A stretch of DNA of 32,581 bases from a virus. The first letter of the stretch is position 1, and each line of letters opens with the position of its first letter. Where the stretch lies: IMG/VR virus record IMGVR_UViG_3300043449_001167, positions 1-32,581 of that record; one strand, given 5' to 3'. Below the pieces are notes generated by a model that ran no database searches, was not told where the DNA came from, and saw nothing but the letters and a program-made list of their open reading frames with translations. Shown here piece by piece: positions 1 to 32,581 of this stretch. The position numbers and the translations under genes are program-made.

Positions 1-127
1 GGCAGTCCCTGAGCTGACGCCGGGATGGCTCGAGCCGGCCTGGGCCTCGGAACTCTGCGACCTGTGGGAGCGCGCCGTCGCAGGGGAACGGGTGCGGTGC
101 GTCGTTACCGTGCCGGTGCGGTTTGGG
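1..127. repeat. Left copy of 127-bp perfect inverted terminal repeat
   Basis: These bases are an exact reverse complement of 32455-32581; identity stops at base 128, where this copy has T and the other has A. The repeat lies inside the terminase ATPase gene at the right end. Here the same coding piece reads on the plus strand from base 2, runs up to the Phe-Gly before the Walker A Lys-Ser, and then passes into unrelated sequence, so it is a dead fragment. The length equals k=127, a common maximal assembler k-mer. An assembly artefact is therefore as likely as a real genomic end. Confidence 0.95.
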
Positions 128-148
128 TGCGTGCGAACTGACGCGCGG

Positions 149-556
149 TCAGGCGCCGAGGATGCGCGCTACCTGCGTAAGCTGCAGCGGCCTGCCAGTG
201 CGGCCTGTGTAGCCGTGTCGGGCGAGGGCGTCGACCACGGCGCGAAGCGATAGGCCGTTGCGCCGCAAAGCGCGAACGGCGGCAATGGTGGCTTGTTCGC
301 CCGCGTGCGGCACCAGCGTCTGGCCGTCCTCGCCGACGGCCATGCCGAACGGCGCCTCACCCGTTGCGAGCCCTGCGTCCCTTCGACGGCGTAATGCTTC
401 GCGCGTAAGTTCAGGCGTGCCCATGCGGACGCCGTGCGCTAGGCCGTGGCACTGCGCGCACAGAGGTACGGTGCGCGTCCCGCCTCGCGACCTGGGCACG
501 ACGTGATGGCCGTGGTGTGATGTCTGGCCGCACTCAAAGCAGGGAGGTCGTGTCAT
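149..556 (-). CDS. HNH endonuclease with recombinase-like C-terminal region
   Basis: This 135-residue protein starts with an HNH nuclease fold: CFEC near residues 7-10, then HHGHHVVPRSRGG and PLCAQCH, which match the zinc-binding Cys pairs and the His-Asn-His core. The second half (GEAPFGM, EDG, then GLSLRAVVDALARHGY and VARILG) resembles the helical Recombinase domain of large serine recombinases, but there is no resolvase catalytic domain. HNH proteins beside terminase genes are known to assist cos cleavage or packaging. If the ends of the window join, this gene lies directly upstream of the terminase ATPase on the same strand. It is the last of the left-end minus-strand genes. Confidence 0.8.
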   Translation of the reverse strand: MTRPPCFECGQTSHHGHHVVPRSRGGTRTVPLCAQCHGLAHGVRMGTPELTREALRRRRDAGLATGEAPFGMAVGEDGQTLVPHAGEQATIAAVRALRRNGLSLRAVVDALARHGYTGRTGRPLQLTQVARILGA

Positions 557-571
557 GCCATACCCGCCCGC

Positions 572-736
572 TCAGTACACCGCCCACACGTTCACGCCGT
601 CGGTCATCTCGGTCAGGTCGAACATGGCTTGCCACATGCACCAGCGGTGCGAGCCGGCGTTGCGCTTGTCGTCGCACACAAGCCGTCGCATCCGGCAGGC
701 GCGCCGCTTCTTCCGCAGTCGGTCACGCCGTCGCAT
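572..736 (-). CDS. Small basic hypothetical protein
   Basis: This 54-residue protein has a very basic N-terminus (MRRRDRLRKKRR) and several Cys residues, and ends in an aromatic stretch (DGVNVWAVY). Its ATG overlaps the end of the upstream HTH gene, whose stop is at 723-725, and the HNH gene starts 15 bases after its own stop. The reading frame is open further upstream, but that part would duplicate the HTH gene in another frame, so the internal ATG at 736 was chosen. No family was recognised. The spacing of Cys residues could bind a metal, but no clear zinc-finger pattern is visible. Confidence 0.5.
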   Translation of the reverse strand: MRRRDRLRKKRRACRMRRLVCDDKRNAGSHRWCMWQAMFDLTEMTDGVNVWAVY

Positions 737-926
737 CGGCCATCCGCGCTTGCACCCGCTCGAGCACCTTGCGGGCGACGCGGCCGTAGGGGTCGATAAG
801 GGCCTGCGCGGTCGAGTGTCCCATGTCGAGCGCACGCGCGACCTCGCGGTAGTTCGCGCCGTGCTGCAGGACGACGGCGACGCGCAGGTCGTGCGGCACG
901 GGGACCATCTCATTCTGGCCCCTCAC
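723..926 (-). CDS. Small helix-turn-helix protein
   Basis: This 67-residue protein contains a plausible helix-turn-helix (NYREVARALDMGHSTAQALI, about residues 25-44) followed by a charged C-terminal helix. Its ATG overlaps the stop of the upstream gene as ATGA at 923-926, which implies translational coupling. It may be a transcription regulator or a second DNA-recognition protein for packaging, since the group lies next to HNH and terminase genes if the genome is circular. No ligand-binding domain is present. Confidence 0.6.
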   Translation of the reverse strand: MRGQNEMVPVPHDLRVAVVLQHGANYREVARALDMGHSTAQALIDPYGRVARKVLERVQARMADATA

Positions 927-1153
927 GGCTCGTCATCCCCCCACGCGACGCCGGCCGCGACTCGAGCGACCGCCCTGCGCGACCGGCCAAACCGTCCGAG
1001 CATGGGAGGCCGAAGCGATGCGTCCGACGGCGCGGGCGGTGCCTCTGCGGCGGTCGGTGCGAGCGCATCGGGCGGCTCGGGCCGCAGGTAGTACCCGCCA
1101 GTCTCGCGGGCGAGCTGGCGCAGGTACAGCGAGCGGGCGCTACGGCGGGTCAT
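923..1153 (-). CDS. Hypothetical protein, 76 residues
   Basis: A short Arg- and Ala-rich protein with no recognised family. The support is positional: its ATG overlaps the upstream stop as ATGA at 1150-1153 and its own stop overlaps the next start as ATGA at 923-926, so it fits exactly in a chain of coupled genes. The middle is Pro/Ala-rich and low in complexity, flanked by Arg-rich ends. No membrane segment or signal peptide is seen. Confidence 0.5.
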   Translation of the reverse strand: MTRRSARSLYLRQLARETGGYYLRPEPPDALAPTAAEAPPAPSDASLRPPMLGRFGRSRRAVARVAAGVAWGDDEP

Positions 1154-1566
1154 CGCTCTCCTCCGGTCGCGTCGGTCAGTGCGCGGCAGGCGGCATACAC
1201 GAGCGCATCCGCGGCCTCCTGACCGAGCTCGACGCGCCAGTCGCGCGCGTCGGTCGCCAGGTCGAGTCGGCCGTATTGCGTGGCGCCCATGCGCAGGCGG
1301 TCGGCCACGTACAGCAGGACGCGCAGTTCGTCGTTGCCGAGGCTACGCGCGGCCTGGTCGAGCCCGGAAAGCAGCGCACGGCCGACGGCCTTGGCACGCT
1401 CCGGGTCGCGCCAGTCGCAGGTATCAACCGCGCCCGGCGTCGGGCAGTAGTCGCCGAGCCTGCGCAGCGACGTCGCGCGCTCCACCGGGCACGGCTCGAC
1501 GCCCGCGCGCTCGGACGGGATGCCGCACCATATGCATCGGCCCTGGGCGCACTCGTGTGCGTTCAT
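1150..1566 (-). CDS. Cys-rich protein with MazG-like C-terminal helix pair
   Basis: This 138-residue protein begins with a cluster of Cys residues (HECAQGRCIWCG, then two more within 40 residues), probably a zinc site. Its C-terminal half reads GATQYGRLDLATDARDW followed by ELGQEAADALVYAACRAL. This resembles the all-alpha NTP pyrophosphohydrolase (MazG-like) pattern of E-E-x-x-D helices seen in many phage proteins, although the acidic residues are incomplete. The start is the ATG overlapping the upstream stop as ATGA at 1563-1566. The open frame extends to 2157, but that extension lies under other genes. The enzymatic role is an inference. Confidence 0.6.
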   Translation of the reverse strand: MNAHECAQGRCIWCGIPSERAGVEPCPVERATSLRRLGDYCPTPGAVDTCDWRDPERAKAVGRALLSGLDQAARSLGNDELRVLLYVADRLRMGATQYGRLDLATDARDWRVELGQEAADALVYAACRALTDATGGER

Positions 1567-1790
1567 GCCCCGACCCGCCCCCGCGCGCCCTCGACGGCTG
1601 CGCGCAGTTCGGCGTCCTCCGCGCGCCAGCGGAGAAGCGTCCGTTCGGGGACTCCTAGCTGTGCGGCGACCTGCGCCATCGGCAGGTCGAGCGCGGCGAC
1701 GCGAGCCACTTCGGAGATGGCCTTCGCGCGTGTCTCGGGATCCTGAAGCTGCGCAGAAAGGCGCGCGGTTGTGCGACTCGGCTTCGGCAT
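1563..1790 (-). CDS. Helix-turn-helix protein, candidate small terminase subunit
   Basis: This 75-residue protein contains a homeodomain-like helix-turn-helix (MAQVAAQLGVPERTLLRWRA, about residues 37-56) followed by an acidic helix AELRAAVEGARG. That layout resembles the DNA-binding N-terminus of small terminase subunits and of insertion-element HTH proteins. It is the first gene of the left minus-strand group and faces the divergent control region. Being upstream of HNH, and of TerL if the ends join, favours the terminase reading, but it lacks an oligomerisation domain of normal size. A transcriptional regulator remains possible. Confidence 0.6.
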   Translation of the reverse strand: MPKPSRTTARLSAQLQDPETRAKAISEVARVAALDLPMAQVAAQLGVPERTLLRWRAEDAELRAAVEGARGRVGA

Positions 1791-1834
1791 GTCTGCATCG
1801 TACCAGGCACGCCGCGCGCGCGGTCACGGTGCCC

Positions 1835-1847
1835 GCCACGGTGTCCG
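1835..1847 (+). repeat. 13-mer GCCACGGTGTCCG, copy 1
   Basis: This 13-mer occurs also at 31102-31114 (same strand) and 9664-9676 (opposite strand). Here it is in the divergent control region. Confidence 0.5.
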
Positions 1848-1872
1848 CGTACAGCCGACGGACGATGCGCGG

Positions 1873-1908
1873 ACAAGAATCGCACACCACGTGTCGTTTT
1901 ATTCTTGT
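1873..1908. promoter_or_regulatory. Dyad operator candidate
   Basis: ACAAGAAT (1873-1880) and ATTCTTGT (1901-1908) are perfect inverted arms. The palindrome CACGTG (1888-1893) sits between them on exactly the same centre, 1890.5. The arms overlap the -35-like hexamers of both proposed promoters. A dimeric or tetrameric repressor binding here could block both directions. No obvious repressor gene flanks it, apart from the HTH protein starting at 1790. Confidence 0.6.
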
Positions 1909-1983
1909 ACGGCGGACATCGTGTCCGTATGGTTCTGTTCGTCCGGTGGCGATGGCGCCGCGGACGCACAGGGAGACGACACC

Positions 1984-2223
1984 ATGACGACCTGCACGAC
2001 GACCACGACGACGATCACGGCGACTTCGGAGACCTTCGCGCCCGACCCGCTCGCGTACGACCGGACCAGCAGCGAAGACTATCGCGACGCGATCCAGCAC
2101 ATCCGCTCGGCCCGTAAGGCGCGCGCGGTCGGCGACGCCGAAGGCGAGCGGTTCCACGTCGCGATGGCTCGCATGTTCCGTGCGTGGGCGCGCACGACCA
2201 TCGCGCTGCGGGGTGCGCGGTGA
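1984..2223 (+). CDS. Hypothetical protein, first gene of early operon
   Basis: This 79-residue protein has a Thr-rich N-terminus and a charged helical C-terminal half (about residues 30-75). The start is the ATG at 1984, preceded by GGGAG 8-12 bases upstream. The frame stays open further upstream, but that stretch covers the control region. The next gene starts at an overlapping GTGA. No family was recognised. Confidence 0.6.
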   Translation: MTTCTTTTTTITATSETFAPDPLAYDRTSSEDYRDAIQHIRSARKARAVGDAEGERFHVAMARMFRAWARTTIALRGAR

Positions 2224-2417
2224 CCCCGCGGCGAGTGATGGCCCCGGTGCCGCGCTGCTGCGGCCCGGTGCCTGGCGCTAACCGGCGCATCGCTGATATC
2301 GAAGCCGAGCGCGCGGAGGCTCGGCTGGTGCGTGAGCAGATTGTCGCCGACTGGTGTGGGGCGGCGTTCATGGCCGCCTGCCTTGCCGCATCCATCGCCC
2401 TCGAGGTGACGCGGTGA
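2220..2417 (+). CDS. Small protein with C-terminal membrane segment
   Basis: This 65-residue protein begins at a GTG that overlaps the previous stop as GTGA (2220-2223); an ATG at 2238 is an alternative. A charged helix (about residues 22-42) is followed by a hydrophobic stretch rich in Ala (AAFMAACLAASIALEV) that could span the membrane once. The next gene again starts in a GTGA overlap. The role is unknown; tail-anchored early phage proteins of this size are common. Confidence 0.5.
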   Translation: MTPRRVMAPVPRCCGPVPGANRRIADIEAERAEARLVREQIVADWCGAAFMAACLAASIALEVTR

Positions 2418-2590
2418 GCCGGCCGCTGGACGACGTGGACCCGCGCGACGACGAGCGCGCGGATGCGGAGCGCGACGCCTGGGATGACGTGAAGGGCGAG
2501 CGAGAGGACTGCCGTCGGTGCGGCGGGTCAGGCGGTGGGCCAGACGTGGCGCTGCGGTGCATCGCGTGCGGAGGTAGGGGGCGACGATGA
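2414..2590 (+). CDS. Small zinc-ribbon protein (DnaJ-type CxxCxG)
   Basis: This 58-residue protein has an acidic first half (many Asp/Glu/Arg) and a C-terminal pair of CRRCGGSGG and CIACGGRG motifs. These resemble the CxxCxGxG zinc modules of DnaJ and of many small phage proteins. It starts at a GTG overlapping the previous stop (GTGA, 2414-2417) and its stop overlaps the next ATG at 2587. Zinc binding is inferred from the four Cys residues. The partner is unknown. Confidence 0.6.
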   Translation: MSRPLDDVDPRDDERADAERDAWDDVKGEREDCRRCGGSGGGPDVALRCIACGGRGRR

Positions 2591-2964
2591 GCGACTACAG
2601 GACGATGTTTGACAACGACTATCTCGGTAGCTGGGACCTCGACAGCCGAGACGTGACGGTGACGATCGCGCGCGTGGTCGCCAAGACCATTCAGGGCGAC
2701 GGCGGCAAGTCTGACCGTAAGCCGGTTGTGTACTTCAAGAGGGCCGACGGAACCGAGTCGCCGAAGGGTCTGGTCTTGAACAAGACGAACGGTCGAACGG
2801 TCGCGTCGCTGTACGGCCCAAAGGTCGAAGCGTGGGCCGGGAAGCGCATCACGCTGTACCCGACGACCACGACGGTCGGCCGGGAGACGCGCGAGTGCAT
2901 CCGCGTGCGGCCGGTCGTGCCAACCGAGAGGGCGGCGGGGGGCAGCGATGTCGAGGCGCCGTGA
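2587..2964 (+). CDS. Conserved phage protein of unknown function
   Basis: This 125-residue protein starts at an ATGA overlap with the zinc-ribbon gene. The middle part is beta-rich (DVTVTIARVV, KPVVYFKRA, GLVLNKTN, then a GKRITLYPT stretch and CIRVRPVVP), a look that I associate with a family commonly found near phage recombination genes. It lies three genes before the exonuclease's partner helicase, so a role in single-strand DNA handling is conceivable. I cannot name a domain, and no catalytic residues stand out. Confidence 0.65.
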   Translation: MSDYRTMFDNDYLGSWDLDSRDVTVTIARVVAKTIQGDGGKSDRKPVVYFKRADGTESPKGLVLNKTNGRTVASLYGPKVEAWAGKRITLYPTTTTVGRETRECIRVRPVVPTERAAGGSDVEAP

Positions 2965-3403
2965 CGCAGAGCTCGCTCGAGCTCGCGCGGTTCGGCAAAT
3001 GCGGCGCGACGCTGGCGCGTGCGTCGACTGCGCAGCCGAGCACGACGGGCGACGCGCGACGTGCGCGCCGTGCGCCCGCAGGCGCGCCGAGCGTGCGGCT
3101 GCGCTGGTCGCTCGTCGGCGAGCGGCTGGGCAGTGCATCCGATGCCGAACGCCGACCACGAGTTGCTGGTGCGAGGCGTGCGCTGCGGCGAACGCGCGCC
3201 GCAGTGCGGCCAGGCACGTCGAGCTGAAGACGCTCGGCCTCTGCACGGGCTGCCAGACGCCGCTGGCTGACGACTACATGTACTTGGCCTGCGAGCCATG
3301 CCGACGCACGGCCGCGGACCACTGCCTGAGATGGAAACGACGGAAGGCCGCACATGCCGCACAGGCCGCACAGGCCGCGCGCGCGCCCAAGGGAGACCGA
3401 TAA
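2948..3403 (+). CDS. Cys-rich zinc-finger-like protein
   Basis: This 151-residue protein carries four Cys-x-x-Cys clusters spread over about residues 24-120 (CVDC, CAPC, CIRC, then CEAC, CTGC and CEPC), separated by Arg/Ala-rich helices, and ends in a basic Ala-rich tail. Such proteins usually bind two or more zinc ions and nucleic acid. The start ATG lies 17 bases inside the previous gene, in another frame. The exonuclease gene begins two bases after its TAA stop. Confidence 0.6.
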   Translation: MSRRRDAELARARAVRQMRRDAGACVDCAAEHDGRRATCAPCARRRAERAAALVARRRAAGQCIRCRTPTTSCWCEACAAANARRSAARHVELKTLGLCTGCQTPLADDYMYLACEPCRRTAADHCLRWKRRKAAHAAQAAQAARAPKGDR

Positions 3404-3405
3404 CC

Positions 3406-4197
3406 ATGACCACCATCCCCTCCGATAGCCGAGATACCGACTACCGCCTCCGCTTCTCGCACTTGAAGAAGCTCGCCCAGTCCCCCGCGCACTTCCGCGC
3501 CGCCGTCGACGCGACCGAGTCGTACGACTCGCCGGCCATGCGACTCGGCCGCCTGGTCCACACTCTTGTCCTCGGCGGACCGGAGGTCGCGGTCTACGAC
3601 GGCGAGCGGCGCGGCAAGGCGTGGCAGGAGTTCAAGGCCGCGCACGACGGGCAGGAGATCGTCACCATCTCGGAGCACGAGAAGGCCGCAGCGATCGCCC
3701 GCGCCGTCACCGATGACCCGGTCGCCGCGCGCTACCTGCTGCGACCTGACGCAGTGACCGAGCAGCGCATCGAATGGGATCTCGACGGCCGGCCGTGCTC
3801 GTCGACGCCCGACTTTGTCAGCCGCGCCGACTCGCTGCTCGTCGACCTAAAGACGTCGCAGACCAGCGAGCCCGGACGATTCGGTCGACTGGCGATCGCG
3901 ATGCATTACCACGCGCAGCTGGCGTTCTATCGCTGGGCACTCGAGGTGTCGCAGGGGTGGCGCCCGGCAACGTGCGTGCTGGTCGCCGTCGAGACCGCGG
4001 CGCCGTACCCGGTGACCGTCCACGTCCTGACCGATCGGGCACTCGACGAGGGCGAGAAGCTGTGCCGCGCGTGGCTGGAGAGGCTGGCCGTGTGCGAGGC
4101 GTCGAACGCGTGGCCTGGGTACACGCAGGCGGCGCTGGACCTCGACTGCGAGCCGGCGCTCGCGCTCTCGATCGACGGCGAAGAGGTGGAGCTGTGA
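3406..4197 (+). CDS. PD-(D/E)XK exonuclease, RecE/exonuclease VIII-like
   Basis: This 263-residue protein matches the PDDEXK family related to the C-terminal nuclease of RecE. It has SPAMRLGRLVHTLVLGG (about 42-58), then STPDFVS with the metal-binding Asp136, and LLVDLKTSQ with Asp147 and Lys149 forming the D-x-K core. Such enzymes resect double-stranded DNA 5' to 3' to feed phage single-strand annealing. No RecT/Erf/Red-beta annealase was recognised in the window, so the partner is missing or is one of the unknown genes upstream. GGGAGA precedes the ATG. The helicase start overlaps its stop as GTGA. Confidence 0.85.
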   Translation: MTTIPSDSRDTDYRLRFSHLKKLAQSPAHFRAAVDATESYDSPAMRLGRLVHTLVLGGPEVAVYDGERRGKAWQEFKAAHDGQEIVTISEHEKAAAIARAVTDDPVAARYLLRPDAVTEQRIEWDLDGRPCSSTPDFVSRADSLLVDLKTSQTSEPGRFGRLAIAMHYHAQLAFYRWALEVSQGWRPATCVLVAVETAAPYPVTVHVLTDRALDEGEKLCRAWLERLAVCEASNAWPGYTQAALDLDCEPALALSIDGEEVEL

Positions 4198-5567
4198 CTT
4201 ACGATGCGTTCCTCGCGCGTAAGGCGTACGCCGCGCCACCCGTCGGGCTTACGGAAGTGCCGACATTGAACGCCGCACTGTTTCCGTACCAGAGCGACAT
4301 CGTCGCATGGGCGCTGCGACGCGGACGCGCTGCGGTGTTCGCTGATTGCGGCATGGGCAAGACCCTCATGCAGCTGGAATGGGCGAGACACGTCCCAGGA
4401 AAGGTCATCATTCTCACGCCGCTGGCTGTTGCCGCGCAGACGGCGGCAGAGGCGGTCCGCTTCGGGATTGATGCGGCGGTGTCTCGAGACGGGTCGGTGA
4501 CGGGGCAGATTACGATCGCCAACTACGAGATCCTTCATAAGTTCGACTGCAGCCAGTTCGCGGGCGTAGTTCTCGACGAGTCATCGATTCTGAAGGCGTA
4601 TGACAGCAAGACTCGCACGGCGATCATCGACGCATTCGGCCGCACGCCGTTTCGACTTGCCTGCACTGCGACTCCCGCGCCGAACGACCACGTCGAGCTC
4701 GGCAACCATGCGGAGTTCCTGGGAGTCATGCTTCGCCAGGAGATGCTCGCTACGTTCTTCTGCCACGACGGGGGAGAGACGCAGGTGTGGCGGTTGAAGG
4801 GGCACGCCGAGGATGACTTCTGGCGATGGGTAGCGTCATGGGCCGCGATGGTCCGCCGCCCTTCCGACCTCGGATACTCCGATGATGGATTCACGCTTCC
4901 GACACTGACGGTGCATGAGCACATCATGCCCAGTGGCGTGAAACAGGAAGGATCCCTCTTCGCCGTGTCCGCAGACACGCTGGCGGATCAGCGTGCGGCG
5001 AGGAAAGCCACGATGCATGCGCGCGTCGCTCGCGTTGCCGAGCTGGTTGCGGCCGAGACTGACGAGCCATGGCTGATCTGGTGCGAACTGAATGCGGAAG
5101 GCGATGCTCTTGCTGATTCGATTGCAGGGGCCGTCCAAGTGGCTGGTGCCGACTCAGAGGACGCCAAGGAGTCGCGGATGCTTGGGTTCAGTGGCGGCGC
5201 ACACCGAGTGCTTGTCACGAAGCCGAGCATCGCCGGGTTCGGCATGAACTGGCAGCACTGCGCCCGGATGGCATTCGTCGGTCTCTCGCACAGCTACGAG
5301 CAGTTCTATCAGGCCGTTCGTCGATGTTGGCGGTTCGGCCAGTCGCGCGACGTCCACGTCCACGTCGTCACCACAGACGTCGAGGAGGCGGTTCTCCGCA
5401 ACATCAAGCGGAAGCAGAAGGACCACGACGTCATGGCGTCGTCGATGGTCGACCACATGACGGACACGATGCGCCGTGAGATTAGCGGGACGTCGCGGCA
5501 GACGACTGCTTACTCGGCGCGCAACGAGATGAAGATCCCATCGTGGATCGGCAGGGAGGACGCATGA
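4194..5567 (+). CDS. SNF2-family DEAD-like helicase
   Basis: This 457-residue superfamily 2 ATPase has Walker A CGMGKT (about 52-57), Walker B LDESS (about 127-131), motif III TATP (158-161) and a C-terminal motif VI QAVRRCWRFGQ near residue 395. These define the SNF2-like helicases found in phage replication and recombination modules, where they translocate on duplex DNA and remodel protein-DNA complexes. The start is a GTG overlapping the exonuclease stop, and its own stop overlaps the methyltransferase ATG. It is somewhat shorter than cellular SNF2 proteins and has no accessory domain. The longer open frame from 3774 is antisense-free but spurious. Confidence 0.9.
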   Translation: MTYDAFLARKAYAAPPVGLTEVPTLNAALFPYQSDIVAWALRRGRAAVFADCGMGKTLMQLEWARHVPGKVIILTPLAVAAQTAAEAVRFGIDAAVSRDGSVTGQITIANYEILHKFDCSQFAGVVLDESSILKAYDSKTRTAIIDAFGRTPFRLACTATPAPNDHVELGNHAEFLGVMLRQEMLATFFCHDGGETQVWRLKGHAEDDFWRWVASWAAMVRRPSDLGYSDDGFTLPTLTVHEHIMPSGVKQEGSLFAVSADTLADQRAARKATMHARVARVAELVAAETDEPWLIWCELNAEGDALADSIAGAVQVAGADSEDAKESRMLGFSGGAHRVLVTKPSIAGFGMNWQHCARMAFVGLSHSYEQFYQAVRRCWRFGQSRDVHVHVVTTDVEEAVLRNIKRKQKDHDVMASSMVDHMTDTMRREISGTSRQTTAYSARNEMKIPSWIGREDA

Positions 5568-6457
5568 ACATCATCAACCAGGCCATTTCCGATCACTTCG
5601 CCGCGTACCACGGAGATTGCGTGGACGTTGTCCGCGGGCTACCGGACAACAGCGTCCACTTCACGGTCTTCTCGCCGCCGTTCGCGTCGCTGTACACGTA
5701 CAGCAACTCCGACCGCGACATGGGCAACTGCAGGACGCACGCGGAGTTCTACGAGCACTTCTCGCACTTGGTCCCGGAGCTGCTGCGAGTAACGAAGCCT
5801 GGGCGGCTGTTGTCGTTTCACTGCATGAACCTGCCGACCAGCAAGGAGCGGGACGGTTACATCGGGATCACGGACTTCCGCGGCATCTTGATCAAGGCGT
5901 TTCAGGATGCGGGGTGGATATATCACTCCGAGGTCTGCATCTGGAAAGACCCCGTCACGGCGATGCAGAGGACGAAAGCACTCGGTCTGCTTCACAAACA
6001 GATCAAGAAGGATTCGTGCATGTCTCGCCAGGGCATCCCTGACTTCCTCGTGACGATGCGAAAGCCTGGCGACAACCCCGAGCGAGTGACGCACACGAAC
6101 GAAGATTTCCCCGTAGACCTCTGGCAGAAGTACGCATCGCCCGTCTGGATGGACATCAATCCGTCCGATACGTTGCAGAAGGAGTCCGCGCGCGAGGAAA
6201 AGGACGAGAGGCACATTTGTCCGCTCCAACTCGACGTCATCCGTCGCGCACTCAAGCTGTGGACGAACCCTGGCGATACGGTTCTCTCGCCTTTCATGGG
6301 CATCGGGTCGGAGGGCTATGTCGCCCTGGAACAAGGCCGAAGGTTCGTCGGGGCAGAACTGAAGGAGTCGTACTGGAAGCAGGCCGTCGCGAACTTGCGC
6401 GGGATTGAACCAGGTGCGAAGGGCGAACAGATCAGCATGTTCGGGAGGGGCGAGTGA
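5564..6457 (+). CDS. Site-specific DNA methyltransferase (beta class, N4-C or N6-A)
   Basis: This 297-residue protein has the catalytic motif SPPF at 37-40 near the N-terminus and the AdoMet-binding motif I region near the C-terminus (DTVLSPFMGIGSEGY, then RRFVGAELKESY). This order is typical of beta-class amino-methyltransferases. SPP(F/Y) favours N4-cytosine methylation, but N6-adenine is not excluded. No cognate restriction enzyme is seen, so it is probably an orphan that protects or marks phage DNA. GGGAGGA precedes the ATG, which overlaps the helicase stop as ATGA (5564-5567). Confidence 0.9.
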   Translation: MNIINQAISDHFAAYHGDCVDVVRGLPDNSVHFTVFSPPFASLYTYSNSDRDMGNCRTHAEFYEHFSHLVPELLRVTKPGRLLSFHCMNLPTSKERDGYIGITDFRGILIKAFQDAGWIYHSEVCIWKDPVTAMQRTKALGLLHKQIKKDSCMSRQGIPDFLVTMRKPGDNPERVTHTNEDFPVDLWQKYASPVWMDINPSDTLQKESAREEKDERHICPLQLDVIRRALKLWTNPGDTVLSPFMGIGSEGYVALEQGRRFVGAELKESYWKQAVANLRGIEPGAKGEQISMFGRGE

Positions 6458-6732
6458 TGGACCCCGATGTCTTCAGCGCTGCCCGCGAGCGCAAGCTCGC
6501 ATCGCTCGCCAAGACGGCCGGCGCGTCCGCCTCGGGAGAGCCGAACCTACGCCGGCAGGAGTGCGAGGCGTTGCTCGCGAAGTTCCCATCGTTCAGCGAC
6601 GCGATCGACTACGCGACGGCCGTCCGATGCGCCATCCGCACGGCGCTTGCCAAGGGCGGCGCGGAGGCCGCACACGGCGAGCGTAGGCGCCAGCGCCAGC
6701 AGCTCGGCCCGGCCGGCGGGGGCGCGCCGTGA
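6457..6732 (+). CDS. Hypothetical protein, 91 residues
   Basis: A helical protein with a basic, Gln/Gly-rich tail. The ATG at 6457 shares its A with the methyltransferase TGA; a GTG at 6454 overlapping that stop would add one residue. The stop overlaps the next GTG start at 6729. The pattern LRRQECEALLAKFPSFSDAI looks helical but matches no family I recognise. Confidence 0.55.
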   Translation: MDPDVFSAARERKLASLAKTAGASASGEPNLRRQECEALLAKFPSFSDAIDYATAVRCAIRTALAKGGAEAAHGERRRQRQQLGPAGGGAP

Positions 6733-6875
6733 ACCCGCACGCCCCCACGGCGACGGCCGAGCGACTGCGCGACTTGGCCGAACGCATCATGCAGTCCGCT
6801 ACGTTGGACCCCGCCGACCGGCGCATCATCGCTGCGGCTCTTGAAACGATCGCGAGGTGGCTTGATGCGCGCTAA
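6729..6875 (+). CDS. Small helical hypothetical protein
   Basis: This 48-residue protein starts at a GTG that overlaps the previous stop (GTGA, 6729-6732) and ends in TAA at 6873-6875. It contains two short amphipathic helices (TAERLRDLAERIM and DRRIIAAALETIARWLDAR). It overlaps the start of the next gene by 11 bases. Small helical proteins with this pattern are common in phage early operons. The function is unknown. Confidence 0.5.
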   Translation: MNPHAPTATAERLRDLAERIMQSATLDPADRRIIAAALETIARWLDAR

Positions 6876-7191
6876 GGCCCACGCCGACCCGCTCGACCGG
6901 GCGACCCATCACGGCATGACGTCGGATCAAGTCTGGGCGCGCTGCCAGCGTTATCAGGTCGATCACATCGTCCAGGCCGCAGCCGACGAGTGTCGGGTCA
7001 CGCCCGGGGAGGTCTGTTCGGCATCACGCACCCACCGCGTCTCCAAGGCGCGCGCAGTCGCATGGGGCAAGCTGCGCGCGCACGGGTGGAGCCTGATGGA
7101 GATCGCTGCCCTGTTCGACCGCGACCACAGCAGCGTCTCGCACGGGCTCCGCAGGCTGGCCGAGCGTGCGGCGCGGGGGGCGAAGGGATGA
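6865..7191 (+). CDS. DnaA domain IV-like DNA-binding protein
   Basis: This 108-residue protein carries, at about residues 47-100, a fold like the C-terminal DNA-binding domain of the initiator DnaA. It has VCSASRTHRVSKARAVAW, then GWSLMEIAALFDRDHSSVSHG, which corresponds to the GRDHTTVxHA signature. The AAA+ ATPase domain is absent. Such short phage proteins may bind a phage origin or DnaA boxes and recruit or block host DnaA. The ATG at 6865 is preceded by GAGG; an open frame exists upstream from 6841 but would lie inside the previous gene. Confidence 0.75.
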   Translation: MRAKAHADPLDRATHHGMTSDQVWARCQRYQVDHIVQAAADECRVTPGEVCSASRTHRVSKARAVAWGKLRAHGWSLMEIAALFDRDHSSVSHGLRRLAERAARGAKG

Positions 7192-7535
7192 CCCCCGAGC
7201 GTCTGGACGAACTGGCTGCCCTGGCCGCCGCGGCGCCCCCTGGGCCGTGGCGGTCCGACGGCATCCGCATCGGAGAGGGGACGCGCTACCTGGCGACGGC
7301 GACGGGACTATCAGGCGAACCGGAGCCAACGACCCGCCAGCGCAACGCCGCCGCGCACCTCATGGCCGCAGCGCCCGAGCTGCTGGCAGAGGTCATGCGG
7401 CTTCGGGATGCGTTAGAGGGCGTCCCATGCCTGAAGCGTTGCGACTGGCAGGGCTCGTGCCTGTATCGAGAGGACAAGCGGCCGTGCCCGAACTGCGCTT
7501 ACCGGGCGAAGGTAGAGGAGGGAGAGGGATGCTAA
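7188..7535 (+). CDS. Ead/Ea22-like protein
   Basis: This 115-residue protein carries the APPGPW motif (about 15-20) and the region AAPELLAEVMRLRDALE typical of Ead/Ea22-like phage proteins, where A-x-P-G-P-W is followed by an 'AxPALLxEVxRLR' helix. A Cys-rich tail (CDWQGSC, CPNC) probably binds zinc. It starts in an ATGA overlap with the DnaA-like gene. The family has no firmly known role; in lambda-like phages it lies in early accessory regions. It is a paralogue of the protein at 8068. Confidence 0.65.
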   Translation: MTPERLDELAALAAAAPPGPWRSDGIRIGEGTRYLATATGLSGEPEPTTRQRNAAAHLMAAAPELLAEVMRLRDALEGVPCLKRCDWQGSCLYREDKRPCPNCAYRAKVEEGEGC

Positions 7536-7624
7536 CCGACGAGCAGCTTACCGAGTGGTCCAGCAGAATGCTGAACGGCACGCTGAGGGGGCCGCCGAGC
7601 GAGGAAGACGATGCTGACCGGTGA
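7529..7624 (+). CDS. Small protein related to Ea22-like N-terminus
   Basis: This 31-residue protein (MLTDEQLTEWSSRMLNGT, then an acidic end) shares its beginning with the proteins at 8068 (TDEQLQEW) and 8750 (MLTDEQLT), and its last residues (DADR) with the end of the 8068 protein. It could be a remnant left by duplication or a genuine microprotein. GGAGAGG precedes the ATG at 7529. It overlaps the end of the previous gene. Confidence 0.4.
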   Translation: MLTDEQLTEWSSRMLNGTLRGPPSEEDDADR

Positions 7625-7643
7625 CAAGCGCCGAGGCCAACCA

Positions 7644-7949
7644 ATGACATTTGAAAAAACGATCGTCGCGGTCCTTGCGATCGTGGCCGCAGCATGGCTC
7701 GGGCATCAGGTCATCGCATGCGTTCGCGTCGAAGTAGAAACGAAGCGCGTCACCGCTGATCAATGCACCGACGCAACGGTGATGATGTCAACGTCATGGG
7801 GCTCGCCGTCGGCCGTCAAGTGTCCGCATCAGCGGCATCGGGTGCGCGTCGCGGAGACGCGGGTGTTCAACGAGGCATTGGCTGGGAACAGCGTGGCCAC
7901 CGTCGTCGTGTGCGAGTGCGTGGGCGACGCTGGTGTGGGTGCGCCATGA
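7644..7949 (+). CDS. Small membrane-anchored hypothetical protein
   Basis: This 101-residue protein begins with a hydrophobic segment (KTIVAVLAIVAAAWLGHQVIACV, about residues 5-27) that is likely an N-terminal membrane anchor or uncleaved signal. The remainder has several Cys residues and could sit in the periplasm. The ATG at 7644 is preceded by GAGG at a spacing of 8; an upstream ATG at 7611 is an alternative. Its stop overlaps the next ATG. Confidence 0.5.
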   Translation: MTFEKTIVAVLAIVAAAWLGHQVIACVRVEVETKRVTADQCTDATVMMSTSWGSPSAVKCPHQRHRVRVAETRVFNEALAGNSVATVVVCECVGDAGVGAP

Positions 7950-8071
7950 TGCCCGACTGGCACCCCATCACGCACCAACGCGGCGACTTCCTCGTGAACA
8001 CGGTCATGCTGCTCGTTTCAACGGCGCTCTTGGTCGCCGTCTTCGTTCTCGCTGAAAGGTTCTGCCCATGA
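7946..8071 (+). CDS. Small single-span membrane protein
   Basis: This 41-residue protein has one strongly hydrophobic segment (FLVNTVMLLVSTALLVAVFV, about residues 15-34). The ATG overlaps the previous stop as ATGA at 7946-7949, and the next start overlaps its stop as ATGA at 8068-8071. The length and topology fit small phage inner-membrane proteins. No homologous family was recognised. Confidence 0.55.
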   Translation: MMPDWHPITHQRGDFLVNTVMLLVSTALLVAVFVLAERFCP

Positions 8072-8763
8072 CTCAAGTGACCGATGAACAGCTGCAGGAA
8101 TGGCAGCGCCTTGCCGACGAGGCGACGCCGGGGCCGTGGGAGAATTGGACTATCGAGGACGATGGGAATCGTCAGGACGAGTGGAGCGCCGTTGGCCCAG
8201 TGCACGCGGACATGCAGGGCGCCGTCAAGGACGCAGCCTTCATCGCCGCCGCCCGCACCGCCGTCCCCGCGCTGGTCGCGGAGGTGCGGATGCTGCGATC
8301 GGACTGGCTCAACGCCGTTGCGGAACGGAATCGCGAACGCGCAGACGCGGGTGAATGGGCGGGACTTGCCGGTTCGCATCGCATTGAGCGCGACGAGGCG
8401 CGTGCGGAGGTAGAGCGGCTGACGGTCAAGCTCGGTGCAGCCTCGACGCAGTACCACGTCATGCGCGACAGCTACGAGCCACTGTGTCAGGAGCGCAACG
8501 CGCTGCAAGCAGAGGTTGAGCAGCTACGGGTCGCGCTGGACGAGCGCGAGGGCGACATGCACATTCGCATCCGCGCTGGCTATGACAAGGCCGTGGCCGA
8601 CGCATGGCGCGAGAAGGTCGCGGAGGTGGAGCGCGAACGCGACGAAGCACGCGCGGAGGTGGAGCGGTTGCGGGAAGCCCTGGAGACGTGTGCGGAAATC
8701 GGAGAGACGCGCGTTGCAGTCGTTGTGCGAAAAGCACTTGGAGAGTCCGATGCTGACCGATGA
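8068..8763 (+). CDS. Ea22-like coiled-coil protein
   Basis: This 231-residue protein carries the ATPGPWENW motif near residues 19-27, the mark of Ea22-like phage proteins, and then a long coiled coil rich in Arg and Glu. The coiled coil contains the repeated segment DEARAEVERL, a tandem copy near the end, and a related copy in the next gene. The start is an ATGA overlap at 8068. The coiled coil suggests self-association, but a mechanism is not known. The downstream gene begins inside its last codons. Confidence 0.65.
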   Translation: MTQVTDEQLQEWQRLADEATPGPWENWTIEDDGNRQDEWSAVGPVHADMQGAVKDAAFIAAARTAVPALVAEVRMLRSDWLNAVAERNRERADAGEWAGLAGSHRIERDEARAEVERLTVKLGAASTQYHVMRDSYEPLCQERNALQAEVEQLRVALDEREGDMHIRIRAGYDKAVADAWREKVAEVERERDEARAEVERLREALETCAEIGETRVAVVVRKALGESDADR

Positions 8764-8981
8764 GCAACTGACGCTTCTCACGAGCATCGACGAGAACAAA
8801 CTGAAAATGCTCGCTCGACTGCTCAACGATGTCGCGTTCGTTGACATGGAACACTCGGCACGGTCAGGAGACTTCGCGTTCGTTCGCGACATGGTCGATG
8901 CCGTACCGGCGCTCGTCGAAGAGGTGCGCCGCGTGCGTGAGGGGCGCGACGAGGCGCGCGCGGAGGTGGAGCGGCTGCGGA
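8392..8981 (+). repeat. Direct repeats encoding DEARAEVERLR in Ea22-like genes
   Basis: Three near-identical segments of about 33 bases start near 8392, 8640 and 8949 (plus strand) and encode DEARAEVERL(R/T). Two lie in one gene and the third in the next. They are imperfect at synonymous positions, so the copies are not very recent. They could mediate recombination that resizes the coiled coil. Confidence 0.7.
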
Positions 8982-9076
8982 GCGACTTGGCCCACCACGT
9001 CGCCTGGGACGAGAAGGCAGGCGAGCGAGAGCACTGCGAGGAGTGCCTACAGGCCCGCCGACGCCACCTAGGCTAG
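8750..9076 (+). CDS. Coiled-coil protein related to the Ea22-like genes
   Basis: This 108-residue protein starts with MLTDEQLT, like the microprotein at 7529, and carries VPALVEEVRRVREGRDEARAEV, shared with the 8068 protein. A Cys pair (CEEC) lies near the C-terminus. The ATG at 8750 lies inside the last codons of the previous gene. It is the last early gene: its stop, TAG at 9074-9076, shares a CTAG with the stop of the convergent lysis gene. The function is unknown. Confidence 0.6.
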   Translation: MLTDEQLTLLTSIDENKLKMLARLLNDVAFVDMEHSARSGDFAFVRDMVDAVPALVEEVRRVREGRDEARAEVERLRSDLAHHVAWDEKAGEREHCEECLQARRRHLG

Positions 9077-9162
9077 CGCCCCTTCCCGGGCCAGATCGGC
9101 CCGACCAGGGCCAGCACGAGGGCGCCCGCTAGCGTGAGCGCCTTCGCTGCTACTAGGGTCAC
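9073..9162 (-). CDS. Very small single-span membrane protein, lysis cassette
   Basis: This 29-residue protein is one hydrophobic helix (LTLAGALVLALVGPIW) with a short basic end. It starts at a GTG overlapping the stop of the lytic enzyme gene (GTGA, 9159-9162) and ends in TAG in the CTAG shared with the plus-strand early operon. Its position makes a holin-accessory or lysis-related role plausible. With only 29 codons it could also be spurious; the overlap with the gene ahead is its main support. Confidence 0.4.
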   Translation of the reverse strand: MTLVAAKALTLAGALVLALVGPIWPGKGR

Positions 9163-9641
9163 CGTGCCGCCCGCAGACGAGCCGCAAGCGCCAGGCGGTC
9201 GGTCACGATGCGATGCGTGACCGAGCGGCCGGCGTAGCAGGCGACGCGCTCGGCGTCGCCCGCGCCGCAGGACGTCAGGTGTCGCACGGCCTCGGCCGCC
9301 TGGGCGTGCGCGCCGCCACCACAAAGGGCCGCCCGCCGCTCGCCGCGCGCGTGCTCCTGCCACAACCCGACCGCACGGCCGCCGTCACCCGTCACTTGGC
9401 ACGCCTCGACGGACGGCAGCAGGTTCGACTCGCGGACCGCGAGCGCCATCAAGAGCGGCAGGTCGACCGCACGGTCGGCGCCCAGGGCCTCGCGAGCGGC
9501 GCGGATGACCATCTCCGCTCGAGCTGGCGAGACGCCGGCCTCATGGGCAACGGCGCGACCGAACGGCGAGGCATCGTCAGCGATGGCAGGGGCGGCGAGG
9601 GCGAGCGTAGCGGCAACGGCCGCGGCGATGGTGGTCTTCAT
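9159..9641 (-). CDS. Secreted lytic-transglycosylase-like enzyme
   Basis: This 160-residue protein starts with a clear signal peptide (MKTTIAAAVAATLALAAPAIA, cut near residue 21). Next comes an SLT-like core: ALAVRESNLLPSVEA, with the likely catalytic Glu71, and GDGGRAVGLWQEH, like the G-x-x-G-L-x-Q motif of goose-type and SLT enzymes. It would cleave peptidoglycan glycan strands in the periplasm during lysis. The start is an ATGA overlap with the amidase gene. An upstream in-frame extension to 9719 would destroy the signal peptide and was rejected. Confidence 0.75.
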   Translation of the reverse strand: MKTTIAAAVAATLALAAPAIADDASPFGRAVAHEAGVSPARAEMVIRAAREALGADRAVDLPLLMALAVRESNLLPSVEACQVTGDGGRAVGLWQEHARGERRAALCGGGAHAQAAEAVRHLTSCGAGDAERVACYAGRSVTHRIVTDRLALAARLRAAR

Positions 9642-10201
9642 GCCCCGGACGGTACCACGGGAACGGACACCGTGGCCACACACGCACGCTCGCGAACCAT
9701 GTCGATGAACCGATCCCACGGAAAGTTCGGCCCCGGGTCCCAGTGCGTCGACTTACCGAACGCCCGGCTGACGTCGACGTGACCGCATATGCCAGCCGCA
9801 CCAGACCTAAGCTCGTCGACGCCGATACGGACGATCGGGATCTTGTGCTGCTCGCACAGGTCAGCGACAAGCGCCGCGGCCTGCACGAGTACGCCGTTGG
9901 AATACATGTCGGCCCACTGCGCCGCGGTCTGCCGTGCGGTGCCGGCGAGTTCGATGCCGATGCCGTCTGCATTTGCGCCCGGCGCGTGCCACGCGGTGTC
10001 CGCGTCGGCAACGCACCGAATGACCTCGTCGTGGTCGACGCAGTAGTGGGCGGACGCCTTCGGCGCCTTCGGGCCGCCGAACCACTTGGCAACGATGGCT
10101 GCCGTGTGTGCCGCTTCGGGCGCTTCCATCGTGTGAATCACGATGCGTCGAATCGGCTTCACCCGACCGCGCGTGTAGTTGCGCGCCTGGACGATCTTCA
10201 C
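9638..10201 (-). CDS. N-acetylmuramoyl-L-alanine amidase (endolysin)
   Basis: This 187-residue protein belongs to the Amidase_2/PGRP family. It has IVIHTMEA with zinc-ligand His23, then TAWHAPG (about 69-75), GIGIEL, and a C-terminal GHVDVS with His141 followed by HWDPGPNFPWDRF with Asp155. The enzyme cuts the bond between MurNAc and the peptide stem. No signal peptide is seen, so a holin would be needed for release. It overlaps the genes on both sides as ATGA, in the middle of the lysis cassette. Confidence 0.9.
   Translation of the reverse strand: MKIVQARNYTRGRVKPIRRIVIHTMEAPEAAHTAAIVAKWFGGPKAPKASAHYCVDHDEVIRCVADADTAWHAPGANADGIGIELAGTARQTAAQWADMYSNGVLVQAAALVADLCEQHKIPIVRIGVDELRSGAAGICGHVDVSRAFGKSTHWDPGPNFPWDRFIDMVRERACVATVSVPVVPSGA
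9664..9676 (-). repeat. 13-mer GCCACGGTGTCCG, copy 2
   Basis: It is inside the last codons of the amidase gene, about 22 bases before the start of the lytic enzyme gene. Codon constraint may explain this copy. Confidence 0.4.
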
Positions 10202-10404
10202 TTGTCGCCCCCGTCGGTCACCGCAACCGCAGCGTCAACGCCGCACCAGACGTACACGTTCGTCGTCGGTGCCGGGTCGGGGACGTACGGCCCCTTACGA
10301 GTCACCGACCCGTACGGCGTCCGAACAGTCGTCTCGCCCGTCTCGCCGCGGAACCATGAGCACCCGTTCGTCGCGAGCAGCAGCAGAGCGACGAGACGCT
10401 TCAC
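10198..10404 (-). CDS. Small lipoprotein, o-spanin candidate
   Basis: This 68-residue protein begins with a type II signal (MKRLVALLLLATNGC), whose lipobox TNGC places the lipid-modified Cys at residue 15. The mature part is short and rich in Thr, Gly and Pro. Outer-membrane lipoproteins of this size in lysis cassettes are often o-spanins, but the matching i-spanin is not obvious. It starts at a GTG overlapping the stop of the upstream holin-like gene and its end overlaps the amidase ATG. Confidence 0.6.
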   Translation of the reverse strand: MKRLVALLLLATNGCSWFRGETGETTVRTPYGSVTRKGPYVPDPAPTTNVYVWCGVDAAVAVTDGGDK

Positions 10405-10577
10405 GACTTCGGCCCCTTGGCTCGCATGACGCGGCGCAGGTCCAGCCCGACGGCCTTGGCGACGCGGCCTAGCGTGGTGTCGCTCGCGCCAACGACGTCG
10501 ACCAGGATGTTCGCCACGGCGGACGCGATGAACCAGACGGCGAGCGGATGGTCGGAAAGCCAGGCCACGATCTGCAT
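10401..10577 (-). CDS. Holin-like small membrane protein
   Basis: This 58-residue protein has a hydrophobic segment (HPLAVWFIASAVANILVDVV, about residues 10-29) followed by a basic C-terminus. It lies between an XhlA-like gene and the lipoprotein, in the usual holin position. Start and stop share bases with both neighbours (TGATG with the gene ahead, GTGA with the one behind). Holin function is inferred from position, size and topology. Confidence 0.5.
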   Translation of the reverse strand: MQIVAWLSDHPLAVWFIASAVANILVDVVGASDTTLGRVAKAVGLDLRRVMRAKGPKS

Positions 10578-10813
10578 CAATGCCCCCCAGCGCGAACAGC
10601 AGCCGCGAATGCCGAGATCAAGACGCCGAGCACGGCCAGGCCGAGCTTGATCGTGCGGTCGGTCGACTTCTGCGCGCCTGCGCTCTCGGCCTGCATCCGC
10701 AGCATCTGGCGCATGTCGTCGCGCATCTCGGCGAGCGTTGTCTCAGTGCGTTCGCGCCAATCCTCGAGCAGCGCGATGCGGACGTGGTGGTCGTTCGGGT
10801 TCGTCGGCGGCAT
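10577..10813 (-). CDS. XhlA-like/holin-type protein with C-terminal membrane helix
   Basis: This 78-residue protein is an amphipathic, charged helix of about 50 residues (including RIALLEDWRERTETTLAEM) followed by a C-terminal hydrophobic segment (IKLGLAVLGVLISAFAAAV). That layout resembles XhlA-type lysis proteins. The start chosen is the ATG at 10813, which shares a base with the fibre stop (TGATG); a GTG three bases upstream overlaps that stop. It begins the lysis cassette. Confidence 0.55.
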   Translation of the reverse strand: MPPTNPNDHHVRIALLEDWRERTETTLAEMRDDMRQMLRMQAESAGAQKSTDRTIKLGLAVLGVLISAFAAAVRAGGH

Positions 10814-11919
10814 CACATACCCCCTGCGGCCTTCGTGGCGGCCCTCATGTAAGCTGCATCTCGGGCGATGTTCGACATCCGAACGTCTGCGATGAGGCCG
10901 TACCAGGGACCACCGCCGAGCGGGCTGTTCCCGATGCCGATTTGCGTGATGGATCCGATCGTGCCGCCGCGGTTGTCTTGCGCGACCTTCACGCCGTTGA
11001 CCCAGAACTCGGTCTGATACGACCCGCCGCCGTTGTCTCGCATGACGACCGCGATGTGCAGCCGGCCTGTGTACTGCTGGCCGACCGCGATGCCTGTGCC
11101 GTAGTCGTTGCCGGCCACGAACACATGCCCGCGCAGGTCGGGCGTCCCGTAGTAGCCCGCCAGGTATGGGCCGCCGTACGGACCAGCCGCGGTCAGTGCC
11201 TGCACGGCGAGGCTAAGAGGCGCGATCGCACTGCCGATCAATCGCTCGGCCGCGATCACTGCCTCAAGCGTGCATTCGGTGCCAAGCACGATGGCAGGCG
11301 CGCCTGTGACGGCCGCTCCCGTGTTCGGCGCGTTCTGCCCGTTCAGGCGCAGCGCGCCCGTGCCATGGTTGTACAGCCCGCGGTCGGCGAGTAGGTAATC
11401 GCCAGCCAGCGTCAGGTCCCACGCGCCGCCAGCCGCCCCGCTGTTCGCCAGCGTCGTGCCCGTCGTCTCGTCGCAGTAGTACGCGAGGACGTGGTTTGCA
11501 TCCAACGGCAAGCGCGCGGCCGGGCCGATGGCGTTGACCTGTGCGAGCGTCCAGTTGCGCGTGGCGACGTCCGACGCCACCACGGGGTCGGCGACGTTCG
11601 TGATGTTCCGCCCGTTGCAGGCCAAGGGGGCCGTCAAGGTCGCCGCGACGGATCGCAGTGTCGCCTCGCCGAGCGCGTGGTGGTGGTCGCCGCGTGAGTA
11701 CTCGTTCGACGTCCCTGCGACTCCCGTCGTTCCGACGGGCTGCGGCGTCGCGCTGCTTGGGTCGCCCCCGCCGCCAGCGAGCACGATCGCGTCCCCGCTG
11801 ACGGACGCGGTGAGTGCCCCGCTGACTTCAAGGTACTGCCGCACGGGCAGCGTGGAGCCGCCGTATCGGACCCGCTTGAATGCCAGCAGGAAGTCATCCA
11901 GCCATGACGTGATCGCCAT
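10813..11919 (-). CDS. LamG-type tail fibre or receptor-binding protein
   Basis: This 368-residue protein starts MAITSWLDDFLLAFKR, homologous to the N-terminus of the next fibre upstream, and ends in a concanavalin/LamG-like beta sandwich (FWVNGVKVAQD, IGIGNSPLGG, IADVRMSN). Between them lies a linker with SRGDHHHALG. It probably binds a carbohydrate on the host surface. The start chosen is the ATG at 11919, nine bases after the TAG of a start-associated motif; a GTG at 11928 is inside that motif. It is the last structural gene before lysis. Confidence 0.7.
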   Translation of the reverse strand: MAITSWLDDFLLAFKRVRYGGSTLPVRQYLEVSGALTASVSGDAIVLAGGGGDPSSATPQPVGTTGVAGTSNEYSRGDHHHALGEATLRSVAATLTAPLACNGRNITNVADPVVASDVATRNWTLAQVNAIGPAARLPLDANHVLAYYCDETTGTTLANSGAAGGAWDLTLAGDYLLADRGLYNHGTGALRLNGQNAPNTGAAVTGAPAIVLGTECTLEAVIAAERLIGSAIAPLSLAVQALTAAGPYGGPYLAGYYGTPDLRGHVFVAGNDYGTGIAVGQQYTGRLHIAVVMRDNGGGSYQTEFWVNGVKVAQDNRGGTIGSITQIGIGNSPLGGGPWYGLIADVRMSNIARDAAYMRAATKAAGGM

Positions 11920-11937
11920 GCCTGCCACCTATCACAG
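11920..11937 (-). promoter_or_regulatory. Start-associated motif J
   Basis: On the minus strand this reads GTGATAGGTGGCAGGC then ATG. TAG is followed by nine bases and the start codon of the LamG fibre. The TGA of the upstream gene lies inside the motif. It belongs to the ten-member family described in the findings. Confidence 0.6.
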
Positions 11938-13743
11938 CCGGCGCGCGGCGTTGTCATAGGTCTTCAGCTCGGTCGCCGTGAGCGCGCGGTTGTAGACGCG
12001 TGCGTCGCCGAGCACAAAGTTGGACGTGAACCCGACGGCCGTGTACGCCGCTTCAAACGGCATGTTGCCAAGGCCAACGCGCGAGAAGGCGATGTTGTTA
12101 GCCGCAACGGCCTTGACCGAGTTTGTCTTGATCCCGTTGACCCACAGCTCCATGCCTGAGTTCGTTCGCCAGATCAGCGCGACGGTGTAGGTCGCGTACC
12201 GACCCATGATGTATTCAATGCTGCCGCCAGTGGACGCATATTCGACCCCGTTGATGCGGATGTCGCCGAACGCAGCGGGCGCAGTCGAACTGCCCGGCGG
12301 ATTCGTGGTCAGCACGATCGCCAGCCGCGACGTCGGCTTTGTTGGCGCACCGCTTGTGGGCGTCGTGTTGTCGATGCAGATCGGGACGTAGGTGGCCTCG
12401 GTCGTATTCGCTGGCATCCCCATGATGGACATGGTGACCAGCAGGGTGATGTTCGTTGCGGCTCCGACCGAGAGGTTGCCGAATGCGCCGTCCGTCTTGG
12501 CGTTACCGAGCATCCGCAGGCCGGGCGTGCCCCCCGTGTAAAGCCAGTTCGACCCCAGCTCCCATGCCGTGCCCGACACGCCCGACATCGTGAGGTCTGC
12601 ACTGCTCGCCGAGCCACTGTTCGCCAGCGTGGTTCCGCTTGTCTCGCTGCACTTCCACCATCCGAGCGGGGTCGCGATCGTGCTGTATGACCCGACGGCG
12701 CTTAGGTCTCCCCCTGAGAGAAGCAGGCCGGAACCTACGGTGACGACAGACCCGCTGGCGCTAAGTAGTTGTGAACTCAGCCCGGGCCACGGTGCCGAGC
12801 CGGCCGGCCCAGTCGGCCCGATCGGACCCGTGTCACCCGTCGCCCCCGTTGCGCCGGCCGCGCCGGTCGGGCCAGCAGGACCCGTGTCGCCCTGGATGCC
12901 TTGAATGCCCTGCGGGCCAGCGGGTCCCGTCGGACCAGCAGGACCCGTGTCGCCCTGGATGCCCTGGATGCCCTGCGGCCCCTGCGGCCCGACGGCACCC
13001 TGCGGGCCAGCGGCCCCCGTGTCGCCCGTCGCACCAGCCGGACCGACTGCGCCGGCTGGCCCCACAGGCCCCGTGTCGCCGGTCGGCCCCGCTGCGCCAG
13101 TCGGACCCGCAGGCCCCGTCGGACCCTGGATGCCCTGCACCGACATGTCGACCACGTACGACCAGCCAGTCGCGGTCAGGTACAGCCAGAGCTCGCCATC
13201 GTTCGCGCCGCCCGGGGGCGTTGTGACGACGAGGCCGAACTGCGAATCAGGAATGGTCGAAGCGAGCAGCGCCGCTTGCGTGGCGTACGTCTGGGCGATG
13301 ACGAACCCCTGACCGACTGCGCCCGTAGCGCCCGTGTCGCCCGTCGCACCCGCAGGGCCAGTGGGACCGGTGTCGCCCGTAGCGCCCTGCGGCCCCGTGT
13401 CGCCTGTGGCTCCCGTCGGCCCCGTGTCGCCCTGGATGCCCTGCGGGCCCTGCGGCCCGACCGCGCCCTGCGGCCCCGTGTCGCCGGTCGCGCCCGTGTC
13501 GCCCGTAGCGCCCGCCGCGCCCGTGTCACCCGTCGCACCGGCTGCGCCGGTCGGTCCTGCTGCGCCAGTCGGGCCAGGCGGGCCGCTCGCGGATGTCGTG
13601 AGGTCGATCCGATTGTTCGCGGGATCGTACGTCGCGGCATACCCAGCGCCGAAGTTCAGCGTCGGCGCGAGCGGGAGGTCCGTCCCGTTCGACTGGATCC
13701 GCTTGATGGTGGCGAGGAAGTCGTCAAGCCAGGTCGTCGCCAT
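11932..13743 (-). CDS. Collagen-like tail fibre with LamG-type tip
   Basis: This 603-residue fibre has an N-terminal virion-attachment segment starting [10 protein letters not shown] (1-53). Collagen repeat 1 (30 Gly-X-Y triplets, about 54-143) follows, then a 60-residue globular insert (about 144-203), collagen repeat 2 (37 triplets, about 204-314), and a C-terminal LamG-like domain ([17 protein letters not shown]). GDT and GPT triplets dominate. Collagen regions trimerise and give a long thin shaft; the insert may nucleate the trimer. The start at ATG 13743 was chosen because the upstream frame to 14151 overlaps the previous gene. The downstream fibre is a paralogue. Confidence 0.85.
12789..13584 (-). 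repeat. Collagen-coding GC-rich direct repeats
   Basis: The two Gly-X-Y stretches are encoded by highly repetitive DNA. For example, the block ending in CCCGTGTCGCCCTGGATGCC is found near 12879, 12938 and 13419. Such repeats can expand or contract by slippage, changing shaft length. They are interrupted by a unique 180-base insert near 13135-13314. Confidence 0.75.
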
Positions 13744-13745
13744 CG

Positions 13746-14366
13746 TCAGGGCCTCGCGCGATAGACGGTCGCCGCACACGAGTACGGCGGGAAGATGTCG
13801 AGGGCTAGGTCGGACGCAACCGTCGACCGAGCGCGGACGAATACCGAGAGCGGGCCTGTGCCGGTCATGACGTGGCGCAGGGAGATCGTTCCGCTCGTGT
13901 AGAAGGTATCTCCCGATGGCACCGCGTAAGGCGTTCGGATGTACCCCGCCCCCATGTCGAACGTGGCGCCGCCGAACTCCGCGAGATACAGCTCGATCAG
14001 CCCGTAGTGGTCCGGTCCGCCGCCTGCGTGCGTGAACACGCCAGAGAAGTTGAACGCCAAGTCGACGATGTCGGACGCTTGCGCGGTCACGGTCGCGACG
14101 AGCGCGGCCCCCGCGTCTGGGTTGACGAACGTGGCGCCGAGGTTCGTCCACGAGAGCGTGCCCGAGTTGATGACGTTCGGCGCGCAGTGCGTGACCCCGT
14201 AGGCAACGACCGCATTCAGATCGTCGATCTCGTCCTTACACCACACCGTTCGGTCGGCGACGTCCTGAAACGGCGAGTCGACGCTCGCTGCGCTCGCGGG
14301 GTCGCCGTCGTCGGGTAGCGTGATGGTCGCGTGAAACGTGGCGCTGCCGGCGTACGGGTACGACAT
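13746..14366 (-). CDS. Hypothetical tail or baseplate-associated structural protein
   Basis: This 206-residue protein contains beta-rich stretches ([21 protein letters not shown] near the C-terminus) and no recognised domain. It lies between the gp48-like protein and the collagen fibre, so it is likely a fibre-attachment or short tail-fibre component. Its ATG follows a start-associated motif. The next gene starts three bases after its stop. Confidence 0.6.
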
Positions 14367-14384
14367 GGCAGCTACCTACCACGC
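14367..14384 (-). promoter_or_regulatory. Start-associated motif I
   Basis: On the minus strand GCGTGGTAGGTAGCTGCC precedes ATG. TAG and start codon are nine bases apart. It is the start-associated motif of the 206-residue structural gene. Confidence 0.6.
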
Positions 14385-14395
14385 CCGCGCGCAGG

Positions 14396-15214
14396 TCATG
14401 CAACGGGCGCGAAGTAGGCCGCGTACGGGTATCGGTTCGCCGGGTCGTCCCACGTCCCGTTCGGGTAGTCGACTCCGGTTCCGTCAGGCTTCGGCCACTG
14501 GACCGGCGCGCCTGTGTCGAACGCAACGACGACTTGGCAGATCGTGTGCGCCGACTTCCAACGCGCGACGATCGCGCGAACGGCTTGGCACTCCTCAGGC
14601 GTCGCGCCTTCGATGCCCCAAGCGTTGCTTGCGTCCCAGAACTCACCGCTTCCCCAGGTCGCCTGCGTCGTCCAGTCGGGGCCAGCACCGCCCACGGGCG
14701 ACTGCGGGTAGATGACAAGCCACGTCCGCGCCCATCGTGCGGGGTCGCCGTCCCAATCCCAGTTACTCGGGCTCGTGAACTCGACCGGGCAGTTCGGGTC
14801 CTCGTAGCTCAGGATTGTGTACCAGCTCGCCGTGTTGCCCGTGAAGTCCTGGCAGACCATCCGCACGGGCGTGCTCTCGGGCAGGAAGAAAGCCTGCACT
14901 TGGCGCAGCTGCCCCTCGGCCGAGCCTGCGCGGCGCCATGCGTCGAACGCCTTGGATAGCCTGACGCCGTAGCTCGTCGTCGACTCCTGCGGGCCGCGCG
15001 GCATGACGCGGTCTTTCCCGATCTGCACGAGCGCACCGTCGGGCAGTTCGTCCCCGATCAGGGGGAAGCGTGCGGTCGTCGAGGTCTGCGCGTACTGCTC
15101 AAAAGCGTCGAGCATCAAGAGAAGCGAATACCGCAGCCGGTTACCCCAGAAGCCCTGCAGCCACGGCACGCCGACGCCGAGGAAGTTGATCCTGAACCGC
15201 GCTTGGATCGCCAT
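14396..15214 (-). CDS. Baseplate/tail protein, gpI or gp48-like position
   Basis: This 272-residue protein is encoded directly after the baseplate J-like gene, the place of Mu gp48 or P2 gpI. Its first half contains RYSLLLMLDAFEQYAQ and a GDELPDGALVQIGKDRVMPRG stretch. The second half is rich in Trp and aromatic residues (NWDWDGDPARW, GEFWDASNAWG). I base the functional guess mainly on position. The start is the ATG that shares a base with the J stop (TAATG). Confidence 0.6.
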   Translation of the reverse strand: MAIQARFRINFLGVGVPWLQGFWGNRLRYSLLLMLDAFEQYAQTSTTARFPLIGDELPDGALVQIGKDRVMPRGPQESTTSYGVRLSKAFDAWRRAGSAEGQLRQVQAFFLPESTPVRMVCQDFTGNTASWYTILSYEDPNCPVEFTSPSNWDWDGDPARWARTWLVIYPQSPVGGAGPDWTTQATWGSGEFWDASNAWGIEGATPEECQAVRAIVARWKSAHTICQVVVAFDTGAPVQWPKPDGTGVDYPNGTWDDPANRYPYAAYFAPVA

Positions 15215-16380
15215 TAGGACACCACGACGACCGTGATGGTCGTTCCTGCGCCGAGCTTCAAGCAAAGCGGCACGCTGCCCGAGTAGGCCGCGAGGTCACC
15301 CGTCGGCGTGGCCATCTCGACGGCGAGCACCTGCGACTGGGCCTGAAGCGTCGCGATAAGGCCAGATTGCGGGAATACCTGCACGCCCGCGACGTCGATG
15401 CCTCCGATGGGCAGCGTCGCGACGTACTCGGCGAGTGCCGCTTCGCAGTCGGCCCCGGTGAGCGTTGCGTCGCGGGTGTACACAGTCGCCACGACGTTCG
15501 GGGATGCCATGGTGGCCGGCGCGACCGAGCAGATGACTGAGTCGGGCACACAGTTGGCGTAGTAGTAGTCGCGCAAGTCGTCGGCCTGCGCGAGCGTCAG
15601 CGTGCCCGATGCGTTCTGCGCGTACACGGTGACCGCGCCGTACCCGAGTGGCGCATCGACGATGACGCGTGTCACCCCGAGCGAGCCGTTGCCGTCGTCA
15701 GCCAGCGGGCCGAAGTATTCGTAGGATGCGTCCGCACCATTCGGCGACAGGGCTCCTAGCTTCGCGCGACATCGCGCTGCGATGCTGGCGTTGCTCTCGG
15801 CGTTCTGCGCGACGAGGTCGGTCGTGTTAGTTCCGCTGATGCCCGTGATGGCGTTCAGCATCACGAGCTCGCCGAGGATGGCGCTACCGTTCGCGCCGGC
15901 TGCGTCCGCGCGCACAGTGATGGTCAGCGTTCCCGACGCCGGAACCGTGACGGCCGCGGCGTTCGTGCTCGTGTACGTAGCGCCCTTGCTGTTTGAGAAC
16001 CTGGCACCGTACGCCGGGATGCTCGTGTTGAATGGCTGGCTGTTCGTCAGCAGGACCGGCCCCTCGGCGTACGACGCGGGCAGCGGCGTGACGGCGTAGA
16101 GGTTTTCCGCGAGCAGCGTGATCCAACTCGAGTCATCCGTCCCGTCGGAGTTGCGGAGAGCGGCGGCCGTGTCGAGGAACCCGCCCGCCGCGATGTTCGT
16201 TGCGATCTGCTGCTCGGCAGCCATCGCCACTGAGATCGACCGGATGAGTTGCAGCGCCACGCCGTCCGCTTCCCAGTCGGTGACGGGGAACCCAAGCGAC
16301 GCCAGCGTCGTCAGGATCTGCGTCTCAATGTCCGTCGCGCTGGGCGGCGAGAGAAGCGTCTGCAGGCTCGGCACGGTCAT
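15214..16380 (-). CDS. Baseplate J-like (Mu gp47-like) wedge protein
   Basis: This 388-residue protein fits the baseplate J family: DWEADGVALQLIRSISVAMAAEQQ and ADAAGANGSAILGELVMLN in the N-terminal half, a YEYFGPLADDGN region, and a final IGGIDVAGVQVF. Such proteins build the wedges of contractile-tail baseplates and interact with sheath and fibres. Its position after the gp46-like gene matches Mu. Its ATG follows a start-associated motif; the stop overlaps the next start as TAATG. Confidence 0.9.
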   Translation of the reverse strand: MTVPSLQTLLSPPSATDIETQILTTLASLGFPVTDWEADGVALQLIRSISVAMAAEQQIATNIAAGGFLDTAAALRNSDGTDDSSWITLLAENLYAVTPLPASYAEGPVLLTNSQPFNTSIPAYGARFSNSKGATYTSTNAAAVTVPASGTLTITVRADAAGANGSAILGELVMLNAITGISGTNTTDLVAQNAESNASIAARCRAKLGALSPNGADASYEYFGPLADDGNGSLGVTRVIVDAPLGYGAVTVYAQNASGTLTLAQADDLRDYYYANCVPDSVICSVAPATMASPNVVATVYTRDATLTGADCEAALAEYVATLPIGGIDVAGVQVFPQSGLIATLQAQSQVLAVEMATPTGDLAAYSGSVPLCLKLGAGTTITVVVVS

Positions 16381-16398
16381 GCGAGCGACCTACCACGC
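16381..16398 (-). promoter_or_regulatory. Start-associated motif H
   Basis: On the minus strand GCGTGGTAGGTCGCTCGC precedes the J-like ATG, with nine bases between TAG and ATG. No good Shine-Dalgarno is present. Confidence 0.6.
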
Positions 16399-16412
16399 AA
16401 GCGCCCGAGCGG

Positions 16413-16823
16413 TCACACGCCGGCAACGATGACCTCGACGTTCCCGGCGGTGAGCTCGATCACGAGCGAGAACGGCCCCTCGGCCGTGACGACATTGACG
16501 CGCAGGGTGAACGTCTTGGCGTCGTAGTTGAACGACTGCTCGGGGAAGTCGACCGTGTCGACCCGCTCGTCGCGAAGGATCTGCGCGCGGATCTGCGACA
16601 CGAGCGCGGCCTGCATTGTCGCCGCCGACCCGGCCGAGCTCGCGACCTGGGCGATGTCGATGCCGTACAGCGGGTCGCCGATGAGCGAGCCCGTCGGCGA
16701 CTGAAGCCTCCGCGCGACGGCCTGGGCGACCAGAGCGACGCCCCACGCGGGGCGCATGAGCGGGTCGATGTCCATGCCGCACGAGATGTCGAGGCCGTAG
16801 TTGATCGGGACGCTCGTCGCCAT
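16413..16823 (-). CDS. Baseplate wedge protein, gp46/gp25-like
   Basis: This 136-residue protein contains PTGSLIGDPLYGIDI (about 43-57), typical of gp46 of Mu and the gp25/gpW group, followed by beta strands. It forms part of the baseplate wedge next to the J-like protein. Neighbouring genes (spike upstream, J-like downstream) match the Mu order. Its ATG follows a start-associated motif. Confidence 0.8.
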   Translation of the reverse strand: MATSVPINYGLDISCGMDIDPLMRPAWGVALVAQAVARRLQSPTGSLIGDPLYGIDIAQVASSAGSAATMQAALVSQIRAQILRDERVDTVDFPEQSFNYDAKTFTLRVNVVTAEGPFSLVIELTAGNVEVIVAGV

Positions 16824-16841
16824 GGCTGCGACCTAGCACGC
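16824..16841 (-). promoter_or_regulatory. Start-associated motif G
   Basis: On the minus strand GGCGTGCTAGGTCGCAGCC precedes ATG, nine bases after TAG. The upstream bases GGCTGACC can pair with GGTC and AGCC, giving an eight-pair stem with a two-base bulge that ends at the start codon. Confidence 0.6.
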
Positions 16842-16844
16842 CGG

Positions 16845-17426
16845 TCAGCCGATGCGGACCTTCGCGGAGCCTGACGACACTGCGCCCGTGAACATGCTCG
16901 GCGTTGGCGTGCTCGGAACGGGCGGTGTTGTGACCAGCGAGATCGCGTGCCACGTCGACGACCCCGCCGGCTGATACCAGAGGCCGATGACAACGGGGAC
17001 ACCGGCCACGTTCGCCGTCTGCGCGACCAGTTGCCCCCCGTCGACCGAGTCGCCCACGCGCGCGGCCCCCTGCGTGCCTGCGGCCAGATCGATCCGCGTC
17101 CCCCCAGGAAGGAAACCGGACGTGTCGGGCAGGTCAGCGAACCGGATCTCCGGTCGTGCGAGGTCGCCATCCGTGAACCCGACCAGGACGCGCGTCCCGG
17201 GCATCAGGACGACTCGGGTGCCCGGCGGGTCCAGCCGATGCGGAACCGCCGTCAGAGCGGCAGGCAGGGGCGAGGACGGCGCTACGGGGACGAGGTCCCC
17301 CGTCTGCGCCGACTCGTTCCACGCGGTTACCTGCGCCTCGTACAGCGCGAGCCCGTCGACCGGCGGCACGAGCGCGCGGACGACGGCTTCGATGGCTGCG
17401 CGCAGTCGGTCTGCGACGAGACTCAT
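16845..17426 (-). CDS. Baseplate spike, gpV/gp45-like
   Basis: This 193-residue protein has the sequence of a phage spike/baseplate assembly protein: VTAWNESAQTGDLVPV near residue 40, then GTRVLVGFTDGDLARPEIRF, in which the OB-fold-like domain is usual, then a beta-rich, Gly/Pro-rich C-terminus. The spike punctures the outer membrane. The start is the ATG overlapping the hub stop (ATGA, 17423-17426); an upstream in-frame start at 17447 would lie in the hub gene. Confidence 0.75.
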   Translation of the reverse strand: MSLVADRLRAAIEAVVRALVPPVDGLALYEAQVTAWNESAQTGDLVPVAPSSPLPAALTAVPHRLDPPGTRVVLMPGTRVLVGFTDGDLARPEIRFADLPDTSGFLPGGTRIDLAAGTQGAARVGDSVDGGQLVAQTANVAGVPVVIGLWYQPAGSSTWHAISLVTTPPVPSTPTPSMFTGAVSSGSAKVRIG

Positions 17427-18112
17427 GTCGCGAGGCTCCCGACCCACACCTCGGTTCGGACCTTCCCCGCCCCGATGTGATGCACCAGGCTGTTCGCCGT
17501 GAACGTGTACGGCGGCAGGCGGGTCGACGAGAACGTGCGTCCCGGCGTCCAGTCGGCGAAGGTCTCGGTCGCGACGGTCACCACTCCGCGCGCGGCGTCG
17601 TAGCCCATCGGGTCAAACTGCGACGTGATGGGCGCCGTCGACCAGGGGGCGATGGTCGTCACACCGTCGGGCCGAACGTGCCAATCCAGACTGAATCGGT
17701 AGAACAGCGACGACGCGCGACCGGGCAGTCGGGCGTACAGCGTGCCCACTTTCGTCGCGTCGCCGTTCGCGTCGAACCGCTCGCCGACCTCTGCGGCTGC
17801 GTCCGAGAACAGCAGCGCGCGAGGGATGCCCGCGGGCATCCGGTAGAAGCGCGCGGTCAGCTCGGTCGACCAGCCGCCCGCGCCGCCGACGATGCGCGCC
17901 CTGGTCGTGCCCTGCCATGCAATCGCGCGATAGATGTGGCCCGTCAGGGTCAGGCCGTCGAGGGCGAGCGTGCAGCCGGCCTCGAGCTCGCCGAGCGCGA
18001 TGGCATCGTCGGTGACGACGTCGGCCTCCCATGCCCCGATGGCAGGGATGCGGATCTCGGCCGCACGGACGCGGTGCCGCTCGTTCAGGACGACTTGCGA
18101 GTAAGCAGCCAT
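17423..18112 (-). CDS. Baseplate hub-like protein (gp44 position)
   Basis: This 229-residue protein is beta-rich (AEIRIPAIGAWEADVVTDD, GCTLALDGLTLTGHIYR), which resembles the first hub domain of gp27/gp44-type baseplate proteins that join tail tube and spike. It is shorter than most hubs. It lies between the adaptor-like protein and the spike, as in Mu. The start at 18112 lies just after the upstream stop. Confidence 0.6.
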   Translation of the reverse strand: MAAYSQVVLNERHRVRAAEIRIPAIGAWEADVVTDDAIALGELEAGCTLALDGLTLTGHIYRAIAWQGTTRARIVGGAGGWSTELTARFYRMPAGIPRALLFSDAAAEVGERFDANGDATKVGTLYARLPGRASSLFYRFSLDWHVRPDGVTTIAPWSTAPITSQFDPMGYDAARGVVTVATETFADWTPGRTFSSTRLPPYTFTANSLVHHIGAGKVRTEVWVGSLAT

Positions 18113-18115
18113 GGG

Positions 18116-18667
18116 TCAGACCTGCTTTGCTTGCTGCAGTAGGGCTGCGATCTGCTGGTCGAGTTGATCCTGCACAGGGGGCGCCGCGCGAGCAGCGTTG
18201 CCCGTTGCGGTCTGGGTCTTCGTCGGTGAGCTCGCGACGTTCTTCTTCGGCGGCGGGCGCCATTCGATGCACTCGATCCGGCCGAGCCACATGCCGCCGC
18301 CCTTGAAGTCGAGTTGCGGGATCGCCTTCGCTGCCAGGGTAAAGATGCCGAGATCCGACAAGTACGGGTGCTCAACCGTAACGGGCGTGGCTTGCTTCTT
18401 TACCGGGTTCCACGCCCAGATGGCCGACCACGCTCCCCACAGTTCCAGGTGCTCGGGTGTCCACAGTTGAAGCTCGATCGATAGCTCTGCGATGTCGAGC
18501 CCGCGGAACGTCATGTTCGCGCCCGCAGCGCCCGGCCCGTCTTTCTTGTCCCACTTGTAGATCCTGCTCGCGCCCTTGACCGTCGCGATGCCTGGCGACG
18601 GAACGCCCGCCGCGAGCACGACGTCATACGCCTCGGGGAGTAGGAAGGGCGAGACCGGGAGCGCCAT
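18116..18667 (-). CDS. Tail-tube/baseplate adaptor-like protein
   Basis: This 183-residue protein has a Trp-rich centre (WTPEHLELWGAWSAIWAW), a glycine patch near residues 113-118 and a charged tail ending in a helix (DQLDQQIAALLQQAKQV). It follows the tape measure, where contractile phages encode gp43/N-type or LysM-like adaptor proteins. No LysM motif is seen. Its ATG is preceded by a start-associated motif. Confidence 0.55.
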   Translation of the reverse strand: MALPVSPFLLPEAYDVVLAAGVPSPGIATVKGASRIYKWDKKDGPGAAGANMTFRGLDIAELSIELQLWTPEHLELWGAWSAIWAWNPVKKQATPVTVEHPYLSDLGIFTLAAKAIPQLDFKGGGMWLGRIECIEWRPPPKKNVASSPTKTQTATGNAARAAPPVQDQLDQQIAALLQQAKQV

Positions 18668-18685
18668 GCGGGAGACCTATCATGC
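18668..18685 (-). promoter_or_regulatory. Start-associated motif F
   Basis: On the minus strand GGCATGATAGGTCTCCCGC precedes ATG. Stop TGA of the tape-measure gene lies within it, and TAG is nine bases before ATG. Upstream GCGGG pairs with CCCGC at its end, giving a five-pair stem next to ATG. Confidence 0.6.
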
Positions 18686-20347
18686 CCCCGCGGCAACGGG
18701 CGATGCGGCCGGGGCTGCACCGATAGAGAGGCCGATCGCCTCAAACGCGCTGGCCAGCATCTCGGGCAGACGCGCCTCGAGCTCGTTCACGCCCGGGATG
18801 CCCGAGATGTTGATCGTGACCGACCCGGCGAACGTGGCGCCCCCGCTGCCCGCGCTAGGCGTGGCCGTCGACGCCCCCGCCGCCGACCCCGCAGCCGACG
18901 CAGCGCCGAGGGTCGGCGGGGCCACCATGGCCGACGTGGCGGCCGTGACGGCCGGCGCTTCGGACTCGACACCGACGGTGAAGCCCTCGGCGGTGAACTT
19001 GCCCAGCTCGGCGAAGACCTTGGACGGCGAGGCGATGCCAAGTGCGGCCTTGACGCCCGTCGTGACCTTGCCAGCCAGATCGCGAGCGGCGCTGACGACT
19101 CTATCGACGCCCGCGGTGATGCCGTTCACCAGGCCGTCGATCATGCTGGATGCCAGTTGAGACCAGTCGATCGCCTTGAATGTAGACCACAGTTCCCCAA
19201 GCCTAGTCGTTACAAGCCCAATCGCAGACCAGATCGCCAAGAAACTAGTGACCTGCACCGCGATGGGGATCGCAAGTGCTGCTAGTCCTGCGGCAAGTGT
19301 GCCGAGCACGGCCTTGAACATAAGACCGATCGGGAGCATGGATGCGAGTCGCGCAGCGAAGTCGGCGAACGTGCGAACCACAGGCGCCATCGCGATGTAC
19401 GCCTGCAGGCCGAGGATGATGGCCATCTTGAATAGCCGCTCAACCAGCGGAACGGCGCCGGCCGCTGCGTCCGACACGGCCTGCATGGCCTTACCGACGA
19501 GAAACCCGATCGCCTGCCCAGCGGCGGTGTTCTCTCCGAACAGGTCGACCAGGCGCGAAAGCCCAGCGAGCAGCGGTTCGATGTTCAGCCCTGCGACGAG
19601 CCCGCCGATCGATTCCTTCAGCCGCACCGCAAGCGCATCCAGCGACATCATGCGCCGCGCGGCGAGGCCGCCAAGTTTCGCATCCACGTCGGCCGCGAGC
19701 TTGTCGACGGCTTGACCTGCTTTTGCAGCGTCCGATGCCGTCTTGATGAACGCCTGCGCGCCCTCGTCGCCGAGAACCGCAGCCGACTGTGCTGCTGCCT
19801 TGACCGACTGGCCGAGCGCTGCCCCACGCACGCCTGCGTCGTAGAGTGCGCGAGCGTACTTGCCGACCGAGTCGCGCGCGACGCCCGTAGACATCACAGC
19901 CGATCGGATGGCGCCCTCGTACGCCTTGCCAGCCGCGGCAGAGCCCGTCAGCCCTTCGGCGAGGATGCTTTCGGTGCGCGCCGCATCGGCTGCAGCGACG
20001 GCCATGCCCGAGAGAGCCACGGCGCCAGCCACCGCGGCAGCCGTCAAGGCGACGATTGCAGCAGCAGCAGCGATGCCAGCGGCCGCAAGACCGCCAGCGC
20101 CGATCGCACCCTTCAGGAGTTCGGCCTTCTCAAACAGGCCGCCCATGGGGCCGATGCCTGCCTTGCCGGCCTTCATAAGCGCATCCAGGCCCAGGCCGCC
20201 AGACTTGCCGCCCTTCTCCACCTGCGCGAGCGCCGCGCTGGTGTCCGACAGCTTCTTCTCGACCTGCGCGAGCGCCTTGCTAGCCGCGCCCGCGCTGCCC
20301 GATAGCTTGTCCTCGAGGACGATGGAGAACCGTACCGCGTCGGCCAT
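18680..20347 (-). CDS. Tape measure protein
   Basis: This 555-residue protein has a coiled-coil N-terminus (AQVEKKLSDTSAALAQVEK), a long hydrophobic Ala/Gly-rich region (about residues 85-125) and further hydrophobic segments near 340-370, and an Ala-rich C-terminus. This composition is typical of tape measures that set tail length; with about 0.15 nm per residue it would give a tail near 83 nm. It is preceded by the frameshifted chaperone and followed by baseplate genes. A start-associated motif ends at its ATG. Confidence 0.85.
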   Translation of the reverse strand: MADAVRFSIVLEDKLSGSAGAASKALAQVEKKLSDTSAALAQVEKGGKSGGLGLDALMKAGKAGIGPMGGLFEKAELLKGAIGAGGLAAAGIAAAAAIVALTAAAVAGAVALSGMAVAAADAARTESILAEGLTGSAAAGKAYEGAIRSAVMSTGVARDSVGKYARALYDAGVRGAALGQSVKAAAQSAAVLGDEGAQAFIKTASDAAKAGQAVDKLAADVDAKLGGLAARRMMSLDALAVRLKESIGGLVAGLNIEPLLAGLSRLVDLFGENTAAGQAIGFLVGKAMQAVSDAAAGAVPLVERLFKMAIILGLQAYIAMAPVVRTFADFAARLASMLPIGLMFKAVLGTLAAGLAALAIPIAVQVTSFLAIWSAIGLVTTRLGELWSTFKAIDWSQLASSMIDGLVNGITAGVDRVVSAARDLAGKVTTGVKAALGIASPSKVFAELGKFTAEGFTVGVESEAPAVTAATSAMVAPPTLGAASAAGSAAGASTATPSAGSGGATFAGSVTINISGIPGVNELEARLPEMLASAFEAIGLSIGAAPAASPVAAGA

Positions 20348-20365
20348 GCCCCCGACCTATCACGC
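20348..20365 (-). promoter_or_regulatory. Start-associated motif E
   Basis: On the minus strand GCGTGATAGGTCGGGGGC precedes the tape-measure ATG, nine bases after TAG. The stop TGA of the -1 frame chaperone lies inside it. Confidence 0.6.
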
Positions 20366-20500
20366 CCCGCGCGTGAGGTACTGACGGACGAGCGACACGA
20401 CGCCCATCACTTCGACCGCGGCGGCCTCGGCTTCAATCGTGTCCTGGCCCGCCAGAAGCTCCTGCAGGCCACGCGCGGCGAGTGCAAGGTCGCCGCGCAT
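20360..20500 (-). CDS. Tail assembly chaperone, -1 frame part
   Basis: This 46-residue open frame begins at ATG 20500 and runs to TGA 20360-20362. It is in the -1 frame relative to the chaperone gene upstream. After a slip at the GGGAAAG heptamer (20512-20518) ribosomes would continue V-I-E-A-M-R and reach this frame with no stop between, making a fusion of about 155 residues. This is the lambda G-GT and Mu gp41/42 arrangement. The sequence is helical (DLALAARGLQELLAGQ) and lies directly before the tape measure, as expected. It is too short to be noticed by simple ORF calling. Confidence 0.8.
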   Translation of the reverse strand: MRGDLALAARGLQELLAGQDTIEAEAAAVEVMGVVSLVRQYLTRGA

Positions 20501-20508
20501 GGCCTCGA

Positions 20509-20826
20509 TCACTTTCCCAGGTCGTACTCAGCAGCGATGCCGACCGACTTACACAGCGCATCAAGCGCGGTAGTCGGAAGGCCGCACGCCTCCTGTTCGA
20601 TGGCCGCATCCCACTGGGCAATAGCGGGCGACAGCAGGCACGCGCGCACGAGGAAGTCGGTGTCCGCGCCTTTCTTGATCGCGTCCTGCAGGCGCTTCAA
20701 CTCGGACCGCTTCGGCTTGCGGAACGCAATCTCGCCGAAGCCCTCGAACCGTACACGGAATGCCGTCGGCTCGGCTGCGCGCAGGGTCTCGATTTGTTGA
20801 TCGGTAATCGCAGGGAACAATGACAT
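20509..20826 (-). CDS. Tail assembly chaperone (zero frame)
   Basis: This 105-residue protein sits between tail tube and tape measure, the place of the lambda G / Mu gp41-type chaperone. It contains FRVRFEGFGEIAFRKPKRSELKRLQ and an LLSPAIAQWDAAIEQE segment. It binds the tape measure during tail assembly. It ends GK then TGA, with the slippery heptamer directly before the stop, so a share of ribosomes should make the longer fusion. The ATG lies at the foot of a UUCG-looped hairpin; an open frame upstream (to 20853) is inside that hairpin. Confidence 0.85.
   Translation of the reverse strand: MSLFPAITDQQIETLRAAEPTAFRVRFEGFGEIAFRKPKRSELKRLQDAIKKGADTDFLVRACLLSPAIAQWDAAIEQEACGLPTTALDALCKSVGIAAEYDLGK
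20512..20518 (-). other. -1 frameshift slippery heptamer G GGA AAG
   Basis: On the minus strand the zero frame reads ctG GGA AAG TGA, exactly the lambda G-GT heptamer with a stop immediately after it. A -1 slip gives GGG AAA GTG ATC GAG GCC ATG, in frame with the downstream 46-residue chaperone extension. Confidence 0.85.
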
Positions 20827-20843
20827 GGGCCGCGAGCTACCGA
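20827..20843 (-). promoter_or_regulatory. Start-associated motif D
   Basis: On the minus strand CGGTAGCTCGCGGCCC precedes ATG, with ten bases after TAG. It forms the 3' arm of the hairpin at 20827-20858. Confidence 0.6.
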
Positions 20844-20858
20844 AGTAGCTCACGGCCC
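20827..20858 (-). promoter_or_regulatory. UUCG-looped hairpin abutting chaperone start
   Basis: On the minus strand GGGCCGTGAGCTAC, loop TTCG and GTAGCTCGCGGCCC form a 14-pair stem with one G-U-type pair, immediately followed by the chaperone ATG. UUCG loops are very stable in RNA. The hairpin could limit chaperone translation or act as an attenuator after the abundant tube protein. No T-run follows, so a classical terminator is less likely. Confidence 0.8.
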
Positions 20859-20879
20859 GTCAAGGTGTCCGCTACGGTG

Positions 20880-21353
20880 TCAGGTCGCCGCGAGGGCGAG
20901 CGCCTGGTTCACGGCCGACACGCCGTTGTACAGGACGTCCAGCAGGGTCAGGGCGAGCTTGCGGGTGAGCGGGTCGGCGCCCTGCGACTGCGACGCCTCG
21001 ACGCTGGCCAGACGCGCGCCGACGAGCGTGTCGGTGTAGGTGCGGTCGCCTTCGCTGTACGAGACCTTGCACGTCACCGGGACGTCCATGAACCCAGAGC
21101 CGAGCGCCGTGGTCAGGTTGTAGAACTCGTCCAGATAGACTTCGACGTCGCCGTCGGGCGTGAACACGCCGCGCGTGATGCCGATCGGCTTCGGGCCGGT
21201 GCCGTAGACGAGCGTGCCTTTCTTCTCGGCCTTGTAGTTGATCGACTTGATGCCGACGATAGTGATGGCCGCGCCGCTGGGAAGCTGGACCGAGAACTCG
21301 ATCGAACTCCAGTCGTGACGGACACCGTTGATAAGCGGGTACGGAACAGACAT
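20880..21353 (-). CDS. Tail tube protein
   Basis: This 157-residue protein has the size and features of contractile-tail tube proteins. It starts with a beta region (SIEFSVQLPSGAAITIVG), carries DVEVYLDEFYNLTTALGSG, and ends with a strand-helix LALTLLDVLYNGVSAVNQ. It lies directly after the sheath gene. GAGGAGA precedes the ATG at 21353, a strong Shine-Dalgarno that fits abundant production. Confidence 0.8.
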   Translation of the reverse strand: MSVPYPLINGVRHDWSSIEFSVQLPSGAAITIVGIKSINYKAEKKGTLVYGTGPKPIGITRGVFTPDGDVEVYLDEFYNLTTALGSGFMDVPVTCKVSYSEGDRTYTDTLVGARLASVEASQSQGADPLTRKLALTLLDVLYNGVSAVNQALALAAT

Positions 21354-21363
21354 GTGCGTCTCC

Positions 21364-22761
21364 TCAGGCGGTGGCCGCGGGGTTGATGAAGCTCAGGGTG
21401 ACGTCGATGGTCTTCAGGTAGCCGAGCGGGATCGCCTGCACCTGGACCGTCAGCACCTGCGTGCTCAGGATGTTGTCAACGCGCGACACGATCGTGCGGA
21501 CGGACGAAACGTCGCCGTCTGCGATGACCGTGGCGCGGAGGGCTGCGTCGTTGCCCTGCTCGAGCGACTGCGCGTCCTTCTCCAGAATGAATCCGGTGGC
21601 CGGGTTCAGGCGGACGGACGACGAGAGCGCCTGCAGGAAGTACCCACGCGTGACGCGGCAGATCTTGTCCATCACACGCCCGTACTGCATGAGCGAGTAG
21701 TCGGAGCCGGCCGGCGACATCAGGTTCGGGTTCGTGCAGTAGAAGCCCTGCAGGCCCACGAACGACCGAAGCGTGATGAACCGCGCGGCGTTCAGGTCGC
21801 CCGTGTCGATGCGCGCGTCGTAGTTGACGTCCAGCACGTTGCCGAGCGGGCCGAGGTTGACCTGCGCCGCGTCGATGTGGGCGACGGTCGACACGAGACG
21901 CGCCATGACGAGCCACGCGGCGGGGCGCTGCATGTACGCACGGACGGTCTGGTCGTAGACCTCGGCGGCCTGAGCACCGACGCCGACGCGAAGCGACGAG
22001 AAAGTCGCGAAGTCGGCCTCGACGTTCGCAGGGGTCTCGCTCGGGTCCGAACTCGTCACCGCGCGCGCGAAGATGTCGCCGTTCGCGAGGGCGGTCATGT
22101 CAGCGGAGATCGCCCCCGCACCAGCGGCGTCCGTCCAGCTCGCGTCGAAGACCATCGACGGGAACGTGGTCAGCGACGGAATCACTTGCGCGATCGGCAG
22201 CGAGGCAGGCGCCGAGAGCGGCTGCGTCGTCGTGAAGCTGTAGGTGTCGCCAGCGACGAACAGGACGCCCGCAAGCGTCACCGTCAGGCCGGTCGTCGGA
22301 ATGACGAGGTTCGCGCTGGTGTCGACCGCGTACGTTCCGATCGTCGTCGACCCACCATCAAGCGAGACCGAGACGCGCAGGACGTCGGTCCCGGCGGTGC
22401 CACCCTTGGCGATCGTGAGCTGCACGCGGTAGCCGTCGTTCGGCGTACCGCTGACCGTCACGTTCGCCGCGGCAGGACCGCTGCCCGTGTGCGTGACCGA
22501 CCCGGTCGTCGCGGCCGTGTCGATGGCCGTCTTGACGAACTGCACCGGCTGCCCGCTCGTCTGAATGCAGAGCGCCGCGAGCGAGACGCCGGGGCCATAG
22601 CCGCACTGGGCGATGAGCGCGTCGACCGACGAGAACATGCCCTGATACCCGACGGAGCCCGTCGAGCTGGGGCCGAATACGATTGCGAGACGATCGGTCG
22701 ACGCGGCGACGGAGCCGAGCCCGCCGTCCTGGACCGTGATTTGAACATTCGGGATGGCCAT
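21364..22761 (-). CDS. Tail sheath protein
   Basis: This 465-residue sheath has a DRLAIVFGPSSTG segment near residues 23-35, a central inserted beta domain (about residues 95-190), and a C-terminal core with VIADGDVSSVRTIVSRVDN and a hydrophobic end. It resembles the DUF2586-type sheaths of Mu-like phages. It shows that the phage has a contractile tail. GGAGGA precedes the ATG; a motif-like TAGCTCGC lies further upstream at 22786-22800. Confidence 0.85.
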   Translation of the reverse strand: MAIPNVQITVQDGGLGSVAASTDRLAIVFGPSSTGSVGYQGMFSSVDALIAQCGYGPGVSLAALCIQTSGQPVQFVKTAIDTAATTGSVTHTGSGPAAANVTVSGTPNDGYRVQLTIAKGGTAGTDVLRVSVSLDGGSTTIGTYAVDTSANLVIPTTGLTVTLAGVLFVAGDTYSFTTTQPLSAPASLPIAQVIPSLTTFPSMVFDASWTDAAGAGAISADMTALANGDIFARAVTSSDPSETPANVEADFATFSSLRVGVGAQAAEVYDQTVRAYMQRPAAWLVMARLVSTVAHIDAAQVNLGPLGNVLDVNYDARIDTGDLNAARFITLRSFVGLQGFYCTNPNLMSPAGSDYSLMQYGRVMDKICRVTRGYFLQALSSSVRLNPATGFILEKDAQSLEQGNDAALRATVIADGDVSSVRTIVSRVDNILSTQVLTVQVQAIPLGYLKTIDVTLSFINPAATA

Positions 22762-22785
22762 GCGTCCTCCGGGACCAGGGTTCGC

Positions 22786-22800
22786 GTGCGAGCTACGCGA
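22786..22800 (-). promoter_or_regulatory. Offset start-associated motif K
   Basis: The minus strand reads CGCGTAGCTCGCACGCG. It is perfect hairpin arms CGCGT/ACGCG with AGCTCGC in the loop, followed by a normal Shine-Dalgarno and the sheath ATG 25 bases away. Unlike the other members it does not abut the start codon. Confidence 0.45.
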
Positions 22801-22829
22801 CCGGCCCCGTCACACGCAAGCGCCGCGGA

Positions 22830-23381
22830 CTAGCTGCCAGCCCCACACGACGGCGCGTTCACAGCGGGCGCCCCGTTCGGGAGGAGGAACTTGTCGGTCG
22901 TTACAGCGTGAACGCCGGCCGGTCCGGTGACGACGGTGTACGTCGTATCGGTGATCGGGATCTCCACGTTCAGCGTGTAGACCGCGAGCCAGCCCGCGCG
23001 AGCGATGGCCGTATCCTCGTTCCATGCGATGGGCGAGAAGTCGATCGTTCCCGTCGCAATGTCGAGCGCGCTCGTGATCGTCGTGTTCAGCAGGGATTCG
23101 CAGTTGCGGAGCGACTGCACCTGGTCGATCTCGCCCGCTGCGTTCAGCGCCACCGCGCCCCAGCAGTGGACCTCGAGCGATGCGTTACGCGTGCGCCGCG
23201 CGCGTGGGTTGCCGCCGACGCGCGTGGTCGGCGTAAGAGGGTCGGTCGTCGGGTATGCAACAACGCGCCCGACGGTCGGGTCGTCCTGGCCTGCGATGCC
23301 CTGCAGGCCGAGCACGACCGGGCCAGTAAAGCCGCGCTGTGCGATGCGGGTGGCCCATGCGGTAAAGAAGTCGACGATCAT
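22830..23381 (-). CDS. Tail terminator or tail completion-like protein
   Basis: This 183-residue protein lies between the gpG-like protein and the sheath, where gpU/gp37-type tail terminators are encoded. It contains VVLGLQGIAGQDDPTVGRV, a NASLEVHCWGAVAL strand and a GWLAVYTLNVEIPITDTT strand, in line with a mixed alpha/beta fold. The functional guess rests on position and length. Confidence 0.55.
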   Translation of the reverse strand: MIVDFFTAWATRIAQRGFTGPVVLGLQGIAGQDDPTVGRVVAYPTTDPLTPTTRVGGNPRARRTRNASLEVHCWGAVALNAAGEIDQVQSLRNCESLLNTTITSALDIATGTIDFSPIAWNEDTAIARAGWLAVYTLNVEIPITDTTYTVVTGPAGVHAVTTDKFLLPNGAPAVNAPSCGAGS

Positions 23382-23399
23382 CGGGTGTGCATCCGGTGG

Positions 23400-23924
23400 T
23401 TAGGTGTCCATCTCGCCGCGCGTTACCTTGCGACCGAGTCGCGCTTCCATAATCTCGCGCGCCGTGCGACGGATGATGCGGCGCCACTCGTTCGGGACGC
23501 GCCCGTCGGGCAACAGTTGGCGCTTCGGGATGTGGTACTTGCTCCACTTCTGCCCGACCACCTTGCCCTTGCGCTTGATGTCCTTCAGCACGGCACCGCG
23601 CCGTTTCGTGCCCCACTGATGGAACCCGGCCTTCAAGTCGGTGAACCGCACGTCGAGCGTGTTGCCCTGCGCGGATACCTTCAGCGATGCGTGCATCGCG
23701 CCCGTATCGGTGAGCGGCGGCGGCGTGCGCCCCTTGCGGAGCGTTGCGGGCGCTAGTGCCTTCCACTTCGTCCCATAGGGGTTCACACCTCGGACGAACT
23801 GGTCGTCGATGCGCGCGCGGATGAGCGGCGCCGCGCGCTTCCACAGTTCCGGCCCAGCGGTGCCGAGCTTTCGGATGCGGTCGAACGCTTGCCGGATCTC
23901 GGGGAAGTCACCGCGGATGGGCAT
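23400..23924 (-). CDS. Virion morphogenesis protein, Mu gpG-like
   Basis: This 174-residue protein fits the phage virion morphogenesis family. It has an RIRKLGTAGPELWKRAA helix, VNPYGTKWKALAPAT, PPPLTDTGAMHASL, and HQWGTKRRG followed by the motif PKRQLL near residues 135-140. gpG connects head and tail in Mu. Position after the gp36-like gene agrees. The start is the ATG at 23924; the open frame further upstream lies inside gp36-like coding sequence. Confidence 0.85.
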   Translation of the reverse strand: MPIRGDFPEIRQAFDRIRKLGTAGPELWKRAAPLIRARIDDQFVRGVNPYGTKWKALAPATLRKGRTPPPLTDTGAMHASLKVSAQGNTLDVRFTDLKAGFHQWGTKRRGAVLKDIKRKGKVVGQKWSKYHIPKRQLLPDGRVPNEWRRIIRRTAREIMEARLGRKVTRGEMDT

Positions 23925-23935
23925 GGTGTCACATC

Positions 23936-24355
23936 TCAGAACACGATCTTCGTCGACGGTCCCCACCGCTTCGGCTGCGTGATGATGCGCGGCTCGTCGT
24001 AGCGCGCGGCGGGCGGGCTCTGCGTGACGTCGGCCTGCATCTCCTGGCGAGCGACCGCGCGGAACCACGCCCGCGACGCCTCCGCGCGCGAGGCGATGTT
24101 TGTGTCCGCGCCGAGCTCAGGGTTGAACCCACGCACGACCAGCAGCTCGTACGCGACGATGCGCGCGACGTTGCTGCGGACGTCGACGCCCCACGAGATG
24201 AGGGGCAAGTTGTACCGGCTGCGGAACGCCGAGTCGGCTTCGCTGGAGATGGCGAGGATCGTGTCCTCGATCGTCTGCGTCGGGATGCCCGTCAGCGCGG
24301 ACCCGTTGACGCCGTAACGCTTGACCTCATCGACCGTGCAGTACGCCTGCGTCAT
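23936..24355 (-). CDS. Head-tail connector/completion protein, Mu gp36-like (DUF1320)
   Basis: This 139-residue protein resembles Mu gp36 (DUF1320). It has AYCTVDEVKRYGV at the start, a TIEDTILAISSEADSAFRSRYNLPL helix, and a VARIVAYELLVVRG helix. Such proteins complete the head before tail joining. Its ATG follows a start-associated motif, and the capsid gene ends upstream of a strong hairpin. Confidence 0.85.
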   Translation of the reverse strand: MTQAYCTVDEVKRYGVNGSALTGIPTQTIEDTILAISSEADSAFRSRYNLPLISWGVDVRSNVARIVAYELLVVRGFNPELGADTNIASRAEASRAWFRAVARQEMQADVTQSPPAARYDEPRIITQPKRWGPSTKIVF

Positions 24356-24372
24356 GCGTCCGAGCTACCCGC
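24356..24372 (-). promoter_or_regulatory. Start-associated motif C
   Basis: On the minus strand GCGGGTAGCTCGGACGC precedes the gp36-like ATG, nine bases after TAG. A strong terminator-like hairpin lies just upstream. Confidence 0.6.
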
Positions 24373-24413
24373 AAAACGCCGACCCCCGCAACCGGCGAGC
24401 GGTGCGGGGGTCG
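24373..24413 (-). terminator. Intrinsic terminator-like hairpin after capsid gene
   Basis: On the minus strand CGACCCCCGCA and TGCGGGGGTCG form a perfect 11-pair stem with a 12-base loop (arms 24403-24413 and 24380-24390), followed by GGCG and TTTT at 24373-24376. It lies after the capsid stop. A partial terminator here would reduce transcription of head-completion and tail genes relative to the capsid. Confidence 0.75.
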
Positions 24414-24434
24414 ACGCGGTGTGTGCTGCCCGTC

Positions 24435-25427
24435 TCAGCCGCCGAGCGTGGGGTCGCTGCGGTGCATGAGGAACGGGAAGGTCAGCACGGGCGCGCCGCG
24501 GGCCTCAACGCCGTACACGAACACGTGCTGCTCGAAGACCTTCGGATCCTGCGGGTTCACGCGGGCGACGATCTGCGGCGCCTGGCGCAGCTGCCAGGTG
24601 AGCGCCTTCACGGGCATCCGGGTGTCGGCCATGTACCAGGCCGTGTCGCTGCCCTGGACAACCTGGCCGTTCAGGATGAGCGTCGAGCCGGCGGCGAGCT
24701 CGGGGATCACGAGCACGTCGCACATCCCCTTCAGGATGTTGTCGACCGACCCGCCACCCGTCGCGATGCCACCGATGGTGACCGGAGCGATGAAGCTCGT
24801 GTTCAGGATCGAACGCGCGGCGTACTCGAGGGCCGGCGGAACGATGAGCACGTCGGGGATGATGTTCAGCGGCTGCCCATCCTGGGCGACCTGCGTCATC
24901 ATCTTTGAGCGAACGAACGCAAAGCCGTCCGGGTCGAGGCCCTTGTCCCACGTATTCGCGAACACGCCCTTGCTCGGGGCGTAGAGGTCGATCGGGTGGT
25001 TCGTCGAGAAGAACGGCAGGCCGTCCGTCCCGCTGATGTTCGCGTTGACCGCGGCGGCGAGCTGCTGGTCGGGCCACTTGGCCGACTGCCAGCCCATCTG
25101 CGCGGCGAGGTTGGAGTACAGGCCGTGCTGGTCGTCCATGAGCCGGAACTTGTCCACCTCGAGCGTGAGCTCGAAGGGCTTGTTCTCGACGAACAAGGTC
25201 TCGGTCTGCATCCCGTGCGAGACGCGCGGCCCGACCCACTCGCGCAGCGTCGGGATACGGTCGGCCCAGCCGTACCGCTCGGCCGAGGTGGCCGACGGGC
25301 GCACCATGGCGAGGCGGTTGTACCAGGTCGGGGTGGTCTCGTAGACCTGCGACCAGGACGCGTCGAGGCCGAGGAAGAAGACTTCAAGGTCAGAGGGGGT
25401 CAGCAGACCCGCGGTTCCGATGGGCAT
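24435..25427 (-). CDS. Major capsid protein, Mu gpT-like
   Basis: This 330-residue protein matches Mu gpT-type major heads. It has PTWYNRLAMVRPSATSAERY near residues 33-52, DRIPTLREWVGPRV, FELTLEVDKFRLMDD, and FSTNHPIDLY, with a GTSLILNG-like end. It has the HK97-like fold in this family. GGAGAA precedes the ATG. A strong hairpin follows the stop. Confidence 0.9.
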   Translation of the reverse strand: MPIGTAGLLTPSDLEVFFLGLDASWSQVYETTPTWYNRLAMVRPSATSAERYGWADRIPTLREWVGPRVSHGMQTETLFVENKPFELTLEVDKFRLMDDQHGLYSNLAAQMGWQSAKWPDQQLAAAVNANISGTDGLPFFSTNHPIDLYAPSKGVFANTWDKGLDPDGFAFVRSKMMTQVAQDGQPLNIIPDVLIVPPALEYAARSILNTSFIAPVTIGGIATGGGSVDNILKGMCDVLVIPELAAGSTLILNGQVVQGSDTAWYMADTRMPVKALTWQLRQAPQIVARVNPQDPKVFEQHVFVYGVEARGAPVLTFPFLMHRSDPTLGG

Positions 25428-25444
25428 GTGATTCTCCTATGGGC

Positions 25445-25894
25445 TCAGTTCGAGCCGCGGGTGTTCTGCCCGAACAGGACGCCGACCTGCCCGGAGGGGT
25501 TGATGTCCCACACGATGCCAGCGCGCGACCGAGCGCCGTCGGCGCTGGTCTTGGCGACCGTCTGGTTATCCACGATGAAGCAGACCGAGCCGAAGTCGCC
25601 GGCCGTGATCGCGTCTTCGCCTGCCGAGTTGAAGAAGTAGTAGACGCCCATGCCGACATCTACGGTCTTGTCGCCGTCCGAGCCGGTGAGGTTGTCCACC
25701 GTCGCGAGCGCGACGCCGACGGCGCCGATGCCCTCATCCGTGGTGAACGCCTCGGCGGCGTACCCCGTGGTGGTCGCCATGACGATCGTTCCGTAGAGGA
25801 TCTTCTCGCCGCCCTTGACGCCGAAGTTCTTGAATGCGGGAACGCCGGACGACAAGAGGCCGTCGGTGTTCCGCTCGATGGTGGTCGCGGTCAT
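25445..25894 (-). CDS. Capsid decoration or cement protein (gp35/DUF2190-like)
   Basis: This 149-residue protein is rich in beta strands and Gly/Thr (VKGGEKILYGTIVMATTTGY, GVYYFFNSAGEDAITAGDFG). It resembles capsid cement proteins encoded next to Mu-like heads. GGAGATA precedes the ATG and the capsid gene follows its stop after 17 bases. Confidence 0.75.
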   Translation of the reverse strand: MTATTIERNTDGLLSSGVPAFKNFGVKGGEKILYGTIVMATTTGYAAEAFTTDEGIGAVGVALATVDNLTGSDGDKTVDVGMGVYYFFNSAGEDAITAGDFGSVCFIVDNQTVAKTSADGARSRAGIVWDINPSGQVGVLFGQNTRGSN

Positions 25895-25912
25895 GTGTGT
25901 ATCTCCTGCCGG

Positions 25913-26806
25913 TCAGGCCTTGGGGAACTGGACGACAACGCCGTGCTTCGCAGCCGACGCGGCGGCACGCTCGGGCGAGACGCCCATCGCGGCCAGGATC
26001 TTCGCAGCGCGGTCGGAGACCGACGCGGCATTCGGGACGTGCTTCTCGGTCTCGACGGCGTGCGACACGTTGACGATGGCCGGGGCCGTCTCGACGTACG
26101 CCTTCAGCTCGCGCGAGTCGCGCATACCCATGCGGACGAACATGGCCTTCTGCGTCGGGGCGATCTTCCCCGCGGCGATGGCCTTTCCGACCAGCTTCTC
26201 GACGCTCGCTTGCTTGGCGTCGCGCTCCATTTTGGCGACCTTCTGCGCGAGCTCGCCGAGCTGGGCGTGCGCGTCGATGAGGGCGCGCAGCTTGCCGAGC
26301 GCCGCGCCGTTCGACGTCGCGTTCAGCAGGCCGCGGACGGCCTTGTCGAACGGCGTCTTCTCGCTCGCGTCGCTGGCGGCGCGCTTCATCTTCTTCGCCT
26401 TCTTCGGCTCCTCGACGTCCTCGGCGTCCTCGGATTCTTCGGACTCCTCGCCGTCCTCGAGCTCCTCGGCCTCGGCGTCCTCGGACTCCTCGGAATCGTC
26501 GGCAGCCTCGACGGGCTCCTCGTCGCCGTCGGGCTCCTTGTGCTCCTCGCCCTCGGCGTCCTCGGTGTACTTCGCGTCCTCGGGCTCGACGTCCGACTCG
26601 CCTGCACACTCGTCGCCGTCGGCCTCGTCGGCCTTCTCGACCTTCTCGGCCTTCTCGGCGTCGTCGGCCTTCTTGGCCTTCTTCATCTTCTTGTCGTCCT
26701 CGGCCTTCTTTGCCGATGCGAGCGCACGGCGCGCCTTGCGGATCGCAGCGGCGTCGCCGCTCGCGAGCGCGGCCGTTAGTGCAACGGTTGCGGATGCGAT
26801 GGTCAT
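25913..26806 (-). CDS. Capsid scaffolding protein
   Basis: This 297-residue protein has a very acidic, Lys-patched centre (about residues 30-145, many Glu/Asp/Ala) and a C-terminal part with SVEKLVGKAIAAGKIAPTQK (about 205-224) that resembles the scaffold half of Mu gpI. Scaffolds guide capsid assembly and are removed. The protease domain of gpI is not in this gene but in the preceding one, an S49 enzyme. The ATG overlaps the protease stop as ATGA (26803-26806). Confidence 0.8.
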   Translation of the reverse strand: MTIASATVALTAALASGDAAAIRKARRALASAKKAEDDKKMKKAKKADDAEKAEKVEKADEADGDECAGESDVEPEDAKYTEDAEGEEHKEPDGDEEPVEAADDSEESEDAEAEELEDGEESEESEDAEDVEEPKKAKKMKRAASDASEKTPFDKAVRGLLNATSNGAALGKLRALIDAHAQLGELAQKVAKMERDAKQASVEKLVGKAIAAGKIAPTQKAMFVRMGMRDSRELKAYVETAPAIVNVSHAVETEKHVPNAASVSDRAAKILAAMGVSPERAAASAAKHGVVVQFPKA

Positions 26807-27624
26807 CGTGTCACCTCTCGGCGGCGAGCTACGGGACCGGACGTTGCGCCGTCAACCACACGCGACGCCAGCGCCACCATGGCGCCCTTCTGCGACCGGA
26901 CCCCATCGGCCAGGCCCGCCGCCACAGCGGCCGAGCCGAAGAACACACCCGCCTGCATCGCCTCGATCTCGTCGCGTCCCAGTGGGCGGCGCATCGCGAC
27001 CCAGTCGAAGAACAGACCGGCCAGTTGATCCACGCGGGCCTGCGCCCGAGCGATGACACCATCGGTCAGCGGCACGTTCGGGTTGCCGTCGGCCTTGTAG
27101 TCGCCACTGCTCACGACCTCCACCCGATACCCGGCCGCAGCGTTCGCAGCGGTCTGGTCGCACAACTCACCGATGACACCGATGGATCCAACGCCGCCCG
27201 CGGGCGGAAGGTAGATGCGGTCGGCAACCGCAGCGATGGCGTATGCCGCCGAGAACGCGCTCTCGTCGACGTACGCGACGACGGCCTTTCCCGACTTGCT
27301 GGCGTGCTGGCGCATCGCGCGGCAGCACTCAAACAGCCCCTCGACCTCGCCCCCCGGGCTGCCGATGCGGAGCATCACGCCGGCTGCGGACGACTCGAGT
27401 GCGCCGCAGAACCGCTCGACGATCGCGTCGTAGCCGTCCCAGCAGTATGCGAACTGCGAGAGCGGCCCGCGCACGTCGACCACTGCCAAGCCGTCGATCA
27501 TCTCGACCGGCTGCGACTCGGGCGCGGTCAGATACTCGGCGTCCATGGCCGTGGGCGACATCGCAAGCGCCGGGTGTGGGCGCCCCGACGATGCGAATAC
27601 CATCCGCTCTCGCTTCTGCGACAT
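26803..27624 (-). CDS. Capsid maturation protease, S49/SppA family
   Basis: This 273-residue protein has an SppA/lambda gpC fold. It has RIGSPGGEVEG near residues 87-97, ESAFSAAYAIA with nucleophile Ser125, GGVGSIGVIG, and GDYKADGNP with general-base Lys177. It cleaves scaffold and perhaps capsid during maturation. The start is ATG 27624, after motif B; upstream codons to 27654 read through that motif. Its stop overlaps the scaffold start. Confidence 0.85.
   Translation of the reverse strand: MSQKRERMVFASSGRPHPALAMSPTAMDAEYLTAPESQPVEMIDGLAVVDVRGPLSQFAYCWDGYDAIVERFCGALESSAAGVMLRIGSPGGEVEGLFECCRAMRQHASKSGKAVVAYVDESAFSAAYAIAAVADRIYLPPAGGVGSIGVIGELCDQTAANAAAGYRVEVVSSGDYKADGNPNVPLTDGVIARAQARVDQLAGLFFDWVAMRRPLGRDEIEAMQAGVFFGSAAVAAGLADGVRSQKGAMVALASRVVDGATSGPVARRREVTR
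26823..26837 (-). promoter_or_regulatory. Offset start-associated motif L (inside protease gene)
   Basis: On the minus strand CCCGTAGCTCGCCGCC appears just before GAGAGGTGACACGATG, the scaffold start region with its own Shine-Dalgarno. It lies inside the last codons of the protease gene, so it may be a chance coding match. Confidence 0.35.
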
Positions 27625-27640
27625 GGGGCGCGAGCTATGC
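27625..27640 (-). promoter_or_regulatory. Start-associated motif B
   Basis: On the minus strand GCATAGCTCGCGCCCC precedes the protease ATG, with ten bases after TAG. GGGCGCG just upstream pairs with CGCGCCC inside it, giving a seven-pair stem touching the start codon, with TAG in the loop. Confidence 0.65.
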
Positions 27641-27671
27641 CGCCGCGCCCACACGGGTCAACGCTTGTGCG

Positions 27672-29513
27672 TCACGACTCGTCGGCGGCGTCCATTTGCT
27701 TGACCAGCTTCGCCGACCAGCTCTGACCCGCATCGCCGCCCCACAGCGCCCACGCGATGCGCCCCGCGCTCGGATAGCCGTCCTCGCCGGGCGACCACCC
27801 CTCGCCCTGCTTGTCGACCTCGTGGCGGGCGAAGTAGGAGGCCATCCGGCGCGCCGTCTCGGGACTCACCGCACGACCGTTCGCAAGGTCGCGTGCTCGA
27901 GCGACGCCGACCGCCGTTCCCCCTCGGCCGTGTTCCGCGCGCCAGTCGAGGCCGCGGCGGGCCTCGGCGCGAACGCCATCGGGGGGCGTGAAGTTGATGT
28001 GCTCGAACCGTTTCGGCCCAGCCGTCAGCGTGGCCGACATCGCGAGCGTTGCGGCGTCCTCCGCGGGTTCGAGCGGGGCGGGCTCCGATACCGGCTGCTC
28101 GGGCGGTGCGGGCGACTGCGCGCGCCCCGTCACAGGCACGCCCAGCATCTCGCCGAGGCGCACCTCGTCGACGGCCACGCCGGCCGATGCGTACGCCTGC
28201 AGCGCCAGGCCGAGGTCTCGCACGACGGCGACCTTCGCGTTCGCGTCCTCGACGGGTTCAACCGTCCAGTTCGTCATGGGAGCTAGGTCGGCGTCACCGA
28301 AGTTGTACAGCGCCCATGGACGGGCGATCTGCTGGTAGACCAGCTGCGCCATCGTCGCCTGGTCGTGTTCCAAGATGGTCTGACGAACGTCGCCGTGAAC
28401 GCGCGCCGCGGCGAACGAGCCCTCCTTCACCTCGGTCGTCAGGTTCTGGCCGAGCACGGCGAGCACGATCGACATGTCGCAGCGGTCCATGAGGCCCTGG
28501 AACGCTTCCCACGACCGATCGGTCGCTTCGAGCATGTCGAGGTCGTACTTGTACCCATCGATGCCCTGCGGACACAGGACCACCGACTCTTGGCCCAGGT
28601 TCGACGCCGCTTCGATAAACCGCTCCTTCTGCTCGGCGTCGCCGCCGATCGGAACTACGGCCTTCAGGATCGGGATGCCGTGGACCTCGGAATACCTGGC
28701 CCAATCGCGCTGCGCGTACTGACGGACCAGCCAAGGGATCGCGATGGCCCTGACCGCGCCGTGCAACCATCCGCGGTACTCGCCGTTCGGCGTGTACAGA
28801 ACCCACCGCGAGTCGCCCGGTACGACCTCCATCGGGCCGTCCATGGTGCTCACGATGTATCGGCGGGTCACGACGTTGAACCACGCAAATTGCGGGTGCC
28901 ACGTCTTCAGGTACGGACGCCACAGCGGCTCGGACGTGTCCCATCGCAGCTCGGCCAGGCCGAAGCCGAGGCCGACCCCCCACTGAAGGAACTGCCCCAT
29001 GGTCTCGCGCGGGCAGATCCGATCGAACTCCGCGGCCCATGCATCGCACGCCTCGCGCGCCTTCGCCGGGTCGACATTCTTTCCGCGCACCTCACTGGCC
29101 GGCGTGAACCGAACGGTCTGACCGAGTAGCGCAGCGACCCGCGTGTGCAGCGTGGCCTGCACGCGCGGGTCGCCGAAGATGGCGTCCGTCAGCAGCGCCG
29201 AGCCCGAGAAGAACCCGGCCATGTGCTGGATAAGCGCCTGCTGGATGAGGTCGGGCGTCCAGTCGGTAGCAATGCTCGCGGGCAGGTCGCGGTACGGGAT
29301 GCGCGCGTCGGCCGGCCGCTTCAGCGGGTCGGGCGGTAGCTCGTAGGCCCGGTTCATGTCCCACATGTTCGGCGGCGGGCTGGGCGCGCGATACCCCGTC
29401 GGGGGCGGTGCCGTCGTCGGTCCGCCCGTCACCTCGGCCGCAGTAGCCAAGCCAGAACGGACGGCGAGCGGGTTAGCAGCGCGAGCAGTGCGGTACTTGC
29501 CGAAGCCAGGCAT
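27672..29513 (-). CDS. Portal protein, Mu gp29-like (DUF935), with C-terminal extension
   Basis: This 613-residue portal has an N-terminal Pro-rich region, then the DUF935-type core: PDLIQQALIQHMAGFF, DPRVQATLHTRVAALLGQ, GLGFGLAELRWDTSEPLWRPYLKTW, HGAVRAIAIPWLVRQYAQRDW, and LGQNLTTEVKEGSFAAARVH. The portal ring holds the DNA gate. The last 100 or so residues (VGVARARDLANG, MASYFARHEVDKQG, GRIAWALWGGD) form an extra domain that recurs at the ends of several phage morphogenesis proteins. Its role is unknown. The ATG follows motif A. Confidence 0.85.
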   Translation of the reverse strand: MPGFGKYRTARAANPLAVRSGLATAAEVTGGPTTAPPPTGYRAPSPPPNMWDMNRAYELPPDPLKRPADARIPYRDLPASIATDWTPDLIQQALIQHMAGFFSGSALLTDAIFGDPRVQATLHTRVAALLGQTVRFTPASEVRGKNVDPAKAREACDAWAAEFDRICPRETMGQFLQWGVGLGFGLAELRWDTSEPLWRPYLKTWHPQFAWFNVVTRRYIVSTMDGPMEVVPGDSRWVLYTPNGEYRGWLHGAVRAIAIPWLVRQYAQRDWARYSEVHGIPILKAVVPIGGDAEQKERFIEAASNLGQESVVLCPQGIDGYKYDLDMLEATDRSWEAFQGLMDRCDMSIVLAVLGQNLTTEVKEGSFAAARVHGDVRQTILEHDQATMAQLVYQQIARPWALYNFGDADLAPMTNWTVEPVEDANAKVAVVRDLGLALQAYASAGVAVDEVRLGEMLGVPVTGRAQSPAPPEQPVSEPAPLEPAEDAATLAMSATLTAGPKRFEHINFTPPDGVRAEARRGLDWRAEHGRGGTAVGVARARDLANGRAVSPETARRMASYFARHEVDKQGEGWSPGEDGYPSAGRIAWALWGGDAGQSWSAKLVKQMDAADES

Positions 29514-29531
29514 GGGCGCGAGCTAGCACGC
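29514..29531 (-). promoter_or_regulatory. Start-associated motif A
   Basis: On the minus strand GCGTGCTAGCTCGCGCCC precedes the portal ATG, nine bases after TAG. An upstream GGCGCG pairs with CGCGCC within it. Confidence 0.65.
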
Positions 29532-29697
29532 ACGCCGCGCCGGGTGCTACCGTGGCCAGACTCAGGTGTGAGGGCGATGGCGTCGGCGGGAATGGTTCCC
29601 GTCGGCGCCCTTGTTTATCGCCCCTGCCATCCGCTAGCGTGTCCGCCTCACGAGGACGTGAGGGGACGGCGCCGACGGGATGGTCCTATCGGCGCCG
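29532..29697. other. Intergenic region with three tandem hairpins
   Basis: No gene was found here. On the plus strand there is a 14-pair stem with TGG loop (29579-29592 / 29596-29609), a 7-pair CCTCACG/CGTGAGG stem (29646-29652 / 29657-29663), and a 10-pair ACGGCGCCGA/TCGGCGCCGT stem (29666-29675 / 29689-29698). T-rich tails follow the first (CTTGTTTAT) and third (TACTTTT) on the plus strand. Genes on both sides are read on the minus strand, so a plus-strand terminator has no evident gene to end. Confidence 0.7.
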
Positions 29698-30558
29698 TTA
29701 CTTTTCGACGGGCGCCTCGCACATCCCCCAGCGCATACATCCGCCCTGCGGCGGGGGCGCGAGTAGCGCAAGCTGGCGACCGCCGTGCGATGTGCGTGAC
29801 CACGCGACAACGTCTCGGATGCCGTTCCACTGCCTCCCGAGCACCGGGGGAAAGAATGTCGACCGCATCTGACGAAACTTGCCCGTCCCCGCATCGTTTC
29901 TGCGCGCACGCTCGGCCGTGAACTCATCTTCCATGCGTGCGATCTGTTCGATGCGCTCGGGATCGTTTTCAGCGATGAGTCGAACTTCGTCCTTCTGCGA
30001 AAAGATGCACGGGTAACAGCCGACCCTATCGTGTCCGCGAAGGTACAAAGGATTCAACGGGACGGCATGCCGATGGTGGATAGCGATCACGTCCTCGACC
30101 TTCCACGCGATGAGCGGGCGCCAGACAAACCCGCCCCATTCATCGTCATCCGACCACTCTGGCAGCGCAGCCCGCGCGCTGCTTTCCTGCCCACGCACTC
30201 CGATCGCGCTGACGGTCTCGCACCCAATGGCTTCGTGGTACTCCCGCAGCGGGCGTAGCTTCAACTCCTGGGTACACCATCGCCCGGTCCGCATGGGGAA
30301 CCCTGCTCGCTTCGTCGCGAGCGCAGCCATGCCCCCGGGCACGCCGACCACGTCGATCGGGCCGATCTTCTCGCGCAAGAGGTCGATGTACTCGTACGTC
30401 TCGCGCGCCTCCCATCCGGTATCGGCGAACACTGCGCGGAATGGAACGTCCGCCTCACGCAGCGCGAGCATAAGCGCCGTGGAGTCTTTACCCCCGCTGG
30501 CGCTTGCGACCACCGTTGCGTCGCCTGCGCGAACCATGTCGGGCACATTGATGTTCAT
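29698..30558 (-). CDS. PAPS reductase family protein (ATP pyrophosphatase-like)
   Basis: This 286-residue protein has the P-loop of ATP pyrophosphatases (SASGGKDS, about 19-26), ADTGWEARETYEYI (about 45-58), GRWCTQELKLRP (92-103) and a Cys pair CYPC (181-184). Related enzymes activate sulfate or make thiolated bases. Phage copies are common but of unknown substrate; here it lies among structural genes and may modify phage DNA or redirect sulfur. The ATG at 30558 was chosen because a longer frame to 30657 overlaps the upstream gene; support for the start is moderate. Confidence 0.8.
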   Translation of the reverse strand: MNINVPDMVRAGDATVVASASGGKDSTALMLALREADVPFRAVFADTGWEARETYEYIDLLREKIGPIDVVGVPGGMAALATKRAGFPMRTGRWCTQELKLRPLREYHEAIGCETVSAIGVRGQESSARAALPEWSDDDEWGGFVWRPLIAWKVEDVIAIHHRHAVPLNPLYLRGHDRVGCYPCIFSQKDEVRLIAENDPERIEQIARMEDEFTAERARRNDAGTGKFRQMRSTFFPPVLGRQWNGIRDVVAWSRTSHGGRQLALLAPPPQGGCMRWGMCEAPVEK

Positions 30559-30602
30559 TAGTAAGCCATTGACCCCAGGTGGGATGGTTTGACGCAAGGC
30601 AT

Positions 30603-30875
30603 TCAGGCGCTGCGGTCGACTGCGACCGAGCCGGTTGAAGATCGGTATGCAACCCATGCAGCCCAGCCGTTACGCAGTACCGCCACGTCTCCACTGGACA
30701 TGCTTGACACACGGACGCACGCGCTCGCAATCGCTTCGCGCTGTGTCTCGCACTGGATGACCTCACCCGTGCGGAGGTCTTGGATGGTCCAGCCGGTGTC
30801 GGGAACCTCGTCGCCGTCGTCGATGGCATCGTCGGCCAGATCGTATGCAGAGCCCATGTCGAACGGGTCGGACAT
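30603..30875 (-). CDS. Hypothetical protein, 90 residues
   Basis: An acidic protein: MSDPFDMGSAYDLADDAIDD at the start, then a beta-rich half (GWTIQDLRTGEVIQCET, GDVAVLRNGWAAWVAY). The ATG at 30875 follows the preceding stop by seven bases with a GGTGA in front of it; the open frame upstream to 30989 overlaps the previous gene. No family recognised. Confidence 0.5.
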   Translation of the reverse strand: MSDPFDMGSAYDLADDAIDDGDEVPDTGWTIQDLRTGEVIQCETQREAIASACVRVSSMSSGDVAVLRNGWAAWVAYRSSTGSVAVDRSA

Positions 30876-30882
30876 GTCTGGT

Positions 30883-31083
30883 TCACCGCGTTTCAAAGTC
30901 ACGCTCGGCATCGGCATCCTGGCCTGGGTAGAAGTACCTACCGTGCGCCCTTCGCGACCCGATGCAGTCGTCCGACGCCCACGTAACAAGCGGTGTCACG
31001 CGGTTGTCTGGCAAGCTGCAAAGCAGGACGTAGTGCCCGTCCATGGTTCGACGTGACCGAAGTACGATGTAGGGGATCGCCAT
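30883..31083 (-). CDS. Hypothetical protein, 66 residues
   Basis: A small protein with a hydrophobic beginning (MAIPYIVLRS) and aromatic residues (GRYFYPGQD). The ATG at 31083 follows a sequence ACAAGGTGTGCCC that resembles the start-associated motif less well. A GTG six bases upstream is an alternative. It lies between the terminase nuclease and the other hypothetical gene. No family recognised. Confidence 0.5.
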   Translation of the reverse strand: MAIPYIVLRSRRTMDGHYVLLCSLPDNRVTPLVTWASDDCIGSRRAHGRYFYPGQDADAERDFETR

Positions 31084-31084
31084 G

Positions 31085-31135
31085 GGCACACCTTGTCACC
31101 GGCCACGGTGTCCGGTCAAGCGCCATGCTGCATGT
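31085..31135 (-). promoter_or_regulatory. Short intergenic region with hairpin and repeated 13-mer
   Basis: On the minus strand CTTGACCGG pairs with CCGGTGACAAG through nine pairs and a two-base bulge, with ACACCGTGG in the loop. The loop and stem contain CGGACACCGTGGC (31102-31114), which recurs at 1835-1847 and 9664-9676. It could be an RNA element or a protein-binding site; no promoter is evident. Confidence 0.4.
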
Positions 31136-31789
31136 TCAGAACCTTGTCCGCCTGGCCGACATCTTCGACGTCGCAGGCCCCCCGCACACGCGCAGGAACT
31201 CGACGGCCGAGACGAGCGCGTCGACCTCGTCGTCCTGGTCGCCGTCGATGCCCGTGAACGCGAGCACCCGCCGCGCTAGCCCCTCGGCCCAGACCGCTCC
31301 CCTCGGCAGGATGATGCGGCCGGCGTTCCACAGGTCCTGCGTCCAGGCCGACCGCACGGCCTTGCCCGAGTGCGCCAGCATCGGCACGATGTTCACGGCG
31401 GGTTGCTTGTCGCCGTGCGCATCGGTCGACGCTTCGCCGAGCAGCTGCAGAACGCCGAGCTCGCTGGCGCCGACGTAGCTGGTCATGGGCGCGCCGTCGT
31501 ACTTCGCCGACCATGCGGCGAGCGTGGACCGTAGGCTGCGAATCTCCTTCGCGCCCGACCACACGTCACGCACGTAGTACCGCGCACGCTCGGCCGGCTC
31601 GTCAGCACGGCGCGACACGACGACCACGGCCGCCTTGTCGCCCTTGCCGCTGTAGGAGAGGTCCACGCCGATCACGGTCTGCCACGCAGCAGTTGCCGCG
31701 CGACGCTCGGGCGCGACGTCGGCGGCGAGGCCTCGAGGCTGGCCGAGCTGATGCGCAGTGTGGGCAGGGTTGGGCGGGCGTTGCATCAT
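31136..31789 (-). CDS. Terminase large subunit, nuclease component (separate gene)
   Basis: This 217-residue protein has only the RNase H-like nuclease of large terminases: IGVDLSYSGKGDKAAVVVVSR with metal ligand Asp43, SELGVL with Glu110, and DQDDEVDALVSAVEF with Asp186, 187 and 190. It cuts the DNA concatemer for packaging. The ATPase is in the preceding gene, whose TGA overlaps this ATG as ATGA (31786-31789). A TTG start at 31804 is possible but less likely. The usual large terminase joins both domains in one chain. Confidence 0.85.
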   Translation of the reverse strand: MMQRPPNPAHTAHQLGQPRGLAADVAPERRAATAAWQTVIGVDLSYSGKGDKAAVVVVSRRADEPAERARYYVRDVWSGAKEIRSLRSTLAAWSAKYDGAPMTSYVGASELGVLQLLGEASTDAHGDKQPAVNIVPMLAHSGKAVRSAWTQDLWNAGRIILPRGAVWAEGLARRVLAFTGIDGDQDDEVDALVSAVEFLRVCGGPATSKMSARRTRF

Positions 31790-32581
31790 GTGAACTCCGG
31801 CCAATCATCCGTGTACGTCGTGCCGCGGAACAGCGCCCCCTCGGCCGGGCGCGGTTCGCCCTGGTACAGCGAGAGCCACGTCCGCGACTCCGCGCCCCCG
31901 TACGCCTCGCGTCGCCGCTTCAGCTCGGCCAGTGGCCACCGATCCTCCCACAGCGACCGCTCGACGCCGTTCTCGTCCGTTTCGATCGCCTTGTACTGCA
32001 CCGTGCGGAAGTCGTCGCCGCGTAGCTCTCCGCGCAGCACCCGTCCGATCGGGTCGTCCTCGTGCCACCGCGCGGCGACCACGAACAGCGACGCCGACGG
32101 TTCGAGCCGCGTGTACACGTCGTCCGTGATCCACTCCCACGTCTTGTCGCGGATGCTGGCCGACTCGGCGTCCTCGCGGCCCTTGATCGGGTCGTCGATG
32201 ACGATGATGTTCGCGCCGTAGCCCGTGATCGGACCGTTCACCGACGACGAGAGCAGCCCGCCGTCCTTCGTCGTGCGCCATTCTTCGATGCGGTTGTGAT
32301 CGGGCTGGATCTGGACGCCTGCCGACTCCGCATAGGTTCGGATGCGCCGGCTGAATCGGTCCGTCAGCTTCTGGCTATACGTCAGGTAAGCGATGGTCAG
32401 CTCAGGCCGCATCGCCAGCGCCCACGCCGACGCAGCCGCCAGGGTGAAGGACTTCCCAAACCGCACCGGCACGGTAACGACGCACCGCACCCGTTCCCCT
32501 GCGACGGCGCGCTCCCACAGGTCGCAGAGTTCCGAGGCCCAGGCCGGCTCGAGCCATCCCGGCGTCAGCTCAGGGACTGCC
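31786..32581 (-). CDS. Terminase large subunit, ATPase component (N-terminus cut by window edge)
   Basis: At least 264 residues are visible; the start lies beyond the right edge. The visible part has Walker A VPVRFGKS (37-44), Walker B IIVIDDP (125-131), RWHEDD (171-176, the coupling motif) and WLSLYQGEP near the end, all typical of the packaging motor. An internal GTG at 32490 would lose the N-terminal segment and is not the start. It ends at TGA 31786-31788, overlapping the nuclease ATG. Twenty to thirty residues are probably missing. Confidence 0.9.
   Translation of the reverse strand, partial: AVPELTPGWLEPAWASELCDLWERAVAGERVRCVVTVPVRFGKSFTLAAASAWALAMRPELTIAYLTYSQKLTDRFSRRIRTYAESAGVQIQPDHNRIEEWRTTKDGGLLSSSVNGPITGYGANIIVIDDPIKGREDAESASIRDKTWEWITDDVYTRLEPSASLFVVAARWHEDDPIGRVLRGELRGDDFRTVQYKAIETDENGVERSLWEDRWPLAELKRRREAYGGAESRTWLSLYQGEPRPAEGALFRGTTYTDDWPEFT
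32455..32581. repeat. Right copy of 127-bp perfect inverted terminal repeat
   Basis: Exact reverse complement of 1-127. Here it is part of the reading frame of the terminase ATPase, including bases that encode the first half of the Walker A region. The coding sequence continues properly inward, so this is the authentic copy and the left end is the duplicate. Confidence 0.95.

Follow-up and report, generated by a model that had tools for sequence, protein, structure and literature searches.

An exact 127-base inverted end repeat in a tailed-phage contig, probably an assembly product beside a gap at the terminase gene

The window analysed here is the whole of a virus record, a contig of 32,581 bases. 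It carries a single set of genes for the large terminase subunit (TerL), a Mu-type portal, an S49 protease, a Mu-type capsid protein, sheath, tape measure, baseplate, a collagen-like fibre, an endolysin, an exonuclease, a helicase and a methyltransferase. With respect to the Mu-type head genes, a search of the window for the Mu-type DDE transposase (PF02914) gave no match, its control being likewise silent. Within the late operon a PAPS-reductase-like gene (29698-30657, minus strand) stands between the terminase genes and that for the portal, and a small early protein (6841-7191, plus strand) has a DnaA C-terminal DNA-binding domain (PF08299, 1.4e-12). Meiothermus phage MMP17, Thermus phage Riverbug and Myxococcus phage Mx4 have similar Mu-type portal and head genes, a contractile-tail sheath and a TerL gene placed before the portal; MMP17 and Riverbug are also complete at 33-34 kb, close to the size of the contig. 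In all three, however, TerL lies inside the record as one gene, and its start is not repeated in inverted form in the vicinity. The Riverbug TerL gene contains a perfect 36-nt palindrome (L017:19983-20018).

The two ends of the contig are inverted copies of one another: bases 1-127, when reverse-complemented, are identical to bases 32455-32581. The match stops at base 128, beyond which there is only chance identity (11-18 of 50 positions). Our comparison thus confirms the exact inverted end repeat, and its limit, that the first-pass annotation had reported. Neither a direct terminal repeat nor a third copy of the 127 bases was found in the window, and since the next best inverted repeat there is only 37 nt long at 76% identity, the end repeat is far beyond chance. 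The right copy (32455-32581) lies within the TerL ATPase frame and encodes the first 42 visible TerL residues, the last three of which, RFG, directly precede the lysine of the Walker A motif (VPVRFG|K). The left copy (1-127) is a TerL fragment that runs antisense to the late operon as read from an HNH endonuclease-like gene (149-556, minus strand), and it lies 21 nt past the stop codon of that gene. The putative chimeric junction between the TerL fragment and the HNH flank would therefore lie at 127/128, base 127 being the last shared base. A GGTGCG repeat straddles this join, and we considered it as a microhomology signature of a chimera, but 8% of random points are straddled likewise and the candidate was dropped.

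The ATPase gene (31786-32580, minus strand; PF03237, 4e-8; phrog_38, 1e-48) runs off the contig with its 5' end missing. Its relatives have additional residues ahead of the edge of the window: 22 in the closest one, L003 (IMGVR_UViG_3300033571_009920), about 38 in L107 and about 44 in L099. As TerL starts 22 to about 44 residues earlier in these three, the contig ends inside the gene. The annotation had placed the right copy in an intact terminase ATPase frame, and this is correct as to the frame but not as to its being intact: a start codon and 22 or more residues are missing, and the frame stops short of the nuclease domain, for which there is an overlapping gene of its own (31136-31789, minus strand). 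Joining the contig directly as it stands would leave TerL without those residues and without a start codon; the 21 nt that follow the HNH stop contain none. By comparison with the relatives, the gap between HNH and TerL would amount to at least about 66-130 bp, perhaps 100-200 bp.

In view of the gene order, a head-to-tail closure across this gap would give an ordinary late operon. A small helix-turn-helix gene stands directly before TerL in L107, L013 and L014, and by this position its product may be TerS-like. The left arm of the window has a 75-residue helix-turn-helix gene (1563-1790, minus strand) that matches HTH_23 and, weakly, the terminase small subunit family phrog_1482 (E=0.0035); both it and the HNH gene are on the TerL strand. 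Our scans of viral contigs and genomes yielded no relative in which an unbroken sequence runs from HNH to TerL. The same order (TerS-like, HNH, TerL) had earlier been taken to favour a circularly permuted genome. The head-to-tail adjacency is indeed backed by it, but circular permutation in particular is not, because the order is equally compatible with fixed ends of the cos type lying between HNH and TerL. With its gene set and size, the contig probably represents an almost complete genome in which a short gap remains and 127 bases are counted twice.

The length of the repeat is itself suggestive. The metagenomes of the JGI are assembled by metaSPAdes with k = 33, 55, 77, 99 and 127 (PMC10604447; PMC10434106), and the repeat equals the largest k of such runs, which presumably produced the assembly of this sample as well. 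End repeats are known to pile up at k-mer lengths in the CheckV survey, where IMG/VR had 624 contigs with inverted terminal repeats (ITRs) against 15,211 with direct ones (DTRs), and where only 33.2% of the ITR contigs with an estimate were more than 90% complete (PMC8116208). The COBRA study found, similarly, that metaSPAdes leaves end words as long as the maximal k where repeats break contigs (PMC10914622). The present case is like these in that the repeat has the length of the largest k and the contig would break at a branching node. Those end repeats are, however, mostly direct and come from circular genomes, whereas this one is inverted; consequently an inverted adjacency, either chimeric or real, is needed in addition to a break of k length.

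To see which structures yield such ends, we have employed a toy de Bruijn graph (k=127, random DNA) that represents graph structure only, paired-read path extension being outside the model. A plain circle gave a direct repeat of 127 bases and no inverted one, which rules out a circular genome alone as the cause of the inverted end. Linear genomes with a true ITR of 127, 128, 200, 500 or 1000 bases always gave an ITR of 127, and so did circles that contained inverted repeats of 126-300 bases. A circle to which a fold-back chimera had been added gave no ITR contig as long as the true junction was covered by reads, and an ITR of 127 when it was left uncovered. Whether real or chimeric, an inverted repeat thus comes out as an ITR of 127 once its length reaches about 127 bases, so that this number measures the assembler and not the repeat. 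Since a circle gives only a direct repeat, reads must join the HNH end to the inverted TerL and the true HNH-TerL junction must have been lost. The suggestion in the first-pass annotation that 127 reflects the largest SPAdes k, and with it an artefact, is accordingly supported by the JGI setting, the two surveys and the toy graph. Its picture of one graph node met in opposite orientations has the right topology but is not a cause, as the toy graph demands both the inverted adjacency and the lost junction.

As a calibration, 28 of 79 Microviridae contigs have direct end repeats; these are of many lengths, including 127 (twice), 99 (three times), 55 (once) and also 121 and 123, which backs k-length ends weakly. 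Inverted ends of at least 12 nt occur in none of the 79, from which it appears that the artefact is uncommon.

An alternative is that the viral DNA does carry an inverted copy of the 5' part of TerL of at least 127 bp, placed at each physical end of the genome or forming, between HNH and TerL, a long palindrome of which the assembler displayed the inner 127 bases. ITRs do occur in some complete viral genomes and phages (PMC8116208), and in the toy graph a real inverted repeat of at least 127 bases would look just the same. Such a repeat would, however, duplicate TerL coding sequence at 100% identity beside HNH, and in eight relatives no inverted copy of the respective TerL start is present. 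Moreover, the window has no match to the protelomerase family PF16684 (the positive control was detected) nor to the protein-primed polymerase PF03175, a weak negative given that its control was silent too; and the terminase that the phage encodes does not depend on an ITR. We therefore consider a real repeat unlikely. Its more specific form, a tailed, terminase-packaged phage in which a perfect inverted second copy of the TerL start, of at least 127 bp, lies between HNH and TerL and serves, for example, as a hairpin-forming packaging or end signal, seems more unlikely still. Least probable of all, we think, is a mixed population in which this place is truly inverted, or duplicated in inverted orientation, in some genomes but not in others, the assembler having met both. 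To judge from the toy graph, this too would yield a node with two exits, but neither an invertase nor an inversion-type repeat was recognised near the ends, and the core of the repeat was found in no other IMG/VR contig, in a search from which near-identical records may have been missing.

It seems much more likely (we would put it at about 85%) that the inverted repeat at the ends arose in assembly, from a 127-base word of the final graph together with a fold-back chimera beside an uncovered gap next to TerL. The genome would then read, head to tail: TerS-like gene, HNH, a gap containing the TerL start, TerL ATPase, TerL nuclease, head and tail, with the true HNH-TerL junction presumably absent from the final k=127 graph. 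A strand ending just after HNH would have jumped a few hundred bases ahead to the complementary strand inside TerL and then been copied backwards, and the resulting chimeric molecules would have supplied the reads that join HNH to the inverted TerL. The 127-mer at that point would be a branching node with both its exits in the one contig, which would thus start and end in the same word, in opposite orientation, over exactly 127 bases. Chimeras formed by strand displacement in multiple displacement amplification (MDA) are a close parallel: 85% of 475 were inversions with an intervening deletion, mostly joining nearby segments (Lasken and Stockwell 2007; PMC1855051). Here, too, the second segment is inverted, and if the contig closes head to tail, as we infer, the joined segments are only a few hundred bases apart with a short intervening deletion; such closeness would be what this mechanism favours. 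The MDA chimeras come from amplification, but other fold-back artefacts of library preparation would leave a repeat identical to this one. Weak chimeric edges are usually removed by SPAdes, so either the chimera was well supported or the true junction was uncovered. The repeat truly exists in the recorded sequence, but the virus itself very probably lacks it.

The reason for the lost junction may lie in the phage itself. If packaged DNA were physically cut between HNH and TerL, in the manner of cos-type ends, the contig would be one genome from end to end, the direct junction would be missing because the DNA is cut there, and the inverted join would have formed near that end. This form of the artefact is a tentative proposal that we hold to be possible but somewhat less likely than its absence. 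L003, which comes from another sample, likewise ends beside its TerL, 36 bp upstream of the start codon, and the break may therefore mark a physical genome end, although this rests on a single relative. L003 differs from the window in having no inverted end and is a fragment of 10.7 kb. HNH genes are known to adjoin terminase genes (PMC5304195), and the HNH protein GP74 of HK97 promotes cos cleavage (PMC9410871); here it would take a head-to-tail closure of the contig to bring the HNH gene next to the terminase genes, and the match of the HNH protein to PF01844 (E=0.00099) falls below the curated Pfam cut-off. Against the proposal, there is no HNH match in L099, L107, L112 and L113, nor in the phages MMP17, Mx4 and Riverbug, and a coverage gap in a stretch of 70% GC would explain the missing junction equally well. 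The protein itself (135 residues) has a C-terminal part (residues 51-133) that resembles phrog_95, the recombinase domain of serine recombinases, and the usual middle N of its HNH motif is apparently a T. No relatives of it were found in viral contigs, and in phages there are distant matches only, such as the one in Flavobacterium phage 11b, where the HNH gene is the first of the record.

The terminase has a further peculiarity in that its ATPase and nuclease are separate genes. The nuclease gene (31136-31789, minus strand; PF17289, 8e-6) overlaps the ATPase gene by an ATGA at 31786-31789, and the same arrangement is present in L003 (overlap at 891-894), whose ATPase and nuclease are 67% and 52% identical to those of the window. 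As the split and its ATGA overlap are kept in L003, this is not a sequencing error. The two-gene TerL covers 31136-32580 (minus strand) in the window and L003:37-1538, and it is a single fused gene in the more distant relatives (L099:9059-10507; L107:2311-3759). From these comparisons the split looks to be a derived state common to two phages from different contigs. A narrow search of the literature found no precedent for a split terminase. The TerL of the deltaproteobacterial contig L014 (6872-9574) has an in-frame insertion past its Walker A motif, apparently an intein. The split is more interesting than the end repeat and deserves a study of its own.

Contigs with ends of this kind can enter virus catalogues as complete genomes with inverted terminal repeats, and an end repeat equal to the k of the assembler should not be taken for biology. 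The present contig is nearly complete in genes but lacks the start of TerL, and hence neither the type of ends nor the completeness of the genome nor its mode of packaging should be read from a repeat that is very probably not a real feature of the virus. The break between HNH and TerL, adjacent to TerL in L003 as well, is nevertheless a cheap lead to what may be a physical end of the genome.
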